Positions 1-64,000 of a stretch of 64,000 nt of DNA are shown piece by piece. Source of the DNA: an uncultured Prevotellaceae bacterium (GTDB lineage Bacteria > Bacteroidota > Bacteroidia > Bacteroidales > Bacteroidaceae); contig CAMHNI010000007.1 of the NCBI GenBank assembly GCA_946186505.1, positions 61,608 through 125,607 of the forward strand, written 5' to 3'. Positions within the stretch are counted from its first letter, which is position 1. Each line of letters opens with the position of its first letter. The notes under the pieces are model-generated. The model made no database searches, was not told the DNA's origin, and saw only the letters and a program-made list of their open reading frames with translations. A program made the translations under genes and the position numbers.

Positions 1-1310
1 AGCTGATGAAGACCCTCACGGATGCTAGCCAGAAGCTGCAGAGCGGCGCTGCCGCTGCCGAGGTCGTCCGCAAGGCTCAGTCACAGACGCCCTATATAGG
101 CTTCCCTGTCACCAAGAGCGCCCTGCCTTCTGACATCGCCCAGCGCATCGACTCGATGGCTGTCGGTCAGACTACGGCTCCGTTCGAGACCTCTATGGAC
201 AATACCCTCAATGTGGTGAAGCTCATCAGCAAGCAGCAGTTGCCCGACTCTATCGAGTACCGCATGATTGCTGTGGTAGGCGACAGCCCCGAGGCCATCC
301 AGAAGCGTGCTGACAGCATCTACACCGCCCTGAAGGCTGGTGCCCCCTTCGACTCCATCGCCAAGAAGTACGGTCAGAAGGGTGACAAGCAGTGGCTTGT
401 CTCCAACCAGTACCAGAGCCAGACCACACTCGATGCCGACACCAAGACGTATCTGACAACGCTCAACACCATGGGCGCCGGTGAGATGAAAAACCTGCAG
501 TTCTCACAGAACAATATCATTGCTCAGGTCACTGACCGCCGCAGCATGGTGACCAAGTACGACGTGGCTATTATCAAGCATACCATTGACTTCTCGAAGG
601 ACACCTATAGCGAGGCTTACAACAAGTTTGCCCAGTTCGTCAGCGAGAACCAGACCATCCAAGCTCTTGAGGCCAATGCCGGGAAGTTCGGCTTCAAGGT
701 CAGCGAGCGTCCCAACATGACCAATGCTGAGCACAATGTGGCCGGCATCCGTGCTACCCGTGAGGCAATGAAGTGGATTTTCGATGCCAAGCCCGGCGAT
801 GTCAGCCCGCTGTACGAGTGCGGTTCCAACGACCACCTGCTTGTGGTTGCCCTCAACAAGGTTAACCCCATTGGCTATCGTGACCTCGATGGCGTGCGTG
901 ACATGCTGACTGCTGAGGTGCTCAGCGATAAGAAGTTCGACATGCTCAAGGGTAAGTTCGACGGTGTGAAGAGTATTGCCGACGCTCAGGCCAAGGGTGC
1001 CAAGGTTGACACGGTGAAGCACATCACCTTCGGTGCTCCTGTCTTCGTCCAGGCCACAGGTACGTCGGAGCCCGCCCTTGCCGGTGCTGTCGCATCTGCC
1101 AAGGTTGGTTCATTCCACGCTGCTCCCGTGAAGGGTAAGGGTGGTGTCTTCGTCTTCCAGGTGATTGACGAGACCAAGCCTGAGACAGCTGTTGATGCCA
1201 AGACTGTAGAGACCCAGCTCAAGCAGCAGGCCATGCAGGCCGCAGGCCGCTTCATGCAGGAGCTTTACCAGAAGGCTGGTGTTGTCGATAAGCGCTACCT
1301 CTTCTTCTAA
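1..1310 (+). CDS. SurA/PpiD-type periplasmic peptidyl-prolyl isomerase, 3' part
   Basis: The reading frame is open to the left edge, so the N-terminus (expected membrane anchor or signal and SurA-N-like region) lies outside the window; about 435 residues are visible. The segment from DSIEYRMIAVV through KKYGQKGDKQW has the layout of a parvulin (PpiC/rotamase) domain with spacing like 'AGAPFDSIAKKYG', followed by a second region with repeated lysine-rich helices and strands typical of SurA/PpiD chaperone domains. Such proteins assist folding of outer-membrane and periplasmic proteins in the envelope. The strong bias for common codons suggests high expression. The first ATG in the track (base 6) is internal. 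A hairpin terminator follows 24 bp after the stop. Family assignment is from remembered domain patterns; whether it is SurA-like or PpiD-like cannot be decided without the N-terminus. Confidence 0.8.
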   Translation, partial: LMKTLTDASQKLQSGAAAAEVVRKAQSQTPYIGFPVTKSALPSDIAQRIDSMAVGQTTAPFETSMDNTLNVVKLISKQQLPDSIEYRMIAVVGDSPEAIQKRADSIYTALKAGAPFDSIAKKYGQKGDKQWLVSNQYQSQTTLDADTKTYLTTLNTMGAGEMKNLQFSQNNIIAQVTDRRSMVTKYDVAIIKHTIDFSKDTYSEAYNKFAQFVSENQTIQALEANAGKFGFKVSERPNMTNAEHNVAGIRATREAMKWIFDAKPGDVSPLYECGSNDHLLVVALNKVNPIGYRDLDGVRDMLTAEVLSDKKFDMLKGKFDGVKSIADAQAKGAKVDTVKHITFGAPVFVQATGTSEPALAGAVASAKVGSFHAAPVKGKGGVFVFQVIDETKPETAVDAKTVETQLKQQAMQAAGRFMQELYQKAGVVDKRYLFF

Positions 1311-1333
1311 GATTTTAAGGATAAGATTCAATA

Positions 1334-1370
1334 GACGCGGGTTCATATTTATGGATCCGCGTTTTTCTTT
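1334..1370 (+). terminator. Rho-independent terminator after the foldase gene
   Basis: ACGCGG pairs with CCGCGT, and the stem continues inward through GTTCAT/ATGGAT with two wobble pairs, giving about 12 bp around an ATTT loop. It is followed directly by TTTTTCTTT. Confidence 0.85.
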
Positions 1371-1463
1371 ACTTTTAGGGCCATCGCCCGACATAATATC
1401 CTTTGTGTCCCGGTTTTATCCCGTACTAAGAAAAGTCGTTCATCGCACGTTTATTGTCGGGGA

Positions 1464-1495
1464 AATAAAAAAGAGTCCGATAGAATCGGACTCTT
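1464..1495 (-). terminator. Terminator of the initiator tRNA gene
   Basis: On the minus strand AAGAGTCCGAT pairs with ATCGGACTCTT around a short loop, and a T run follows. It begins 4 bp past the tRNA 3' end. Confidence 0.85.
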
Positions 1496-1498
1496 GAG

Positions 1499-1571
1499 TT
1501 GCGGAGGCAGGACTCGAACATGCGACCTCCAGGTTATGAGCCTGGCGAGCTACCAACTGCTCCACTCCGCG
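1499..1571 (-). tRNA. tRNA-fMet (CAT anticodon, initiator)
   Basis: The minus strand folds as a full cloverleaf of 73 nt with anticodon loop CTCATAA. The acceptor stem is CGCGGAG/CTCCGCA, so position 1 is C opposite A72; this unpaired C1-A72 end is the hallmark of bacterial initiator tRNA. The anticodon stem is CCAGG/CCTGG, so only two of the usual three G-C pairs at 29-31/39-41 are present (A29-T41 replaces one). The T stem GCATG/CCTGC has a T52-C62 mismatch. CCA is not encoded. It has its own promoter and terminator and stands alone. Confidence 0.93.
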
Positions 1572-1605
1572 ATGTAATTCTGAGGTATTCCCCTCTTTGC
1601 GGGTG

Positions 1606-1637
1606 CAAAGGTACGACTTTTTTTCCATTCCAACAAA
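1606..1637 (-). promoter_or_regulatory. Promoter of tRNA-fMet
   Basis: On the minus strand a TTTG (1634-1637) lies 20 bp before TACCTTTG (1606-1613), matching the Bacteroidetes TTTG-N19..21-TAnnTTTG promoter and pointing at the tRNA 5' end about 35 bp away. Confidence 0.75.
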
Positions 1638-1653
1638 TTTTCATGCTCTTTTT

Positions 1654-1685
1654 TTTGGTCATGTCAAATAAAAGGGGTAATTTTG
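1654..1685 (+). promoter_or_regulatory. Promoter of the TetR-fabG unit
   Basis: TTTG (1654-1657) is 20 bp upstream of TAATTTTG (1678-1685). Transcription should begin near 1690, downstream of the TTG codon used by the ORF track at 1683, which argues against that start. Confidence 0.7.
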
Positions 1686-1712
1686 CACACGATACTATCA
1701 ATGTGCAATTAT

Positions 1713-2306
1713 ATGTCTGTATCTAAGACGAGACAATTGCTGGTGGATGTTGCCCGCCAGCTATTTGCCAAGCAAGGGCTGGAAAACACGACGATGAACG
1801 ACATTGCGCTCGCGTCGGGTAAAGGGCGTCGCACGCTCTATACCTATTTCAAGTCGAAGGAAGAAATCTACAATGCTGTTATCGAGAGTGAGCTTGAACG
1901 GCTTAGTGATAAGCTTGACGAGGTGGCAGCCAAGAAGATCCGTCCGCAGGACAAAGTCATCGAACTGATTTATACCCACCTGAGCATGATTCGTGAGACG
2001 GTGGTGCGTAATGGTAACCTGCGTGCAGAATTCTTCCGTAACATCTGGAGAGTGGAGAATGTGCGCAAGAACTTCGACGATGCCGAGATAGACCTCTTCC
2101 GTAAGGTCTATACCGAGGGGAAGGCCGACGGCGAGTTTGACATAGACAATGTTGAGCTGGTCGCTGACATCACGCACTATTGCATCAAGGGACTTGAAGT
2201 TCCATACATCTACGGACGCATAGCTCACGGCATGACCGAAGAGGCCACCAAGCCGCAAGTGGCCAAAGTTGTCTATGGTGCACTGGGCAAGCTGAATAAA
2301 AAGTAA
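1713..2306 (+). CDS. TetR/AcrR-family transcriptional regulator
   Basis: A 197-residue one-domain regulator with a TetR N-terminal helix-turn-helix: VDVARQLFAKQG, then TTMNDIALASGKGRRTLYTYF and the KSKEEIY helix (about residues 8-55), followed by an all-helical ligand or dimer domain ending YGALGKLNKK. I chose the start at MSVSKTR because the family begins a few residues before the first helix and because the promoter box at 1678-1685 excludes the track's TTG start; MCNYMSVSK at 1701 is the alternative. fabG follows after only 25 bp, so the two are probably one transcript. The regulator may therefore control fatty-acid synthesis or itself; that is inference. The ligand is unknown. Confidence 0.88.
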   Translation: MSVSKTRQLLVDVARQLFAKQGLENTTMNDIALASGKGRRTLYTYFKSKEEIYNAVIESELERLSDKLDEVAAKKIRPQDKVIELIYTHLSMIRETVVRNGNLRAEFFRNIWRVENVRKNFDDAEIDLFRKVYTEGKADGEFDIDNVELVADITHYCIKGLEVPYIYGRIAHGMTEEATKPQVAKVVYGALGKLNKK

Positions 2307-2331
2307 AAACACTTAATATAATTTATAAGAA

Positions 2332-3069
2332 ATGGGATTATTAGAAGGAAAGACAGCGCTCATAACGGGTGCTGCACGCGGTATCGGAAAAGCTATCGCG
2401 CTGAAGTTTGCTGAGGAAGGTGCCAACATTGCTTTCACCGACCTTGAAGTAAATGAAGAGACGGAAGCGGAAATCGCTGCCAAGGGTGTCAAAGCCAAGA
2501 GCTACGCCTCAAATGCCGCAGACTTTGCACAGACAGAGGAGGTGGTGAAACAGGTAAAGGAAGAGTTTGGAAGCGTTGACATCCTGGTCAACAATGCCGG
2601 TATCACCAAGGACGGTCTGATGCTACGTATGACCGAACAGCAGTGGGATGCCGTGATTGCCGTCAACCTGAAGTCGGCCTTTAACTTCATCCATGCCTGT
2701 GTGCCTGTCATGATGCGCCAGCGTGGCGGTTCGATTATCAACATGGCCTCTGTCGTTGGTGTTCATGGTAATGCTGGTCAGGCCAACTATGCCGCTTCGA
2801 AGGCAGGCCTGATAGCCTTGGCCAAGAGTATCGGTCAGGAGATGGGTCCCAAGGGTATTCGTGCCAATGCCATTGCTCCTGGATTCATTGAGACCGCGAT
2901 GACAGCCCAGTTGCCTGAGGAGATTCGCGAGCAGTGGAAACAGAAAATTCCCCTCCGTCGTGGCGGCACTGTTGACGACATCGCCTCTTGTGCCGTGTTC
3001 CTGGCCAGTGACATGTCAAGCTACATCAGCGGACAAGTCATACAGGTGGATGGCGGTATGAATATGTAA
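2332..3069 (+). CDS. fabG: 3-oxoacyl-[acyl-carrier-protein] reductase
   Basis: A 245-residue short-chain dehydrogenase that reduces 3-oxoacyl-ACP with NADPH in the fatty-acid elongation cycle, in the cytoplasm. Visible motifs are the cofactor-binding TGAARGIGKAI near residue 12, NNAG near 86, the catalytic Ser in NMASVVG, and the catalytic pair in NYAASKAG (YxxxK). The C-terminal ISGQVIQVDGGMNM is the typical FabG ending. Length fits the family (about 245-248). It is probably co-transcribed with the TetR gene 25 bp upstream and is closed by a strong palindromic terminator. Many SDRs look alike, but the ending and the overall match favour FabG. Confidence 0.9.
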   Translation: MGLLEGKTALITGAARGIGKAIALKFAEEGANIAFTDLEVNEETEAEIAAKGVKAKSYASNAADFAQTEEVVKQVKEEFGSVDILVNNAGITKDGLMLRMTEQQWDAVIAVNLKSAFNFIHACVPVMMRQRGGSIINMASVVGVHGNAGQANYAASKAGLIALAKSIGQEMGPKGIRANAIAPGFIETAMTAQLPEEIREQWKQKIPLRRGGTVDDIASCAVFLASDMSSYISGQVIQVDGGMNM

Positions 3070-3073
3070 AGAT

Positions 3074-3110
3074 AAAAATGAGGGTGTGCACTGCACACCC
3101 TCATTTTTTT
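3074..3110. terminator. Bidirectional terminator between fabG and the porin gene
   Basis: AATGAGGGTGTGCA and TGCACACCCTCATT form a perfect palindrome with A-rich and T-rich flanks, so it can end transcription from both convergent genes. Confidence 0.9.
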
Positions 3111-3129
3111 ACCCAGAAAGCACGTCAGG

Positions 3130-4164
3130 TCAGAAGCGGAAGTCAAGTTCTACATCTACGAAGTTGTAGTCATGGTTAGCCAGTGAGCGGTCGTTGACAC
3201 GGGCGTACTCGGCGTTGAGCTGAAGCTTCGGGGTGAAGAAGTAGTTGAGACCAGCTTCGTACATGGTCTTGGCAGAGCCCCATTCCTTGGCCTTGCGGTA
3301 GGTCTGGTAGCGGGCCTTGGCGTGGAGCTTGGACTTGATGACGGGTACGATACCGAAGGCATACCAGCCGTCGGCCTTGTCGCCTAACGAGGTATCAGCA
3401 CCCATTCCCTGTGAGTGCAGGTACTCGGCACGGAAGGTGTACTCGTTTTTGTCGTACTCGGCAGAGATGGCGTAGCGGTTCTTCTCGCCCACGGCAGCAC
3501 GGCTGCCTGTCCATCCGAAGGCACCGATACGAACGCCTGCAATGGGCATGACCCACAGGCCACCGATGACATCCTTGCGGTTGTCGGCATCCTTGGAGTT
3601 GATACCCTCACCGTTATAGACACCCACCTGATAGTGCAGCAGCCGCCGTCCTGCGGCGTTGGGGAAGAGGTCACCCTGCACCTGCAGACCGATGTCGCGG
3701 CCACCCGAGGATTTCTCGCCAGTGCGGTCGCCGAAGCCCGAGAGGGCGTTGATGACGTTTGCGTATGAGTACCAGCCTTGTGTGATGGGGTGGGTGGGAT
3801 TCTCGAAGGTAAAGGCCCGCTTGAACTGTCCAGCTTTTATCTTAAACTCCTTGTATTTGGCCCATTCAGTGTAGAGATCAACGAGTTGTACGGTAGGCTC
3901 GCCGGGGCCCTTGACGTTAGTGCCCTGAATCTGGGCACGCCAGTCGAAGTCGCCAATCTTGCCGTCGAGGATGAAACGTGCCAGACGTAGGTTGATGCTG
4001 TTGGTGTGGTTGTCCTCAGGATCCTGTGCCTGATACTGGATCATGCCGTATCCGCTGAACTTGATGTTCTTCACCCACTGGGGCACTTCAACGGTAGTCT
4101 TGTTTTCTTGTGCATTGACGATCAATGCGAAAGCCATGAGGCTCAATGCTAATAGTCTTCTCAT
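3130..4164 (-). CDS. Outer-membrane porin of the phosphate-selective O/P type
   Basis: A 344-residue secreted barrel: signal peptide MRRLLALSLMAFALIVNAQ, then alternating polar and aromatic strands (NIKFSGYGMIQYQAQ, LRLARFILDGKIGDFDWRAQIQ), and a final strand ending FVDVELDFRF with a terminal Phe, as expected for BAM-assembled barrels. The arrangement resembles the OprP/OprO family (phosphate-selective porin), common in Bacteroidetes; selectivity cannot be read from the sequence. Its start lies 5 bp after the rlmD stop, so it is probably transcribed with rlmD, an odd functional pairing. The transcript ends at the palindrome at 3074-3110. Confidence 0.8.
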   Translation of the reverse strand: MRRLLALSLMAFALIVNAQENKTTVEVPQWVKNIKFSGYGMIQYQAQDPEDNHTNSINLRLARFILDGKIGDFDWRAQIQGTNVKGPGEPTVQLVDLYTEWAKYKEFKIKAGQFKRAFTFENPTHPITQGWYSYANVINALSGFGDRTGEKSSGGRDIGLQVQGDLFPNAAGRRLLHYQVGVYNGEGINSKDADNRKDVIGGLWVMPIAGVRIGAFGWTGSRAAVGEKNRYAISAEYDKNEYTFRAEYLHSQGMGADTSLGDKADGWYAFGIVPVIKSKLHAKARYQTYRKAKEWGSAKTMYEAGLNYFFTPKLQLNAEYARVNDRSLANHDYNFVDVELDFRF

Positions 4165-4169
4165 AGTCG

Positions 4170-5636
4170 TTATCGTTTGGTTAGTAAAACAACATTTTCC
4201 ACATGGGGGGTATGGGGGAACATATCGACGGGTTGTACGGCCGTTACACGGTAGGTCTCGTCGAGCATCTGCAGGTCACGGGCCTGTGTGGCGGGATTGC
4301 AACTGACATATACGATGCGCTGTGGCGCTGCACGCAGGATAGTTCTCACTACGTCGGGATGCATACCGGCGCGTGGCGGGTCGGTGATGATGACATCGGG
4401 CTGTCCGTGCTGCAGGATGAAGTCATCGCTCAGTACGTCCTTCATATCACCGGCATAGAACAGTGTGTTGGTAATGCCGTTGATCTCGGAGTTCACCTTA
4501 GCATCCTCAATAGCCTCGGGCACGTACTCGATGCCGATGACTTGACGGGCTCTCTTGGCTACGAAGTTGGCAATGGTTCCTGTGCCCGTATAGAGGTCAT
4601 AGATCAGAGGCTTATTACCCCCATTGGCCTCATCAGCTCCATTACCATCAGCCTTAAATGCAAACTCGCGGACGACGCTGTAGAGGTGGTAGGCCTGCTC
4701 GGTATTCGTTTGGTAGAACGACTTCGGTCCAACCTTGAATCGGAGATCCTCCATCAGTTCGAAGATGTGGTCGGTACCCTTGAAGGTCAGTATCTGCTGG
4801 TCGCCGATGGTGTCGTTGCACTTCTGGTTGTCCAAGTAGAGCAACGACGTGATTTTCGGGAATTTATCGGCTATGTGTTGCAGCAGTGCTTTAGCCTCCT
4901 GTTCACCTCCTGTTTCGTCATAGTGGAACTGGAAGATGACCATCAGTTCGCCGCTCTGTGAGTTGCGGAAGATGACATCGCGGAGCAGTCCCACCTGTGC
5001 CCTGAGGTCGAAGAACGTCAATCCTTGCTTGATGGCGTAGTCGCGTATCTCGTTGCGTATCTCGTTGTGCAGGTCATCCATGAGCCAGCATTTCTCTATT
5101 GGCAGAATCTTGTCGAATGCTCCCGTGATATGGAAGCCGATGGCGGGCACATCCTTCAGGCTCTGGCTCTCATCCTTGGGTAGCGTTTCAATCTGCTCTT
5201 TCGTCAGGTAGCGTTTGTTGGCGCATCCGAAATCAAGCTTGTTACGGTATTCCTGTGTCTTGACGCTACCGAGGATGGGACGGAATTCTGGTAGTTCGAC
5301 CTTGCCGATGCGAGTCAGCTGGTCAAAGACCTGCTGCTGTTTCATGTGTAGCTGCGCGTCGTAGGGCAGGTTCTGCCATTTGCAGCCTCCGCAGACGCCG
5401 AAGTGCTGACAGAAAGGGGTAGCGCGTACATCGCTGTATTTGATGAATCTGACCACCTCGCCCTCGGCATAGGAGTGCTTCTTGCGCCGTATCTGTACGT
5501 CGCAGACGTCGCCGGGGACGCAGAAGGGTACGAACACCACGAGGTCGTTCCAGTGCAGCAGACATTTGCCCTCGGCGGCTGTCGCCTCAATGGTCACCCT
5601 TTCGAGCAGGGGTAGTGGTTTCTTGTTTCTTGCCAT
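4170..5636 (-). CDS. rlmD: 23S rRNA (uracil-5-)-methyltransferase, RumA/RlmD type
   Basis: A 488-residue SAM-dependent RNA methyltransferase forming 5-methyluridine in 23S rRNA. Order: an N-terminal TRAM-like beta-barrel (VTIEATAAEGKCLLHWNDLVVFV), the [4Fe-4S] cysteines in CQHFGVCGGCKWQ plus a later Cys (IEKCWLM), a central insert domain, then the methyltransferase with YDLYTGTGTI (SAM), ITDPPRAGMHP and the nucleophile Cys in VSCNPATQARD. The Fe-S signature favours RlmD/RumA over TrmA, although Bacteroidetes paralogues can have shifted targets. Just before the SAM motif a 9-nt-period insertion encodes NGA-DEA-NGG (4617-4643), absent from the homologues I remember. No clear TAnnTTTG promoter is seen before the gene; a terminator lies just upstream. 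Confidence 0.88.
   Translation of the reverse strand: MARNKKPLPLLERVTIEATAAEGKCLLHWNDLVVFVPFCVPGDVCDVQIRRKKHSYAEGEVVRFIKYSDVRATPFCQHFGVCGGCKWQNLPYDAQLHMKQQQVFDQLTRIGKVELPEFRPILGSVKTQEYRNKLDFGCANKRYLTKEQIETLPKDESQSLKDVPAIGFHITGAFDKILPIEKCWLMDDLHNEIRNEIRDYAIKQGLTFFDLRAQVGLLRDVIFRNSQSGELMVIFQFHYDETGGEQEAKALLQHIADKFPKITSLLYLDNQKCNDTIGDQQILTFKGTDHIFELMEDLRFKVGPKSFYQTNTEQAYHLYSVVREFAFKADGNGADEANGGNKPLIYDLYTGTGTIANFVAKRARQVIGIEYVPEAIEDAKVNSEINGITNTLFYAGDMKDVLSDDFILQHGQPDVIITDPPRAGMHPDVVRTILRAAPQRIVYVSCNPATQARDLQMLDETYRVTAVQPVDMFPHTPHVENVVLLTKR
4617..4643 (-). repeat. In-frame period-9 repeat inside rlmD
   Basis: On the minus strand the units AATGGAGCT, GATGAGGCC and AATGGGGGT follow each other without gaps and in frame with the gene. 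The same kind of three-unit repeat is in carA at 50763-50789. Confidence 0.65.
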
Positions 5637-5654
5637 ATAATTCTTTTGTTCAGG

Positions 5655-5695
5655 TAAAAAACCGCCTCCGTCAGCATGGGTTGACGGGGGCGGTT
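5655..5695 (-). terminator. Terminator after the exonuclease gene
   Basis: On the minus strand AACCGCCCCCGTCA pairs with TGACGGAGGCGGTT (14 bp with one wobble) and a T run follows. It sits between the dnaN-exonuclease unit and rlmD. Confidence 0.85.
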
Positions 5696-5713
5696 ATGTT
5701 TACGACGCTCTTC

Positions 5714-6532
5714 TTAGCGCAACGCCTGCGCTTCACGCAGGCGTATGCGTGTAAGTACTTGCTTGGTGTTGTATGTGAAGTCACCTCCGAGTATCCAGCT
5801 GTAGTAGCCGGGGTCGAAGCGCAGTACGTCACTGACGGGCTTGCCTTTGTGCTTGCCGAAGTTGAACACTTCTGTACGCACGCCGTTGACCTCTTGCCAG
5901 ACGATGCGTCCCGCGAAATCGACATTGTCGTTCACCTTTGAGAACTCTGCCAGCATGTCCATATCGTTGTCGAGCACCTTCTCGGGGTCTTCGTTGGCTC
6001 CCGGGGCGTATTTGTCGAGTTCGCCCATGAGCACCCTATAGGTGGCCTCGGTGTCCTGGTCGGCGCGGTGGGCTTCGAAGTCGTCCTCCATGTTCCGTCC
6101 GCAATAGAACTTATAGGCGGCAGCCAGGTTGCGGCGCTCCATCTTGTGGAATATGGTCTGGGCATCGATGAGACGACATTTCGAGAAGTCGAAGTCGATG
6201 CCTGCCCTCAGGAACTCCTCTGCCAACAGAGGTACGTCGAAATGGTTGGAGTTGAAACCGGCAATGTCGCTGCCGGTGAAGACCGTGTTCAGCTTGGCGG
6301 CCAGTTGCTTGAAGGTGTGCTTGTCTTTAACATCCTCGTTAGAGATGCCTGTCAGTTCTGTGATCTTGGGTTCGATGGGGCGCTCTGGGTTTATCAGTTC
6401 GTCCCCCCGTTCTTCGTGGCCGTCCGGATATACCTTAATATATGAAAGCTGTATGACCCGGTCTTTCACCAGGTCGAGTCCAGTAGTCTCCAGGTCGAAG
6501 ATGACCAGCGGTTTTTTCAGGTTCAGTTTCAT
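5714..6532 (-). CDS. DnaQ-like 3'-5' exonuclease (DEDDh family)
   Basis: A 272-residue exonuclease related to the epsilon subunit of DNA polymerase III. Motifs: Exo I FDLETTGLD (residues about 12-20), Exo II NSNHFDVPLL (about 94), and Exo III EAHRADQDTEAT (His and Asp, about 154), giving the DEDDh set. After the nuclease a C-terminal segment VFNFGKHKGKPVSDVLRFDP...W looks like the small GKHKGKP (DUF3820-like) module seen on Bacteroidetes exonucleases. It starts 9 bp after the dnaN stop, so it is probably co-transcribed with the sliding clamp, which supports a role in replication or repair. Whether it is the replicative proofreading subunit is open. Confidence 0.86.
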   Translation of the reverse strand: MKLNLKKPLVIFDLETTGLDLVKDRVIQLSYIKVYPDGHEERGDELINPERPIEPKITELTGISNEDVKDKHTFKQLAAKLNTVFTGSDIAGFNSNHFDVPLLAEEFLRAGIDFDFSKCRLIDAQTIFHKMERRNLAAAYKFYCGRNMEDDFEAHRADQDTEATYRVLMGELDKYAPGANEDPEKVLDNDMDMLAEFSKVNDNVDFAGRIVWQEVNGVRTEVFNFGKHKGKPVSDVLRFDPGYYSWILGGDFTYNTKQVLTRIRLREAQALR

Positions 6533-6541
6533 TGTTTTGTC

Positions 6542-7666
6542 TTAGTCATTGATCAGCATGGGCATCATCAGCATCAGCACATCCTGGTTCTCAGGCTGCT
6601 CTGACGGCAGTACCAGGCCGGCACGGCTGGGATCGGCCAGCAGGATGATGACCTCTGAACAGTCGAAGTTGCTCAGCACCTCGATGAACGACGACCCCTT
6701 GAAACCGATGCTCATAGGCTGGCCGTTGTAGTCACAGGTCATGCGTTCGGTAGCCGTCTTTGAGAAATCGTAGTCCTCGGCATCGAGCTGCAGCATGGAA
6801 CCTTCAACATGGAAGCGGATGAGGTTGCTGGAGTCGTTGGCGAAGGGTTGGACGCGGCGCAGGGCAGCCAACAGACCGTTGCGGTCGGCACGCAGTTCGT
6901 TGGGATTGTTCTGTGGAATGACGGAGTTGTAGTTGGGGTAGCGTCCTTCGATAAGTCGGCACTGGATGATTCCGTCGCCGTAGTTAATCTCTGCGTTGCG
7001 GTCATCAAAGCGGATGATGACATCGCCGCCGTCCTTGCCAAGGAGGTTCTTCAGCAGCGAGGCAGGCTTTTTGGGCAGGATGAACGAGGCGGGCTGGTCG
7101 CTCTTGATGGTGAAAATCTTGTTGCGCACCAGCTTATGTCCATCGGAGGCCACTACGGCCAGACAGTCGGGTGTGAGATCGAAATAGATACCGTTCATCA
7201 CGGGGCGCAACTCGTCCTGAGCTGTTGCGAAGATGCTGCGGTTGATATTCTCGCTCAGCATCTGGTTGCTGATGACAATGGACGAAGCGCTGTCGCCAAC
7301 ACTCTGAGTCACAGGGAACTCGTCGGCATTCTCGATGGGCAACGAGAAGAGACCGTTCTGGTAATTAATCTTAGCTATGTTGGTCTGTTGGTCAACATCG
7401 AAGGTGATGGGCTGTTCTGATATGCCCTTAACGGCTTCCAGCAGGTCGTGGTTACCGATGGCAAAGCGTCCGTCACTATCACTCTCGGCCAGTGCCACTG
7501 TGGTCTGCATGGTGTTTTCACTGTCAGAAGCTGTCAGGTTCAGCGTTTGTCCGCTGACGTCAAAGACGAAGTCACCAAGAATAGGCAGGGCGTTTTTACT
7601 GTTGATAACTTTCGAGAGTGCGACGAGCTTTGCGCTCAGTGCAGTGCTTGATACTGTAAATCTCAT
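6542..7666 (-). CDS. dnaN: DNA polymerase III beta subunit (sliding clamp)
   Basis: A 374-residue clamp that tethers polymerase to DNA. The N-terminus MRFTVSSTALSAKLVALSKVINSKNALPIL is the classical DnaN opening, and three repeated clamp domains follow to the C-terminal VLMLMMPMLIND, whose PM-L ending is characteristic. I start at MRFTV: the track's start 15 codons upstream lies at or before the promoter box TATCTTTG at 7701-7708 and cannot be translated from it. The exonuclease follows 9 bp downstream, and a DUF3127 protein gene lies divergent. No dnaA or origin-like box cluster is seen nearby. Confidence 0.95.
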   Translation of the reverse strand: MRFTVSSTALSAKLVALSKVINSKNALPILGDFVFDVSGQTLNLTASDSENTMQTTVALAESDSDGRFAIGNHDLLEAVKGISEQPITFDVDQQTNIAKINYQNGLFSLPIENADEFPVTQSVGDSASSIVISNQMLSENINRSIFATAQDELRPVMNGIYFDLTPDCLAVVASDGHKLVRNKIFTIKSDQPASFILPKKPASLLKNLLGKDGGDVIIRFDDRNAEINYGDGIIQCRLIEGRYPNYNSVIPQNNPNELRADRNGLLAALRRVQPFANDSSNLIRFHVEGSMLQLDAEDYDFSKTATERMTCDYNGQPMSIGFKGSSFIEVLSNFDCSEVIILLADPSRAGLVLPSEQPENQDVLMLMMPMLIND

Positions 7667-7700
7667 AATATTGCGGTTTTTGTTTCTTCTAAATTGACCA

Positions 7701-7708
7701 CAAAGATA
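7701..7708 (-). promoter_or_regulatory. -7 promoter box of dnaN
   Basis: TATCTTTG on the minus strand, about 35 bp before the chosen dnaN start. A -33 TTTG is not exact. Confidence 0.6.
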
Positions 7709-7770
7709 CAAAAATCTGCGTGATTAGAAAAATTTATGCCTAAAAATTCTGCTTTTCAAACTATTTTTAG

Positions 7771-7778
7771 TACTTTCG
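7771..7778 (+). promoter_or_regulatory. Probable -7 box of the DUF3127 gene
   Basis: TACTTTCG differs from TAnnTTTG at one position and lies 43 bp before the start codon. Confidence 0.45.
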
Positions 7779-7821
7779 CAGTCGCAAATCGCTTAAATCA
7801 ACAATTTAATACATTAATAAT

Positions 7822-8244
7822 ATGGATTTAACAGGAAGAATAATTGCTATTATGCAGCCCCGCAGTGGAGTCTCTGCTCGCACGGGTAATCCTTGGATGA
7901 TGCAAGACTATGTGCTGGAAGTCCCCGGTACGTATCCCAAGCGCATGGTGTTTAACATTTTTGGTGAAGAACGTATCAAACAGTTTAATATCCAGCTGAA
8001 CGAGGATGTGACCGTCCAGTTCGACATTGATGCCCGTGAGTATCAGGGCCGCTGGTTCAATGACATCCGTGCCTTCAACATCGTCCGTGGCCAGGTGGCT
8101 CCTACCGTTGGTACGCCTGTCCCAGGTGTCGCTCCAGCACCCGGTACCACCCCGTTCCCTCCGCAGCAGCCTGTTTCGCAGAATGCCCCGTTCCCCCCGC
8201 AGGAACCCGCAACGGAAGGCTCTACCGACGACCTGCCATTCTGA
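7822..8244 (+). CDS. DUF3127 domain protein with an SSB-like C-terminal tail
   Basis: 140 residues. The first 95 or so (MDLTGRIIAIMQPRSGVSARTGNPWMMQDYVLE...) match the DUF3127 pattern of Bacteroidetes, a small OB-fold-like beta protein of unproven function. Then a Pro/Gln/Ala-rich linker (VPGVAPAPGTTPFPPQQPVSQN) leads to an acidic end STDDLPF. The plan of OB-like domain, flexible linker and a DDxPF tip is that of single-stranded DNA-binding protein SSB, whose tip recruits repair and replication proteins. The gene is divergent from dnaN, sharing a 155-bp intergenic region. A single-strand DNA or RNA binding role is inferred, not shown. Confidence 0.78.
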   Translation: MDLTGRIIAIMQPRSGVSARTGNPWMMQDYVLEVPGTYPKRMVFNIFGEERIKQFNIQLNEDVTVQFDIDAREYQGRWFNDIRAFNIVRGQVAPTVGTPVPGVAPAPGTTPFPPQQPVSQNAPFPPQEPATEGSTDDLPF

Positions 8245-8263
8245 TGAGGCAGGGCCGACGGGC

Positions 8264-9046
8264 CTATTCCCTGAAATAGTATTGTCCGCGCTTACGCGTG
8301 ATCCGGCCGTAATTGATGGCGTGGACAGGACAATGATGATAGCAGCTGAGACAACACGTGCAGCTGCTATCATTTTTCCATGATGGCGTGTTGTCGAACT
8401 CTATGTCGCCGACAGGACATACTTCGGCACATTTACCGCAATGGATGCAGACGTCACCATCGACGGTGAACTTCTTGTCGGTTATCATGAAGCGGTTGAA
8501 GTAGGCACCGATGATGTGGGTGAAGGTCCACGGTGTCAGGCCGAGGGTCAGCTGTTCATAACCGCTCTGGCGGCTTACCACGACATTGGCGAATTTCTCA
8601 AGCACGACCTTTGCCTCATCCTTTTTCTCATGTTCCCGTTGTGGGGTGTCGGTGTACATGAAAGGAAGGCAGACGTAGCTCTCGGGCATGATGAGCGACT
8701 GGCAGCTTTGCAAGACTATGCCTTTGGCAGCCAGTTCCCCGGCCAGCATTTTCACGGCCAGTCCAGTACTGTCGCCACAGGTGCAGAGGGCATAGGCGTA
8801 ATGAGCGTCAAGCGTGGAGTGACAAGGGGTGAGAAGTGTGAGACGGCTGACGAACTGGCGCACGATGTGTGGTGGCTGCCATCCGTGGACGGGAAAGCAG
8901 AAACCTATGCGCTCGTTCTCTTCAAGGGTGTATTCACACGCCGTCTTCAGTTCCTCGGGAATGAAGTACAGCCTTTCCTTCGTGGCAGCCGCCAGTTGTT
9001 CTGCTGCCCATCTTGTATTGCCTGTGCCTGAGAAATAGAATATCAT
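8264..9046 (-). CDS. EFR1-family flavodoxin-ferredoxin fusion
   Basis: 260 residues. The N-terminus IFYFSGTGNTRWAAEQLA is a flavodoxin-like FMN-binding loop (SGTGNT), the middle is flavodoxin-like (FCFPVHGWQPPHIVRQFV), and the C-terminus carries two [4Fe-4S] ferredoxin motifs, CIHCGKCAEVCPVGDI and CTCCLSCYHHCPVHAI. This is the EFR1 ferredoxin family, expected to pass electrons between FMN and iron-sulfur centres in an anaerobe's cytoplasm; its partner is unknown. It converges on the DUF3127 gene with 19 bp between stops. Its start is 82 bp from the ACT gene stop, with a hairpin terminator between, so it is probably a separate transcript. Confidence 0.87.
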   Translation of the reverse strand: MIFYFSGTGNTRWAAEQLAAATKERLYFIPEELKTACEYTLEENERIGFCFPVHGWQPPHIVRQFVSRLTLLTPCHSTLDAHYAYALCTCGDSTGLAVKMLAGELAAKGIVLQSCQSLIMPESYVCLPFMYTDTPQREHEKKDEAKVVLEKFANVVVSRQSGYEQLTLGLTPWTFTHIIGAYFNRFMITDKKFTVDGDVCIHCGKCAEVCPVGDIEFDNTPSWKNDSSCTCCLSCYHHCPVHAINYGRITRKRGQYYFRE

Positions 9047-9062
9047 GTTGCAAGAAAAATTG

Positions 9063-9100
9063 AAAAAACGGCAAAAGCTGAATCGTTTCTGCCGTTTTTA
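9063..9100. terminator. Terminator between the ACT gene and EFR1
   Basis: AAAAACGGCA (9064-9073) pairs with TGCCGTTTTT (9090-9099). The minus-strand reading ends the paaK-paaK-ACT transcript. Confidence 0.8.
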
Positions 9101-9128
9101 CTGGGTATGTCTAATTGTATCCTAACGT

Positions 9129-9557
9129 TTATACATACGAGATGAGATCGCTCTCGGCAATGTATTTCAGGTTGTTGCTGATGATGGTCTCGCGAGCCTG
9201 CTCGGCATTGTCGGTGCGGAAGATGAGGATGCCCTTGGCACCCAGCAGGAAGGAGTACATGTAGGTGATGCTGATGCCTGCTTTCGAGAAGGTCTCGATG
9301 GCGTCGGCAGCACGTCCGGGCTGGTTGTCAAGCTCGATGGCGAACACGTCGCTCTGGGCAACGGCCACGCCAGCCTTCTTCAATTCCTCGAAGGCACGCA
9401 GCGGTTCGCTGCAGATGAGGCGATAGATACCATACTCTGCCGTGTCGGCAATAGTGGAAGCAATAATCTGGATGTCAGCCTGCTTCAGGACCTCGAGCAC
9501 CTTGATGAGCGTGCCGGAACGGTTCTCAATGAAAATAGATAGTTGGTTGATAGTCAT
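9129..9557 (-). CDS. Tandem ACT-domain protein
   Basis: 142 residues made of two ACT modules: residues about 1-66 (INQLSIFIENRSGTLIKVLEVLKQADIQI) and 70-142 (FAIELDNQPGRAADAIETFSKAGISITYMY). ACT domains bind small ligands, mostly amino acids. There is no attached enzyme, so it is a stand-alone sensor or an accessory subunit. It lies downstream of two phenylacetate-CoA ligase genes in the same direction, an association I know from Bacteroidetes and other anaerobes, where the pair is linked to aryl-pyruvate or aryl-acetate metabolism. A role in binding an aromatic amino acid or the acid product is inference. A G/C-rich palindromic repeat lies just upstream. Confidence 0.85.
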   Translation of the reverse strand: MTINQLSIFIENRSGTLIKVLEVLKQADIQIIASTIADTAEYGIYRLICSEPLRAFEELKKAGVAVAQSDVFAIELDNQPGRAADAIETFSKAGISITYMYSFLLGAKGILIFRTDNAEQARETIISNNLKYIAESDLISYV

Positions 9558-9575
9558 GATGTTTTAGGATTTTGA

Positions 9576-9604
9576 GCCCACCCAGGCCCTCCCAAAGGGA
9601 GGGA
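9576..9604. repeat. Short G/C palindrome of the CCCTCCC-AAA-GGGAGGG type
   Basis: GCCCACCCAGGCCCTCCCAAAGGGAGGG lies in the 87-bp gap between the second ligase and the ACT gene; the core CCCTCCC/GGGAGGG is a perfect 7-bp stem. Similar palindromes occur inside guaA (about 22611) and at 29741-29766. Confidence 0.65.
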
Positions 9605-9644
9605 TGTTTAACAACATATTGGGTGTACTTTTGTTAATTATTTG

Positions 9645-10955
9645 TTACTGATAGACTTTACGTTTGTCAACGACGCGGACAGCCTTACCTTCACTGACGG
9701 GTAGCGTGCCTTTGCTCACGAGACGTATTCTCGGCTTCAACAGGATTTCGTCGCCTATCTGGTGACGCAGTTCTGCTGAGAGTTCCTGCAACTTGCTGAA
9801 GTCGTCGGTACCCTCGTTGACTTCGACCTCGACGGTCATCTGGTCGTTGTTGTCCTCGGTGGTCAGGGTGATGAGGTAGTTGGTGCCTACCTCCGGGAAC
9901 TTCATGAGAATCTTCTCAATCTGTATGGGGAAGATGTTGACGCCACGAAGCACAATCATGTCGTCGGAACGTCCGCGCATGCGGTCGAGACGGATGTGGT
10001 TACGTCCGCAGGGACAGGTACGGCCAAGGACGCGGGTGAGGTCGCGGGTGCGGTAGCGCAGCAGCGGCATAGCCTCGCGGCACAGGGTGGTGAGCACCAA
10101 CTCGCCGATTTCGCCGTCGGGTACAGGCTCCAGGGTCTCGGGGTCAACGATCTCTACGATGTAGTAGTCTTCCCAGAAGTGCAGACCGTTCTGCTCGGGG
10201 CACTCGAAGCCTACGCCGGGGCCGCACATCTCACTCATGCCGAACGAGTTGTAGGCCTTCACGCCCATCATCTCCTCAATGCGCTTGCGCTGCTCGTCGG
10301 AGTGAGGCTCGGCACCGATGGCCAGCACCTTGAGCTTGGTGTCGCGGCGTGGGTCAACACCTTCCTGCTGCATGACCTCGTACAGACGGGTGACATAGCT
10401 GGGAATGGCGTGGAGGGCCGTCGTGCCGAAGTCCTTGATGAACTTGATCTGGCGCAGCGAGTTGCCGGCAGCGGCAGGTACGGTGAGCATGCCCAGACGC
10501 TCGGCACCATACTGGAAGCCCAGTCCGCCGGTGAACATGCCGTAGCCTGAAGAGTTCTGGAAAACGTCGTCGGGACGCAGTCCTACCATCCAGAGATTAC
10601 GTGCCACCTGATTGGCCCACTCGTCCAGATCCTTCTGCGTGTGGAGGATGACGGTGGGGTTACCCGTGGTGCCGCTCGATGAGTGCAGGCGGACACAGTC
10701 GCGCAGGGGTACGCAGCTCATGCCGAAGGGATAAGTCTCGCGCAGGTCCTGCTTCGTGGTGAACGGCAGCTTGCGCACGTCGGCCAATGTCTTGATGTCG
10801 TCTGGCGTGATGCCCAGTTCCTTGAATTTTTTCTGATAGAACTCGTTGTTCATGCAGTGGCGTACAGTCTTCTGCAGACGCTCCAGCTGGAGAGCCTCAA
10901 TCTGCTCGCGACTCATGGTCTCGAATTCCGGATTAAAATAGTTTGAAGTGTTCAT
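9645..10955 (-). CDS. paaK: Phenylacetate-CoA ligase, copy 2
   Basis: A 436-residue member of the AMP-forming adenylate family that activates phenylacetate or related aryl acids to CoA thioesters with ATP. Visible are the P-loop-like SSSGTTGNPTVILHT, the YNSFGMSEMCGPGVGFEC adenylate-binding segment, the ATP-contacting YRTRDLTRV and the C-terminal catalytic Lys region SEGKAVRVVDKRKVYQ. Length matches PaaK (about 435). It follows its paralogue after 8 bp and precedes the ACT gene, so the three probably form one transcript. Substrate range cannot be read; phenylacetate, indoleacetate or hydroxyphenylacetate are all possible. Confidence 0.88.
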   Translation of the reverse strand: MNTSNYFNPEFETMSREQIEALQLERLQKTVRHCMNNEFYQKKFKELGITPDDIKTLADVRKLPFTTKQDLRETYPFGMSCVPLRDCVRLHSSSGTTGNPTVILHTQKDLDEWANQVARNLWMVGLRPDDVFQNSSGYGMFTGGLGFQYGAERLGMLTVPAAAGNSLRQIKFIKDFGTTALHAIPSYVTRLYEVMQQEGVDPRRDTKLKVLAIGAEPHSDEQRKRIEEMMGVKAYNSFGMSEMCGPGVGFECPEQNGLHFWEDYYIVEIVDPETLEPVPDGEIGELVLTTLCREAMPLLRYRTRDLTRVLGRTCPCGRNHIRLDRMRGRSDDMIVLRGVNIFPIQIEKILMKFPEVGTNYLITLTTEDNNDQMTVEVEVNEGTDDFSKLQELSAELRHQIGDEILLKPRIRLVSKGTLPVSEGKAVRVVDKRKVYQ

Positions 10956-10963
10956 GGGTTTAT

Positions 10964-12271
10964 TTAAAGTTTACGCTTGTCAATGACGTGTGCGCTCTTG
11001 CCCTGGCTGCGCTCGATGGTGTTGGGTGCCTTGAGCTGTACCTTAGCCGAGATGCTGAGCACGCTCTTGAGCTTCTGGGCCAGTTTCTTCTCGAGGGCAT
11101 CGACGGCTGCGGGCGTGTCGAACGTGCCGTTGAAGTACTCCTGACGGATTTCCACCTGTACCTGCAGCGTGTCGAGGTTGTTGACGCGATCGACAACGAG
11201 CATGTAGCGCGGAGCAAACTCGGGCATCGACAGCACGACGCTCTCCACCTGTGAGGGGAACACGTTGATACCGCGGATGATGAGCATGTCGTCGGAACGG
11301 CCTTCGATGCGTCCCATGCGGACGGCGGTACGGCCGCAGTCACACGTGCCCGGCAGCAGCGAGCAGAGGTCGCGGGTACGGTAGCGGATGACGGGCATGC
11401 CCTCCTTGGTCAGCGTGGTGAACACCAGCTCACCAGACTGTCCGGCGGGCAGCGGCTCAAGGGTGGTGGGGTTGATAATCTCAGGATAGAAGTGGTCTTC
11501 GCAGATGTGCGAGCCGTGCTGCATCTGGCACTCGTAGCTGACGCTCGGTCCCATGACCTCGCTGAGGCCGTAGAGGTTGTAGCCTTTCAGTCCGAGACGC
11601 TCTTCAATCTCCTTGCGCATGCTCTCCGTCCAGGGCTCGGCACCGAAGGCGCCCACACGCAGTTTTATCTGGTCTTTCGTGATGCCCATCTTTTCCATCG
11701 TCTCAGCCAGATAGAGGGCGTACGACGGTGTGCAGGCAATGCCAGTGATGCCCAGGTCGCGGATGAGCTTGAGGTGCTTCTCCGTGTTACCCGTGCCGGC
11801 AGGGATGACGCTGGCACCGAGGTGCTCCACACCGTAGTGTGCGCCGAGGCCGCCAGTGAACAGGCCATAGCCGTAGGCCACAGAGAAGGTGTCATTGCGG
11901 GTGATGCCGTAGGCTGTCAGACAGCGTGCCATGCACTCGCTCCAGACGCCGATGTCCTTGCGAGTGTAACCCACGATGGTGGGGTTACCCGTGGTACCTG
12001 ATGATGCATGTACGCGGATTATTTCACTCTGTGGTGCAGCCTGCAAGCCGAAGGGATAGTTGTCACGCAGGTCCTTCTTCGTGGTGAAGGGCAGCTTCGT
12101 GATGTCCTCGATGGTCTGAATGTCATCGGGGCGGATGTCCATCTCTTGCAGTTTGTTACGATAAAAGGGAACATTGTGGTAGACGTACTCCACGATTTTG
12201 TGCAGGCGTTTGCCTTGGAGCGCGCTCATCTCGTCGCGGCTCATGCACTCTTTGTTAGGATTCCAAATCAT
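10964..12271 (-). CDS. paaK: Phenylacetate-CoA ligase, copy 1
   Basis: 435 residues, collinear with copy 2 over the full length but clearly diverged, so this is an old duplication, not a recent one. Motifs: ASSGTTGNPTIVGYT, YNLYGLSEVMGPSVSYEC, YRTRDLCSLLPG and the final SQGKSAHVIDKRKL. It is the first gene of the paaK-paaK-ACT run, with its own promoter 46 bp upstream, and is divergent from the ADP-forming acyl-CoA synthetase. The two copies may prefer different aryl acids or work in opposite physiological directions; that is inference. Confidence 0.88.
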   Translation of the reverse strand: MIWNPNKECMSRDEMSALQGKRLHKIVEYVYHNVPFYRNKLQEMDIRPDDIQTIEDITKLPFTTKKDLRDNYPFGLQAAPQSEIIRVHASSGTTGNPTIVGYTRKDIGVWSECMARCLTAYGITRNDTFSVAYGYGLFTGGLGAHYGVEHLGASVIPAGTGNTEKHLKLIRDLGITGIACTPSYALYLAETMEKMGITKDQIKLRVGAFGAEPWTESMRKEIEERLGLKGYNLYGLSEVMGPSVSYECQMQHGSHICEDHFYPEIINPTTLEPLPAGQSGELVFTTLTKEGMPVIRYRTRDLCSLLPGTCDCGRTAVRMGRIEGRSDDMLIIRGINVFPSQVESVVLSMPEFAPRYMLVVDRVNNLDTLQVQVEIRQEYFNGTFDTPAAVDALEKKLAQKLKSVLSISAKVQLKAPNTIERSQGKSAHVIDKRKL

Positions 12272-12316
12272 TGTTTTAATTCATCTGTTGGTTAGATTTA
12301 ATTGTTTCCCTTGCTG

Positions 12317-12324
12317 CAAAAGTA
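12317..12324 (-). promoter_or_regulatory. -7 promoter box of paaK copy 1
   Basis: TACTTTTG on the minus strand, 46 bp before the start codon. It shares a 159-bp divergent intergenic region with the acyl-CoA synthetase gene. Confidence 0.6.
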
Positions 12325-12388
12325 CGACTTTTTTTAGGTTCTACCAAAAAAACAAGGGAAAAATATGCGGTATGTCGTGAAAATATAT

Positions 12389-12396
12389 TATTTTTG
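12389..12396 (+). promoter_or_regulatory. -7 promoter box of the acyl-CoA synthetase gene
   Basis: TATTTTTG, 35 bp before the start at 12431. It lies inside the track's longer ORF, which supports the shorter start. Confidence 0.6.
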
Positions 12397-12430
12397 CATC
12401 TGCATATCAAACCTTTATCAACTGACAGCT

Positions 12431-14488
12431 ATGATAAACAAGGAACTCCTTCAGCCTGAAAGCATCGTCGTCATCGGCGGTTCAAACAATGTTCATAAGC
12501 CCGGTGGCGCCGTTGTGCGCAATCTTCTGAGTGGTGGCTACAGCGGTATCCTGCGCATAGTGAACCCCAAGGAAGACGAGGTTCAGGGCATCAAGGCTTT
12601 TCACGATGCACGTGAACTGCCGCCTACCGAACTGGCCATACTTGTTGTGGCAGCCAAGTTCTGTCCTGACTATGTGGAACTGCTGGCGAAGGAGAAAAAT
12701 GTTCGCGCGTTCATTATTATTTCTGCAGGCTTCAGCGAGGAGACCCATGATGGAGCCGTACTGGAGCAGCGCATCCTTGATGTCTGTCAGTCATACGGCT
12801 GTGCGCTGATTGGTCCCAACTGCATCGGTCTGCTGACGCGTTGGCACCACTCGGTGTTCACCAAGCCCATACCGCATCTGAACCCAAAAGGTGTCGATTT
12901 CATTTCAGGCAGCGGTGCTACAGCCGTGTTCATCCTTGAGAGTGCCGTCACCAAGGGACTTGCCTTCAACTCCGTATGGTCAGTAGGCAACGGTCGCCAG
13001 ATAGGCGTGGAGTCCGTGCTGGAGTATATGGACGAGCATTTCGACCCCGAGCACGATTCGCACGTCAAACTGTTGTACATCGAGAACATTGCCGACCCCG
13101 ACAAGATGCTCTATCACGCCACGTCGCTCATCCGCAAGGGCTGCCGCATAGCAGCCATCAAGGCTGGTTCGAGCGAGAGTGGCAGTCGAGCCGCATCAAG
13201 CCATACGGGTGCCATCGCCTCAAGCGACAGTGCCGTCGAGGCTTTGTTCCGTAAGGCGGGCATCGTGCGCTGTTTCAGCCGTGAGGAACTGACCACCGTG
13301 GGCTGCATCTTCACGCTGCCCCGTTTCACTGGCAAGAATTTTGCCATCGTCACCCATGCCGGCGGTCCTGGTGTCATGCTCACCGACGCCTTGTCGAAAG
13401 GAGGCATGCAGGTGCCGCCGCTCACGGGTCCTGCTGCTGAAGAGCTGAAGTCGAAGCTGTTGCCTGGCAGTAGTGTGGCCAACCCCATTGACATCCTGGC
13501 TACGGGCAATGCCGAGCACTTGGGCATAGCCATCGACGCCTGTGAACAGATGGACGACATCGATGCCATCATGGTCATCTTCGGTACGCCTGGCCTGGTG
13601 AAAATATTCGAAGTCTATGACGTGCTGCACAAGAAGATACAGGAGTGTCGCAAGCCCATTTTCCCCATACTGCCGAGTGTGAGCACGGCTGGCCCCGAGG
13701 TGCAGGAGTTCCTGAAGCGCGGACACGTCAACTTCAGCGACGAGGTGACGCTGGCCACCGCACTGACGCAGATTATGAAGACGCCTGAGCCGGCACGCTT
13801 CGAGGTCGAGCTTTATGGCACCGACATACCTCGTCTGCACAATCTTATCAGCAACATCAAGGAGAGCGGCTACGTGTCGCCCGACCTTGTGCGCGAGATT
13901 CTCTCCTGTGCAGGTATTCCCTTGGCTCCTGAACTCGTATCGACATCGATTGACGAGCTGTCGGACTTCGCTGAAAAGGTAGGCTACCCAGTGGTAGCCA
14001 AGGTCGTTGGACCCGTCCATAAGAGCGACGTTGGCGGCGTGGCACTGAATATCCGTTCCAGGGAGGTGCTGCAGGCCGAGTTCGACCGCATGATGCAGAT
14101 ACCCGGTGCGACGGCTGTGATGGTGCAGAAGATGATCAAGGGTACCGAACTGTTTGTGGGAGCGAAGTATGAGGAACGCTTCGGACATGTCGTGCTCTGC
14201 GGTCTAGGCGGCATCTTCGTCGAAGTGCTGCGCGACGTGTCCTCGGGCCTGGCCCCGTTGAGTTACGAGGAGGCTTACTCCATGATACACTCCCTGCGGG
14301 CCTATAAGATATTAAAAGGTACGCGAGGCCAGCAAGGCATCAACGAGCGCCGCTATGCCGAGATTATCGTCAGGCTCTCGACCCTGCTGCGCTTTGCCAC
14401 CGAAATCAAGGAGATAGACATCAACCCCCTGCTGGCCGATGCCGACGATGTGACGGCTGTCGATGCCCGCATACTGGTGGAGAAATAG
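12431..14488 (+). CDS. Acyl-CoA synthetase (ADP-forming), fused alpha and beta subunits
   Basis: 685 residues. An N-terminal CoA-binding Rossmann domain (SIVVIGGSNNVHKPGGAV) is followed by succinyl-CoA-ligase-like domains with the phosphohistidine motif SSHTGAIASSDSAV (about residue 260), and a C-terminal ATP-grasp (YPVVAKVVGPVHKSDVGGVAL, EIDINPLL). Such enzymes convert an acyl-CoA plus ADP and Pi to the acid and ATP, ending fermentation pathways of acetyl-CoA or amino-acid-derived acyl-CoAs. I start at MINKELL: the 22 codons before it cover the promoter. Divergent from the ligase genes, it suggests an aryl-CoA or acyl-CoA energy pathway. No 2-oxoacid:ferredoxin oxidoreductase is within the window. 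Confidence 0.88.
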   Translation: MINKELLQPESIVVIGGSNNVHKPGGAVVRNLLSGGYSGILRIVNPKEDEVQGIKAFHDARELPPTELAILVVAAKFCPDYVELLAKEKNVRAFIIISAGFSEETHDGAVLEQRILDVCQSYGCALIGPNCIGLLTRWHHSVFTKPIPHLNPKGVDFISGSGATAVFILESAVTKGLAFNSVWSVGNGRQIGVESVLEYMDEHFDPEHDSHVKLLYIENIADPDKMLYHATSLIRKGCRIAAIKAGSSESGSRAASSHTGAIASSDSAVEALFRKAGIVRCFSREELTTVGCIFTLPRFTGKNFAIVTHAGGPGVMLTDALSKGGMQVPPLTGPAAEELKSKLLPGSSVANPIDILATGNAEHLGIAIDACEQMDDIDAIMVIFGTPGLVKIFEVYDVLHKKIQECRKPIFPILPSVSTAGPEVQEFLKRGHVNFSDEVTLATALTQIMKTPEPARFEVELYGTDIPRLHNLISNIKESGYVSPDLVREILSCAGIPLAPELVSTSIDELSDFAEKVGYPVVAKVVGPVHKSDVGGVALNIRSREVLQAEFDRMMQIPGATAVMVQKMIKGTELFVGAKYEERFGHVVLCGLGGIFVEVLRDVSSGLAPLSYEEAYSMIHSLRAYKILKGTRGQQGINERRYAEIIVRLSTLLRFATEIKEIDINPLLADADDVTAVDARILVEK

Positions 14489-14516
14489 TCTGACAACAAC
14501 AAAGACCAACAAGAAA

Positions 14517-17135
14517 ATGAAACTGAAGTTCAGCATCCAATACGCAACACAATGGGGTGAGTCGCTCCATGTGTTGCTCCGCTACCATAGCCAGGACGGC
14601 ACCGAACGGTCGTCAGACCAGCTGATGACCACCGAGGACGGTGTGTCGTGGAAGCTGGAGACCGCTGTCATAGAGAGCCGCCAGCATCCTATCTGTTCTG
14701 TCACATACCACTACGAGGTGCAAGACGGCGACGGACGGCTGTTGCGCCGCGAGTGGTCGCAGGTGCCGCGTACCTACTGGTTCGATTCGACGAAGAATTA
14801 CATCTTCGACGACCAGTGGCGTGACCGTCCGCTCTGTGCCCATCTCTATACCAACGCCTACCTGACCACTCAGCATGCTCCTCACGGCGAGCAGGTAGAG
14901 GCGCGCAGGCTGCCGCTGTACCGGCGTACAGCCCTTTTCCGCGTGTCGGCACCCCAGCTTGTGGCAGGCCAGTCGCTGGCACTCATAGGCAGTCATCCCA
15001 TGACGGGCAGCTGGAGCACCGCCCGCTACCTGCGCATGGAGTACATCGGACAGCAGGAGTGGATGCTATCAGTCAACATGGATGCCGTCGGGCTGCCCCT
15101 GGAATACAAGTACGTGGTCATAGACGACCAGACGCATGAACTGCTGTCGTGGGAGGAAGGCGACAACCGTGTGGTCAGCGAGGAACTGAAGGACGGTGAG
15201 GTGAGCGTGCTCTATGGCGGCATGCTCCACATGAAGGAGAAGATGTGGCGGGCAGCCGGCGTGGTAGTGCCTGTGTTCTCGCTGCGTAGTGAACACTCCT
15301 TCGGCGTGGGCGACTTCGGCGACCTGCGCCGTCTGGTGGACTGGTGCGAGGAGACGGGCATGAAGGTCATACAGGTGCTGCCCGTCAACGACACGACGAC
15401 CGACGGCCGCTGGCACGACTCCTATCCCTACAACATCACTTCGTGCTTCGCCCTACATCCCCACTATCTTGACCTCGAACAGTTGGGCGAGCTGAAGAGC
15501 CGTCAGAAGATGACCGCCTATCGTCGCCAGCAACGGGAGTTGAATGCATTGTCGTATAGCGACTATGAAGCCGTTGAGCGGGTGAAGTGCGACTACGTAA
15601 ATGACATCTTTGCCGAACGTGGCGAGCAGGTCCTGGCCTCGAAGGAGTTCAAGTCCTGGCAGAAGGATAACGCGTGGTGGCTTGACGCTTATGCCGCCTG
15701 GAAGTCTGGCCTGACCTCAGCATCGCAGTCGTCCGACTTGACCTGCTATATACAGTACAACCTGCACCTCCAGTTGAAGGCCGCTGCCGACTATGCCCGC
15801 TCGAAAGGCATACTGCTGAAAGGCGACGTGCCCATAGGCGTCAACCGTGACAGCGTCGAGACGCAGACGCAACCCGAACTGTTCAATATGGACAGCTCCA
15901 CAGGGGCCCCTCCCGATGCCTTCTCGCCGATAGGACAGAACTGGGGATTCCCGACATACCGTTGGGATGTTCAGGACCGTCCCGGCGTGACACCCTGGCT
16001 ACGTCGCCGCTACCGCTGGATGGAACAGTATTTCGACGCCATACGACTGGACCATGTGTTGGGCTTCTTCCGCATTTGGGAGATACCTCAGGATGCTGTC
16101 TATGGCCTGCTGGGACACTTCTCGCCCGCACTGCCGCTGACCGTCGGCGAGATAGAGTACTTCGGACTGCCGTTCCGCCGGGACCTGTTCACCAGGCCCT
16201 TTATCAACGACCGTGTACTGGAGCGGCTCTTCGGCATGCACGCCCAGTATGTGCGCGACACGTTCCTCATTCAGAAGGCCTACGGGTTGTACGGCCTGAA
16301 GTCGGAATATGACACCCAGCGCAAGGTGGCAGCCCACTTCGAGGGGCAAGGCGACGAGAACAGTCTCTGGATCCGCGACGGCCTGCTGCGTCTCATTGCC
16401 AACGTCCTGTTTGTGGAAGATCCCCGCCAGCCGAAGATGTACCACCCCCGCATCATGGCCTTCCAGGAACCTGTCTTCGAGGCGCTCAGCAGCGACGAGA
16501 AAGAGGCATATATGAGAATCTACAACAACTTCTTCTACTATCGCCACTCCATGTTCTGGGGCGACGGAGCCATGCACCGGCTGGGCGACACACTCAGCGA
16601 CTGCCGCATGCTGGTCTGTGCCGAAGACCTCGGCATGCTGCCCGACTGCGTGGAACCAGTGCTCGACGCTATGCGCATCCTGACACTCGAGATACAGACC
16701 ATGCCCAAGCAGACTGGCTATGAATTCAGCCACCTCGATGGCTATCCCTACCGGTCGGTCGCTACGTTCGCCACACATGATATGTCACCTCTCAGGTTGT
16801 GGTGGGAGGAAAGTCCCGAGCGTACCCAGCGCTACTACGTCACCATGCTCCAGAAGCAGGGACGTGCCCCCGAACACCTGCCTGCCCATCTGGCCGAGGA
16901 AATCATTGCCCGCCACCTCTACTGTCCCTCGATGCTCTGCCTGCTGTCGCTTCAGGACTGGCTGGCTATGGACGGCGAGCTGCGGCGGAAGAATCCCCGC
17001 GAGGAGCGCATCAACGTGCCCAGCGATGCCTACAACCGCTGGCAGTGGCGCATGCACCTCACCATCGAACAGCTGCTGCAAGCTTCGAAATATAATAACA
17101 AGGTGCGCACAATGGTCACCCGTAGCAAACGATGA
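14517..17135 (+). CDS. malQ: 4-alpha-glucanotransferase with N-terminal starch-binding domains
   Basis: 872 residues. Two CBM20-like beta domains come first (residues about 1-110, and about 140-240 with IGSHPMTGSWSTARYLRMEY), followed by a GH77 catalytic domain: FGVGDFGDLRRLVDWCEETG, the nucleophile Asp in AIRLDHVLGFFRIWEIP, the acid/base Glu in CAEDLGMLPDCV, and the ATHDMSPLRLWWEE loop. It transfers maltosyl or longer glucan units between 1,4-glucans in starch or glycogen breakdown. The size and double CBM20 match the DPE2-like class rather than the 500-residue MalQ. The start MKLKFSIQYAT fits the first CBM strand. It begins 28 bp after the acyl-CoA synthetase and overlaps the HAD gene by 4 bp (ATGA). 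Confidence 0.92.
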   Translation: MKLKFSIQYATQWGESLHVLLRYHSQDGTERSSDQLMTTEDGVSWKLETAVIESRQHPICSVTYHYEVQDGDGRLLRREWSQVPRTYWFDSTKNYIFDDQWRDRPLCAHLYTNAYLTTQHAPHGEQVEARRLPLYRRTALFRVSAPQLVAGQSLALIGSHPMTGSWSTARYLRMEYIGQQEWMLSVNMDAVGLPLEYKYVVIDDQTHELLSWEEGDNRVVSEELKDGEVSVLYGGMLHMKEKMWRAAGVVVPVFSLRSEHSFGVGDFGDLRRLVDWCEETGMKVIQVLPVNDTTTDGRWHDSYPYNITSCFALHPHYLDLEQLGELKSRQKMTAYRRQQRELNALSYSDYEAVERVKCDYVNDIFAERGEQVLASKEFKSWQKDNAWWLDAYAAWKSGLTSASQSSDLTCYIQYNLHLQLKAAADYARSKGILLKGDVPIGVNRDSVETQTQPELFNMDSSTGAPPDAFSPIGQNWGFPTYRWDVQDRPGVTPWLRRRYRWMEQYFDAIRLDHVLGFFRIWEIPQDAVYGLLGHFSPALPLTVGEIEYFGLPFRRDLFTRPFINDRVLERLFGMHAQYVRDTFLIQKAYGLYGLKSEYDTQRKVAAHFEGQGDENSLWIRDGLLRLIANVLFVEDPRQPKMYHPRIMAFQEPVFEALSSDEKEAYMRIYNNFFYYRHSMFWGDGAMHRLGDTLSDCRMLVCAEDLGMLPDCVEPVLDAMRILTLEIQTMPKQTGYEFSHLDGYPYRSVATFATHDMSPLRLWWEESPERTQRYYVTMLQKQGRAPEHLPAHLAEEIIARHLYCPSMLCLLSLQDWLAMDGELRRKNPREERINVPSDAYNRWQWRMHLTIEQLLQASKYNNKVRTMVTRSKR

Positions 17136-17785
17136 AGTTATACACGACTTATATTTTCGACCTCGACGGCACACTTCTCGACACCCTTGGCGATCTGGCA
17201 GCGTCAGTCAATGCCGCCCTGCGCACTTACCATCTGCCTGAGCATACCGTCGATGAGGTGCGTATGATGGTGGGCAACGGTGTCCGCCTGCTCATGGAGC
17301 GGGCGGTGCCCGATGGTAACGGCAATCCGCTGTTTGAAGAGGTGTTTGCTGCTTTCCGGCGTCATTACATGGAACACGCCCTTGATACGACGCGCCCGTA
17401 TGACGGCATCCAGGAGACACTGGCGGCACTGAAACGACGCGGCTGCCGCACTGCGGTGGTCAGCAACAAGTTCGATGCTGCCACCAAAGAACTCTGCCGC
17501 CACTTCTTCAGCGACACTATTGACGTGGCCATAGGCGAAAACGAGGCTGCGGGCATACGGAAGAAGCCTATGCCAGACACCGTCATAGAGGCTCTGCGCC
17601 AACTCGGCACGGGCAGCGATGATGCCGTCTATGTGGGTGATAGCGATGTCGATATAGCCACCGCCCGCAACAGCGGGCTGCCCTGCATCAGTGTGCTCTG
17701 GGGGTTCCGTGACCGTTCATTCCTGCAGGCCCACGGTGGCACCTGCTTTGTCAGTCACCCTTCGGAGCTGCTGTCCTCTATGTAG
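17132..17785 (+). CDS. HAD-family phosphatase, phosphoglycolate phosphatase-like
   Basis: 217 residues with the HAD signatures in order: YIFDLDGTLLDTL (nucleophile Asp), VVSNKFD (motif II), RKKPMPD (Lys) and YVGDSDVDIATARNSG (acidic motif). The helical cap after motif I and the overall match point to the Gph/PgmB class, so phosphoglycolate phosphatase or beta-phosphoglucomutase-like activity. The overlap with the malQ stop (ATGA) suggests coupled translation and makes a sugar-phosphate substrate plausible. Its 3' end overlaps the convergent rmuC by 31 bp. Confidence 0.82.
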   Translation: MKLYTTYIFDLDGTLLDTLGDLAASVNAALRTYHLPEHTVDEVRMMVGNGVRLLMERAVPDGNGNPLFEEVFAAFRRHYMEHALDTTRPYDGIQETLAALKRRGCRTAVVSNKFDAATKELCRHFFSDTIDVAIGENEAAGIRKKPMPDTVIEALRQLGTGSDDAVYVGDSDVDIATARNSGLPCISVLWGFRDRSFLQAHGGTCFVSHPSELLSSM

Positions 17786-19107
17786 TCAGGAGCCGGCAGG
17801 GGGTGCTTTACGTCCTCCTTGATGCCGAGCCGCTTCATTTCATTGGCTTTCTGCAGGATGCCCCGGGTGCCATCGACAGACTTCTGCATGTCGGCGAAGT
17901 CGGTGCCCAGCGTGTCAATGTCACGCCCAATCTTTGACATACGCTCTGCAAAAAGGCCGATGCGTGACACCAGTTGTTCGGCCAGTCCCACAATCTTCTT
18001 CTGGTTCTCGGTCTGGTTGTGCTGTCGCCAGGCTATCTGAATCATGCGTAGGATGGCAAACAGGTTCTGGGTGCTGGAAATAAAGACCTTCTTCTCGAAA
18101 GCGTCTGCCCATAGTTTCGGGTCACGGCTCAGTGCGGCCTGCAGTGCGGCCTCATTAGGCACGTACATGATGACGAAGTCGATGGCCGTGCGGGGCGGCT
18201 GGATATATCGGCTGTAGTCCTTGTTGGCCAGTTCCTTGAAATGTGAGCGCAGACTCTGCACATGACGGTCGAGCATCTGCTGACGGACGGTCTCTGATGG
18301 TTCGTTGACAAAGTCGTAGTAGGCTTTGATGCTGACTTTTGCATCGATGATGACATCCTGCTGGCCGGGATAGTGGAGTACGACGTCGGGACGCATGGCG
18401 CGGCCGGTGTCCTCGTTGCGGACGATGAATCCGTCCCGGTCGGTGATGGAGTCCTGTATGTCGTAGTCGAGTCCGCGCTTGAAACCCTGGGAGTCGAGCA
18501 GTTCCTGTAGCACCAGCTCGCCCCAGTCACCTGCCTGCTTCGAGTCACCCCGCAGGGCGTTGGTCAGCCGGGTGGCGGTCTTGTCCATCCGCTCAGCCTG
18601 TTCGCCCACTTGTCGCAGCCGCTCGGTCAGCGAGGCTGCAGTCTTGGCTGCCTCGCGGTCGCTCTCCATGATGGCTTTCTGCAGTTCGGCAAAGCTGTCG
18701 CCAAGGGGTTTGGTGATGTGCTCCATAGCTTCGCGGTTCTGTGTGCGCAGCTGGTCGCTGGTTTTCGACAGAATGGTGGTGGCCAGGTTCTGGAACTGTT
18801 CGCGGACGACGTTCAGCTGCTGCTGGAACTGTTCGCTGCGCAACTTGGTTTCGGCCTCGTTCCGCTCCTTCATCAGTTCAATCTCGTTGGCCAACGATGT
18901 GCAGGTGGCTGTCAGGTGGCGGTTCTCGGCCTGCAACTGTGCCACCTGTTCGTTTCTGGCATCCAGGTCTATGGACTTCAGCTTCAGCGATGTGGCGTTG
19001 GCTTCGGCTGACACGCGCAGTGCGGTATAGCGGCGGTTTGCCACGAGATAGGCAGCTACCACTCCTACTGCCATTCCCGCTATGATATACAAGAGGATCT
19101 CAAGCAT
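17755..19107 (-). CDS. rmuC: DNA recombination protein RmuC
   Basis: 450 residues. An N-terminal membrane anchor (MLEILLYIIAGMAVGVVAAYLV) is followed by a long coiled coil (about residues 30-190, with many Gln/Glu/Arg heptads) and the RmuC nuclease-like domain (GELVLQELLDSQGFKRGLDYDIQ, MRPDVVLHYPGQQDVIIDAKVS, FVIMYVPNEAALQAAL). RmuC limits inversions and is a predicted PD-(D/E)xK-type nuclease; the DAKVS segment fits that core. The track start is 47 codons too early and spans the promoter box at 19138-19145. The last 31 bp overlap the convergent HAD phosphatase gene. Confidence 0.9.
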   Translation of the reverse strand: MLEILLYIIAGMAVGVVAAYLVANRRYTALRVSAEANATSLKLKSIDLDARNEQVAQLQAENRHLTATCTSLANEIELMKERNEAETKLRSEQFQQQLNVVREQFQNLATTILSKTSDQLRTQNREAMEHITKPLGDSFAELQKAIMESDREAAKTAASLTERLRQVGEQAERMDKTATRLTNALRGDSKQAGDWGELVLQELLDSQGFKRGLDYDIQDSITDRDGFIVRNEDTGRAMRPDVVLHYPGQQDVIIDAKVSIKAYYDFVNEPSETVRQQMLDRHVQSLRSHFKELANKDYSRYIQPPRTAIDFVIMYVPNEAALQAALSRDPKLWADAFEKKVFISSTQNLFAILRMIQIAWRQHNQTENQKKIVGLAEQLVSRIGLFAERMSKIGRDIDTLGTDFADMQKSVDGTRGILQKANEMKRLGIKEDVKHPLPAPDYIEDSSSEG

Positions 19108-19137
19108 TGTTCTTATCTGATTGTTGTTCGTTGCCTG

Positions 19138-19145
19138 CAAAGGTA
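19138..19145 (-). promoter_or_regulatory. -7 promoter box of rmuC
   Basis: TACCTTTG on the minus strand, 31 bp before the rmuC start. Confidence 0.6.
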
Positions 19146-19189
19146 CGAAAAAAAATGGAACTACTGTTGGATGATTGATATTTATTTCG

Positions 19190-19197
19190 TACCTTTG
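19190..19197 (+). promoter_or_regulatory. -7 promoter box of the cobUTSC operon
   Basis: TACCTTTG ends 7 bp before the cobU ATG, so the leader is only a few bases long and leaves no room for a cobalamin riboswitch. Confidence 0.65.
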
Positions 19198-19204
19198 CAC
19201 GGTT

Positions 19205-19711
19205 ATGAAGAAAATTATACTCATCACAGGCGGACAACGGTCGGGCAAAAGCGTGCAGGCCGAGCGGTTGGCACTGAGCCTGACAGACCGGCCGGTATAT
19301 ATGGCTACGGCCCGCGTCTGGGATGACGAGTTCCGGGAAAGGGTGCGTCGCCATCAGGAGCGCCGCGGACCCCAATGGACGAACATCGAGGAGGAGCGTT
19401 GCCTGAGCCGTCACGATGTGTCGGGACGTGTTGTGGTCATCGACTGTGTGACCTTGTGGCTGACGAACTACTTCTTCGACAATCCAGACACTGACAGCAC
19501 GCTGGAAGCCGTGAAGGCCGAGTTTGACCGTTTCACGGCTCAGGATGCCACGTTCATCTTTGTCACCAACGAGATAGGCTCGGGCGGTGTCAGCGACAAT
19601 GCCCTGCAGCGACGGTTTACCGACTTGGAGGGCTGGATGAATCAGTATATCGCCACGCGGGCTGACGAAGTGACGCTCATGGTATCGGGTATAGCAGTAA
19701 AAATCAAGTAA
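19205..19711 (+). CDS. cobU: Adenosylcobinamide kinase / GTP:adenosylcobinamide-phosphate guanylyltransferase
   Basis: 168 residues, a normal CobU length. It phosphorylates adenosylcobinamide and then transfers GMP, giving AdoCbi-GDP. P-loop LITGGQRSGKSVQAE, the guanylylated His region RVRRHQERRGPQW, the Walker-B-like VVVIDCVTLWLTN, and VTNEIGSGGV are visible. The start at MKKIILITGG follows the promoter closely; the track's ATG at 19175 is upstream of the promoter box. cobT begins at the next base after the stop. The cytoplasmic enzyme opens the nucleotide-loop assembly operon. Confidence 0.94.
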   Translation: MKKIILITGGQRSGKSVQAERLALSLTDRPVYMATARVWDDEFRERVRRHQERRGPQWTNIEEERCLSRHDVSGRVVVIDCVTLWLTNYFFDNPDTDSTLEAVKAEFDRFTAQDATFIFVTNEIGSGGVSDNALQRRFTDLEGWMNQYIATRADEVTLMVSGIAVKIK

Positions 19712-20755
19712 ATGAGGACTTTCAGCATACAACCCGTTGACAGGGCCTTGGAGCCTGACATCCAACAGAAGATAGACAACCTGAACAAGCCGAAAGGCTC
19801 GCTCGGGCGGTTAGAGGAACTGGCCCTGCAGGTGTGTCTCATCCAGCAGACACTCCATCCAAGCCTTGCCTGTCCGTGTCACCTGCTGCTTGGCGGCGAC
19901 CACGGTATTGAGCGCGAGGGCGTGAGCGTGTCACCGCGTGAAGTGACCTGGCAGCAAATGGTGAACTTCACCCGTGGTGGCGGCGGCGTCAACATGTTCT
20001 GCAGGCAGCACGGTTTCAAGTTGCGCATCGTTGATGTCGGCGTTGACCACGACCTGAGTGGCGTAGCAGGCATTATCGACCGTAAGGTGGGGTGGGGGAC
20101 AAACAACTTCCTCTACGGGCCGGCTATGTCCGAGGCCGAGTTTGATGCGGCTCTGCAGGTGGGCGTTGACATGATTGATGACTGTCACGCCGAGGGTTGC
20201 CGAATTGTGAACATTGGCGAAATGGGCATTGGCAACACATCGCCGTCAAGCATCTGGATGCACCTGTTCTGTGACATACCGCTGGCCGAGTGTATCGGTG
20301 CCGGCGCAGGGCTGGACGACAAGGGCATCAGCCATAAGTACGAGGTGTTGCGGTCGGCTGTTGACAACTTCCTACAGTCTTCAGACCGTCATCCGCTGTC
20401 CGTCATCCGCCATTTCGGCGGCTTTGAGATGGTGTCGGCCATCGGGGCTATGCTCAGGGCTGCCGAGCTGAACCTTGTCATCTTGATTGACGGTTTCATT
20501 ATGACCGCCTGTGCCCTGGCGGCCACGCAGCTCTTTCCTACAGTACAGGACTATATGATATTCACGCACTGCGGCGACGAGAGCGGCCACCGCCGCATGC
20601 TCGATGCGCTCGGCGCCCGACCCTTGCTCAGTCTCGGTCTGCGCTTAGGCGAGGGGACGGGAGCCTTGTGTGCCTTCCCCATTGTTGACAGTGCCGTCCG
20701 TATGATTAACGAAATGAACAACTTCAAAGATGCAGAAATCACTAAATACTTTTAG
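19712..20755 (+). CDS. cobT: Nicotinate-nucleotide:dimethylbenzimidazole phosphoribosyltransferase
   Basis: 347 residues, matching CobT (about 350). It makes alpha-ribazole phosphate from the lower-ligand base and nicotinate mononucleotide. Visible are LNKPKGSLGRLEELA, LGGDHGIEREGVS, the IGEMGIGNTS segment and the catalytic Glu in LGLRLGEGTGALCAF near the C-terminus. It starts directly after cobU and overlaps cobS by 26 bp, so translation is probably coupled. No bluB or other gene for base synthesis is here, which fits salvage of cobinamide and lower ligands. Confidence 0.95.
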   Translation: MRTFSIQPVDRALEPDIQQKIDNLNKPKGSLGRLEELALQVCLIQQTLHPSLACPCHLLLGGDHGIEREGVSVSPREVTWQQMVNFTRGGGGVNMFCRQHGFKLRIVDVGVDHDLSGVAGIIDRKVGWGTNNFLYGPAMSEAEFDAALQVGVDMIDDCHAEGCRIVNIGEMGIGNTSPSSIWMHLFCDIPLAECIGAGAGLDDKGISHKYEVLRSAVDNFLQSSDRHPLSVIRHFGGFEMVSAIGAMLRAAELNLVILIDGFIMTACALAATQLFPTVQDYMIFTHCGDESGHRRMLDALGARPLLSLGLRLGEGTGALCAFPIVDSAVRMINEMNNFKDAEITKYF

Positions 20756-21533
20756 ATGGTACGACAACCTCTGGGCAGCGTTCATCTTCTTCACGCGACT
20801 CCCTGCATGGCGGTTGTACCAGCCTCCCCGTTCGTCATACGCTGCCGTCGTGGAGTGGTGGCCCCTCGTGGGCTGGCTTACGGGCGGGGCTTTGGCATCG
20901 GTCGTCTATTTCGGCAGCATGGTCATGCCGTCCGCTGTTGCGCTGCTGCTGGCTATTGCCGTCCGACTGCTGATGACTGGAGCCTTGCATGAGGACGGGC
21001 TGGCCGACTTCTTCGACGGCTTCGGGGGCGGAGGCACCGACCGCGAGCGCATCCTCACCATTATGAAGGATTCGCACATCGGCACCTACGGTGTCATTGG
21101 CCTGCTGCTCTATTTGGGTCTGCTTTACGTCACGCTGCTGACACTGCCCAGCCAGGTGGCTGCATTGGCCATACTGGCCGCCGACCCCTTTGCCAAGATG
21201 GTGACATCGCAGCTCATCCTGATGATGCCATACGCACGCACGGCTGAGACGGCTAAGAACAAGACCGTCTATCGTAAACCCTCGGTAGCGGCAGGCGTGT
21301 CGCTCGCCGTCCAGGGCTTGCTGCCTATGGCCCTGTTCCTGTGGCTGATGCGCAGTCAGGTGGAGTGGTCTGCTGTCATCTTCGTGCCCTGTCTCGTGAT
21401 GTACTTCCTCTACCGGCTCATCTGGAGCCGCCTCCGTGGCTATACTGGCGACTGCTGCGGAGCCGTCTGCCTGTTAGTCGAACTGTCGTTTTACCTTAGC
21501 CTGTTGGTCAATTATGGAAGTGGTCTTGATTAG
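20730..21533 (+). CDS. cobS: Adenosylcobinamide-GDP ribazoletransferase (cobalamin synthase)
   Basis: 267 residues and an integral membrane protein with about six hydrophobic segments (for example LVGWLTGGALASVVYFGSMV, VIGLLLYLGLLYVTLLTL, VIFVPCLVMYFLY). It joins AdoCbi-GDP and alpha-ribazole (phosphate) at the inner membrane. The Mg-binding, Asp-rich loop is ALHEDGLADFFDGFGGGGT. The start overlaps cobT by 26 bp and the end overlaps cobC by 20 bp. Confidence 0.94.
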   Translation: MQKSLNTFRWYDNLWAAFIFFTRLPAWRLYQPPRSSYAAVVEWWPLVGWLTGGALASVVYFGSMVMPSAVALLLAIAVRLLMTGALHEDGLADFFDGFGGGGTDRERILTIMKDSHIGTYGVIGLLLYLGLLYVTLLTLPSQVAALAILAADPFAKMVTSQLILMMPYARTAETAKNKTVYRKPSVAAGVSLAVQGLLPMALFLWLMRSQVEWSAVIFVPCLVMYFLYRLIWSRLRGYTGDCCGAVCLLVELSFYLSLLVNYGSGLD

Positions 21534-22044
21534 GCATACCAGTGTGGACGTTCCCAGGGGGACGTGCTACGGCCAGACCGATGTACCTCTGGCAGCTACG
21601 TTCGAGCAGGAGGCAGCCCGGACAAGGGAGCGGCTGGCCCGCTACGGGACTTTCGACCACGTATTCAGCTCACCCCTGTCGCGGGCGTTGAAACTGGCCC
21701 GATTCTGCGGCTACCCGCATCCTACGCTCGACAACCGCTTGAAGGAGCTGTCAATGGGCGACTGGGAGATGCAGCGCTATGACGACATCAAGGACCCGTA
21801 TATCGACGAGTGGTATAAAGACTACCTGCACCTGCCCACACCCAACGGCGAGAGCTTCCCCGACCAGGTGGCGCGTGTCAGCAGCTTCCTGGACGAACTG
21901 AAGTCTCAGCCCTACCGGCGCGTGGCTGTCTTCGCCCACGGCGGCGTCTTGGCATCGGCTGGCATCTACGGCGGACTGTACTCCTTTGCGAGGGCCTGGG
22001 ACCATCTGACACCCTACGGCGGCATCATCAGCATAACGATATGA
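21514..22044 (+). CDS. cobC: Alpha-ribazole phosphatase-like histidine phosphatase
   Basis: 176 residues of the phosphoglycerate-mutase/histidine-phosphatase fold. The nucleophile is in VVLIRHTSV; SSPLSRALKLA, the acidic KELSMGDWE and the second His in VFAHGGVL complete the active site. As the last gene of cobUTSC it most likely removes the phosphate from alpha-ribazole-5'-phosphate or adenosylcobalamin-5'-phosphate. Family members outside such operons act on other phosphates, so context carries the assignment. It overlaps cobS by 20 bp. Confidence 0.88.
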   Translation: MEVVLIRHTSVDVPRGTCYGQTDVPLAATFEQEAARTRERLARYGTFDHVFSSPLSRALKLARFCGYPHPTLDNRLKELSMGDWEMQRYDDIKDPYIDEWYKDYLHLPTPNGESFPDQVARVSSFLDELKSQPYRRVAVFAHGGVLASAGIYGGLYSFARAWDHLTPYGGIISITI

Positions 22045-22087
22045 ACACCGTCCGTCGCACAGTTTAGACAAAAAATCCAGCTTTTTC

Positions 22088-22118
22088 TTTGTAGGTTGCA
22101 ATTTATTTGCTACCTTTG
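22088..22118 (+). promoter_or_regulatory. Promoter of guaA
   Basis: TTTG (22088-22091) lies 19 bp before TACCTTTG (22111-22118), a full match to the Bacteroidetes consensus. Confidence 0.75.
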
Positions 22119-22136
22119 CGCCACGATAACAGAGAT

Positions 22137-23810
22137 ATGACACAGAAAATTATAATATTAGATTTCGGCTCACAGACGACCCAACTCATTGGTCGCCGGG
22201 TGCGCGAGTTAGACACCTTCTGCGAGATAATGCCCTACAACAAGTTCCCCGTTGACGACCCTTCGGTGATAGGCGTTATCCTGAGTGGCTCACCCTATTC
22301 GGTACACGACCCTGAGGCATTCCGTGTTGACCTCAGCCAGTTTGTCGGGCGTGTCCCCGTTCTGGGCATCTGCTATGGGGCGCAGTTCATCTCACACACC
22401 CTTGGAGGCAAGGTCGAGAAGGCCGACAGCCGCGAATATGGCCGTGCCAACCTGACGATGGTCGATACGTCCAACCCGCTCTTCAAGGACTTTGAGCAGC
22501 ACTCACAGGTGTGGATGAGTCATGGCGACACCATCACCGCCATACCCGACGGCTTCGAAACGATAGCATCAACTAAAGATGTGAAGCAGGCTGGCTATTG
22601 GTCTCCCTCTCCCCTTGGTGAGGGGCAAGGTCAGGCTCCTGTCTTTGCCGTACAGTTCCACCCCGAAGTGTTCCACACGCTGCAGGGTACACAACTGCTG
22701 AAGAACTTCGTGGTTGATATCTGCGGCTCGCGTCAGGAGTGGAGCGCCGCCTCGTTCGTCGATTCCACCGTTGCTGAACTGAAGGAGCAGTTGGGCAATG
22801 ACCGCGTTATTCTGGGACTCTCAGGCGGTGTTGACTCCAGCGTTGCTGCCGTCTTGCTGAACCGTGCCATCGGCAATCGCCTGACCTGTATCTTCGTCGA
22901 TCACGGCATGTTGCGCAAGAACGAGTTCCGTCAGGTGATGGATGACTACCGTGTGCTGGGCTTGAATGTCATCGGTGTCGATGCCTCTGAAAAGTTCTTT
23001 GCCGACCTCGCTGGCGTCACCGACCCCGAGCAGAAGCGCAAAATCATCGGTCGCGACTTCGTGGAGGTGTTCAACGCCGAAGCCAAGAAAATCATCTCCG
23101 AAACTAATGAAGCCCCCTCGGAGGCAGTTGGTGGGGCTTGTCGTTGGCTCGCACAGGGTACCATCTACCCCGACCGCATCGAGTCGCTCAACATCACGGG
23201 CAAGGTCATCAAGAGCCACCACAATGTCGGCGGACTGCCCAAGGAGATGAACCTACAGCTCTGTGAGCCGCTGAAATGGCTGTTCAAGGATGAAGTGCGT
23301 CGTGTGGGGCGTCAGCTCGGCATGCCCGAACACCTCATAACGCGTCATCCCTTCCCAGGTCCTGGACTGGCTGTACGCATACTGGGCGACATCACCCCCG
23401 AGAAGGTACGCGTCCTGCAGGATGCCGACGACATCTATATCCGTGGATTACGTGAGTACAAAGTGAAACTCAGTGGCGAAGAGGCCCGCAAAGTGTTGGC
23501 TGCAGGTGTTCCTGCCGAGATGACCGACGGCGAGATAGAGGTCTCACTTTACGACCAGATATGGCAGGCCGGAGCCATCCTGCTCAGTACCGTCCGCTCG
23601 GTGGGCGTGATGGGCGACGAGCGCACCTACGAGCACCCCGTGGCCCTGCGTGCCGTCACCTCGTCAGATGCTATGACCGCAGACTGGGCCCATCTGCCCT
23701 ACGACTTCCTGGCCAAGGTGTCGAACGAGATCATCAACAAGGTTCGCGGCGTCAACCGCGTCTGCTACGACATCTCCTCCAAACCACCCGCAACCATCGA
23801 GTGGGAGTAA
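22137..23810 (+). CDS. guaA: GMP synthase (glutamine-hydrolysing)
   Basis: 557 residues. It converts XMP to GMP using ATP and glutamine. The N-terminal class I amidotransferase has [21 protein letters not shown], the nucleophile Cys in LGICYGAQF and the His/Glu pair in VQFHPEVFH; the ATP-pyrophosphatase domain has [16 protein letters not shown]; the C-terminal dimer domain ends [14 protein letters not shown]. The length exceeds the usual 505-525 because of three insertions. One ([13 protein letters not shown]) I recall from Prevotella homologues. Two others, [11 protein letters not shown] and about [16 protein letters not shown], correspond to palindromic DNA and look like in-frame repeat insertions. 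The start at MTQKIII follows the promoter by 18 bp. Confidence 0.95.
22603..22634 (+). repeat. Palindromic repeat inserted in frame in guaA (amidotransferase domain)
   Basis: The core CCCCT-TGGTG-AGGGG lies inside CTCCCTCTCCCC...GGGGCAAGG and encodes [11 protein letters not shown] just before the VQFHPEV motif. The sequence belongs to the same C-rich/G-rich palindrome type as 9576-9604 and 29741-29766. Confidence 0.6.
23103..23142 (+). repeat. Second palindromic insertion in guaA (ATP-pyrophosphatase domain)
   Basis: AAGCCCC (23110-23116) pairs with GGGGCTT (23133-23139). The segment encodes about 15 extra residues, [11 protein letters not shown], between the EAKKI helix and [10 protein letters not shown], which are nearly adjacent in the homologues I remember. 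Confidence 0.6.
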
Positions 23811-23871
23811 TTCGGTATCCCTTTGATTTCTGGGAAAAGTATTTTCAATTCACAGTAAATCAGTATTTTAG

Positions 23872-23917
23872 ACCACTACTTTGTATAACTGTTTAGTTTT
23901 CAAAGTGGTGGTTTTTC
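23872..23917 (+). terminator. Terminator after guaA
   Basis: ACCACTACTTTG pairs with CAAAGTGGTGGT (12 bp, one wobble) followed by TTTTCT. The rest of the 241-bp gap holds a second small hairpin (CGGCC...GGCCG at about 23946-23964) and the next promoter. Confidence 0.8.
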
Positions 23918-24012
23918 TGTACAAGCATCTTCTATCGTCGCCGAGCGGCCTTTATTTTTGGCCGAACAGCTATAATTCTCCAAAATCCGTTACTCGTTAC
24001 AAGCTTTTTTTG

Positions 24013-24020
24013 TACCTTTG
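24013..24020 (+). promoter_or_regulatory. -7 promoter box of the GH140-type gene
   Basis: TACCTTTG, 31 bp before the start codon and preceded by a run of T. Confidence 0.6.
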
Positions 24021-24051
24021 CAGCACAAACTAAGTACATACATTTACATTG

Positions 24052-25494
24052 ATGAAAAGAACTATTACACTATTGCTGGCTGTCCTATTGCTGGCAGTCA
24101 GTACTACCGCCCAGAAACCTTGGGACAACGGAAAACTCAAGGTATCAGAGAACCAGAGGTTCCTTCAGTTCGAGAACGGCATGCCCTTCTTCTGGATGGG
24201 TGAGACAGCATGGCTTATGCCTGAGCGACTGAATCGCGACGAGGTGGCCTATTATCTGAAGACGTGTCGCGAGGCAGGCTATAACATGGCTCAGATACAA
24301 GTCCTCAACGGTGTGCCTGCCTACAATGTCTATGGCACACCCTCACATGACAAACAGGGTAAGCTACTCACTTCTGGGGCTTACACCTACTGGGACCACA
24401 TGGACTATATCATCGATACAGCAGCCCAGAACGGTATCTATATCGGTATGGTGTGTATCTGGGGCGGACTGGTTAAGGCCGGCAAACTCAGCGTGGAGCA
24501 GGCCAAGACCTACGGTGCGTTTCTTGCCAACCGTTATAAAAACCATCCGAACATAGTATGGATCATCGGTGGCGACATTCAAGGAAACATCAAACCTGAG
24601 GTATGGGAGACTCTGGCCACAACCATCAAGTCAATTGACAAGAACCACCTGATGACCTATCACCCACGTGGACGCCACACCTCTGCCCAATGGTGGAGCA
24701 AGGCCAAGTGGATAGACTTCCACGCCTTCCAGAGTGGGCATCGCCGCTACGGGCAACGTATGGGCAACAAAGACTACCCCATCCCTGATAATACGGAGGA
24801 AGACAATTGGATGTACGTGGACTCGACCTGGGCTTACAAACCCATCAAGCCCGTCATTGACGATGAGCCAATCTATGAGGAGATACCTCAGGGATTGCAC
24901 GATGCTGACGAACCTTTCTGGAAAGCCTGTGACGTGCGTCGCTATGCCTACTGGAGCGTATTTGCCGGTAGTTGCGGACACACCTACGGCCATAATGCCA
25001 TCATGCAGTTCTATCGCGACGGCTATGCCCCTGCCTATCATAACAAGAAAACGTGGACGGAAGCCCTCTATGATCCCGGCTTCAACCAGATGAAGTATTT
25101 GAAGAACCTGATGCTCTCACTTCCTTACTTCGAGCGCATACCCGATCAGAGCATCGTACTTGACAACGGCACGCAGTATGACCGTCTGGCTGCCACCCGA
25201 GGCAACGACTATCTGCTGGTTTACAACTACACCAGTCGCGATATGAGGATTGACTTCCGCAAGATCTCCGGCGAGAAGAAGAAGGTATGGTGGATGAACG
25301 CCGGCACAGGCAAGCTCACTTGGTTGGGCGAGTACGACAACAAGGTGTTGACTTTCCGTCCTCATAAGGTTGGGCCTGGTGTCAATGACGGCGTGCTCAT
25401 CGCTATCGATTCATCAAAAAGCTACCTATCGAAAGAACAGCAACAGATTGACTCTGCGCCCATCAATGGACCTGTGATAGACCGAAACGAATAA
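24052..25494 (+). CDS. Secreted glycoside hydrolase, DUF4038/GH140-type
   Basis: 480 residues with a signal peptide (MKRTITLLLAVLLLAVSTTAQ). The catalytic barrel begins RFLQFENGMPFFWMGETAWLMPERL, typical of the DUF4038 (GH140) family, with NIVWIIGGDIQGN (Asp about 177) and VIDDEPIYEEIPQG as the likely catalytic acidic sites. The C-terminal beta domain (LLVYNYTSRDMRIDFRKISGEKKKVWWMNAGTGK) matches the putative collagen-binding module found on these enzymes. Characterised GH140 members are apiosidases acting on rhamnogalacturonan II side chains; activity here is inferred by family only. There are no SusC/SusD genes around it, so it is not in an obvious polysaccharide locus. The ATG at 24052 replaces the track's TTG. 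Confidence 0.82.
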   Translation: MKRTITLLLAVLLLAVSTTAQKPWDNGKLKVSENQRFLQFENGMPFFWMGETAWLMPERLNRDEVAYYLKTCREAGYNMAQIQVLNGVPAYNVYGTPSHDKQGKLLTSGAYTYWDHMDYIIDTAAQNGIYIGMVCIWGGLVKAGKLSVEQAKTYGAFLANRYKNHPNIVWIIGGDIQGNIKPEVWETLATTIKSIDKNHLMTYHPRGRHTSAQWWSKAKWIDFHAFQSGHRRYGQRMGNKDYPIPDNTEEDNWMYVDSTWAYKPIKPVIDDEPIYEEIPQGLHDADEPFWKACDVRRYAYWSVFAGSCGHTYGHNAIMQFYRDGYAPAYHNKKTWTEALYDPGFNQMKYLKNLMLSLPYFERIPDQSIVLDNGTQYDRLAATRGNDYLLVYNYTSRDMRIDFRKISGEKKKVWWMNAGTGKLTWLGEYDNKVLTFRPHKVGPGVNDGVLIAIDSSKSYLSKEQQQIDSAPINGPVIDRNE

Positions 25495-25595
25495 ACGTTT
25501 ATTATATGGACAGAACGCTATACATCATCCCGAGGCTGTTGACTGCGGCTAATCATCGCGTGAGATAGAGCTTTTACTCTTTCCTCAGAATTTTG

Positions 25596-25603
25596 TAACT
25601 TTG
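25596..25603 (+). promoter_or_regulatory. -7 promoter box of the symporter gene
   Basis: TAACTTTG, 28 bp before the start codon. Confidence 0.6.
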
Positions 25604-25631
25604 TACCGTCAAGTAGAAAAACGATGCGTCA

Positions 25632-27059
25632 ATGGAACTGAACGAACTAATCAACATGGTGAACGATGCAGTGTGGGGCTATGTGCTGATATTCCTTTTG
25701 GTGGGCTGTGGCCTGTGGTTTACATGGCGCACCCGCTTTGTGCAGTTCCGCATGGTGGGCGAGATGCTGAGGTTGCTCACCGACTCGGCCGTTGTCACCG
25801 TGGAGTCGCAGGTCAAGGAACCAGGGAAGCCGCAGAAGCACATCTCGTCATTCCAGGCATTTGCCGTCAGCGTAGCCACTCGTGTGGGCACTGGCAATCT
25901 GGCAGGCGTGGCTTCGGCCATTGCCATCGGCGGACCTGGAGCCGTGTTCTGGATGTGGGTCATCGCCATCGTGGGCTCGGCTACGGCCTTCGTGGAGTCC
26001 ACACTGGCCCAGCTGTTCAAGCAGAAACACCAGGACTCGTTCATAGGCGGTCCTGCCTACTACATTCAGCATGGCCTGCATCTGCGGTGGATGGCCGTCA
26101 CGTTTGCCATACTCATCACGCTGCAGTTTGGCCTCTCCAACAACTCCATCCAGGCCAACACCATTTGCGGAGCCATGCAGGAAGCCTTCGGATGGTCGCC
26201 CGTCTGGGTGGGTGTCGTGTTGGCGGCACTTGGCTTGTTTATCGTGTTTGGCGGCATCCAGCGCATCGCCCATGTCAGCTCCGTCTTGGTGCCAGTCATG
26301 GCTATTGGCTATGTGGTGCTGGCCGTCGTGGTGATAGCAATGAACGTAGAGCATATTCCGCATGTGTTCAAGGTGATAGTGCTTGACGCCTTTGGCATAG
26401 AACAAGTGGCAGGTGGCGGACTTGGAACCACCATTATGTATGGTGTGAAGCGAGGTCTTTTCTCTAACGAGGCAGGCGAGGGTAGTGCGCCCAACGTAGC
26501 TGCAACGGCAGCCGTGAGCCATCCCGTCAAGCAGGGACTCATCCAGGCATTGGGTGTCTTCACCGACACACTGCTCGTCTGTTCGTGTACCGCCTTCATC
26601 ATCCTCATCAGCGGACTCTACAACGTGCCCGAGCTCAATGGCATCGCCCTCACACAGTCGGCCCTGCAGTCGGAGGTGGGGGCCATAGGCCCTGTGTTCC
26701 TGGCCGTGGCCATCTTCCTCTTTGCTTTCTCCAGCATCATCGGCAACTACTATTACGGCGAAGCCAACATCCGCTTCATTACGCCCAACCCCGTGGTGAT
26801 GACCGTCTATCGCATTTGTTCGGCGGGCGTCATGGTCATCTTCGGTGCCCTCGCCAGCTTCGAGCTGGTGTGGAACATCGTCGATTTCTTCATGGCTTTC
26901 CTGACAGCCTGCAATCTGGTGGCTATCATACTGTTAGGCCGCTATGCATTCCGTCTGCTCGACGACTACCGCCAGCAGAAGCGCAAGGGCATCAGGGAAC
27001 CTGTCTTCCACCGTAGTCAGCTGCCCGAACTGGAAAACGAACTGGAGTGCTGGGAATAA
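25632..27059 (+). CDS. Sodium:alanine/glycine symporter (AGCS family)
   Basis: 475 residues with about ten or eleven membrane segments. Family signatures are FQAFAVSVATRVGTGNLAGVASAIAIGGPGAVFWMW, followed by FVESTLAQLFK, and GLFSNEAGEGSAPNVAATA. It imports alanine or glycine with Na+ across the inner membrane. Transcribed alone from its own promoter, it converges on ilvE with a hairpin between. The presence of an amino-acid importer beside a branched-chain aminotransferase is probably chance. Confidence 0.92.
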   Translation: MELNELINMVNDAVWGYVLIFLLVGCGLWFTWRTRFVQFRMVGEMLRLLTDSAVVTVESQVKEPGKPQKHISSFQAFAVSVATRVGTGNLAGVASAIAIGGPGAVFWMWVIAIVGSATAFVESTLAQLFKQKHQDSFIGGPAYYIQHGLHLRWMAVTFAILITLQFGLSNNSIQANTICGAMQEAFGWSPVWVGVVLAALGLFIVFGGIQRIAHVSSVLVPVMAIGYVVLAVVVIAMNVEHIPHVFKVIVLDAFGIEQVAGGGLGTTIMYGVKRGLFSNEAGEGSAPNVAATAAVSHPVKQGLIQALGVFTDTLLVCSCTAFIILISGLYNVPELNGIALTQSALQSEVGAIGPVFLAVAIFLFAFSSIIGNYYYGEANIRFITPNPVVMTVYRICSAGVMVIFGALASFELVWNIVDFFMAFLTACNLVAIILLGRYAFRLLDDYRQQKRKGIREPVFHRSQLPELENELECWE

Positions 27060-27067
27060 TAAAGATT

Positions 27068-27097
27068 GCCCCTCCAATGGTTTTCCAATGGAGGGGC
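27068..27097. terminator. Hairpin between the symporter gene and ilvE
   Basis: GCCCCTCCA (27068-27076) pairs with TGGAGGGGC (27089-27097). It lacks a good T run on either side, so termination is likely but not certain. Confidence 0.55.
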
Positions 27098-27120
27098 GTC
27101 TATAGGGTGGGGTAATATGC

Positions 27121-28137
27121 TTATTCAATGACGACGGTAGTCCAGCCGTGCTTGTCCTCAATCTCGCCGTACTGGATACCGCGGAGCGTATCGAACAGTT
27201 TCTTTGACATGGGACCGGGCTTGTCGCCGAATGAGTAGCGCTTACCGGTGTCGAGGTCGTCAATATAGCTGATGGGGCTGATGACGGCAGCCGTGCCGCA
27301 GGCTCCTGCCTCCTCAAAAGTCTCCAGCTCCTCTTCGGGAATGGGGCGGCGCTCCACCTTCATGCCTAAGTCCTCAGCCACCTGCATCAGCGACTTGTTA
27401 GTGATGCTGGGCAGGATAGAGGTTGACTTCGGGGTGATGTATGTGTTGTCCTTGATGCCGAAGAAGTTGGCGGCACCACACTCGTCTATGTATTTCTTCT
27501 CCTTGGCGTCAAGATAGAACTCGCAGGCGTAGCCCTTCTCGTGGGCCAGATTGTTGGCAAACAAAGAGGCTGCGTAGTTGCCGCCCACCTTGTACTTACC
27601 GGTACCCAGAGGAGCCGAACGGTCGTAGTCGCGGATAATCACGTATGGATTGGCGGCAAAGCCACCCTTGAAGTACGGGCCTACGGGGGTGACGAAGATC
27701 AGGAAACAGTACTCCTTGGCGGGATGCACGCCTACCTGGGCGCTCGTTCCAATCAGCAATGGGCGGATATAGAGCGTAGCACCGCTCTCGTAGGTGGGAA
27801 TCCACTCCTGGTTGAGGCGCACCACCTTCTTCACCATCTCGGTGAACAGCTCTGTTGAGACCTCGGGCATCATGATGCCGCGGCAGGTTGATTGCAGACG
27901 GGCTGCATTCTCATCGACGCGGAAAATGCGCACCTTGCCGTCAGGACAGCGATAGGCCTTCAGACCCTCGAAAGCCTCCTGACCGTAGTGCAGGCATGTA
28001 GCAGCCATGTGCAGGTTCAGATACTCGTCGGAGCAGACCTCAATCTCGCCCCATTTGCCGTCGCGATAGTAGCAACGCACGTTGTAGTCGGTCTTCATGT
28101 AACCGAAGGACAAACTTGCCCAATCTAAATTCTTCAT
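27121..28137 (-). CDS. ilvE: Branched-chain amino-acid aminotransferase
   Basis: 338 residues, fold-type IV PLP enzyme interconverting Leu/Ile/Val with their 2-oxo acids. The long (BCAT type II) form is shown by WGEIEVCSDEYLNLHMAATCLHYGQEAFEGLKAYR; the PLP Lys is in GTGKYKVGGNYAASL; the ECGAANFFGI and EEAGACGTAAVISPI segments follow. Length fits this subclass. It has its own promoter box and converges on the symporter gene. Confidence 0.94.
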   Translation of the reverse strand: MKNLDWASLSFGYMKTDYNVRCYYRDGKWGEIEVCSDEYLNLHMAATCLHYGQEAFEGLKAYRCPDGKVRIFRVDENAARLQSTCRGIMMPEVSTELFTEMVKKVVRLNQEWIPTYESGATLYIRPLLIGTSAQVGVHPAKEYCFLIFVTPVGPYFKGGFAANPYVIIRDYDRSAPLGTGKYKVGGNYAASLFANNLAHEKGYACEFYLDAKEKKYIDECGAANFFGIKDNTYITPKSTSILPSITNKSLMQVAEDLGMKVERRPIPEEELETFEEAGACGTAAVISPISYIDDLDTGKRYSFGDKPGPMSKKLFDTLRGIQYGEIEDKHGWTTVVIE

Positions 28138-28174
28138 ATTCTCAAGTTGTTATAGGTTCTTCTGATTCAACGCG

Positions 28175-28182
28175 CAAAAGTA
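28175..28182 (-). promoter_or_regulatory. -7 promoter box of ilvE
   Basis: TACTTTTG on the minus strand, 38 bp before the ilvE start. Confidence 0.6.
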
Positions 28183-28265
28183 GGTATATTTACGGAAAAA
28201 ACCAAATTTTCGTTCTTAAACTTTCTTTTTTTGCCTCTTTTTTTGCCTGCATGACAGAAATTCAA

Positions 28266-28273
28266 TAAATTTG
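28266..28273 (+). promoter_or_regulatory. -7 promoter box of the RAYT gene
   Basis: TAAATTTG, 24 bp before the ATG at 28298. This suggests the transposase gene is still transcribed. Confidence 0.55.
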
Positions 28274-28297
28274 CAGATGAAACCTACAAACTATGAA

Positions 28298-29405
28298 ATG
28301 ACAGACGACACCGTAACACAGGAGAAATGGCAATGGCAGGAACCGGGTACAGCGTGGAAGGGTGCCGCTCTGTATCATGTCACTCTGACTGTTCCCGACA
28401 GTCGGTCTGTGTTGGGCAAAATTATTACCCCTGAAGGCGACCCAGCCAAAGCCTGCGTGGTGCGTACGCCTCTGGGCGATGCGGTCGTGGACTGCCTGAT
28501 GAGCATACCACAGCATCATCCTGAGGTGCAGGTACTGCATTTCTGTCTGATGCCCGACCATCTGCATGCTGTGTTGTATGTACGTCGTTTCATGACCAGG
28601 GGTGTCGGGACGTTGGTGAGGGGCTTCTGGCAGGCTGTCAAGAAGCTGGGGCGTGCTTGTTCGGCTTCTCCTATGGTCTCTTCTTTTATGAGCCCGAATG
28701 GTATTCGGGAAAAGCTCAAAGAAGAGAGCAGACAGTTACAGGACTTTGCTGCCACACTACGCGGGAGAATGGGTGACGAGAGCTATTACCGTCTTCTGCC
28801 TCTCTTTACCGAGATGCCATTCATCCGTCCGATGTCTCGTTACTCGCAGCTGCCCAACACCATCCGTTATATCGACATGAATCCCCAGCGTTTGGCCACA
28901 AAGCGTCTAAAGCCCAGTTTCTTCCGTGTACAGAAAGACGTTGTCATCGGTAGCCGCAGCTACGACGGTGTAGGCAATGTTGCTTTGTTGATGGAGGAAC
29001 GACGCCACTGTGCATGTGCGGCACATCATGGTGGAGCAGGCTGCGTATGGAGACACAGCGCCGTTGCGCAACTACAAAAACTCCTGTGTATTGATGGCAC
29101 GCAAAGGGACGGTGATGGTGTCGCCGTTTATCTCGCCAGATGAGAAGCTGGTGATGCAGGTGCTGCTGCAAGAGAAACGTCCGTTCATCCTGCTGACTGA
29201 CAACGGCTTCCGTGACTACTACAAGCCTGCAGATTCTCTTTTCGACGCATGTGAACAGGGGAATCTGCTTATCCTCAGTCCCTGGCCGCATGATGACAAA
29301 AAACGCCACATCAGTCGTGCTGACTGTGTTGCTCTCAATACAATGGCTGAAGAGATCTGCATGTGTCTTTGTGACACAAGCGCAAATATCCCGTCAGCGA
29401 CCTGA
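28298..29405 (+). pseudogene. REP-associated Y1 (HUH) transposase, RAYT-like, with a frameshift
   Basis: The N-terminal part has the Y1 transposase layout: ALYHVTLTVPDS, the metal-binding HUH motif in CLMPDHLHAVLYV, and TIRYIDMNPQRLATKRLKPSFF, where Y...NP..R is the IS200/RAYT tyrosine region. At about base 29009 one extra base breaks the frame. The continuation in the next frame (VHVRHIMVEQAAYGD... to 29405) restores a conserved-looking domain with MARKGTVMVSPFISPDEK, RPFILLTDNGFRDYYKP and LLILSPWPHDDKKRHISRADCVALNTMAEEIC, resembling DprA/LOG-like Rossmann folds fused to Bacteroidetes transposases. The frame-2 tail after 29009 is low quality. RAYTs move REP-type palindromes, and repeats lie directly downstream. 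I start at MTDDTVTQ; 28277 is an alternative. A sequencing error or a real +1 shift cannot be excluded. Confidence 0.75.
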
Positions 29406-29519
29406 CCGATGAGAAGAACTGATATCGTGAAAGAAGTAAACAAAGTTAAATTCGGAGCAAATCATGATAACTCTCAAGAAAAAGCAGTAATTTTGTAGCC
29501 ACTACATACTGATAATGTT

Positions 29520-29632
29520 AAAAAACTGTGCCCCTCGTGCCCCTTTTCGACTTAATAATCTGTCTTACAAATAGTTGGCAGGGGCACAGTAGGCCGAAAA
29601 CCGTGCCCCTAGGGTGCCCCTGCCGTGCCCCT
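29520..29632 (+). repeat. Left arm of a large imperfect inverted repeat
   Basis: It starts AAAAACTGTGCCCCTCGTG and aligns, reverse-complemented, to 30035-30146 along its whole length with few substitutions. It is itself rich in the GTGCCCCT motif. Confidence 0.8.
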
Positions 29633-29740
29633 GAAATACTCCCTCTCCAAGTCGTAAAAACAGTCGTCTGAAGGGGCTGTGGTGGGGTCTGTATCTTCTT
29701 CAATGACAAAATATTACAGACCCCACCCCGTCCTTCGGAC

Positions 29741-29766
29741 ACCCCTCCCCTTTATGGGGAGGGGAG
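29741..29766. repeat. C-rich/G-rich palindrome
   Basis: CCCCTCCCCTTTATGGGGAGGGG, of the same type as 9576-9604 and the guaA insertion at 22603-22634. Confidence 0.6.
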
Positions 29767-29780
29767 TGCCATGCGGCTTG

Positions 29781-29854
29781 TTCGATGGTGGCCCCTGAAG
29801 TAGTCCATTTCCAAGTGTTCGATGGTGGCCCCTGAAGTAGTCCATTTCCAAGTG
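29781..29854 (+). repeat. Perfect tandem duplication of a 37-bp unit
   Basis: Two exact copies beginning TTCGATGGTGGCCCCTGAAG and ending CCATTTCCAAGTG, at 29781-29817 and 29818-29854, with no spacer. A diverged partial copy is at 29625-29660. Confidence 0.95.
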
Positions 29855-29940
29855 CTAAAACGGCCGTATGAAGGGGGCGGACGTGCCGGATAGAGATCAC
29901 AGGCTGGCTGCGTTGGAGGGAGAAATAGGCGCTTTGCAAC

Positions 29941-30005
29941 CGTTTGCGTAGGCGCAAACGACCTTTCGCGTAGGCGCAAACGACCGTGCGCGTAGGCGCA
30001 AAAGG
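29941..30005 (+). repeat. Three-copy hairpin array
   Basis: Three units contain GCGTAGGCGCAAA. The first is a clean hairpin, CGTTTGCG-TAGG-CGCAAACG. Unit spacing is about 21-22 bp. Confidence 0.8.
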
Positions 30006-30034
30006 AATAGACCTAAATTTTCAAGCTATTTCTC

Positions 30035-30146
30035 AGGGGCACCCTAGGGGCACGGTAGGGGCACGGTTTTTGGCCTACTGTGCCCCTGTCAACAAGCTAT
30101 TAATCAGATATTTAAGTCGAAAAGGGGCACGAGGGGCACGGTTTTT
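30035..30146 (-). repeat. Right arm of the inverted repeat
   Basis: Reverse complement of the left arm with scattered differences and one extra CCGTGCCCCTA-like block; it ends GAGGGGCACGGTTTTT. Confidence 0.8.
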
Positions 30147-30212
30147 ATTTGTTTCATGTATATATAATCGCTTCGTTTGTGCGAATCATGATGGCAGTGA
30201 CGGGCATGTTTT

Positions 30213-30404
30213 TTAGTCTTCGGTCAGGATTTTCTTGATTTCCTCGTCGGTCTTGGTCAGTTTGTCCTTGCAGAGTTTGATGAGCTGCTGGGCGCGTTTG
30301 AGCTGTTCGGCCATCTGGTCGATGTCGAGTTCGTCGTTTTCCATGCGGCGGACGATGGTCTGTAGTTCCGCGTAGGCGGCTTCGTATTTCAGTTCTTCTT
30401 TCAT
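30213..30404 (-). CDS. xseB: Exodeoxyribonuclease VII small subunit
   Basis: 63 residues, two helices: YEAAYAELQTIVRRMENDELDIDQM and AEQLKRAQQLIKLCKDKLTKTDEEIKKIL. This is the classical XseB pattern and size. It binds XseA to form exonuclease VII, which degrades single-stranded DNA from both ends. The start overlaps the xseA stop by 4 bp (ATGA), so translation is coupled. It is the last gene of the long minus-strand run and borders the repeat region. Confidence 0.95.
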   Translation of the reverse strand: MKEELKYEAAYAELQTIVRRMENDELDIDQMAEQLKRAQQLIKLCKDKLTKTDEEIKKILTED

Positions 30405-31693
30405 TTGATGATTGATTTGATGGTTCCTTTTTCCATGACAGTTTCTATCTCGTCGCCCTTGCGCAGTGTTTTCGGGTCGCGCACTGCATGGCCGTCTTTG
30501 CGTGTGATGCTGTAACCGCGTTTCAGCAGCAGTTGTGGATCGAGGGCTTTCAACTGTTCAGCCGTCAGTTCCAGTTTGTGGCGTTCGTTGGTCATCCTGC
30601 GTTCAGCAATCAAGGGAATTCTCTGTCCGAAGGTGTCGATTCTGCTGCGGTTAATAGTGACTCTCTGTTGTGCCACCGCCAGCAGACGGCTGAACAGTTG
30701 GGTGATGCGGGCTTCCTGCTGTGTCCTGACGATGGAGAACAGGCGGGGAATGGCCTGTTGGATGGACAGGAGTTGAGAGCTGAGGGTTGTGAGTTTTTGC
30801 TGGGTATAGCGGGCCAGACGGTTCTGGGCATCGTCTATGGCGTCTGACACTTTTTGTGCATGGTCGATGAGAAAGGCGGCGGCCGCCGTCGGTGTCTTGA
30901 CCCGCAGGTGACTCACCATGTCGAGGATGGACTCATCGCGGTCGTGGCCGATGCCCGTGATGACGGGCAGGGGGAAGTTGGCTACGTTCTCGGCCAGTGC
31001 CAGTGTGTCGAAGCCCGACATGTCGCTGGTGGCACCGCCGCCACGGATGATGACGACGCAGTCGAAAGAAGAGGCGAGGGCATAGACGGTGTTCAGCGCC
31101 GCGATGACGCTCTGTTCCACACCTTCGCCCTGCATGACGGCAGGGAACAGCCGTGACTGGAACGTGAAGCGTGAGTCTGCCAGCTGGGCAGCAAAGTCGC
31201 CATAGCCTGCTGCTGTCTGGCTGCTGATGACGGCGATACGCAGGCAGAACAGAGGCAGGAGTAGTTCACGCTGCAGGTCGAAGACACCTTCCTCCTTCAG
31301 TTGACGAATGATTTCCTGTCTGCGCCGTGCCTGGTCGCCGAGGGTGTAGTTAGGGTCGATGTCGGTGACAATCCATGAGAATCCGTAAGCCTCGTGGAAC
31401 TGGGGATAGACCTTGAGCAACACTTTCATGCCTGCACGGAGCTGCTGGCCGGTGGTGCGTTCGAAGTAAGGCCGTATGAGCATCCATTTTGATGCCCAGC
31501 ATTTGGCTGAGGCCCGGGCGACGGGCGTGGCTGCACGGTTGTCGCGCTGGATGAGTTCCATGTAGCAGTGTCCGCGGCTTTCGCGGCACTCCGACAGTTC
31601 CGCCTCTACCCAGTATTCGTCGGGCATTCCCAACTCAATCACCTCGCGTACCAGCTGGTTGAGTTCGAGCAGCGAGAGCCTGTTATTTCCCAT
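30401..31693 (-). CDS. xseA: Exodeoxyribonuclease VII large subunit
   Basis: 430 residues. An N-terminal OB fold (LSLLELNQLVREVIELGMPDEYWVEAELSE) is followed by the catalytic domain (IAVISSQTAAGYGDF, CVVIIRGGGATSDMSGFDTLALAENVANFPLPVITGIGHDRDESILD) and a helical region with coiled-coil character, then TKDGHAVRDPKTLRKGDEI. The start is MGNNRLSLL; the track's TTG two codons earlier is less likely. It overlaps the protease gene by 11 bp upstream and xseB by 4 bp downstream. Confidence 0.94.
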   Translation of the reverse strand: MGNNRLSLLELNQLVREVIELGMPDEYWVEAELSECRESRGHCYMELIQRDNRAATPVARASAKCWASKWMLIRPYFERTTGQQLRAGMKVLLKVYPQFHEAYGFSWIVTDIDPNYTLGDQARRRQEIIRQLKEEGVFDLQRELLLPLFCLRIAVISSQTAAGYGDFAAQLADSRFTFQSRLFPAVMQGEGVEQSVIAALNTVYALASSFDCVVIIRGGGATSDMSGFDTLALAENVANFPLPVITGIGHDRDESILDMVSHLRVKTPTAAAAFLIDHAQKVSDAIDDAQNRLARYTQQKLTTLSSQLLSIQQAIPRLFSIVRTQQEARITQLFSRLLAVAQQRVTINRSRIDTFGQRIPLIAERRMTNERHKLELTAEQLKALDPQLLLKRGYSITRKDGHAVRDPKTLRKGDEIETVMEKGTIKSIIK

Positions 31694-33137
31694 TATCAAA
31701 TAATTTCCTCTCTTCTTTCAGTTTCCCTACCATGTAAGCCTTCCAGAAATTCGGCTTACCATATCCGAACACGTTGTCGGGGGCATCGTTGTTGTCGGCT
31801 GTCTGTCGTATCAGCCTGATGATGTCCGTAGCCGTCTTGCCGGGCAGAGCCTGCCAGAGACAAGCCACCAGTCCGCAGACCACAGGCGTTGAGAACGACG
31901 TGCCCATGTCGCGTACCACTGCGCCGCGTCCAGAGATCAGCACCACAGGAGCGCCGATGGCTACCACGTCGGGTTTGACCCGACCGTCTTGTGAAGGTCC
32001 TACTGACGAGAACGGTGCGCTCTTGCCCTGGCGGTTGAGGGCACCGATGGTCAGTATGTCGTGTGCATCGGCCGGAACGCAGATTTTCTTCCACGGTGCC
32101 ATGCCTGAGTTTCCTGCGGAATTGACCAGAATGATACCTTTGCGTGCCAGCATGGAGGCTGAGCGCGAAATCAGCGTTGAATGGCCGTCAAGGTCGCGCA
32201 ACCGCAGGCTCTTGTGGGGCGGGTCGTACTCGTTGTAGCCCAGGCTGGAGTTGATGATATCTACGCCAGCCGAGTCGGCCAGTTCGGCTGCCATGGCCCA
32301 GTAGTCCTCCTCGACGGGTTGTTCCGTATATTGGTCTTCGCAGCGTATCAGCCAGTAGCTGGCTTCGGGGGCTGTTCCTACCAGCACTTCGGGGACGTTG
32401 GCCGCCATGGCAGAGAACACGCGTGTGCCGTGGTCGCCCTCGTAGAAAACCTGTTCGTCGGGGTTGGCAGGGTGAGGCAGCTTGGGGTTCTGCCATATCA
32501 TGTCGCGGAATCCGTCGATCCTGGCCCCATACAGCGCGGGAATACTGTTTGTGTTCTGAAACCCGCCGTCGAGTACGGCTATGACCATTCCCTTTCCGCG
32601 CATGCCAATGCCGTGCAGCCTGTGTCCGAGGATGCTCTCTATCTGCTCTTTGCCGCCGCCGTAGCGTTCCTGTTTCACCGAGTCCCACGGGTTGAAGTAG
32701 TTGTGGTAACGTTCGCGGAGCAGTTCCTTGTGGTCTATCGAGTCGGGTGAGATCCATACCAGTTCGGCTTTTGTCACGAAGGGCAGTCCGGCAAGCCTCT
32801 GCAGGGCCAGCGTATCTTTCGAACAGGTCAGCACGGTGTTGTTCCACCGGCTCGTGCCGACGATGCTGACATCCTGCTGGGCGCGTATGGTTTTCAGGTA
32901 TTGGGGCGATACGGGCAAGTCGGTCGAGTCAATCTGCAGTCCCTGTCTCCGCCGCCGTTCCACGCTCCGCTGCGAGAGCCACCTTGTGGGGTGGTCCAGA
33001 TGGTAGGGCGATTCCTGCTTGTCGCGCAGCGTCAGCCTGTACATATACTGTTTGCAGCCAGGGTATTTCACCTTGGCTGTGGCATAGCTTGCAATGGCAA
33101 GCAGCAGCAGTACAAGACTTTTTGCAGCGTGTCTCAT
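31683..33137 (-). CDS. Secreted S8 (subtilisin-type) serine protease
   Basis: 484 residues with a signal peptide (MRHAAKSLVLLLLAIASYATA). A propeptide-like region (TLRDKQESPYHLDHPTRWLSQRSVERRRRQGL) precedes the peptidase. The catalytic triad is visible: Asp in MVIAVLDGGFQNTN, His in YEGDHGTRVFSAMAA, Ser in MGTSFSTPVVCGL; the oxyanion Asn is in VNSAGNSGM. The propeptide with RSVERRRRQG is typical of Bacteroidetes envelope subtilases. No T9SS sorting domain is seen at the C-terminus. It lies 8 bp after the GH3 gene and overlaps xseA, so it is probably part of the same transcript. Confidence 0.88.
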   Translation of the reverse strand: MRHAAKSLVLLLLAIASYATAKVKYPGCKQYMYRLTLRDKQESPYHLDHPTRWLSQRSVERRRRQGLQIDSTDLPVSPQYLKTIRAQQDVSIVGTSRWNNTVLTCSKDTLALQRLAGLPFVTKAELVWISPDSIDHKELLRERYHNYFNPWDSVKQERYGGGKEQIESILGHRLHGIGMRGKGMVIAVLDGGFQNTNSIPALYGARIDGFRDMIWQNPKLPHPANPDEQVFYEGDHGTRVFSAMAANVPEVLVGTAPEASYWLIRCEDQYTEQPVEEDYWAMAAELADSAGVDIINSSLGYNEYDPPHKSLRLRDLDGHSTLISRSASMLARKGIILVNSAGNSGMAPWKKICVPADAHDILTIGALNRQGKSAPFSSVGPSQDGRVKPDVVAIGAPVVLISGRGAVVRDMGTSFSTPVVCGLVACLWQALPGKTATDIIRLIRQTADNNDAPDNVFGYGKPNFWKAYMVGKLKEERKLFDNGK

Positions 33138-33145
33138 CCGGGCGT

Positions 33146-35725
33146 TTAGTGTATGTTGACAGTTGTTTTCACCAGAGCGGCGTCAGCACTGCTGCCACCG
33201 ATCATCAGTTCGTGTTTGCCAGGCACGACACGCATGGTGTTGCTCTGGGTGTCCCAGCCTTCGAAGCTTTCACGGGGCAGGGCGATGGTGACCGTCTGCT
33301 GCTCGCCGGCCTTGAGCTGCACCTGCTGGAAGGCACGGAGTGTCTTCAGAGGTCCTTCTTTGTCGGCGATGCGTCTGATATAGACTTGTACGGTCTCCAG
33401 TCCTTCGCATTTGCCGGTATTCTTCACATTGACGCTGAGTTTGCCGTTTTTATAGACGGGTTTGCCATAGGCAAAGGTGGTGTATGACAGACCGTGGCCA
33501 AAGGGGAAGAGTGCCTCGCCCTCATAGTAGCGGTAAGTGCGGTTTTTCATCGTGTAGTCTAAGAAGTCAGGCAGTTCGTCAGTGCTCTTGTAGAAGGTGA
33601 CGGGCAGTTTGCCGCTCGGGCATCTGTCACCGAAGAGAACGTCGGCCAAGGCTCGGCCACCCTGCTCACCGTCGTACCACCACTGGAGGATGGCGTCACA
33701 GGTCTCCGTCTCGGGCAGCAGCCCCATTGCACCGCCGGAACAGTTGACGAAGACGACGCGTTTGCCCGCTTCATGGAGCATGCGGAGCACGTCGCGCTGT
33801 GCCTGTGGCAGTTCGATGCTGGTGCGGTCGCCACCCTTGAAGCCAGGTTCGCTGACTTTCATCTCCTCGCCTTCGAGACTGGGAGAGATGCCGCCGACGA
33901 AGATGACGGTTTTGGCAGTGCCAATCTGTGCCAGCAGTTCCTCTGCCGTAGGACTGACCTTCTTCTGGATGTCAAAGTTCAGGGTGCCGTAGCCGGTCTC
34001 CTGTACGTAGTCTATCTGGATGCGGTAGTGCTGTCCGGCCTTGACGGACAATTCTTTCTTGGCTCCCTGTATGCGGTGGCGCACTTTCCAGATGTCAACG
34101 ATGGTGTCACCATTGACGAGGAGGCGCAGCTTGTCGTCGGCACTGATGTCGAAGATAAGCGTTTCATCTCGTGTGGGAACGAAAGTACCGTCGAGGCGTG
34201 CCGAGAAGTTCTCGAGGTTGACACCCGGTGCAAAGACGGTGTTGCCGCCGTTGCTCAGGTGGACGGGCTGTGTCAGGGTGACAGTGGCAGCGGGTGTGCC
34301 CTGCATCTCCGTATTATTATAATAGGTGGCTTGCAGACCCTTTGGACCGAGGGGTGAAATGATTTCGCCGAAACGGCTCTCGAACGACTCGTTGCGGGTC
34401 AGTCCGCAACCGGGCACGTAGTGCGTCGATAGTCTCTCGCTGATGCCTTCGAGGGCGGTGACAGTCTTGGTGGGATAGCCAGAGTAGTTGCCCCACATCA
34501 TGACCGAGTCATTGGCATTAGGTCCCATGACAACGACGGACGATGTGGGTGAGAGTGGCAGCACACCGTTCCTGTTCTGCAGCAGAACGATGCTCTTCAG
34601 GGCGATGTCATAGGCCAGTTGCTTGTGCGTCGCAGAGGCGACGGCGCTCTCGGGAATCTTTGTCCAGGGATTCAGGTCGTCGGGGTCGAAATCGCCCAGC
34701 TGGAACCGGGCTATGAGCAGTCGGCGCAGTGAGCGGTCGATGTCAGCCTCCTTGATGTCGCCCCGGCGGACAGCCTCGGGCAGGTTCTTGTATTCCGAAC
34801 CGCACTCCACGTCAGTACCTGCCAGTACGGCCTGAGCCGCAGCCTGGGGCTGGTCCTTGGCGGTGTTGTGCCATTTAGGCAGGAAGTCGCGTATGGCACC
34901 GCAGTCGCTGGTAATCAGTCCTTGGAATCCCCATTCGTCGCGCAGGATCTGTTGCTCATAGCGCGTCTGCGAACAGCAGGGCTGTCCGTCGATGCGTTGG
35001 TAGGCACACATCACTTCGGCCACGTCGCCCTCCTGTACCAGTACCTTGAAGGCCGGCAGGTAAGTCTCCCACAGGTCGCGCTCGGGCAGGTCCTCGATGT
35101 TGAAGGTGTGGCGGTTCCACTCCGGTCCGCTGTGTACGGCAAAATGCTTGGCACAGGCCAGCAGCTTGCGGTATCTGCTGATGCCGAGGTCTTCACCGTT
35201 GTAGTCCGTGCCTTGTAAACCACGGACGACGGCCGTTCCCATCCTCGATGTCAGGTACGGGTCTTCACCATAGGTCTCCTGTCCGCGTCCCCATCGCGGG
35301 TCCCTGAAGATGTTGATGTTGGGCGTCCAGAACGACAGGCTCTGGTAGCGTTTGACGTCGCCAGACCGTTTGGCCTGCTGTGCCTTTACACGGGCCTCGT
35401 CGCTGACGGCCGTGAACACCCTGTGCAGCAGTGCGTCATCCCATGAGGCGGCCATAGCCATGGTGATGGGGAAGACGGTGGCATAGCCGTTGCGGCCAAC
35501 GCCGTGCAAGGCCTCGTTCCACCACTGGAACTGTGGAATGCCGAGACGTGAGATGGCTGGTGAGGAGTCCATCATCAGTTTGACTTTCTCGTCAAGGGTC
35601 AGCCGCGTCAGCAGGTCATCGGCCCTCTCCTGGGCCGTTAGCTGCGGATTCTGGTACGGCAGTTGCTGGGCATTGGCCAGCAGGGTACATGTCAGTAGTA
35701 CAATTGCAATTGACTTTCTCTTCAT
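33146..35725 (-). CDS. Secreted glycoside hydrolase family 3 with a PA14 domain
   Basis: 859 residues. Signal peptide MKRKSIAIVLLTCTLLANAQ; GH3 N-terminal barrel with FRDPRWGRGQETYGEDPYLT and the nucleophile Asp in GLITSDCGAIRDFL; GH3 C-terminal domain (IVLLQNRNGVLPLSPTSSVVVMGPNA) interrupted by a PA14 module (about residues 425-560, LIFDISADDKLRLLVNGDTIVDIW); C-terminal fibronectin-III-like domain (VNVKNTGKCEGLETVQVYIRR). Similar proteins are beta-glucosidases or beta-xylosidases acting on plant glycans; the substrate is not decided. The track's 80-residue N-terminal extension is out-of-character sequence antisense to purM's end and is rejected. It follows purM by 38 bp. Confidence 0.9.
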   Translation of the reverse strand: MKRKSIAIVLLTCTLLANAQQLPYQNPQLTAQERADDLLTRLTLDEKVKLMMDSSPAISRLGIPQFQWWNEALHGVGRNGYATVFPITMAMAASWDDALLHRVFTAVSDEARVKAQQAKRSGDVKRYQSLSFWTPNINIFRDPRWGRGQETYGEDPYLTSRMGTAVVRGLQGTDYNGEDLGISRYRKLLACAKHFAVHSGPEWNRHTFNIEDLPERDLWETYLPAFKVLVQEGDVAEVMCAYQRIDGQPCCSQTRYEQQILRDEWGFQGLITSDCGAIRDFLPKWHNTAKDQPQAAAQAVLAGTDVECGSEYKNLPEAVRRGDIKEADIDRSLRRLLIARFQLGDFDPDDLNPWTKIPESAVASATHKQLAYDIALKSIVLLQNRNGVLPLSPTSSVVVMGPNANDSVMMWGNYSGYPTKTVTALEGISERLSTHYVPGCGLTRNESFESRFGEIISPLGPKGLQATYYNNTEMQGTPAATVTLTQPVHLSNGGNTVFAPGVNLENFSARLDGTFVPTRDETLIFDISADDKLRLLVNGDTIVDIWKVRHRIQGAKKELSVKAGQHYRIQIDYVQETGYGTLNFDIQKKVSPTAEELLAQIGTAKTVIFVGGISPSLEGEEMKVSEPGFKGGDRTSIELPQAQRDVLRMLHEAGKRVVFVNCSGGAMGLLPETETCDAILQWWYDGEQGGRALADVLFGDRCPSGKLPVTFYKSTDELPDFLDYTMKNRTYRYYEGEALFPFGHGLSYTTFAYGKPVYKNGKLSVNVKNTGKCEGLETVQVYIRRIADKEGPLKTLRAFQQVQLKAGEQQTVTIALPRESFEGWDTQSNTMRVVPGKHELMIGGSSADAALVKTTVNIH

Positions 35726-35763
35726 AAGTTTGTAGTAGTTAGCAGTAGTTTGTGTCTTTATCT

Positions 35764-36927
35764 TTAGTACTCGAAGGTGCCGAACTCGCTCTTGATGGTC
35801 AGCGAGCGGGATCCTTCCTCGATGTGGCCCACCACCTGTGCGTCGATGTTGAACGACTTTGAGACGGCGATGACCTGGTCGGCAACCTCCGGGCGGACGT
35901 AGATCTCCATGCGGTGACCCATGTTGAACACCTGGTACATCTCGCGCCAGTCGGTGCCGGAACACTCGTGGATGGCACGGAACAGCGGGGGCACGGCGAA
36001 CATGTTGTCCTTGACGACGCGGCAGTTGTCGCCGACGAAGTGCAGCACCTTGGTCTGGGCACCGCCCGTGCAGTGGACCATGCCGTGAATCTCGGGTCGC
36101 AGGTCGTCAAGCAGCCGCTTGATGACGGGAGCGTAGGTGCGGGTGGGGGAGAGCACGAGCAGACCGGCGTTGACGGGTGAGCCGTCAACCGCATCGGTGA
36201 GGCGGTAACGGCCACTATAGACGAGGTCGTCGGGCACGGCATGGTCATAGCTCTCAGGATAGTCTGCGGCCAGGTATTTGGCGAAGACATCGTGGCGTGC
36301 CGAAGTCAGTCCGTTCGAGCCCATGCCGCCGTTGTAGCGGTGCTCGTAGGTGGCCTGTCCCGTGCTGGAGAGTCCCACGATGACATCTCCCGGGCGGATA
36401 TTGGCGTTGTCGATGACATCGCTGCGCTTCATGCGGCAGGTGACTGTGGAATCGACGATGATGGTGCGCACGAGGTCGCCCACATCGGCCGTCTCGCCGC
36501 CGGTGGGCCAGATGCCGATACCCATCTCGCGCAGTTCCTGTAGCAGTTCGTCCGTACCATTGATAATGGCCGAGATGACTTCGCCGGGAACGAGCATCTT
36601 GTTACGTCCGATGGTTGAGCTGACGAGGATGTTATCGACGGCGCCTACGCAGAGCAGGTCGTCGGTGTTCATGACGATAGCATCCTGTGCAATGCCCTTC
36701 CAGACGCTGAGGTCGCCTGTCTCACGCCAGTACATGTAGGCCAGCGACGACTTGGTGCCGGCACCGTCGGCATGCATGATGTTGCAATACTCAGGATCGC
36801 CGCCCAGGATATCGGGGATAATCTTGCAGAAAGCCTGCGGATAAAGTCCCTTGTCGATGTTCTTGATAGCGGCGTGTACATCTTCCTTGGCGGCACTCAC
36901 GCCGCGCATCATATAACGGTTGTCCAT
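35764..36927 (-). CDS. purM: Phosphoribosylformylglycinamidine cyclo-ligase (AIR synthetase)
   Basis: 387 residues. It closes the imidazole ring in purine synthesis. PurM hallmarks: HADGAGTKSSLAYMYW, QDAIVMNTDDLLCVGA, GGETADVGDLVRTI, VGLSSTGQATYEHRYNGGMGSNGLT and HCTGGAQTKVLHF. The form is the longer Bacteroidetes type (about 387 instead of 345). It stands between aroE and the GH3 gene in a minus-strand run that also holds purC. The gap to aroE is filled with a TCATTTC repeat. Confidence 0.93.
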   Translation of the reverse strand: MDNRYMMRGVSAAKEDVHAAIKNIDKGLYPQAFCKIIPDILGGDPEYCNIMHADGAGTKSSLAYMYWRETGDLSVWKGIAQDAIVMNTDDLLCVGAVDNILVSSTIGRNKMLVPGEVISAIINGTDELLQELREMGIGIWPTGGETADVGDLVRTIIVDSTVTCRMKRSDVIDNANIRPGDVIVGLSSTGQATYEHRYNGGMGSNGLTSARHDVFAKYLAADYPESYDHAVPDDLVYSGRYRLTDAVDGSPVNAGLLVLSPTRTYAPVIKRLLDDLRPEIHGMVHCTGGAQTKVLHFVGDNCRVVKDNMFAVPPLFRAIHECSGTDWREMYQVFNMGHRMEIYVRPEVADQVIAVSKSFNIDAQVVGHIEEGSRSLTIKSEFGTFEY

Positions 36928-36936
36928 AACTTCACA

Positions 36937-36974
36937 CTTATTTCATTTCTCATTTCTCATTCCTCATTTCTCAT
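36937..36974 (-). repeat. A/G-rich tandem repeat (GAGAAATGA type)
   Basis: On the minus strand GAGAAATGAGGAATGAGAAATGAGAAATGA fills the 36-bp space between aroE and purM and supplies the aroE stop codon (TGA). A similar A/G-rich string lies in frame in the FAD oxidoreductase gene. Confidence 0.65.
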
Positions 36975-37710
36975 GCCAGAACTCCCATGACGCAAATGCC
37001 TGCAGGAGCAGCATTTCGAGACCGTTCTTGACGTCGGCTCCCCGTTCACGGCCCCGTTTCATGAAAAGCGTCTCGTCAGGGTTATAGATGAGGTCGTAGA
37101 GTATGTTGTGGTGGTCCATGGCCTCGTATGGCAGTAGCGGCCACTCCTCGGTGTGGGGGTACATGCCTAAGGGCGTGCAGTTGACGATGACGTTGTACTC
37201 CTTGACCACCTCGGGTGTGATGCTCTGGTACTGGATGGTGTCAGGACGCTCGTAACGGCTGACGAACACCGTTTCCAGTCCTAAAGATTTCAGACCGTAG
37301 TTGATGGCCTTCGACGCACCGCCGGTGCCGAGTACCAGTGCTTTCTTGTGCCACTTCTTGTCAAGCATCGGCTCAATGCTTTGTGTGAAGCCGATAACGT
37401 CGCTGTTGTAACCCTTCAGTTTGGTTTTCCTGCCCTCATGGGTTACGCGTATGACGTTGACGGCCCCGATGGCCTGTGCCTCTGGCGTGATGCTGTCTAA
37501 GTATTCCATCACCTTTTCCTTATAGGGTATGGTGACGTTCAGCCCACGCAGGTTGGGGTTGGTGTCAAGGACCTCCTGCAGCTGGTCTATGCTGCGGAGT
37601 TCGAAATTCTCATACTTGGCATTGATGCCCTCATCGGCAAACTTCTGGTTGAAGTAACTGATGGAGAACGAGTGTCCTAAGGGGTAGCCAATTAATCCAT
37701 ACTTATCCAT
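36964..37710 (-). CDS. aroE: Shikimate dehydrogenase
   Basis: 248 residues, slightly short for AroE (about 270) as usual in Bacteroidetes. It reduces 3-dehydroshikimate with NADPH in aromatic amino-acid synthesis. Visible: LIGYPLGHSFSISYFNQKF, NVTIPYKEKVMEYLD (catalytic Lys), GAVNVIRV, GYNSDVIGF, the NADP loop LVLGTGGASKAI, and VNCTPLGMYP. The C-terminus WEFWHEK ends inside the A/G-rich repeat, so the last codons may have been replaced by it. menG precedes it by 11 bp. Confidence 0.93.
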   Translation of the reverse strand: MDKYGLIGYPLGHSFSISYFNQKFADEGINAKYENFELRSIDQLQEVLDTNPNLRGLNVTIPYKEKVMEYLDSITPEAQAIGAVNVIRVTHEGRKTKLKGYNSDVIGFTQSIEPMLDKKWHKKALVLGTGGASKAINYGLKSLGLETVFVSRYERPDTIQYQSITPEVVKEYNVIVNCTPLGMYPHTEEWPLLPYEAMDHHNILYDLIYNPDETLFMKRGRERGADVKNGLEMLLLQAFASWEFWHEK

Positions 37711-37721
37711 TGTGTTCGTGT

Positions 37722-38456
37722 CTATTTAGTTGCAAAATACATCGTACAGATACCGAAGGTAAGGCGCCTGAAACGTGCCTCGCCGAATCCGGCTTTCTTC
37801 ATAATACCGACCATCTGCTCGCCTTGCGGAAAGGCTTCGATGGTCTTTGTCAGGTAAGAGTAGGCGCTGCTGTCCTTGCTGATGAGCCGTCCATAGACGG
37901 GTAGCACCGTGTGCGAATAGATGTGAAAGAGCTGCTTCATGGGGAACTTCACCGGTGTGGTCAGTTCGACGATGCTTAGGTGACCGCCCTTGCGAAGCAC
38001 GCGGCACATCTCAGAAAGTCCGCGGTCGAGGTCGGCAAAATTGCGGATGCCGAAGGCCGCTGTCACAGCATCGAACGTCTCGTCCTGATAGCTCAGGTTC
38101 AGGCAGTCCTCCTTGGCGAAAGAGATAACAGCTGACAGTCCCGCCTGCTGCACCTTCTGGCGTCCAATCTCCATCATGCCTTCGCTGATGTCGGCTCCCA
38201 CAATCCGTTCGGGCTTCAGCATCTGGGCGGCAAGGATGGCAAAGTCACCCGTTCCCGTAGCGATGTCGAGCATCGCCTTCGGGCTGTAGGGTGCCAGCTG
38301 GCCGATAGCCTTGCGGCGCCATCCGCGGTCGATGTCCCACGACAGGCGGTGGTTCAGACGGTCGTAGGTAGGGGCGATGTTGTCGAACATCTGCTCCACC
38401 TGACTGGCTTTTTCGCCGTCGTTGTAGGGTTTGATCTGCTCTTGCTTGTAGCTCAT
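37722..38456 (-). CDS. menG: Demethylmenaquinone / ubiquinone-type C-methyltransferase
   Basis: 244 residues (also named ubiE). SAM-dependent enzyme of the last menaquinone step. Signature segments: [28 protein letters not shown], the SAM loop [35 protein letters not shown] and [13 protein letters not shown] at the end. It sits between purC (19 bp upstream) and aroE, combining quinone and chorismate-derived metabolism in one run. Confidence 0.93.
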
Positions 38457-38475
38457 GGGGCTGATGGGTACTGTC

Positions 38476-39426
38476 TTATCTGGCTTTCAGCCACTCGGTG
38501 ACGTTGCGCTCGATGCGGGCGGCAATGTCACCTTCCTCTGTTGCTTTGTCGAAGCGCTCGCCGACGATGTGCTCGTACAGCTCGATATAGCGGTCACTGA
38601 CGCTCTCGGCATAATCGTCGGTAATCTCGGGCATCACCTGTCCTGGCTCGTTCATGAAGTCGTGCTCGATGAGCCACTGGCGCACGAACTCCTTCGAGAG
38701 CTGACGCTGCGGCTCGCCCTTGGCCAGCTTCTCCTCGTAGCCGTCAGCATAGAAGTAGCGGCTGGAGTCGGGCGTGTGGATCTCGTCGATGAGGATGACC
38801 TTGCCGTCGCGCTTGCCGAACTCATATTTTGTATCCACCAGGATAAGGCCACGCTTGGCGGCAATCTCCTGACCACGAGCGAAGATTTTGCGTGTGTAGT
38901 CCTCCATCACGGCGTAGTCTTCAGCCGATACCAGTCCCTGCGCGATGATTTCCTCACGTGAGATGTTCATGTCGTGACCCTCGTCGGCCTTGGTCGTCGG
39001 CGTGATGATAGGCTCGGGGAACCGCTCGTTCTCCTTCATGCCGTCGGGCAGGCGTACGCCACACAGCTCACGGCAACCGTTCTTGTACTCGCGCCAAGCC
39101 GAGCCGGTCAGGATGCTGCGGATAATCATCTCCACGCGAAAGCCCTCGCACTTCAGTCCGACGGTCACCATCGGGTCGGGCGTTGCCAGCTTCCAGTTGG
39201 GGCAGATGTCGGTGGTGGCATCCAGGAACTTCGCGGCTATCTGGTTCAGCACCTGGCCCTTGAAGGGAATGCCCTTGGGCAGCACCACGTCGAACGCCGA
39301 GATGCGGTCGGTGGCGACCATCACCAGCAGGTCATCATTAATGTCATACACGTCACGGACCTTGCCGTGATAAACGCTCTGTTGTCCATCAAAGTGGAAC
39401 TCTGTCTTTGTTAATGCTTTTGCCAT
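38476..39426 (-). CDS. purC: Phosphoribosylaminoimidazole-succinocarboxamide synthase (SAICAR synthetase)
   Basis: 316 residues. It ligates aspartate to CAIR with ATP in purine synthesis. Visible: [46 protein letters not shown], the [15 protein letters not shown] loop, [11 protein letters not shown] and [14 protein letters not shown]. This is the longer class of about 310 residues. It lies 12 bp after phoH and 19 bp before menG. Confidence 0.95.
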
Positions 39427-39438
39427 TATATTTACTGA

Positions 39439-40410
39439 TTACGATATACTACTAATTTCCGGATTCTCACCCTTCGTTTCCTTGTCGAAGGCTTCGTATG
39501 CGTTGACGATGCGTGTCACTAATTTATGGCGCACGATGTCGCGGCGGTCCAGGTTGACCACGCCGATGCCCTCTACATTATTTAATATATGCAGTGCCTC
39601 AATGAGTCCGCTCTTCTGCGTGCGGGGCAGGTCTATCTGCGTCATATCGCCGGTGATAATCATCTTTGTGTTCCAGCCCATGCGGGTGAGGAACATCCGG
39701 ATCTGGGCAGGGGTAGTGTTCTGGGCCTCGTCAAGGATGACCACGGCGTCGGAGAGCGTGCGGCCACGCATGAAGGCCAGCGGTGCTATCTGGATGATGT
39801 GCTTCTCCATCATGTCCTGCAGCTTCACCTGCGGCAGCATGTCCTCAAGGGCATCGTAGAGCGGTTGCAGGTAGGGGTCTATCTTGTCCTTCATGTCGCC
39901 CGGCAGGAAGCCTAATTTCTCGCCGGCCTCCACGGCGGGGCGGCTCAGGATAATCTTCTTGGCCGACTTTTCCTTCAGTGCCTTGACGGCCAGGGCTATC
40001 GACAGGTAGGTCTTGCCGGTGCCTGCAGGTCCAACGGCAAACACCATGTCATTCTCCTTATAAGCCTCTATCAGCCGCTGCTGATTCGCCGAGCGCGCCT
40101 TGATAGGGCGGCCCGACATGCTATAGACAACCACGTCGTCGGGCACGTCCTTCGGTCGCCCACCCTTGACGATGTCGAGTATGTCTTCATCACGTAACGA
40201 GTTGAACTTCAGTATATGTCTGCGTATTTGTTCGATATTCTCTTCAAACGCAGCCATCTGCTCCTCATCACCCAACACGCGGATGACGTTATCGCGAGCC
40301 ACGATGCGCAACTTCGGGAACAGCGACCTTATTATCTGCAGGTGGCTGTTGCCTACGCCGTAGAACATCACGGTGTCTATATCCTCAAGTACAATATGCT
40401 TCTCTATCAA
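39439..40410 (-). CDS. PhoH-like ATPase (YbeZ type)
   Basis: 323 residues. Walker A FAVGPAGTGKTYLSIALAV and Walker B DAVVILDEAQNTTPAQIRMFLTRMG define the PhoH family; the N-terminal part (LFPKLRIVARDNVIRVLGDEEQ) is a KH/AAA-flanking module typical of YbeZ. Such proteins work with YbeY in rRNA processing or RNA metabolism; ybeY is not here. It heads the minus-strand run with a good promoter box (40440-40447). Confidence 0.88.
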   Translation of the reverse strand: MIEKHIVLEDIDTVMFYGVGNSHLQIIRSLFPKLRIVARDNVIRVLGDEEQMAAFEENIEQIRRHILKFNSLRDEDILDIVKGGRPKDVPDDVVVYSMSGRPIKARSANQQRLIEAYKENDMVFAVGPAGTGKTYLSIALAVKALKEKSAKKIILSRPAVEAGEKLGFLPGDMKDKIDPYLQPLYDALEDMLPQVKLQDMMEKHIIQIAPLAFMRGRTLSDAVVILDEAQNTTPAQIRMFLTRMGWNTKMIITGDMTQIDLPRTQKSGLIEALHILNNVEGIGVVNLDRRDIVRHKLVTRIVNAYEAFDKETKGENPEISSIS

Positions 40411-40439
40411 CCTGTCAACAGTTTTTTGAATTCAGAGCG

Positions 40440-40447
40440 CAAAGTTA
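40440..40447 (-). promoter_or_regulatory. -7 promoter box of the phoH-to-xseB run
   Basis: TAACTTTG on the minus strand, 29 bp before the phoH start. No other clear terminator or promoter is seen until xseB, so a transcript of about 10 kb is possible. Confidence 0.6.
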
Positions 40448-40522
40448 CGCAAAAATTCGCTAACCGCCGCACGTTTTTCGGATTATTTTGCGGAAATGCT
40501 TGTCGGTTTCCGATTTTGTTTG

Positions 40523-40530
40523 TAACTTTG
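40523..40530 (+). promoter_or_regulatory. -7 promoter box of the RluD-family gene
   Basis: TAACTTTG ends 9 bp before the ATG at 40540, so the message has almost no leader. It lies 75 bp from the divergent phoH box. Confidence 0.6.
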
Positions 40531-40539
40531 CTCCCTGAT

Positions 40540-41436
40540 ATGAGAATGAACACAGGAAAAAATACGCCGGGAGACTACACTCACTACACTGTGAAGGAGC
40601 GAACCCCGCTATTGGAGTGGCTGCTCGCCAACGTGTCTGGCAGCCGCTCGAAAATCAAATCCACCCTTCAGGGGCGTGGTATCAAGGTTGACGGCAAGAC
40701 CATCTCGCAGTATGACTTCATGCTGGAGCCGGGCATGAAGGTGGCTGTGTCGAACACCAAGCGCAACCAGCAGGGTTTCAAGAGCCGCTATGTCAAGATA
40801 GTCTATGAGGACCGCTGGCTCATCGTCGTCGAGAAGGCCGTCGGCATCCTTTCCATGGCTGCCGGACACTCTACGCTGAACGTCAAGGCCGTGCTAGACG
40901 ACTACTTCAAGAAGAGCCGTCAGAAGTGTACGGCACACGTCGTCCACCGCCTGGACCGTGACACCAGCGGGCTGATGGTCTATGCCAAGGATATGGAGAC
41001 GGAGCAGGTGCTGGAGCACAACTGGCACGACATCGTCTATGACCGCCGCTACGTGGCTGTCTGCTCAGGCGAGATCGTGGAGGATGAAGGCACCGTGGCT
41101 AACTGGCTGAAGGACAACAAGGCATACGTCACCTATTCATCGCCTACGGACAACGGCGGCAAGTACGCTGTGACCCACTGGCACGTGCTGGACCGCACGA
41201 CAGAGCTGTCACTGGTGGAGTTTAAGCTGGAGACGGGGCGCAAGAACCAGATTCGCGTTCACTCTGCCGACATGGGACACCCTGTCTGTGGCGACGTGAA
41301 GTACGGTGACGGTACCGACCCTTTGCACCGCCTGTGCCTTCATGCCTGGCTGCTGTGCTTCACCCATCCCGTGACGGGCCAGCCTATGGAGTTCGAGACC
41401 CCCGTTCCCGTGGCGTTCAGGAAATTGTTCAAGTAA
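40540..41436 (+). CDS. RluA/RluD-family pseudouridine synthase
   Basis: 298 residues. An N-terminal S4-like RNA-binding region (PLLEWLLANVSGSRSKIKSTLQGRGIKVDGK) is followed by the catalytic domain with HVVHRLDRDTSGLMVYAK (catalytic Asp), GRKNQIRVHSADMGHPVCGDVKYG and LCLHAWLLCFTHPVTG. It isomerises uridines in rRNA or tRNA; the exact target cannot be assigned. The start follows the promoter by a few bases; 40546 is possible. The track's 108 earlier codons are antisense to phoH and are rejected. A 50-codon membrane ORF begins 8 bp after the stop. Confidence 0.88.
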   Translation: MRMNTGKNTPGDYTHYTVKERTPLLEWLLANVSGSRSKIKSTLQGRGIKVDGKTISQYDFMLEPGMKVAVSNTKRNQQGFKSRYVKIVYEDRWLIVVEKAVGILSMAAGHSTLNVKAVLDDYFKKSRQKCTAHVVHRLDRDTSGLMVYAKDMETEQVLEHNWHDIVYDRRYVAVCSGEIVEDEGTVANWLKDNKAYVTYSSPTDNGGKYAVTHWHVLDRTTELSLVEFKLETGRKNQIRVHSADMGHPVCGDVKYGDGTDPLHRLCLHAWLLCFTHPVTGQPMEFETPVPVAFRKLFK

Positions 41437-41443
41437 GTTTTGT

Positions 41444-41596
41444 ATGGAAAATATCGGTTATTATCTGTTTCTGCTGGCAGCCATCATCGTGGCCTTCCTC
41501 ATCATCAAGAAGGTGACGACCTGTCTGCTGAAGTCGGTGGTGCTTATCGTGCTGGCCGCCGTGCTGGCCTACGTTTACTTCTTCTACCTCAGATGA
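41444..41596 (+). CDS. 50-residue membrane peptide, unknown
   Basis: ATG at 41444, TGA at 41594-41596; too short for the ORF track. The sequence MENIGYYLFLLAAIIVAF... has two hydrophobic segments (residues 6-21 and 28-48) separated by KKVTTC, so it should form a helical hairpin in the inner membrane. It begins 8 bp after the RluD-family gene, and its stop overlaps the ATG of the FAD oxidoreductase (ATGA), so it is placed for translational coupling. I recognise no family. It resembles other tiny hydrophobic peptides with a two-helix plan, but function is unknown. Confidence 0.7.
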   Translation: MENIGYYLFLLAAIIVAFLIIKKVTTCLLKSVVLIVLAAVLAYVYFFYLR

Positions 41597-43161
41597 CCAG
41601 CGAGTACCAGGTACGGGTGCTGCCCCACGTGGCAGCCAGTGGCCAGAAACTCAGGGAGTGGCTGGCCGATGAGTACGGCTTTGATGTGCGCACCTGCCAG
41701 GGTGTGCGCATCCTGAAGCGCAGCATCGATGCCCGCCAGCGTACCATCTTCGTCAACCTGAAGGTGCGCGTCTATATCAACGAACAGCCTGCTGACGACG
41801 AGTATGTGCATATGGACTACGGCGATGTCAGCGACCGTCCCCAGGTCATCGTCGTGGGTGCCGGGCCCGGCGGCCTGTTTGCTGCCCTCAGACTCATTGA
41901 ACTGGGTTTGCGCCCGGTGGTGCTCGAACGTGGCAAGAACGTCCACGACCGTAAGCGCGACCTGGCTGAAATATCGCGCACCCAGCAGGTGGATGGCGAG
42001 AGCAACTACTGTTTCGGCGAGGGTGGGGCAGGAGCCTACTCTGACGGCAAGCTCTATACCCGCTCGAAGAAGCGCGGCAACATCGACAAGATACTGAACG
42101 TGTTCTGCCAGCACGGCGCTTCTACAGACATACTGGCCGACGCTCATCCGCATATTGGCACCGACCGGCTGCCACGGGTCATCGAGAACATGCGCAACAC
42201 CATCATCCGCTGTGGCGGCGAGGTACACTTCCAGACTAAGATGACGCAGTTGCTGATTGACGGCGACACGGTTGTCGGTGTGGTGGCTGGTGACAGGGAA
42301 TTCCGCGGACCGGTCATCCTGGCAACAGGCCATTCGGCCCGTGACGTCTATCGCTACCTGGCTGAGTCCAAAACAGAAATCGAGGCCAAAGGCATTGCCG
42401 TCGGCGTGCGATTAGAACATCCGTCCGTGCTGATCGACCAGATACAGTATCACTCGAAGCAGGGACGCGGAAAGTACTTACCAGCAGCTGAATACGCTTT
42501 TGTTACTCAGGTGGATGGACGTGGTGTCTATTCGTTCTGTATGTGCCCAGGTGGCTTCGTCATCCCAGCTGCCACCGGACCAGAGCAGATAGTCGTCAAC
42601 GGCATGAGTCCTGCTAATCGCGGTACGGCGTGGTCTAACAGCGGCATGGTGGTCGAGGTGCGTCCGGAAGACATAGAAAGTGAAGAGAGAGAAGTGAAAA
42701 GTGATGAACTGGGGGTGATGAGGTTCCAGGAACAGCTGGAACGGCTGACCTGGCAGCAGGGCAACCGTCGGCAGACGGCACCTGCACAGCGCATGGCCGA
42801 CTTTGTCAACAGTCGTCTGAGCTTTGACCTGCCCCGCAGCAGCTATGCCCCTGGGTTAGTGTCCAGCCCCTTGCACTTCTGGTTGCCGCAGATGATAGGC
42901 CACCGTCTGCAGGAAGGCTTCAAGACCTTCGGACGGCAGGCACACGGGTTTCTTACCAACGAGGCCGTGCTCATAGGTGTCGAGACCCGTACCAGCAGTC
43001 CTGTGCGCATTGTCCGCGACCATGAGACCCTGCAGCACATCCGTCTGCGCGGGCTTTTCCCATGTGGCGAGGGTGCCGGTTATGCCGGTGGCATCGTCTC
43101 GGCGGGTGTCGATGGCGAACGGTGTGCAGAACAGTGCGCCGAGTTTCTCGGCGGGGTGTGA
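41593..43161 (+). CDS. FAD-dependent oxidoreductase (COG2509-type)
   Basis: 522 residues. An N-terminal segment (VLPHVAASGQKLREWLADEYGFDVRTCQGVRILKRSIDARQRTIFVNLKVRVYI) precedes the FAD fold with VIVVGAGPGGLFAALRLIELG, then GGAGAYSDGKLYTR, FCMCPGGFVIPAATG and the C-terminal GLFPCGEGAGYAGGIVSAGVDGERCAEQ. This is the uncharacterised FAD dehydrogenase group often called COG2509; its substrate is not known to me. The real start overlaps the membrane peptide stop. Around residue 362 the stretch ESEEREVKSDE is encoded by an A/G-rich repeat and is probably an in-frame insertion. Codon use in the rest is like neighbouring genes. Confidence 0.85.
   Translation: MTSEYQVRVLPHVAASGQKLREWLADEYGFDVRTCQGVRILKRSIDARQRTIFVNLKVRVYINEQPADDEYVHMDYGDVSDRPQVIVVGAGPGGLFAALRLIELGLRPVVLERGKNVHDRKRDLAEISRTQQVDGESNYCFGEGGAGAYSDGKLYTRSKKRGNIDKILNVFCQHGASTDILADAHPHIGTDRLPRVIENMRNTIIRCGGEVHFQTKMTQLLIDGDTVVGVVAGDREFRGPVILATGHSARDVYRYLAESKTEIEAKGIAVGVRLEHPSVLIDQIQYHSKQGRGKYLPAAEYAFVTQVDGRGVYSFCMCPGGFVIPAATGPEQIVVNGMSPANRGTAWSNSGMVVEVRPEDIESEEREVKSDELGVMRFQEQLERLTWQQGNRRQTAPAQRMADFVNSRLSFDLPRSSYAPGLVSSPLHFWLPQMIGHRLQEGFKTFGRQAHGFLTNEAVLIGVETRTSSPVRIVRDHETLQHIRLRGLFPCGEGAGYAGGIVSAGVDGERCAEQCAEFLGGV
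42676..42707 (+). repeat. A/G-rich repeat in frame in the FAD oxidoreductase gene
   Basis: GAAAGTGAAGAGAGAGAAGTGAAAAGTGATGA consists of AAGTGA-like units and encodes ESEEREVKSDE. It is much poorer in C than the flanking gene. Confidence 0.6.
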
Positions 43162-43183
43162 AAATCATTTGAACGGGCAAAAG

Positions 43184-43215
43184 TTTGGCCGTTTCGAAAA
43201 TAATGCTTATCTTTG
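43184..43215 (+). promoter_or_regulatory. Promoter of mazG
   Basis: TTTG (43184-43187) is 20 bp upstream of TATCTTTG (43208-43215), 31 bp before the ATG. Confidence 0.75.
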
Positions 43216-43245
43216 TCCGCAAATTTCTAATAATCAATTTACAAG

Positions 43246-44115
43246 ATGCATACACGAGAGGAACAGATGGAGGCTTTCGGACGGCTGCTCGACGTGCTCG
43301 ACCAGTTGCGCGAGAAATGTCCGTGGGACCGAAAGCAGACTAACGAGTCGCTGCGTCCCAACACGATAGAGGAGGTCTATGAGTTGGCCGATGCACTGGT
43401 GCGTGATGACCGTAAGAATATCTGCAAGGAGCTGGGCGACGTACTGATGCATGTCATGTTCTATGCCAAGATTGGTTCGGAGACAGGCGATTTCGATATG
43501 GCCGATGTCTGCCGCATGCAGGCCGACAAGCTCATTTTCCGCCACCCTCATATCTACCATCCCTCGCAGGTGGGTGCCGATAACCCACGACCGTTGCCCT
43601 ATGTGCCAGAGAACGAGGCCGATGTCGAGCAGCAGCGTGAGTTCTCGCAGGCCAAGACCTCAGAACAGGTGCTGCAGAACTGGGAGCAGATCAAGCTCAA
43701 GGAGAAAGACGGCAACAAGACCGTGCTCAGCGGCGTGCCTGCGGCACTGCCCTCGCTCATCAAGGCCTACCGCATACAGGACAAGGCCCGTAACGTAGGC
43801 TTCGACTGGCAGCAGCGTGAAGACGTGTGGGCTAAGGTCCGCGAGGAGTTGGACGAACTGCAGGCTGAACTGGAGCGCGAGGACAAGGAGCGCTCTACTG
43901 CCGAGTTGGGCGACTTCCTCTTCTCGGTCATCAACGCTGCACGGCTCTACAAACTCAACCCCGAGAATGCGCTGGAGCACACCAACCAGAAGTTCATACG
44001 CCGCTTCGGCTACATCGAGGAACACAGCATCCGTGCAGGACGGCCACTCACCGAGATGTCGCTTGAGGAGATGGATACCCTGTGGAACGAGGCGAAAAGA
44101 ATTGAAAAAGAGTGA
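43246..44115 (+). CDS. mazG: Nucleoside triphosphate pyrophosphohydrolase MazG
   Basis: 289 residues with two MazG modules. N-terminal: REKCPWDRKQTNESLRPNTIEEVYELADAL...ICKELGDVLMHVMFYA; C-terminal: WAKVREELDELQAELEREDKERSTAELGDFLFSVINAARL. The EExxE...ELGD pattern is the metal-binding signature. It hydrolyses (d)NTPs to monophosphates, cleaning the nucleotide pool. It is followed by a lipoprotein gene after 21 bp and ribonuclease Z, and is probably transcribed with them. Confidence 0.94.
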   Translation: MHTREEQMEAFGRLLDVLDQLREKCPWDRKQTNESLRPNTIEEVYELADALVRDDRKNICKELGDVLMHVMFYAKIGSETGDFDMADVCRMQADKLIFRHPHIYHPSQVGADNPRPLPYVPENEADVEQQREFSQAKTSEQVLQNWEQIKLKEKDGNKTVLSGVPAALPSLIKAYRIQDKARNVGFDWQQREDVWAKVREELDELQAELEREDKERSTAELGDFLFSVINAARLYKLNPENALEHTNQKFIRRFGYIEEHSIRAGRPLTEMSLEEMDTLWNEAKRIEKE

Positions 44116-44136
44116 TTTAGATAAAACGCAAATGCT

Positions 44137-44802
44137 ATGAAAAAGACTGCATTCCTATTGACGGCAGCTGTCGTGGCTACGGCCATAAGCAGCTGTGGGG
44201 GTAAAAATCCGCAGCCTCAGGAGGAGACTGTGGCCGACAGCTCGGCTGTGGTGATGATAAACCGTGACTCCACCCTTTACGGCATCTGTGGCGACGGTTC
44301 GGCCATGAACACGCTGCAGCTGATAACCGACGTGGGTGACACGGTGACACTGAGCATTGCCGATGCCAATGACAGGGGTCAGTGCTTCGGCGGCTTCCAG
44401 ACCGGCGACCGCATGGCTGTCATCCTGAAGGACAAGAATACCGCCCGACAAGTCATCAACCAGTCGGCCATGCTTGGCGACTGGGTCATGCCCAATCCCT
44501 TGGACGGCAGCTCAGAGATGGGCATCCGCATACAGGAAGGCGGCATTGCCGAGAGCATAGACCAGCCATCGACTATCTACCGTTCCTGGCGCCTGTTTAA
44601 CGGCAAGCTCGAACTGGTGTCGGTGCGCGAGGGCGGTGCCGAGGTGGTCGAGACCAACCTTTACGACATTATCTATATCGGCCCCGATTCACTGGTCTTC
44701 AAGGACGCTGAGGACACCTACGAGTACTCCCGCTTCCGGATTCGCGAGAGTCATGTGAACATCCAGTTGGAGGAATCATCGTTCGACGATTTCAAAATGT
44801 AA
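44137..44802 (+). CDS. Lipoprotein of unknown function
   Basis: 221 residues. A lipoprotein signal (MKKTAFLLTAAVVATAISSC, lipobox around AISSC-GG) precedes a low-complexity linker (GGKNPQPQEETVADSSAV) and a beta-rich domain (SMLYGICGDGSAMNTLQ-like strands, DTVTLSIADANDRGQCFGGFQTGDRMAVIL). The overall plan resembles Bacteroidetes lipocalin-like or small envelope lipoproteins, but I cannot name the family. It lies between mazG and the ribonuclease Z gene in a probable operon, 6 bp before the latter. Confidence 0.75.
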   Translation: MKKTAFLLTAAVVATAISSCGGKNPQPQEETVADSSAVVMINRDSTLYGICGDGSAMNTLQLITDVGDTVTLSIADANDRGQCFGGFQTGDRMAVILKDKNTARQVINQSAMLGDWVMPNPLDGSSEMGIRIQEGGIAESIDQPSTIYRSWRLFNGKLELVSVREGGAEVVETNLYDIIYIGPDSLVFKDAEDTYEYSRFRIRESHVNIQLEESSFDDFKM

Positions 44803-44808
44803 TCACTT

Positions 44809-45729
44809 GTGGAGCCGTTCAGAATTCATATCCTGGGATGTGGCAGCGCACTGCCCACCATGCGTCACTATCCCTCGGCACAGATTGTCGAGGTGCGCGA
44901 GAAACTCTTCCTGGTCGATTGCGGTGAGGGGGTGCAGCTGCAGCTGCGCCGTCTCCACATACGCTTCACCAAACTCAGTCACGTCTTTATCAGTCACCTG
45001 CATGGCGACCACTGTTTCGGTCTGATAGGTATGATATCCACCTTCGGACTGCTCGGACGTACAGCCACGCTGCACGTCCATGCCCATCCCCTTTTGGGCG
45101 ATATGCTGCGTCGCCAGATGGATCTATTCTGCCGCGACCTGGGGTATGAGGTGGAGTTCCATCCCATTGATGCTACGCGTCATGACGTCATTTACGAGGA
45201 CCGTTCGCTGACCGTCGAGACCATACCTCTCTGTCATCGGTTACCCACCTGCGGCTTTCTCTTCCGTGAAAAACCGTCGCTGCCGCACATCAGGCGAGAC
45301 ATGATAGACTTCTACCGCATTCCCACGTCGCAGATTATGAACATCAAGAATGGTGCCGACTGGACCATGGACGACGGTACTGTGGTGCCCAACAGCCAAC
45401 TGGTGTTGCCTGCCGACCCTCCCCGCAGCTACGCCTACTGTAGCGACACCCGCTACATGCCTGAACTGCACCAGCTGCTCAAGGGTGTCACCACTCTCTA
45501 CCATGAGAGCACATACGGTGAGGATAATCTGCAGAAAGCTGAGAAGTACAATCACTCAACAGCTCGGCAGGCAGCCATGGTGGCACGCGATGCCGGTGTC
45601 CACCAGCTGATTCTGGGTCATTACAGTTCGCGCTATGAGGACGAGAGCGTGCTGCTCGACGAGGCTCGTCAGGTTTTTCCCAACGTCCGTCTGAGCAACG
45701 AGCTTGATGTCATTCCCGTCCTCCCTTAG
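44809..45729 (+). CDS. rnz: Ribonuclease Z
   Basis: 306 residues of the metallo-beta-lactamase fold that trims tRNA 3' ends. Motifs: ILGCGSALPTMRHYPSAQIVEV, FLVDCGEGVQLQLRR, the zinc motif FISHLHGDHCFGL, AYCSDTRYMPELH, LYHESTYGEDN and LILGHYSSRYED, which is specific to RNase Z. The start codon is GTG (GTG-GAG-CCG-TTC); no ATG is available upstream in frame before the lipoprotein stop, and the fold requires this N-terminus. Its TAG stop overlaps the convergent clpC stop by 4 bp. Confidence 0.95.
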   Translation: MEPFRIHILGCGSALPTMRHYPSAQIVEVREKLFLVDCGEGVQLQLRRLHIRFTKLSHVFISHLHGDHCFGLIGMISTFGLLGRTATLHVHAHPLLGDMLRRQMDLFCRDLGYEVEFHPIDATRHDVIYEDRSLTVETIPLCHRLPTCGFLFREKPSLPHIRRDMIDFYRIPTSQIMNIKNGADWTMDDGTVVPNSQLVLPADPPRSYAYCSDTRYMPELHQLLKGVTTLYHESTYGEDNLQKAEKYNHSTARQAAMVARDAGVHQLILGHYSSRYEDESVLLDEARQVFPNVRLSNELDVIPVLP

Positions 45730-48254
45730 TTGAACAGCAACTCCTCTTTGTCCGGTGTCTTTGTAATGTGGATGACGGCACCGGGTTCTAAGTCGCCGTT
45801 GACGATGCGCTCGCTGATGCCGTCCTCGATATAGGTCTGGATGGCACGCTTCAGAGGACGGGCACCGAACTGCACATCGTAGCCCTTGGTAGCGACAAAC
45901 TCCTTGGCCTCGTCAGACAGTTCAATGGTATAGCCCAAATCACCGATGCGTTTGAACAGTCCTTGCAACTCAATGTCGATGATGCGCTTGATGGCGTTGA
46001 GGTCCAGCTGGTCGAAGGTGATAATCTCGTCGAGTCGATTCAGGAACTCGGGCGAGAACTGCTTCGAGAGTGCCTTCTGTACGATGCTGCGGGCGTGTTC
46101 CTTGTCCTTCTCGTCCATAGCCAGTCCCATGCCCCCTGCATTGAAGCCGATGCCACGCCCGAAGTCCTTCAACTGGCGTGTGCCGGCATTGGAGGTCATG
46201 ATAATGACTGTATTGCGGAAGTCAACAAAGCGGCCATTGCCATCGGTCAGCCGTCCCTCGTCAAGCACTTGTAGCAACAGGTTGAAAACGTTGGGATGAG
46301 CCTTTTCAATCTCGTCGAGCAGCACGATGGAATAGGGGTGACGGCGCACACGCTCAGTGAGCTGTCCACCCTCCTCATAGCCCACGTAGCCCGGAGGTGC
46401 TCCGATGAGTCGGCTGGTGTTGAACGACTCGGTATATTCGCTCATATCGACGCGGATCAGCGCATCGGCGGAACCAAACATGAACTCTGCCAGTTTCTTG
46501 GCCAGATAAGTTTTGCCGACACCTGTGGGGCCGAGGAACATAAATGCGCCGATAGGGTGGTTGGGATCTTTCAGTCCTACACGGTTGCGCTGTATGGCCC
46601 GCACCATCTTGTCGATGGCCTTGTCCTGAGCAATGACGGCATTCTTAAGCTCCGTCGCCATACCTTTGAGCCGTATGCCCTCTTGTTCGGCCATGCGTTG
46701 TACGGGAACGCCTGTCATCAGTGACACAATCTCGGCAACTTCCTTTTCGGTAACGATCTGCCGGTCTTCATCATCACCACTTTGCCACTTCTTGTTCAGT
46801 TCGGCCAACTCCTTCTCAAGAATGGTCTGTCGGTCGCGGTAGCCGGCGGCAAGCTCGTAGTTCTGGTTTTTCACAGCCAGTTGCTTGCGGTCTTTCACCA
46901 TGGCTATCTCCTGCTCTTTCTCCGTAATCTCGGGAGGTATCTGGGCATTACCAAGGTGAACGCGCGAGCCTACCTCGTCCATGGCATCAATGGCCTTATC
47001 GGGCATGAAGCGGTCATTGACATAGCGTTCTGTCAATTTGACACATGCCGCCAATGCACCATCGGTATAGCTGACATGATGGTGGAATTCATATCGGTCC
47101 TTGATATTATGCAGTATCTGCAGGGTCTCCTCGGCAGTGGTTGGCTCTACCTGGACTTTCTGGAAGCGCCGTTCCAAGGCACCGTCTTTCTCGATGGAGT
47201 TGCGGTATTCGTCAAGTGTGGTTGCACCGATACACTGCACCGTGCCGCGTGCCAGTGCCGGTTTCATGATGTTGGCAGCATCCATGGAACCAGGCGTTGA
47301 GCCTGCGCCAATGATGGTGTGTATTTCATCAATAAATACAATAATATCAGGATTTTGCTCCAGTTCCTTCATTAACTGCTTGAGCCTTTCCTCAAACTGT
47401 CCGCGGTACTTTGTGCCTGCCACGATGGAAGTCATGTCGAGTGTATAGATCTTCTTTCCGAAAAGCATTGGAGAGGTATGGTGCTGTGCAATCTGCTGTG
47501 CCAGTCCTTCAACAATGGCACTCTTGCCGACGCCAGGTTCTCCTATCAGTATCGGGTTGTTCTTCTTGCGGCGGCCCAGTATCTCGATCACACGCTGTAT
47601 CTCGCGTTCCCGTCCTACGCACGGATCGAGTTTACCCTCAGCAGCAGCCTGTGTCAGGTCAGTGCCAAAGTTGTCGAGCACAGGTGTCTTCGACTCTTTC
47701 TTCTTTTGGGCGGTCGTGGTACCGGCATCTTTCCTCTCTGCCCTTTTCTCTCCTCTTTCTTCGTATTCTTCCTCCTCTTCGTCGGGAAGTCCTATACCGT
47801 CGTTGATGCCCTTCTGTTGGGGGGCATGCAGCATAGCGAGAACGTCATCGTAGTTCATATTGTTTGATTCTAATACCTCTTTGGCACCATTCTGCACTTG
47901 GTCGTGCAGGATAGCCAGCAGCAGGTGTTGTTCGTTTACCTTGTCTAATCTCTGGATACGTGCCTCAAGCACAGCGAGTTTCAGGATGTTGCTCGCTTTC
48001 TCGTTTAATACGAGATCGTCTGGTTGAATTGGCAGTTGCAGGTCATCCTCCCTCACCTTCTGCTCCAAGTCCGTTTTTATGGACTGAAGGTTGATGTTCA
48101 GACTATGGAATATATTCATAACAATTCCATCCTTCAACCGCAACAGCCCAAGCAGCAGATGCTCGGGACCTACAGAGCGGCTGGCAAGCCGTGCGGCCTC
48201 TTCGCGTGAGAAAGCCAGTATTTCAGACACCCTGGGTGAAAATTGACTTGTCAT
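45726..48254 (-). CDS. clpC: ClpC-type Clp protease ATPase subunit
   Basis: 842 residues, the class I Hsp100 ATPase that unfolds substrates for ClpP. Order: Clp_N double repeat ([38 protein letters not shown]), a charged linker ([17 protein letters not shown]), D1 AAA with [15 protein letters not shown] and IVFIDEIHT, a UVR-like middle region ([23 protein letters not shown]), D2 with [16 protein letters not shown] and [11 protein letters not shown], and a D2-small domain ending [15 protein letters not shown]. The UVR-like middle marks ClpC rather than ClpA or ClpB. Transcribed alone; divergent from glmS. Confidence 0.93.
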
Positions 48255-48380
48255 TCTTTTGTCTTTGTCTTACTTCTATTTTATTAACGCTAACCAAATA
48301 CCTTTATTGCAAACACCGTGCCAAAATCAGCCGAAATGTTAAAAGTGGGCTGAAAACTTGCGTATGTACAAAAAAAGGTG

Positions 48381-48388
48381 TAATTTTG
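48381..48388 (+). promoter_or_regulatory. -7 promoter box of glmS
   Basis: TAATTTTG, 41 bp before the glmS ATG, in the 174-bp region divergent from clpC. Confidence 0.6.
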
Positions 48389-48428
48389 CAGCCGTTTAAC
48401 AACACAGACACAAAAGAGGACGTTTTTT

Positions 48429-50273
48429 ATGTGTGGAATAGTAGGATACATTGGCACAAAAGAGGCCTTTCCCGTCTTGATAAAAGGTTTGCGACGACTG
48501 GAGTACCGAGGTTATGACTCTGCAGGCGTGGCACTGATAAACGGCGAAGGTGAGTTGAACGTCTATAAAGCGAAGGGCAAGGTTGATAATCTATGTGAGT
48601 ACTGTGCTGACAAGAATGTCGGCGGTACCGTCGGCATTGCCCATACACGCTGGGCGACGCATGGCGAGCCTTCAAGCCGTAACGCCCACCCGCACTATTC
48701 GGAGTCACGAAATCTGGCTATCATTCATAACGGTATTATTGAGAACTACGCCGAGCTGAAGCAGAAACTTCAGGAGAAGGGCGTGAAGTTTGTGAGCGAC
48801 ACCGATACTGAGGTGCTGGTGCAGTTGATAGAGTATATCAAGGAGCACAAGCAGCTGGATCTGCTGACAGCCATACAGGCGGCACTCAGTCAGGTGATAG
48901 GAGCTTATGCCATTGCCGTGCTTGACCGCCGCGATCCTGAGCAGATTATCGCTGCCCGCAAACAGAGTCCGTTGGTGGTAGGCATCGGTGATGATGAGTT
49001 CTTCCTTGCCAGTGACGCCAGTCCTATCGTGGAATATACTGACAAGGTCGTTTATTTGGAGGATGGCAACATTGCTGTCATTCGTCGCGGTCAGGAGCTG
49101 CGTGTTGTCAGTATATTGAACGAGCAGCAGGAACTGCATGTGAAGACAGTAGATATTAATCTTGGTCAGATAGAAAAGGGCGGTTTCCCCCATTTTATGC
49201 TGAAGGAGATTTTCGAGCAGCCGGAGTGCCTGACCAACTGCATGAGGGGTAGGGTGAATGTTGAAGCGGACCATGTGACACTTTCAGCATTGATAGACTA
49301 TCGCCGTCAGTTGCTTTCTGCCAAACGTATGGTCATCGTCGCTTGTGGTACCAGTTGGCATGCCGGACTGATAGGCAAGCAGATCATCGAGTCGCTTTGC
49401 CGCATACCCGTTGAAGTGGAGTATGCCTCGGAGTTCCGCTACCGCAATCCTGTCATCAGCAAGGACGATGTCGTGGTGGCTATCTCACAGAGTGGTGAGA
49501 CGGCTGACACGCTGGCCGCCGTGCAACTGGCCAAGGATAAGGGTGCCTTCATCTACGGCATCTGCAACGCCATCGGAAGCAGTATTCCCCGTGCTACCGA
49601 TACGGGTACCTATATTCACGTAGGTCCTGAGATTGGCGTAGCCTCGACGAAGGCCTTTACGGGCCAGGTGACGGTGCTGACGATGATAGCGCTGGCCATG
49701 GGCGAGGCAAAGGGGACTATTGACCGGCAGGAGTACCTCCAGATTGTCAAGGGGCTGAGTGAGATTCCCGACAAGATACGTGAGGTGCTGCAGACGAATG
49801 ACCGTGTGGCTGACCTCGCGCGTACCTTTACTTACGCGCATAACTTCCTGTACTTAGGGCGCGGCTATTCGTACCCTGTGGCACTGGAAGGTGCGCTGAA
49901 GCTGAAAGAAATTTCATATATACATGCCGAGGGCTATCCTGCAGCCGAGATGAAGCACGGGCCGATTGCCTTGATTGACTCCGACATGCCTGTTGTGGTC
50001 ATCGCCACGCATAATGCGATGTACGAGAAGGTGCTGTCGAACATACAGGAGATCAAGGCACGGCAGGGTAGGGTGATAGCCCTTGTCAGCAAGGGTGACG
50101 ACACCATCGCAAAGATTGCCGACGAGGTGATAGAGTTGCCAGACGTTCTGGAGTGTCTCGAACCGTTAGTGGCCACGATACCCCTTCAGCTGTTGGCCTA
50201 CCACGTTGCCGTTTGCAAAGGTAAGAACGTTGACCAGCCAAGGAATTTGGCCAAGTCGGTGACCGTTGAATAA
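48429..50273 (+). CDS. glmS: Glutamine-fructose-6-phosphate aminotransferase (isomerising)
   Basis: 614 residues, usual length. It makes glucosamine-6-phosphate for peptidoglycan and LPS. N-terminal nucleophile Cys directly after Met (MCGIVGYIGTKEAFPVLIKGLRRLEYRGYDSAGVAL), TRWATHGEPSSRNAHPH, then two SIS domains (VACGTSWHAGLIGKQ, VVVAISQSGETADTLAAVQLAKDKG, YLGRGYSYPVALEGALKLKEISYIHAEGYPAAEMKHGPIAL). The final NVDQPRNLAKSVTVE is the GlmS C-tail. No glmS ribozyme-like leader is present. A terminator separates it from carA. Confidence 0.96.
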   Translation: MCGIVGYIGTKEAFPVLIKGLRRLEYRGYDSAGVALINGEGELNVYKAKGKVDNLCEYCADKNVGGTVGIAHTRWATHGEPSSRNAHPHYSESRNLAIIHNGIIENYAELKQKLQEKGVKFVSDTDTEVLVQLIEYIKEHKQLDLLTAIQAALSQVIGAYAIAVLDRRDPEQIIAARKQSPLVVGIGDDEFFLASDASPIVEYTDKVVYLEDGNIAVIRRGQELRVVSILNEQQELHVKTVDINLGQIEKGGFPHFMLKEIFEQPECLTNCMRGRVNVEADHVTLSALIDYRRQLLSAKRMVIVACGTSWHAGLIGKQIIESLCRIPVEVEYASEFRYRNPVISKDDVVVAISQSGETADTLAAVQLAKDKGAFIYGICNAIGSSIPRATDTGTYIHVGPEIGVASTKAFTGQVTVLTMIALAMGEAKGTIDRQEYLQIVKGLSEIPDKIREVLQTNDRVADLARTFTYAHNFLYLGRGYSYPVALEGALKLKEISYIHAEGYPAAEMKHGPIALIDSDMPVVVIATHNAMYEKVLSNIQEIKARQGRVIALVSKGDDTIAKIADEVIELPDVLECLEPLVATIPLQLLAYHVAVCKGKNVDQPRNLAKSVTVE

Positions 50274-50280
50274 CAATAAG

Positions 50281-50313
50281 GGCGATTCGTCAGTTAGACG
50301 TTTCGCCTTTTTT
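50281..50313 (+). terminator. Terminator after glmS
   Basis: GGCGA...CGTC pairs with GACG...TCGCC with a 2x2 internal mismatch, followed by TTTTTT. It ends 17 bp before the carA ATG. Confidence 0.75.
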
Positions 50314-50330
50314 ATAAATAGATAGACGAA

Positions 50331-51413
50331 ATGAGAGATGTAACACTTGTCCTGCAGGACGGGACAACATTCAAGGGAAAGAGCTTCGGGTATGAAAAGC
50401 CCGTGGCCGGAGAAGTGGTCTTTAACACGGCGATGATGGGCTACCCCGAATCGCTGACCGACCCCAGCTATGCCGGACAGCTGATGACGCTGACCTATCC
50501 GCTGGTGGGCAACTACGGTGTGCCGCCGTTTACAATGGAAGAGAACGGCCTGCCTACGTTCATGGAGAGCGACCGCATCTATGCCGAGGCCCTGATTGTG
50601 AGCGACTACTCAGAGGAGTACTCCCACTGGAACGCCAAGGAGAGTCTCAGCGACTGGCTGAAACGGGAAAAGGTGCCAGGCGTGACGGGCATTGACACCC
50701 GCCAGCTGACGAAGGTGCTGCGCGAACATGGCGTGATGATGGGAAAACTGGTGTTTGAAGGTAATGAGGCCAATGAGACCAATGGGACTCAGGAAAACTA
50801 CGGCGCCGTGAACTGGGTGGAGCGCGTTTCGTGCAAGGATATCATTCGCTATAACGAGGGTGCCGGTAGGAAGGTGGTACTGGTTGACTGCGGCGTGAAG
50901 GCCAACATCATCCGCTGTCTGATTAAACGCGGAGTTGAGGTGATTCGTGTTCCCTGGAACTACGACTACACGGCGATGGCGTTCGACGGCCTGTTCCTTG
51001 CTAATGGTCCCGGCGATCCTGATATGTGCGTTGATGCCGTTGAGGTGCTGAAGAAGCAGATGTCGCAATCGAGAAAGCCCATCTGCGGTATCTGCATGGG
51101 TAACCAGCTGTTGGCAAAGGCCGGAGGTGCCACTATCTATAAATTGAAGTACGGTCACCGCTCACACAACCAGCCTGTGCGCGAGGTAGGAACGAACCGT
51201 TGCTACGTGACTTCTCAGAATCACGGCTATGCGGTGGATGCTGCCACGCTGGGCAACGACTGGCGCGAGTTGTTCGTGAACATGAACGACGGTTCGAACG
51301 AGGGCATCCGTCACCTGACGAATCCCTGGTTCTCCTCGCAGTTCCATCCTGAAGCCTGCTCTGGCCCTGTGGATACTGAATTCATGTTCGATCGTTTCAT
51401 AGAAACGCTCTGA
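50331..51413 (+). CDS. carA: Carbamoyl-phosphate synthase small subunit
   Basis: 360 residues. The glutamine amidotransferase part of carbamoyl-phosphate synthesis for arginine and pyrimidines. N-terminal CPSase_sm domain (LVLQDGTTFKGKSFGYEKPVAGEVVFNTAMMGYPESLTDPSYAGQ), the GVTGIDTRQLTKVLREHG loop, the nucleophile Cys in PICGICMGNQLLA and HPEACSGPVD. Around residue 145 a period-9 repeat encodes NEA-NET-NGT, not present in the homologues I recall. carB follows after 30 bp. The glmS terminator just upstream means carAB probably has its own promoter, but no good TAnnTTTG box is seen. Confidence 0.95.
   Translation: MRDVTLVLQDGTTFKGKSFGYEKPVAGEVVFNTAMMGYPESLTDPSYAGQLMTLTYPLVGNYGVPPFTMEENGLPTFMESDRIYAEALIVSDYSEEYSHWNAKESLSDWLKREKVPGVTGIDTRQLTKVLREHGVMMGKLVFEGNEANETNGTQENYGAVNWVERVSCKDIIRYNEGAGRKVVLVDCGVKANIIRCLIKRGVEVIRVPWNYDYTAMAFDGLFLANGPGDPDMCVDAVEVLKKQMSQSRKPICGICMGNQLLAKAGGATIYKLKYGHRSHNQPVREVGTNRCYVTSQNHGYAVDAATLGNDWRELFVNMNDGSNEGIRHLTNPWFSSQFHPEACSGPVDTEFMFDRFIETL
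50763..50789 (+). repeat. In-frame period-9 repeat inside carA
   Basis: Three contiguous 9-nt units, AATGAGGCC, AATGAGACC and AATGGGACT, in frame. The rlmD repeat at 4617-4643 has the same unit length, reading frame and consensus. Confidence 0.7.
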
Positions 51414-51443
51414 CAATTGAAAATGGATAATAGATAATTGAAG

Positions 51444-54400
51444 ATGAAAGATCAGAATATAAAGAAAGTCCTGTTACTTGGTTCAGGCGCATTGAAGATA
51501 GGCGAGGCCGGAGAGTTCGACTATAGTGGTTCGCAGGCGTTAAAGGCATTGCGCGAGGAGGGCATCAAGACGGTGCTCATCAATCCCAATATTGCCACAG
51601 TGCAGACCTCGGAGGGTGTGGCAGATGAGATATACTTCCTGCCTGTGCAGCCTTATTTCGTGGAGAAAGTCATTGAGAAGGAGCGTCCTGACGGCATTCT
51701 GCTGGCCTTCGGTGGTCAGACGGCGCTGAACTGTGGTGTAGAGCTGTACCAGAGCGGCGTACTGGAGAAGTACAATGTGAAGGTGTTAGGTACGCCTGTG
51801 CAGGCCATTATGGATACGGAAGACCGCGAGTTGTTTGTGAAGAAGCTCGACGAGATAGGCGTGAAGACCATCAAGAGCCAGGCTTGCGACAACATTGAGG
51901 ACGCCCGCAAGGCAGCTGCCGAGCTGGGCTATCCCGTCATCCTGCGTGCCGCCTACGCCCTTGGCGGCTTGGGCTCCGGCTTCTGTGACAACGAGGACGA
52001 ACTGAACAAACTGGCAGAGAAGGCCTTCTCGTTCTCGCCGCAGGTGCTGGTGGAGAAGTCGTTGAAGGGCTGGAAGGAGATAGAGTACGAGGTGGTGCGC
52101 GACCGCTACGACAACTGCATCACCGTTTGTAACATGGAGAACTTCGACCCCCTGGGCATCCATACCGGCGAGTCTATCGTCATTGCTCCCTCACAGACGC
52201 TGACCAACTCGGAATACCACAAACTGCGCGCGCTGGCCATCAAGATTATCCGTCATATCGGCATCGTCGGCGAGTGTAACGTGCAGTATGCCTTTGACCC
52301 GCAGTCGGAGGACTATCGCGTCATTGAGGTTAACGCCCGCTTGAGCCGTTCGTCGGCACTTGCCTCTAAGGCTACGGGCTATCCCTTGGCTTTCGTGGCT
52401 GCCAAGCTGGGCATGGGCTACGGTCTGTTTGAGCTGAAGAACTCGGTAACAAAGACCACTTCGGCCTTCTTCGAGCCGGCCTTGGACTATGTGGTGTGCA
52501 AGATTCCGCGCTGGGATCTGTCGAAGTTCCACGGCGTTGACAAGGAACTTGGCTCCTCGATGAAGTCTGTAGGCGAAGTGATGGCCATTGGCCGGAATTT
52601 CGAGGAAGCCCTGCAGAAGGGCCTGCGCATGATTGGTCAGGGCATGCACGGTTTCGTGGAGAACAAGGAACTGAAGATTCCCGATATCGACGCAGCCCTG
52701 CGTGAGCCTACGGATAAGCGCGTGTTTGTCATTTCGAAGGCCATGCACCTGCCGGAGTACACCATCGACCGCATCCATGAGCTGACAAAGATTGACAAAT
52801 GGTTCCTGCAGAAGCTGAAGCACATCATCGATATTGATGAGAAATTGAAGAAGAAGAATGTCAATACGTTGGAAGAGGAGTTGTTGCGCGAGGCTAAGGT
52901 CTATGGCTTTACAGACTTCCAGATTGCCCGTGCCGTAGGACTGGAACATGAGTTCGGCAATATGCACCAGGCGATGCTCGTGGTGCGCAACCGTCGTAAG
53001 CAGCTGGGCATCCTGCCTGTGGTGAAGCAGATTGACACGCTGGCCGCCGAGTACCCTGCTCAGACCAACTACCTCTACGTCACCTACTCAGGCGTGAAGG
53101 GCGACATCCAATTCGAGCATGACGGAAAGAGCATCATCGTGCTTGGTTCAGGTGCCTACCGCATCGGTTCCAGCGTGGAGTTCGACTGGTGCGGCGTGCA
53201 GGCCCTGAATACCATCCGCAAGGAAAGGCCACAGGTAGGAGCAGCAGCGGGAACGGGCTGGCGAAGCGTGATGATCAACTATAACCCTGAGACCGTGAGT
53301 ACCGACTACGATATGTGCGATCGCCTCTACTTTGACGAGCTGACCTTCGAGCGTGTGCTCGACATCATCGAGCTGGAACAGCCTCACGGTGTGATTGTCT
53401 CCACGGGCGGACAGATTCCCAACAATCTGGCTATGTACTTGGACGAGCAGCATGTGCCCATCCTCGGCACACAGGCCATCGACATCGACGGTGCCGAAGA
53501 CCGTGCCAAGTTCTCGCAGATGCTCAACGAGCTGGGTGTGAACCAGCCGGAGTGGAGCGCGCTGACCAGTATGGAGGACATCGACAAGTTTGTTGACCGC
53601 GTGGGCTTCCCCGTGCTCGTTCGTCCCTCATACGTCCTCAGCGGTGCTGCCATGAACGTCTGCTCCAACCGCGACGAGCTGGAGCGCTTCCTGCAGTTGG
53701 CCGCCAACGTGTCAGAAGACCATCCCGTGGTAGTTTCCAAGTTCATTGAGCATGCCAAGGAGATTGAGATGGACGCCGTGGCCAAGGACGGCGAGATACT
53801 GGCCTACGCTATCAGCGAGCATATTGAGTTTGCCGGCGTACACTCAGGCGACGCTACCATCCAGTTCCCGCCTCAAAAGCTCTACGTGGAGACTGTGCGC
53901 CGCATCAAGCGCATCTCGCGCCAGATAGCTAAGGCCCTGCACATCAACGGTCCGTTCAACATCCAGTATATGGCCCGCGACAACGATATCCTTGTCATCG
54001 AGTGCAACCTGCGTGCCAGCCGAAGCTTCCCCTTTGTGAGCAAGGTGCTGAAGCTGAATCTCATCGACCTGGCTACGAAGGTCATGCTGGGACTGCCGGT
54101 GGAGAAGCCGGGCAAGAACCTCTTCGACCTCGACTATGTGGGTATCAAGGCCTCGCAGTTCTCGTTCAACCGTCTGCAGAAGGCCGACCCCGTGCTGGGT
54201 GTCGATATGGCTTCTACTGGCGAGGTGGGCTGCATTGGCGACAATACCGATACTGCCCTGCTGAAGTCGATGCTTTCTGTGGGCCACCGCATACCGAAGA
54301 AGACGGTGCTGCTCTCTACCGGTGGTGCCAAGCAGAAGGCCGAGATGCTCGATGCTGCCCGCATGCTGGTGGAACACGGCTACGAACTCTATGCTACCGG

Positions 54401-54701
54401 CGGTACGTCGAAGTATCTGGCCGACAATGGCATCAGCAATACGCTGGTACACTGGCCGTCGGACGAAGGAAAGCCCCAGGCACTCGACCTGTTGCATGAA
54501 CACAAGATTGACATGGTGGTGAACATTCCGAAGGATCTGACCACTCACGAATTGACCAACGGTTATAAGATACGTCGTGCGGCTATCGACCTGAATGTGC
54601 CGCTGATTACCAACAGCCGTCTTGCCTCCGCTTTTATCCATGCTTTTTGCACCGTAGGTCTCGACGGGATAGGCATTAAGTCTTGGAGTGAGTACAAATA
54701 A
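51444..54701 (+). CDS. carB: Carbamoyl-phosphate synthase large subunit
   Basis: 1085 residues. Two ATP-grasp halves: the first with VLLLGSGALKIGEAGEFDYSGSQALKALREEG and PVILRAAYALGGLGSGFC, the second with IIVLGSGAYRIGSSVEFDWCGVQALNTIRKE and FPVLVRPSYVLSGAAMNVC; then the C-terminal MGS regulatory domain (TVLLSTGGAKQKAEMLDAARMLVEHGYELYATGGTS). It makes carbamoyl phosphate from bicarbonate, ATP and ammonia from CarA. The start is the ATG at 51444 (MKDQNIKK), not the TTG of the track. A stretch KERPQVGAAAGTGW in the second half looks like a short in-frame insertion. A long palindrome follows the stop. Confidence 0.95.
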   Translation: MKDQNIKKVLLLGSGALKIGEAGEFDYSGSQALKALREEGIKTVLINPNIATVQTSEGVADEIYFLPVQPYFVEKVIEKERPDGILLAFGGQTALNCGVELYQSGVLEKYNVKVLGTPVQAIMDTEDRELFVKKLDEIGVKTIKSQACDNIEDARKAAAELGYPVILRAAYALGGLGSGFCDNEDELNKLAEKAFSFSPQVLVEKSLKGWKEIEYEVVRDRYDNCITVCNMENFDPLGIHTGESIVIAPSQTLTNSEYHKLRALAIKIIRHIGIVGECNVQYAFDPQSEDYRVIEVNARLSRSSALASKATGYPLAFVAAKLGMGYGLFELKNSVTKTTSAFFEPALDYVVCKIPRWDLSKFHGVDKELGSSMKSVGEVMAIGRNFEEALQKGLRMIGQGMHGFVENKELKIPDIDAALREPTDKRVFVISKAMHLPEYTIDRIHELTKIDKWFLQKLKHIIDIDEKLKKKNVNTLEEELLREAKVYGFTDFQIARAVGLEHEFGNMHQAMLVVRNRRKQLGILPVVKQIDTLAAEYPAQTNYLYVTYSGVKGDIQFEHDGKSIIVLGSGAYRIGSSVEFDWCGVQALNTIRKERPQVGAAAGTGWRSVMINYNPETVSTDYDMCDRLYFDELTFERVLDIIELEQPHGVIVSTGGQIPNNLAMYLDEQHVPILGTQAIDIDGAEDRAKFSQMLNELGVNQPEWSALTSMEDIDKFVDRVGFPVLVRPSYVLSGAAMNVCSNRDELERFLQLAANVSEDHPVVVSKFIEHAKEIEMDAVAKDGEILAYAISEHIEFAGVHSGDATIQFPPQKLYVETVRRIKRISRQIAKALHINGPFNIQYMARDNDILVIECNLRASRSFPFVSKVLKLNLIDLATKVMLGLPVEKPGKNLFDLDYVGIKASQFSFNRLQKADPVLGVDMASTGEVGCIGDNTDTALLKSMLSVGHRIPKKTVLLSTGGAKQKAEMLDAARMLVEHGYELYATGGTSKYLADNGISNTLVHWPSDEGKPQALDLLHEHKIDMVVNIPKDLTTHELTNGYKIRRAAIDLNVPLITNSRLASAFIHAFCTVGLDGIGIKSWSEYK

Positions 54702-54715
54702 TCTGCCAGAACAAA

Positions 54716-54762
54716 AAAAGTGGTGTAATAATTTGGTGAATCCAAATTATTACACTATTTTT
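54716..54762. terminator. Long palindrome after carB, overlapping the kinase promoter
   Basis: GTGTAATAATTTGG (54723-54736) and CCAAATTATTACAC (54742-54755) form a perfect 14-bp stem around TGAAT, and the pairing extends outward through AAAAAGTG/TATTTTT with two G-T pairs. It can act as a two-way terminator; its right arm also forms the kinase -7 box. Confidence 0.8.
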
Positions 54763-54763
54763 G
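54756..54763 (+). promoter_or_regulatory. -7 promoter box of the REC-kinase gene
   Basis: TATTTTTG lies within the right arm of the palindrome, 29 bp before the ATG. Confidence 0.55.
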
Positions 54764-54792
54764 CAAACCGTAACAATAACTGAGAATCAATC

Positions 54793-55935
54793 ATGGATGC
54801 AGGTAATGCCTTAGAATCACAGATTAACCGGAGTGATTACAAAATCTTAATCGTTGATGACGTTGTCAGCAATGTCTTGCTGCTTAAGATCTTGTTGACG
54901 AACGAGAAATTCCAGGTTTGTACCGCTAATTGTGGTAATATGTGTATTGAACAGGCTCGTACCGAGAAGCCCGACTTGATACTACTCGACGTGATGATGC
55001 CTGATATCAGTGGTTTTGACACTGCCGTCATCCTGAAAAAGGATCCTGAGCTGAAAGACATCCCCATCATATTCCTTACGGCTTTGAACAGCCCTGCCGA
55101 CTTGGTGAAAGGATTTCAGGTCGGAGCAAGTGACTTCCTCTCGAAGCCTTTTAATAAAGAGGAACTCATTGTGCGTGTGATGCACCAGATTACTTTCTTG
55201 GCTGCCAAGCGCTTGATTGAGAAACAGAACCGCGAACTGATGGCTACCATCAACAACCGCGACAAGATGTACAGTGTCATTGCCCATGATTTACGTTCGC
55301 CGATGGCCAGCATACGCATGGTGCTTAACCTTGTGGTGGCTTCCACCTCACCCGAACTTGTCGGACCTGAACTTTTTGAACTGCTTGACAAGGCCAATAA
55401 AGAGTCGGAGGAGGTCCATGACCTCCTGGACAATCTGCTGAAATGGACAAAGAGCCAGACGGGCCGCCTCAGCGTGGTACTGCAAGACCTTGACCTGAAC
55501 GATATTATCCCTGGTGTGGTGGATATTTTTGAAATGATTGCCGCCACAAAACAGATCAAGTTGTCCTATAACGGTTCTTCTATCATAGTCCGTGCTGACA
55601 ATGACATGTTGAAGACCATTGTTCGCAATTTCATGTCTAATGCCGTCAAGTTCTCTCCTGAGAATTCCACGATAGAGATTTCTGTAAGTCCGTTAGACTC
55701 TGACTTTGCCAAGATAAGTGTTCGCGATCATGGCGTCGGCATTGCCGCAGACCGTATCGGTTCTATTTTCCACAAAGGCGAAACCACTTACGGCACAGGG
55801 GGTGAGGAAGGCTCTGGCCTCGGTCTTCAGCTCTGTCAGGACTTTGCCCGCAAAATCGGCGGTGATGTTATGGTGGAGTCTGTTGAGGGCGAAGGTTCCA
55901 CGTTTAGCGTGATGGTGCCTTTGAAGAAGGATTAG
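54793..55935 (+). CDS. Response regulator receiver-histidine kinase hybrid
   Basis: 380 residues, cytoplasmic, no membrane segments. The receiver comes first (about residues 16-135: ILIVDDVVSNVLLL, phosphoacceptor Asp in PDLILLDVMMPD, IIFLTAL, FLSKPF), then a coiled linker (AAKRLIEKQNRELMATINN), the HisKA dimer with H-box AHDLRSPMASIRM, and the HATPase with NFMSNAVKFSPE, VRDHGVGIAADR and GSGLGLQLCQDFARKIGG. The REC-first order is common in Bacteroidetes and means the kinase is probably itself controlled by phosphorylation from another kinase. No cognate output regulator gene is adjacent. Its promoter overlaps the palindrome after carB. Confidence 0.9.
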   Translation: MDAGNALESQINRSDYKILIVDDVVSNVLLLKILLTNEKFQVCTANCGNMCIEQARTEKPDLILLDVMMPDISGFDTAVILKKDPELKDIPIIFLTALNSPADLVKGFQVGASDFLSKPFNKEELIVRVMHQITFLAAKRLIEKQNRELMATINNRDKMYSVIAHDLRSPMASIRMVLNLVVASTSPELVGPELFELLDKANKESEEVHDLLDNLLKWTKSQTGRLSVVLQDLDLNDIIPGVVDIFEMIAATKQIKLSYNGSSIIVRADNDMLKTIVRNFMSNAVKFSPENSTIEISVSPLDSDFAKISVRDHGVGIAADRIGSIFHKGETTYGTGGEEGSGLGLQLCQDFARKIGGDVMVESVEGEGSTFSVMVPLKKD

Positions 55936-56019
55936 AAATGAAAAAACGTTAATTCGGTGACGTCAAATTAAACATTATTTAGTCTTAGGGGTCAAATTTG
56001 AAAACCATACATTGACTAA

Positions 56020-59000
56020 ATGATGCAAGATTTGCGTTACTTATCTCTTCTATTATTAATCATAATATTGGGTGGCCTGCCTGTTGCCGCCCAGCAGAAT
56101 ATATTGACAGGCCGTGTCATTGACAGTGAGAATAAGGAAGCCTTGGAGAAGGCAACCCTGCAATTATATAGAATAGGTGGTAAGGACACCGTGTTCATAG
56201 GAGGTTCTTTCTCCAATGCCCGTGGCCAGTTCTCAATCAGTTGTGTCGGTTCTGGCAACTATTTGCTGAAAGTGAGCTTTCTGGGTTACAAGACACAGAG
56301 CCGTAGTATCGTGAAAGGCAGGACAGTTCTTTCGCTTGGTGATATCGCTATGGAGGCAGACGCTGTACAGTTGAAGGAAGCAGTGGTGACTGCCAACATC
56401 CCCAAAATGGTGATCAAGGACGATACGGTGGTCTATAATGCCGATGCCTTCCGTGTGCCCGAGGGTTCGGTCATCGAGGCTCTGGTGGAGGCATTGCCGG
56501 GAGCCAAGATTGATGATGACGGCAAAATCAGCATCAATGGCAAGAATGTGAAACGCTTCAAGCTCGACGGCCGCGACTTCATGACCGGCAACAACGATGC
56601 CGTGATGAAGAACCTGCCCTCCTACGTCATCGACCAGGTGAAGGCATACGACGAGAAGAGCGACCAAAGCCGCCTGACCGGCATTGATGACGGCAACGAC
56701 GATTTTGTATTGGAGTTCACGACCAAACGTAGTGCCCGCAACGGCATTCAGGCAAATCCCGACGTGGGCTATGGTACAGACAAGCGTTACGGCATCCGCC
56801 TGACGGCCATGAAGCCCTTTGGTGCCATGCGCTACACCTTCATGGGCAACGCCAACAACGTGAACGACCGCAACTTCTCGGGGCGTGGCGGACGAGGCCG
56901 AGGCAACAACAACGGTCAGCGTGAGACGAAGACCGCCGCCCTCGATGCCAGCTATGAGAGCGGGCGCAGGGAGAATGGCGGCAATCTGCGGTGGAGCAGT
57001 CGCATCACCTGGAACCGACAGGACGCCGACAACTGGAACCGCACGGGCTCCGAGAACTTCGTGCTGGCCTCTCGCGGTGGTGCCTTCTCGAACAGCATCA
57101 GCCAGAACTACTCGCGCAACAACAGTTGGACGGGCAACATGAACCTGCAGTGGCAGATAGACTCTGTGACCACCCTCTCGTTCCGTCCCGACTTGAGTTG
57201 GTCCAGCAACGACGGGCGTGGCTTTTCCACCAATGCGTCGTTCAATGAGAATCCCTTTGACTACATTACCGACCCCTTGAGCAACGAGGGCCTCAGCCGT
57301 ATGAACGAACTCGGCCTCATCGTCAACGGTCGCCAGAACAAGTCGATGAGCAACGGCTCGAACACCAATATCCGTGCCAATCTGCAGTTGCACCGCCGCT
57401 TGAACCGCAACGGTCGTAATGTGGCGTTGACGTCGAACTTCAACTATCGCGACGGTAACAACAAGAACGCCAATCTCTCGATGGTTCATCTCTATCAGCA
57501 GAAGAACCAGGCGGGCAACGACTCCACCTACCAGACCAACCGCTATACCATATCGCCCAACGACAACCATAGCTACAGCCTGGGCTTCACCTATACAGAG
57601 CCGCTTTATATCATCAAGCCGAAACCTCAGCCCGAGGACACAGTGCGCTCTGCGGTATCCCTGCAGAGAAACCGCGGCCCCTTCGGCAACCGGGGACAGC
57701 GCCGTATGGTGGGTCAGCAGGGCGTCTTCCTGCAGTTGAGCTATAACTATAACTACAGCTACCAGAAGAGCGACCCCTCGACCTACGACCTTCCCGACTA
57801 CACCGACGAGGTGTTCCAGACGGTGCTGAACAACTACCGCGACTTCGGCTTCCTGCCTCAGGACTACGAACGTGACTACCTGTCACGTGAACTGAGCCGC
57901 TACTCCGAGCGTACCGAGTACCGTCATCAGGCTGACGTGCAGCTGCGTCTGGTACGTGAGAAGTACAACCTGAACGTCGGTCTGCAGGCACAGCCCCAGC
58001 GTTCGCACTTCATCCAGCAGTATCTGGGCAAGCCTGTCGATACCGTCCGCACCGTCACCAACCTCTCGCCGACGCTGAACCTGCGCTACCGCTTCAACCA
58101 GCAGACGAACCTACAGGTGCAGTTCCGCGGACAGATGCAGCAGCCTAACATCACGCAGCTGCTCGAAATCTACGACGACACCAACCCCCTGAACATCTCG
58201 ATGGGTAACTCCGGACTGAAGCCCTCGTTCTCAACCAATCTCGGCGTCAACTTCCAGAAAATGCGTGCGCCGAAGCTCATCGAGGACAGCTTAGGCTTTA
58301 TGATTCCCAAGAACCAGCGCAACTGGAGCTTCAGTAGTAACGTCAACCTGCGCCGCACCTCGAACTCCATCGGCAATGTCGTCACCTACAATGAAACCAC
58401 CGGCGGACGCATCTCACGCCCGGAGAATATCAACGGCAACTGGAGCGTCAACGGCGGCGGGTCCTTCACACTCGGTCTCGACACCCTGAACCGCTGGGAC
58501 TTCAGCGGCGGCGTCAACGGAAGCTACAACCACCAGGTTGGTTATGTGAACCTGAACCGTACAGCCGTGCCCGACCGCAACGTCACACATACCTATAACC
58601 TGTCGCCCGATGTGTCGCTGAGCTTCCGCAACCGCTGGCTTAACTTCTCACTGAACTTCCGTGCCACCTATGCCCGCACTGAGAACGAACTGCAGGCATC
58701 GCGCAACCTGACGACCTGGAACTACAACTACGGCGGCAACACGGGCATCACCTTCCCTTGGGAGACCCGTCTCAACACCGACTTCCACATCTATAGCAAG
58801 CGCGGCTATGCCGACGCGTCGCTCAATACCGACGAGCTTATCTGGAACGCCCAGCTCAGCCACAGCTTCTTGCGCGGCAAGAAGCTCACCGTCATGCTCC
58901 AGTGGTACGACATTCTGGGGCAGCAGACCAACTTCACCCGCAATGTGACGGCCAACGGCTGGACCGACCGCGAGGTGAACGCTATCACCAGCTATGCCAT

Positions 59001-59181
59001 GCTGCACATCAGCTACCGCCTGAATTTCTTCGGCGGTCGTAACGGCAGCGGATGGGGTGGGGATGATGGTGAGGAAAGCCGTGGCGGACGTGGCGGCCGA
59101 GGAGGCCGAGGTGGTCGCGGCGGCTTCGGCGGTGGTCGCGGTGGCTTCAGTGGCGGTGGCTTCGGTGGCCGTGGCGGCTAA
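56020..59181 (+). CDS. Large outer-membrane beta-barrel protein, TonB-receptor-like, with Gly/Arg-rich tail
   Basis: 1053 residues. Signal peptide (MMQDLRYLSLLLLIIILGGLPVAA), then a carboxypeptidase-regulatory-like beta domain (LTGRVIDSENKEALEKATLQLYRIGG), a plug-like region (VIEALVEALPGAKIDDDGKISINGKNVKRFKLDGRDFMTGN), and a long barrel of strands. This is the TonB-dependent receptor-related barrel family found singly in Bacteroidetes, without a SusD partner. Unusually, the last barrel strand (LHISYRLNFF) is not the C-terminus: about 50 residues of Gly/Arg/Asp/Ser follow (GGRGGRGGRGGFGGGRGGF). Internal Asn/Arg/Gly-rich loops (GRGGRGRGNNNG) occur too. The cargo is unknown. No clear promoter is seen; it starts 84 bp after the kinase. 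Confidence 0.85.
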   Translation: MMQDLRYLSLLLLIIILGGLPVAAQQNILTGRVIDSENKEALEKATLQLYRIGGKDTVFIGGSFSNARGQFSISCVGSGNYLLKVSFLGYKTQSRSIVKGRTVLSLGDIAMEADAVQLKEAVVTANIPKMVIKDDTVVYNADAFRVPEGSVIEALVEALPGAKIDDDGKISINGKNVKRFKLDGRDFMTGNNDAVMKNLPSYVIDQVKAYDEKSDQSRLTGIDDGNDDFVLEFTTKRSARNGIQANPDVGYGTDKRYGIRLTAMKPFGAMRYTFMGNANNVNDRNFSGRGGRGRGNNNGQRETKTAALDASYESGRRENGGNLRWSSRITWNRQDADNWNRTGSENFVLASRGGAFSNSISQNYSRNNSWTGNMNLQWQIDSVTTLSFRPDLSWSSNDGRGFSTNASFNENPFDYITDPLSNEGLSRMNELGLIVNGRQNKSMSNGSNTNIRANLQLHRRLNRNGRNVALTSNFNYRDGNNKNANLSMVHLYQQKNQAGNDSTYQTNRYTISPNDNHSYSLGFTYTEPLYIIKPKPQPEDTVRSAVSLQRNRGPFGNRGQRRMVGQQGVFLQLSYNYNYSYQKSDPSTYDLPDYTDEVFQTVLNNYRDFGFLPQDYERDYLSRELSRYSERTEYRHQADVQLRLVREKYNLNVGLQAQPQRSHFIQQYLGKPVDTVRTVTNLSPTLNLRYRFNQQTNLQVQFRGQMQQPNITQLLEIYDDTNPLNISMGNSGLKPSFSTNLGVNFQKMRAPKLIEDSLGFMIPKNQRNWSFSSNVNLRRTSNSIGNVVTYNETTGGRISRPENINGNWSVNGGGSFTLGLDTLNRWDFSGGVNGSYNHQVGYVNLNRTAVPDRNVTHTYNLSPDVSLSFRNRWLNFSLNFRATYARTENELQASRNLTTWNYNYGGNTGITFPWETRLNTDFHIYSKRGYADASLNTDELIWNAQLSHSFLRGKKLTVMLQWYDILGQQTNFTRNVTANGWTDREVNAITSYAMLHISYRLNFFGGRNGSGWGGDDGEESRGGRGGRGGRGGRGGFGGGRGGFSGGGFGGRGG

Positions 59182-59203
59182 AAGCCGAGTGGGCTGACTT
59201 CGG

Positions 59204-59473
59204 TCAGGTCGCTGGTACTGACTTCAGCTGTTCTAAGGCACGGCAGAGTTGGTCGGGGCAGGAGGTGGACTTGATGCCGCAGCGGACGCCGTTCAGTTTG
59301 TGGATGACGTCGTCGATGTGCTGTCCGCGCACCAGCTGGCTGATGCCTTGGAGGTTGCCGTTGCATCCGCCGAGGAAGAAAACCTGCTGGATGATGTTGT
59401 TCTCGTCGGCAGTCACGTCGATCAGTTTCGAGCATGTGCCGTGGGTCTCGTACTGTATGTGCTTTGTCTTCAT
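59204..59473 (-). CDS. TSCPD-domain protein (TIGR03905 type)
   Basis: 89 residues. The TSCPD module recurs as a short stand-alone protein: YETHGTCSKLIDVTADENNIIQQVFFLGGCNGNLQGISQLVRG and the name-giving KSTSCPDQLCRALEQL with paired Cys. The same domain ends ribonucleotide reductase NrdJ enzymes; alone it is of unknown role, possibly metal or Fe-S binding. It has its own promoter and lies between convergent-facing barrel and divergent deoD genes. Confidence 0.87.
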   Translation of the reverse strand: MKTKHIQYETHGTCSKLIDVTADENNIIQQVFFLGGCNGNLQGISQLVRGQHIDDVIHKLNGVRCGIKSTSCPDQLCRALEQLKSVPAT

Positions 59474-59477
59474 GGTG

Positions 59478-59509
59478 CAAATTTAGTGTATTTTACCTGT
59501 TCCTCCAAA
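59478..59509 (-). promoter_or_regulatory. Promoter of the TSCPD gene
   Basis: On the minus strand TTTG (59506-59509) is 20 bp before TAAATTTG (59478-59485). The message has a leader of almost no length. Confidence 0.7.
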
Positions 59510-59544
59510 TTTTTTTGCAGAAACTGTGATTTGTCGTGAGTTTT

Positions 59545-59576
59545 TTTGGAAGTTTCATAAATTGTTGTTATCTTTG
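59545..59576 (+). promoter_or_regulatory. Promoter of deoD
   Basis: TTTG (59545-59548) is 20 bp before TATCTTTG (59569-59576), 27 bp from the ATG. Confidence 0.75.
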
Positions 59577-59603
59577 CAGTGATGAAATCTAAAACGAAAG
59601 CTT

Positions 59604-60311
59604 ATGAATAAAACTCCAACTCCCCACATCGGGGCCAAGTACGGCGAAATAGCCGAGACGGTTATTATGGCAGGCGACCCGCTGCGTGCCAAGTTTATGG
59701 CAGAAAAATTTCTGGATAATCCTGTACAGTTCAACAACGTGCGCGGCATGTTGGGGTTCACGGGTACATATAAAGGTAAACGGGTTAGTGTCATGGGGCA
59801 CGGTATGGGCATACCTTCTATCGGTATCTACACCTACGAACTCTATAACTTCTATGATGTCAAGACTATTATCCGTGTGGGGTCTGCCGGCTCCATCAAC
59901 CCGGACTTGCATGTAGGTGACCTCTGCATCGCCATGGGTGCCTGCACCAACTCTAACTATGGTTCGCAGTACGAGCTTCCCGGTACGTTCGCACCAATTG
60001 CTGATTTCGACCTGTTGCGTGGAGCTGCAGATACTTGCGACCGCCTGGGTTACCGCTATAAGGTGGGCAATGTCCTTTCGTCCGATACGTTCTACACAGA
60101 AAACCCCCACAATGACAAGTGGATGAATATGGGTGTGCTGGCTATTGAGATGGAGGCTTCGGCTCTCTATATGAATGCAGCCCGTGCCGGCAAACGTGCA
60201 TTGGTCATTCTGACTATTTCAGACCACATCCTCACCGGCGAGGTGACGACAGCGGAAGAACGCCAGACGACCTTTACCCACATGATGGACGTGGCCTTCT
60301 CTATAGCCTGA
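59604..60311 (+). CDS. deoD: Purine-nucleoside phosphorylase, DeoD type
   Basis: 235 residues, the hexameric PNP length. It splits purine (deoxy)nucleosides with phosphate in salvage. Visible: [89 protein letters not shown] and [18 protein letters not shown]. Transcribed alone from a full consensus promoter; ppdK follows with its own promoter 166 bp later. Confidence 0.95.
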
Positions 60312-60393
60312 CGGTAACCGCCTAAGAAAAGACTGTCTTGGTGGTTAAAAATAGATAATTGTCAGGTGTGCTTGGCAAATTTTTCACATTTTC

Positions 60394-60425
60394 TTTGGTG
60401 ATGTGCAAAAAAGACAGTATCTTTG
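60394..60425 (+). promoter_or_regulatory. Promoter of ppdK
   Basis: TTTG (60394-60397) is 20 bp before TATCTTTG (60418-60425). The leader to the ATG is about 45 nt and A-rich. Confidence 0.75.
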
Positions 60426-60476
60426 CACGTCAAAAATTAGACAATCTATTGTGTTAATCGTAAATAAAAACAACTT

Positions 60477-63197
60477 ATGAGTCAAAAGAGAGTTTACCTC
60501 TTCGGCAATGGAAAAGCCGAAGGTAATGCTAAAATGCGTGAGGAACTTGGTGGCAAGGGCGCTAACCTGGCCGAGATGAACCTGATTGGGGTTCCCGTTC
60601 CTCCTGGTTTCACCATCACCACCGACTGCTGCAACGAGTACTATCAGGTAGGTCAGCAGAAGATCATGGAGCTGCTGAACGACGATGTGATGGCAGCCGT
60701 GAAGCACATCGAGGTGCTGATGAACTCGAAGTTCGGTGACAAGGAGAATCCGCTGCTCGTCTCTGTACGTTCTGGTGCCCGTGCTTCTATGCCTGGTATG
60801 ATGGATACCATCCTGAACCTCGGTCTTAACGACGAGGTGGCTGAGGGTATGGTAAAGAAGACCAACAATCCTCACTTCGTTTACGACTCTTATCGCCGCT
60901 TCGTACAGATGTACGGTGACGTTGTGTTGGAGATGAAGCCGGTGAACAAGACCGATATCGACCCGTTTGAGGAGATTATCGAGAAGGTGAAGGCCGAGCG
61001 TGGTGTGAAGCTCGATAAGGACTTGAGCGTTGACGAGCTGAAGAAGCTGGTCCAGTTGTTCAAGGCCGCCATCAAGGAGCGCACAGGCAAGGACTTCCCC
61101 AATGATCCTATCGAGCAGCTCTGGGGCGCTATCTGCGCTGTGTTCCGCAGCTGGATGAACGAGCGCGCCATCCTCTATCGTAAGATGGAGGGAATCCCCG
61201 ACGAGTGGGGTACGGCTGTCAGCGTGATGGCTATGGTGTTCGGTAACATGGGCGACACCTCTGCAACGGGTGTATGCTTCAGCCGCGACGCTGCCAACGG
61301 TGAGAACCTGTTCAACGGTGAGTACCTGGTTAACGCACAGGGTGAGGACGTTGTGGCTGGTATCCGCACGCCGCAGCAGATTACGAAGATTGGTTCTCAG
61401 CGCTGGGCTGAGCGCGCCGGTATCTCTGAGGAGGAGCGCGTCGCCAAGTATCCCTCTATGGAGGAGGCAATGCCTGAGATCTATAATGAGCTGAACGGTA
61501 TTCAGGACAAGCTGGAGCACCACTACCACGACATGCAGGACATGGAGTTCACTGTCCAGGAGGGCAAGCTCTGGTTCCTCCAGACTCGTAACGGTAAGCG
61601 CACAGGTGCCGCTATGGTGAAGATTGCCATCGACCTGCTGCACGAGGGTATGATCGACGAGAAGACCGCCATCCAGCGCTGCGAGCCTCAGAAGCTCGAC
61701 GAGCTGCTGCACCCCGTATTCGATAAGAAGGCTCTGACTCAGGCTAAGGTGATTGCCCAGGGTCTGCCTGCTTCTCCTGGTGCTGCCTGCGGTCAGATCG
61801 TGTTCCACGCTGACGACGCAAAGGCTTGGCACGAGGATGGTCACAAGGTTGTGCTCGTTCGTATCGAGACCTCTCCTGAGGATCTGGCCGGTATGGCTGC
61901 TGCCGAGGGTATCCTGACCGCTCGTGGTGGTATGACCTCTCACGCTGCCGTTGTGGCCCGTGGTATGGGTAAGTGCTGCGTTTCGGGCGTGGGTGCTCTG
62001 AACGTGAGCTATAAGGACAAGACTGTTGAGATTGACGGCATCGTTTATAAGGAGGGTGACTACATCTCTCTGAACGGCACCACTGGTCAGGTCTATGCTG
62101 GCGAGGTGCCCACCAAGGCTGCTGAGCTCAGCGGCGACTTCAAGGAGCTGATGGACCTCTGCGACAAATATACGAAACTGCAGGTTCGTACCAATGCCGA
62201 CACCCCGCATGATGCACAGGTGGCTCGCGCCTTCGGTGCCAAGGGTATCGGTCTGACCCGTACAGAGCACATGTTCTTTGAAGATCAGAAGATCGTTGCT
62301 ATGCGTGAGATGATTCTGGCCGACAGCGTTGCCGGACGCGAAAAGGCTCTCGCAAAGTTGCTGCCTTACCAGAAGGCCGACTTCAAGGGCATCCTCGAGG
62401 CTATGGACGGTCTGCCCGTGAACATCCGTCTGCTCGATCCTCCTCTCCATGAGTTCGTTCCCCACGATCTGGTTGGTCAGGAGACGATGGCCAAGGAGAT
62501 GGGCGTCAGCCTGGATGAAATCAAACGTCGCGTAGATTCTCTCGCTGAGAACAACCCGATGTTGGGTCACCGTGGTTGCCGTCTGGGTATCACCTTCCCC
62601 GAGATTACCGCTATGCAGACCAAGGCTATCCTCTCTGCCGCTTGCGAGCTGAAGCAGGAAGGTAAGAACCCGATGCCTGAGATTATGGTGCCGCTGATTG
62701 GTACTGTTAAGGAGCTGAAGCAGCAGAAGGATGTTATCCAGTATGCCGCTAAGGAAGTATTTGCAGAGTATGGTGTTGAGGTTGAGTTCGAGATCGGTAC
62801 GATGATCGAGATTCCTCGTGCCGCGTTGACAGCTGACCTGATTGCCTCTGAGGCTCAGTACTTCTCATTCGGTACCAACGACCTGACTCAGATGACCTTC
62901 GGTTACAGCCGCGACGATATCGCTTCGTTCCTGCCTGTATATCTCGACAAGAAGATTCTGAAGGTTGACCCGTTCCAGGTACTTGACCAGGTTGGTGTGG
63001 GCCGCCTCATCAAGTTCGCTGTGAAGGAAGGCCGTGAGGTTCGTCCCGAACTCCGTTGCGGTATCTGCGGTGAACACGGTGGTGAGCCCAGCTCTGTGAA
63101 GTTCTGCGCCAAGATTGGTATGAACTACGCATCATGCTCTCCCTTCAGAGTACCGATTGCCAGACTCGCAGCCGCGCAGGCAGCTGTAGAGGAGTAA
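60477..63197 (+). CDS. ppdK: Pyruvate, phosphate dikinase
   Basis: 906 residues, full family length. It interconverts pyruvate, ATP and Pi with PEP, AMP and PPi in central carbon metabolism. N-terminal nucleotide-binding ATP-grasp part (GNGKAEGNAKMREELGGKGANLAEMNLIGVPVPPGFTITTD, VSVRSGARASMPGMMDTILNLG), the phosphohistidine domain LTARGGMTSHAAVVARGMGKCCVSG, and the PEP-binding barrel (GLTRTEHMFFED, FSFGTNDLTQMTFGYSRDD, CGICGEHGGEPSSVKFC). Codon choice is strongly biased, which signals high expression and also explains the 728-codon antisense open frame. A terminator follows 20 bp after the stop. Confidence 0.97.
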   Translation: MSQKRVYLFGNGKAEGNAKMREELGGKGANLAEMNLIGVPVPPGFTITTDCCNEYYQVGQQKIMELLNDDVMAAVKHIEVLMNSKFGDKENPLLVSVRSGARASMPGMMDTILNLGLNDEVAEGMVKKTNNPHFVYDSYRRFVQMYGDVVLEMKPVNKTDIDPFEEIIEKVKAERGVKLDKDLSVDELKKLVQLFKAAIKERTGKDFPNDPIEQLWGAICAVFRSWMNERAILYRKMEGIPDEWGTAVSVMAMVFGNMGDTSATGVCFSRDAANGENLFNGEYLVNAQGEDVVAGIRTPQQITKIGSQRWAERAGISEEERVAKYPSMEEAMPEIYNELNGIQDKLEHHYHDMQDMEFTVQEGKLWFLQTRNGKRTGAAMVKIAIDLLHEGMIDEKTAIQRCEPQKLDELLHPVFDKKALTQAKVIAQGLPASPGAACGQIVFHADDAKAWHEDGHKVVLVRIETSPEDLAGMAAAEGILTARGGMTSHAAVVARGMGKCCVSGVGALNVSYKDKTVEIDGIVYKEGDYISLNGTTGQVYAGEVPTKAAELSGDFKELMDLCDKYTKLQVRTNADTPHDAQVARAFGAKGIGLTRTEHMFFEDQKIVAMREMILADSVAGREKALAKLLPYQKADFKGILEAMDGLPVNIRLLDPPLHEFVPHDLVGQETMAKEMGVSLDEIKRRVDSLAENNPMLGHRGCRLGITFPEITAMQTKAILSAACELKQEGKNPMPEIMVPLIGTVKELKQQKDVIQYAAKEVFAEYGVEVEFEIGTMIEIPRAALTADLIASEAQYFSFGTNDLTQMTFGYSRDDIASFLPVYLDKKILKVDPFQVLDQVGVGRLIKFAVKEGREVRPELRCGICGEHGGEPSSVKFCAKIGMNYASCSPFRVPIARLAAAQAAVEE

Positions 63198-63217
63198 ATA
63201 TCACTCTTACAATAATG

Positions 63218-63254
63218 AAAGGGACCTGTCCGGTTGGGCAGGCCCCTTTTTTAT
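63218..63254 (+). terminator. Terminator after ppdK
   Basis: AAAGGGACCTGTCC pairs with GGGCAGGCCCCTTT with small mismatches, followed by TTTTTATT. It also faces the convergent AraC-type gene. Confidence 0.8.
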
Positions 63255-63273
63255 TGTATTTGCTAAATATACT

Positions 63274-64000
63274 TTATTTCGGTTGAAGACTCAGACGGTA
63301 CTCGCTGGGCGACTGGCCGAGATGCTTGGTGCAGTAGCGACTGAAATAGGAAAGAGACGTGAAGTTCATCAGGTCGGCTATCTGAGTGAGTGACAGGCGT
63401 TCATCATTCAGATAGTCTTTTAACATAGGTATGGTATGACGGTCGATGTATGAGGTGACACTGTGTCCTGTCACACGTTTGATGGTGGCAGAAAGATATT
63501 TGGGCGATACGTTCAGCCGTTTGGCATAGTAGCTCACATCACGCTCTGTCCGACTGATGCCTGTTGCCAGCAGTGCCATCAGCTGTTTCACGATGTAGGC
63601 TGTGCGGTCGGTATGGGTGTCTGTTGCATCACGTTGGGCATGGGCCTCGAAGATGTCGTACATCATCGTCAGGCAGAGACTGCCCATCAGTTCGCGATAG
63701 AACTGCAAATGGCGCTCGTCCTTGCGGTCACGAAGACGATGGAAGTCATCAAGCAGATGTCGTGCTTGTTCATCTGTCAGTTTGATGACGGGGTCTTGGT
63801 TCAGCGAGATACTGCCACCGATGCTGTAGTTGTTCGACGGCAGCAGGTTCTGAAGAAACTTATAATCAGCAGCAAACCATTCTACCTGCAAGTCATCATG
63901 TGCCGCCAGATTGCTGATACGATCAGGCATCGGTATCACCACCATGTCGTTTTTGATAATGTGGTAGCAATGCTCGTTGAACACAAAACTTGCCTCACCT
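63274..64000 (-). CDS. AraC-family transcriptional regulator, 3' part
   Basis: About 240 residues are visible; the frame stays open past the track's GTG to the right edge (codons EASF upstream of VFNEHC), so the N-terminus is missing. The C-terminal DNA-binding region has two helix-turn-helix units: RDVSYYAKRLNVSPKYLSATIKRVTGHSVTSYIDRHTI and LSLTQIADLMNFTSLSYFSRYCTKHLGQSPSEYR. The N-terminal part is the cupin-like sensor seen in Bacteroidetes AraC regulators (IIKNDMVVIPMPDRISNLAAHDDLQVEWF). Its target is not visible. It converges on ppdK. Confidence 0.88.
   Translation of the reverse strand, partial: GEASFVFNEHCYHIIKNDMVVIPMPDRISNLAAHDDLQVEWFAADYKFLQNLLPSNNYSIGGSISLNQDPVIKLTDEQARHLLDDFHRLRDRKDERHLQFYRELMGSLCLTMMYDIFEAHAQRDATDTHTDRTAYIVKQLMALLATGISRTERDVSYYAKRLNVSPKYLSATIKRVTGHSVTSYIDRHTIPMLKDYLNDERLSLTQIADLMNFTSLSYFSRYCTKHLGQSPSEYRLSLQPK

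Follow-up and report, generated by a model that had tools for sequence, protein, structure and literature searches.

RAYTs are maintained like housekeeping genes, and the benefit that they bring to their hosts is an open question. TnpAREP subclass 2.4 (group 4 of Bertels) is known for REPs inserted in frame between the HUH and Y motifs (Quentin et al. 2018, PMC6006769). The family described here shares with it the order of HUH motif and then tyrosine, an occurrence in Bacteroidetes, REPs flanking the gene, and an in-gene REP between the two motifs (PMC6006769). It differs from subclass 2.4 in length (330 to 420 aa against a median of 194) and in carrying DHxH where that subclass has NH[IFV]H (PMC6006769). 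By our reading of the alignment, it lacks the W of the subclass WQ motif, apparently having F instead, and YIxNNP becomes YIDMNP in the window (the whole 64,000-nucleotide stretch analyzed, from an uncultured Prevotellaceae bacterium). Finally, the family has a C-terminal DprA-like domain, which subclass 2.4 does not. The main text of PMC6006769 mentions neither DprA nor Prevotella, and we found no description of a RAYT-DprA-like fusion in the literature searched.

Each of the two parts also has better-known counterparts. The IS200/IS605 transposases (TnpA of IS608 and ISDra2) share the predicted HUH/Y1 fold, whereas no insertion-sequence ends were identified in the family, and its copies within one genome have diverged from each other. 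Proteins of the DprA/Smf type (PF02481; HpDprA, 4ljr; SpDprA, 3uqz) resemble the second part in a predicted Rossmann/SLOG fold, a GN..LL lead-in, and an aligned arginine of the GTR motif, but the family domain is shorter, reads CSR for GTR, is attached to an HUH enzyme, and has no direct Pfam match; no SAM or winged-helix domain was found in the family. ShosA and PsyrA, DprA-like partners in defense or toxin-antitoxin systems, are similar in that ShosA is the top fold match of our model and standalone relatives match PsyrA, while the family differs in having an HUH domain and no toxin partner that we could see. The family is a variant of the RAYT kind in which the DprA-like fusion is the new part.

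Distribution and predicted domains of the fusion

The architecture proposed by the first-pass annotation, a transposase joined to a second domain, was borne out by the homologues: of the 116 loci retrieved, duplicates counted, 103 encode single-frame proteins with both parts; among the exceptions are short RAYTs that lack the second domain, copies truncated at contig ends, and broken copies. Because more than 100 relatives from Prevotella and other Bacteroidales are single-frame and carry both parts, we conclude from sequence comparison that the fusion of a RAYT-like HUH protein with a DprA-like domain is a real, conserved Bacteroidales architecture, and that the copy in the window is broken. 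A scan of named genomes returned at least 482 related stretches; the best 80 of these all came from records of Bacteroidales or Bacteroidetes, with many rumen or gut Prevotella among them. Matching genomes numbered 22 among 60 relatives. The full-length fusion was present in at least 12 of 295 genomes of the order, spread over several families, and the short RAYT alone in many more (counts read off the coverage column). The genome that contains the window holds five further copies, each with one open frame across the matched part. No relative was found in the viral contigs scanned.

In a midpoint-rooted tree of the HUH core alone, every fused protein fell on one side of a branch with 100/100 support, and unfused Bacteroidales RAYTs lay on another branch. 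Two rows labeled as unfused inside the fused clade are a copy cut by a contig end (L021) and one with its second domain in another frame (L216). Because the HUH cores of the fused proteins group in a single clade, one fusion event fits and is the simplest reading of these sequences.

The hallmark of RAYTs, an HUH motif and a single catalytic-type tyrosine followed by N-P, is present in the family, and the histidine and tyrosine are invariant across alignment A1. The profile NF047646 (REP_Tyr_transpos; cut-off, 80 bits) was matched below its cut-off by 14 of 14 relatives, with a best E value of 9e-11 and 37.5 bits for the member shown, and by the window at 17.9 bits (E, 0.0021), also under the cut-off. 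An AlphaFold2 model of L104, an intact relative from Prevotella lacticifex (pLDDT, 90.6; pTM, 0.81), was searched with Foldseek, and its HUH side matched ISDra2 TnpA (8.9e-6), the REP-bound RAYT 4er8 (2.1e-5), and IS608. On its C-terminal side, the best fold match was ShosA (4.6e-6), with HpDprA at 7.8e-5 and SpDprA at 1.3e-3. The model of the window's downstream frame (pLDDT, 76.7) gave marginal matches, the best again being ShosA (1.7e-2).

The sequence route from the second part to DprA runs only through standalone relatives, as PF02481 directly matched none of the fused family members. Profile A3 finds the standalone proteins L148 (7e-9) and L149 (4e-7) and the two-module DprA protein L150 (4.5e-5); PF02481 scores the first two at 2.7e-6 and 5.3e-6, just below its cut-off, and L150 at 2.5e-46. 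The standalone proteins (L148, 1351-1839; L149, 1447-1917) are about 160 aa long, DprA-like and PsyrA-like, and bridge the fused domain to PF02481. L150 (82-2079) has 665 aa with two DprA-like modules and is possibly a separate variant. Direct comparisons were weak: hhalign of the C-terminal profile with DprA gave a probability of 6.7, the family profile searched against PDB sequences up to an E value of 1 returned DprA and TnpA alone, at 0.13 to 0.32, and Pfam and NCBIfam run directly on the window frames returned next to nothing. The residues of HpDprA known to contact single-stranded DNA (ssDNA) are Arg52, Lys137, and Arg143 (PMC4489622), and of these the arginine region alone aligned with the family. 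The profiles and models together point to a RAYT-like HUH/Y1 first part and a predicted DprA-like Rossmann (SLOG) second domain; both identities had been called by the first-pass annotation, and they are upheld by the below-cut-off NF047646 matches and the 4er8, ISDra2, and IS608 folds for the one, and by the A3 profile chain, the L104 fold matches, and the DprA alignment for the other.

The broken copy in the window

Frame 2 of the window, starting at ATG 28277 or 28298, encodes both MPDHLH and RYIDMNPQR. In blastx comparisons, its similarity to intact relatives ends at about 29002 and restarts at about 29004, shifted by one base, continuing to the stop codon at 29403-29405. The two window frames match consecutive residues of intact proteins, 54-309 and 311-432 of L006 (66% and 73% identity) and 4-262 and 265-383 of L024. 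The initial observations that the HUH motif and the Y...NP..R region are intact, that one extra base splits a single protein, and that the shift lies away from a homopolymer, of which there is none at the site, all stand. The break falls within the first stretch of the DprA-like domain, between GNVALL and the first Rossmann strand, and so not exactly at the domain border. Because the DprA alignment starts at the GN..LL segment, which precedes the break, the DprA-like domain itself is cut in the window.

Table 1. Features of the family copy in the window
Feature	Positions	Strand	Basis
HUH/Y1 (RAYT-like) transposase part and first DprA-like segment, frame 2	28277..29002	+	ORF; homology of relatives; NF047646, E 0.0021
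HUH motif MPDHLH (DHLH)	28550..28567	+	Sequence; MPDH.H invariant in alignment A1
Presumed catalytic Tyr codon (RYIDMNP)	28868..28870	+	Sequence; Tyr invariant in A1
REP-like hairpin inside the gene, in the HUH-Tyr linker and translated, with the inner palindrome CCCGAATGGTATTCGGG	28674..28730	+	Fold z-score; shared stem; occurrence in family genes only in the genome
One-base frame break interval	29002..29009	+	blastx frame change; relatives one-frame
DprA-like (SLOG) domain, across the frame break	28940..29405	+	Profile A3 re-found here, E 2e-44; structure of intact relative; DprA alignment start
Open frame after the break (131 aa), covering most of the DprA-like domain	29010..29405	+	ORF; 76% identity with intact copy G000:C56

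By these comparisons, the window copy is a single-lesion, broken member of an otherwise intact fusion family, and the full protein is probably no longer made from it. Values of dN/dS against L006 were about 0.11 and 0.12 for the two halves, at a dS that is high (about 1.5) and near saturation; the low ratio in both halves suggests, therefore, that the lesion is recent or artefactual. Inactivation, a programmed +1 shift, and an assembly error had all been offered at the outset as explanations of the shift, and the first and last of these both remain, sequence alone fitting either a recent mutation or an assembly error. That the extra base arose in sequencing or assembly, the gene of the living cell being an intact RAYT-DprA-like fusion, is a possibility that we entertain at somewhat less than even weight; it accords with a single lesion, with halves that are both still constrained, and with the one-frame state of the genome's other copies over the matched part, but the break site is not a homopolymer, and real decay is plausible too because sporadic broken relatives (L059, L114, L117, and L118) occur in other assemblies, their breaks lying at positions other than the window's. 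The same four relatives bear on the programmed +1 shift, or translational coupling, that would yield a short HUH protein as well as the fusion. The nearness of the break to the start of the second domain and the possible GTG start of the downstream frame at 29010 speak for such a mechanism, but 103 relatives do without it, and the first DprA-like segment lies before the shift and would be missing from a product of the second frame alone. Because the other broken relatives break elsewhere, so that the shift site is not conserved and the homologues are otherwise one-frame, we set this explanation aside as highly improbable.

No conserved neighbor genes, including toxin-like genes, were found at the family loci, and there is thus no obvious operon partner. 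Downstream of the window copy, a pair of 114-nt inverted repeats (29521-29634 and 30033-30146; 85%; GTGCCCCT rich), with about 12 copies of the unit in the genome, some of them paired, is possibly a MITE- or BIME-like element. Between these, at 29939-30004, a 22-nt unit that forms a small hairpin, ACCGTTTGCGTAGGCGCAAACG, stands three times in tandem; contigs 6, 36, and 41 carry arrays like this one. Both types of repeat (29521-30146) were considered as cognate REPs and set aside, because their listed recurrences in the genome adjoin a family gene on this contig only.

Hairpins and the likely function of the family

Perfect hairpins with arms of at least 7 were counted in 99 genes, with dinucleotide shuffles as controls. 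The HUH-Tyr linker contained hairpins in 72 of the 99 genes (shuffles, 7.5), and hairpins lay within 200 bp of the gene in 56 of them (shuffles, 16.8); the density was 4.5 per kb in the linker and 0.6 in distant sequence. An identical stem occurs on both sides of the gene in L069, L119, L120, L127, and L128, and stem copies are dispersed in up to 18 places per genome (reversed control, 0); L069 is among the relatives that have cognate hairpins both on the two sides and dispersed, in a REPtron-like arrangement. A second palindrome lies near the stop codon, within the coding sequence, of some members (L057, L120, and L207).

The 57-nt hairpin of the window (28674-28730) had a fold z-score of -6.86, none of 200 shuffles being equally stable. 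An exact search of ten genomes, the window's and nine others, found its inner stem, CCGAATNNNATTCGG, inside family genes only and once per copy; a looser form of the stem reached seven occurrences in a genome of another family. The stem is common to the window gene and relatives and is read in two phases, and because the reading phase differs between members, it is kept as DNA or RNA and not as peptide. In the window's subclade the palindrome lies in the gene and is undispersed in the window's genome; hence we make no claim of dispersed-REP cleavage for the window copy. By analogy, the overall pattern of hairpins in genes, in flanks, and, for some members, dispersed resembles that of REPs and RAYTs.

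We consider it probable that the window holds a single-lesion copy of a once-fused RAYT-like HUH/Y1 and DprA-like family that processes hairpins with DprA-like assistance. The likeliest function is the processing of REP-like hairpins in ssDNA, in which the DprA-like domain would bind ssDNA or a partner, for example RecA. Intact members would recognize cognate ssDNA hairpins through an HUH/Y1 dimer, the targets perhaps becoming accessible on the lagging strand or when DNA is taken up. Hairpins would be nicked or rejoined through a Tyr-DNA intermediate, as proposed by likeness to RAYTs, while the DprA-like domain might hold the neighboring ssDNA, or bind a partner such as RecA, thus steering or protecting the cleaved strand. 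The hairpin within the gene could serve as a self-recognition or autoregulatory site.

The confinement of CCGAATNNNATTCGG to genes of the window's subclade, once per copy in ten genomes, the retention of the stem in two reading phases, and the occurrence of the genes singly, without conserved neighbors, would also suit a domesticated regulator that binds the hairpin of its own mRNA or gene and acts in expression control or ssDNA handling, not in mobility. We think this rather unlikely, as the HUH and Tyr motifs are retained and, in other subclades, hairpins flank the genes and are dispersed in the REPtron-like manner. A role in defense or as part of a toxin-antitoxin system, drawn by analogy with ShosA and PsyrA, is suggested by the fold match to ShosA and by the scores of the standalone relatives against PADLOC PsyrA (1e-14 and 3.4e-9), but the fused proteins tested had no meaningful PADLOC match, no toxin-like neighbor is conserved, and we regard such a role as very unlikely. 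Since the loci have no conserved neighbors and the fused proteins no defense match, each protein is left as a stand-alone actor.

The permanent union of a RAYT with a DprA-like domain, of a type that binds ssDNA, suggests a pathway of ssDNA capture, recombination, or uptake. At its most ambitious, and as a speculation to which we give little credence, the HUH ssDNA transposase and the DprA-like recombination-mediator domain may act together as a single enzyme, cutting ssDNA hairpins and passing the strand to RecA, a form of ssDNA editing that serves the host. If true, this would provide a direct handle on what RAYTs do for their Bacteroidales hosts, and the question of host benefit can now be addressed with one protein and its own hairpin.
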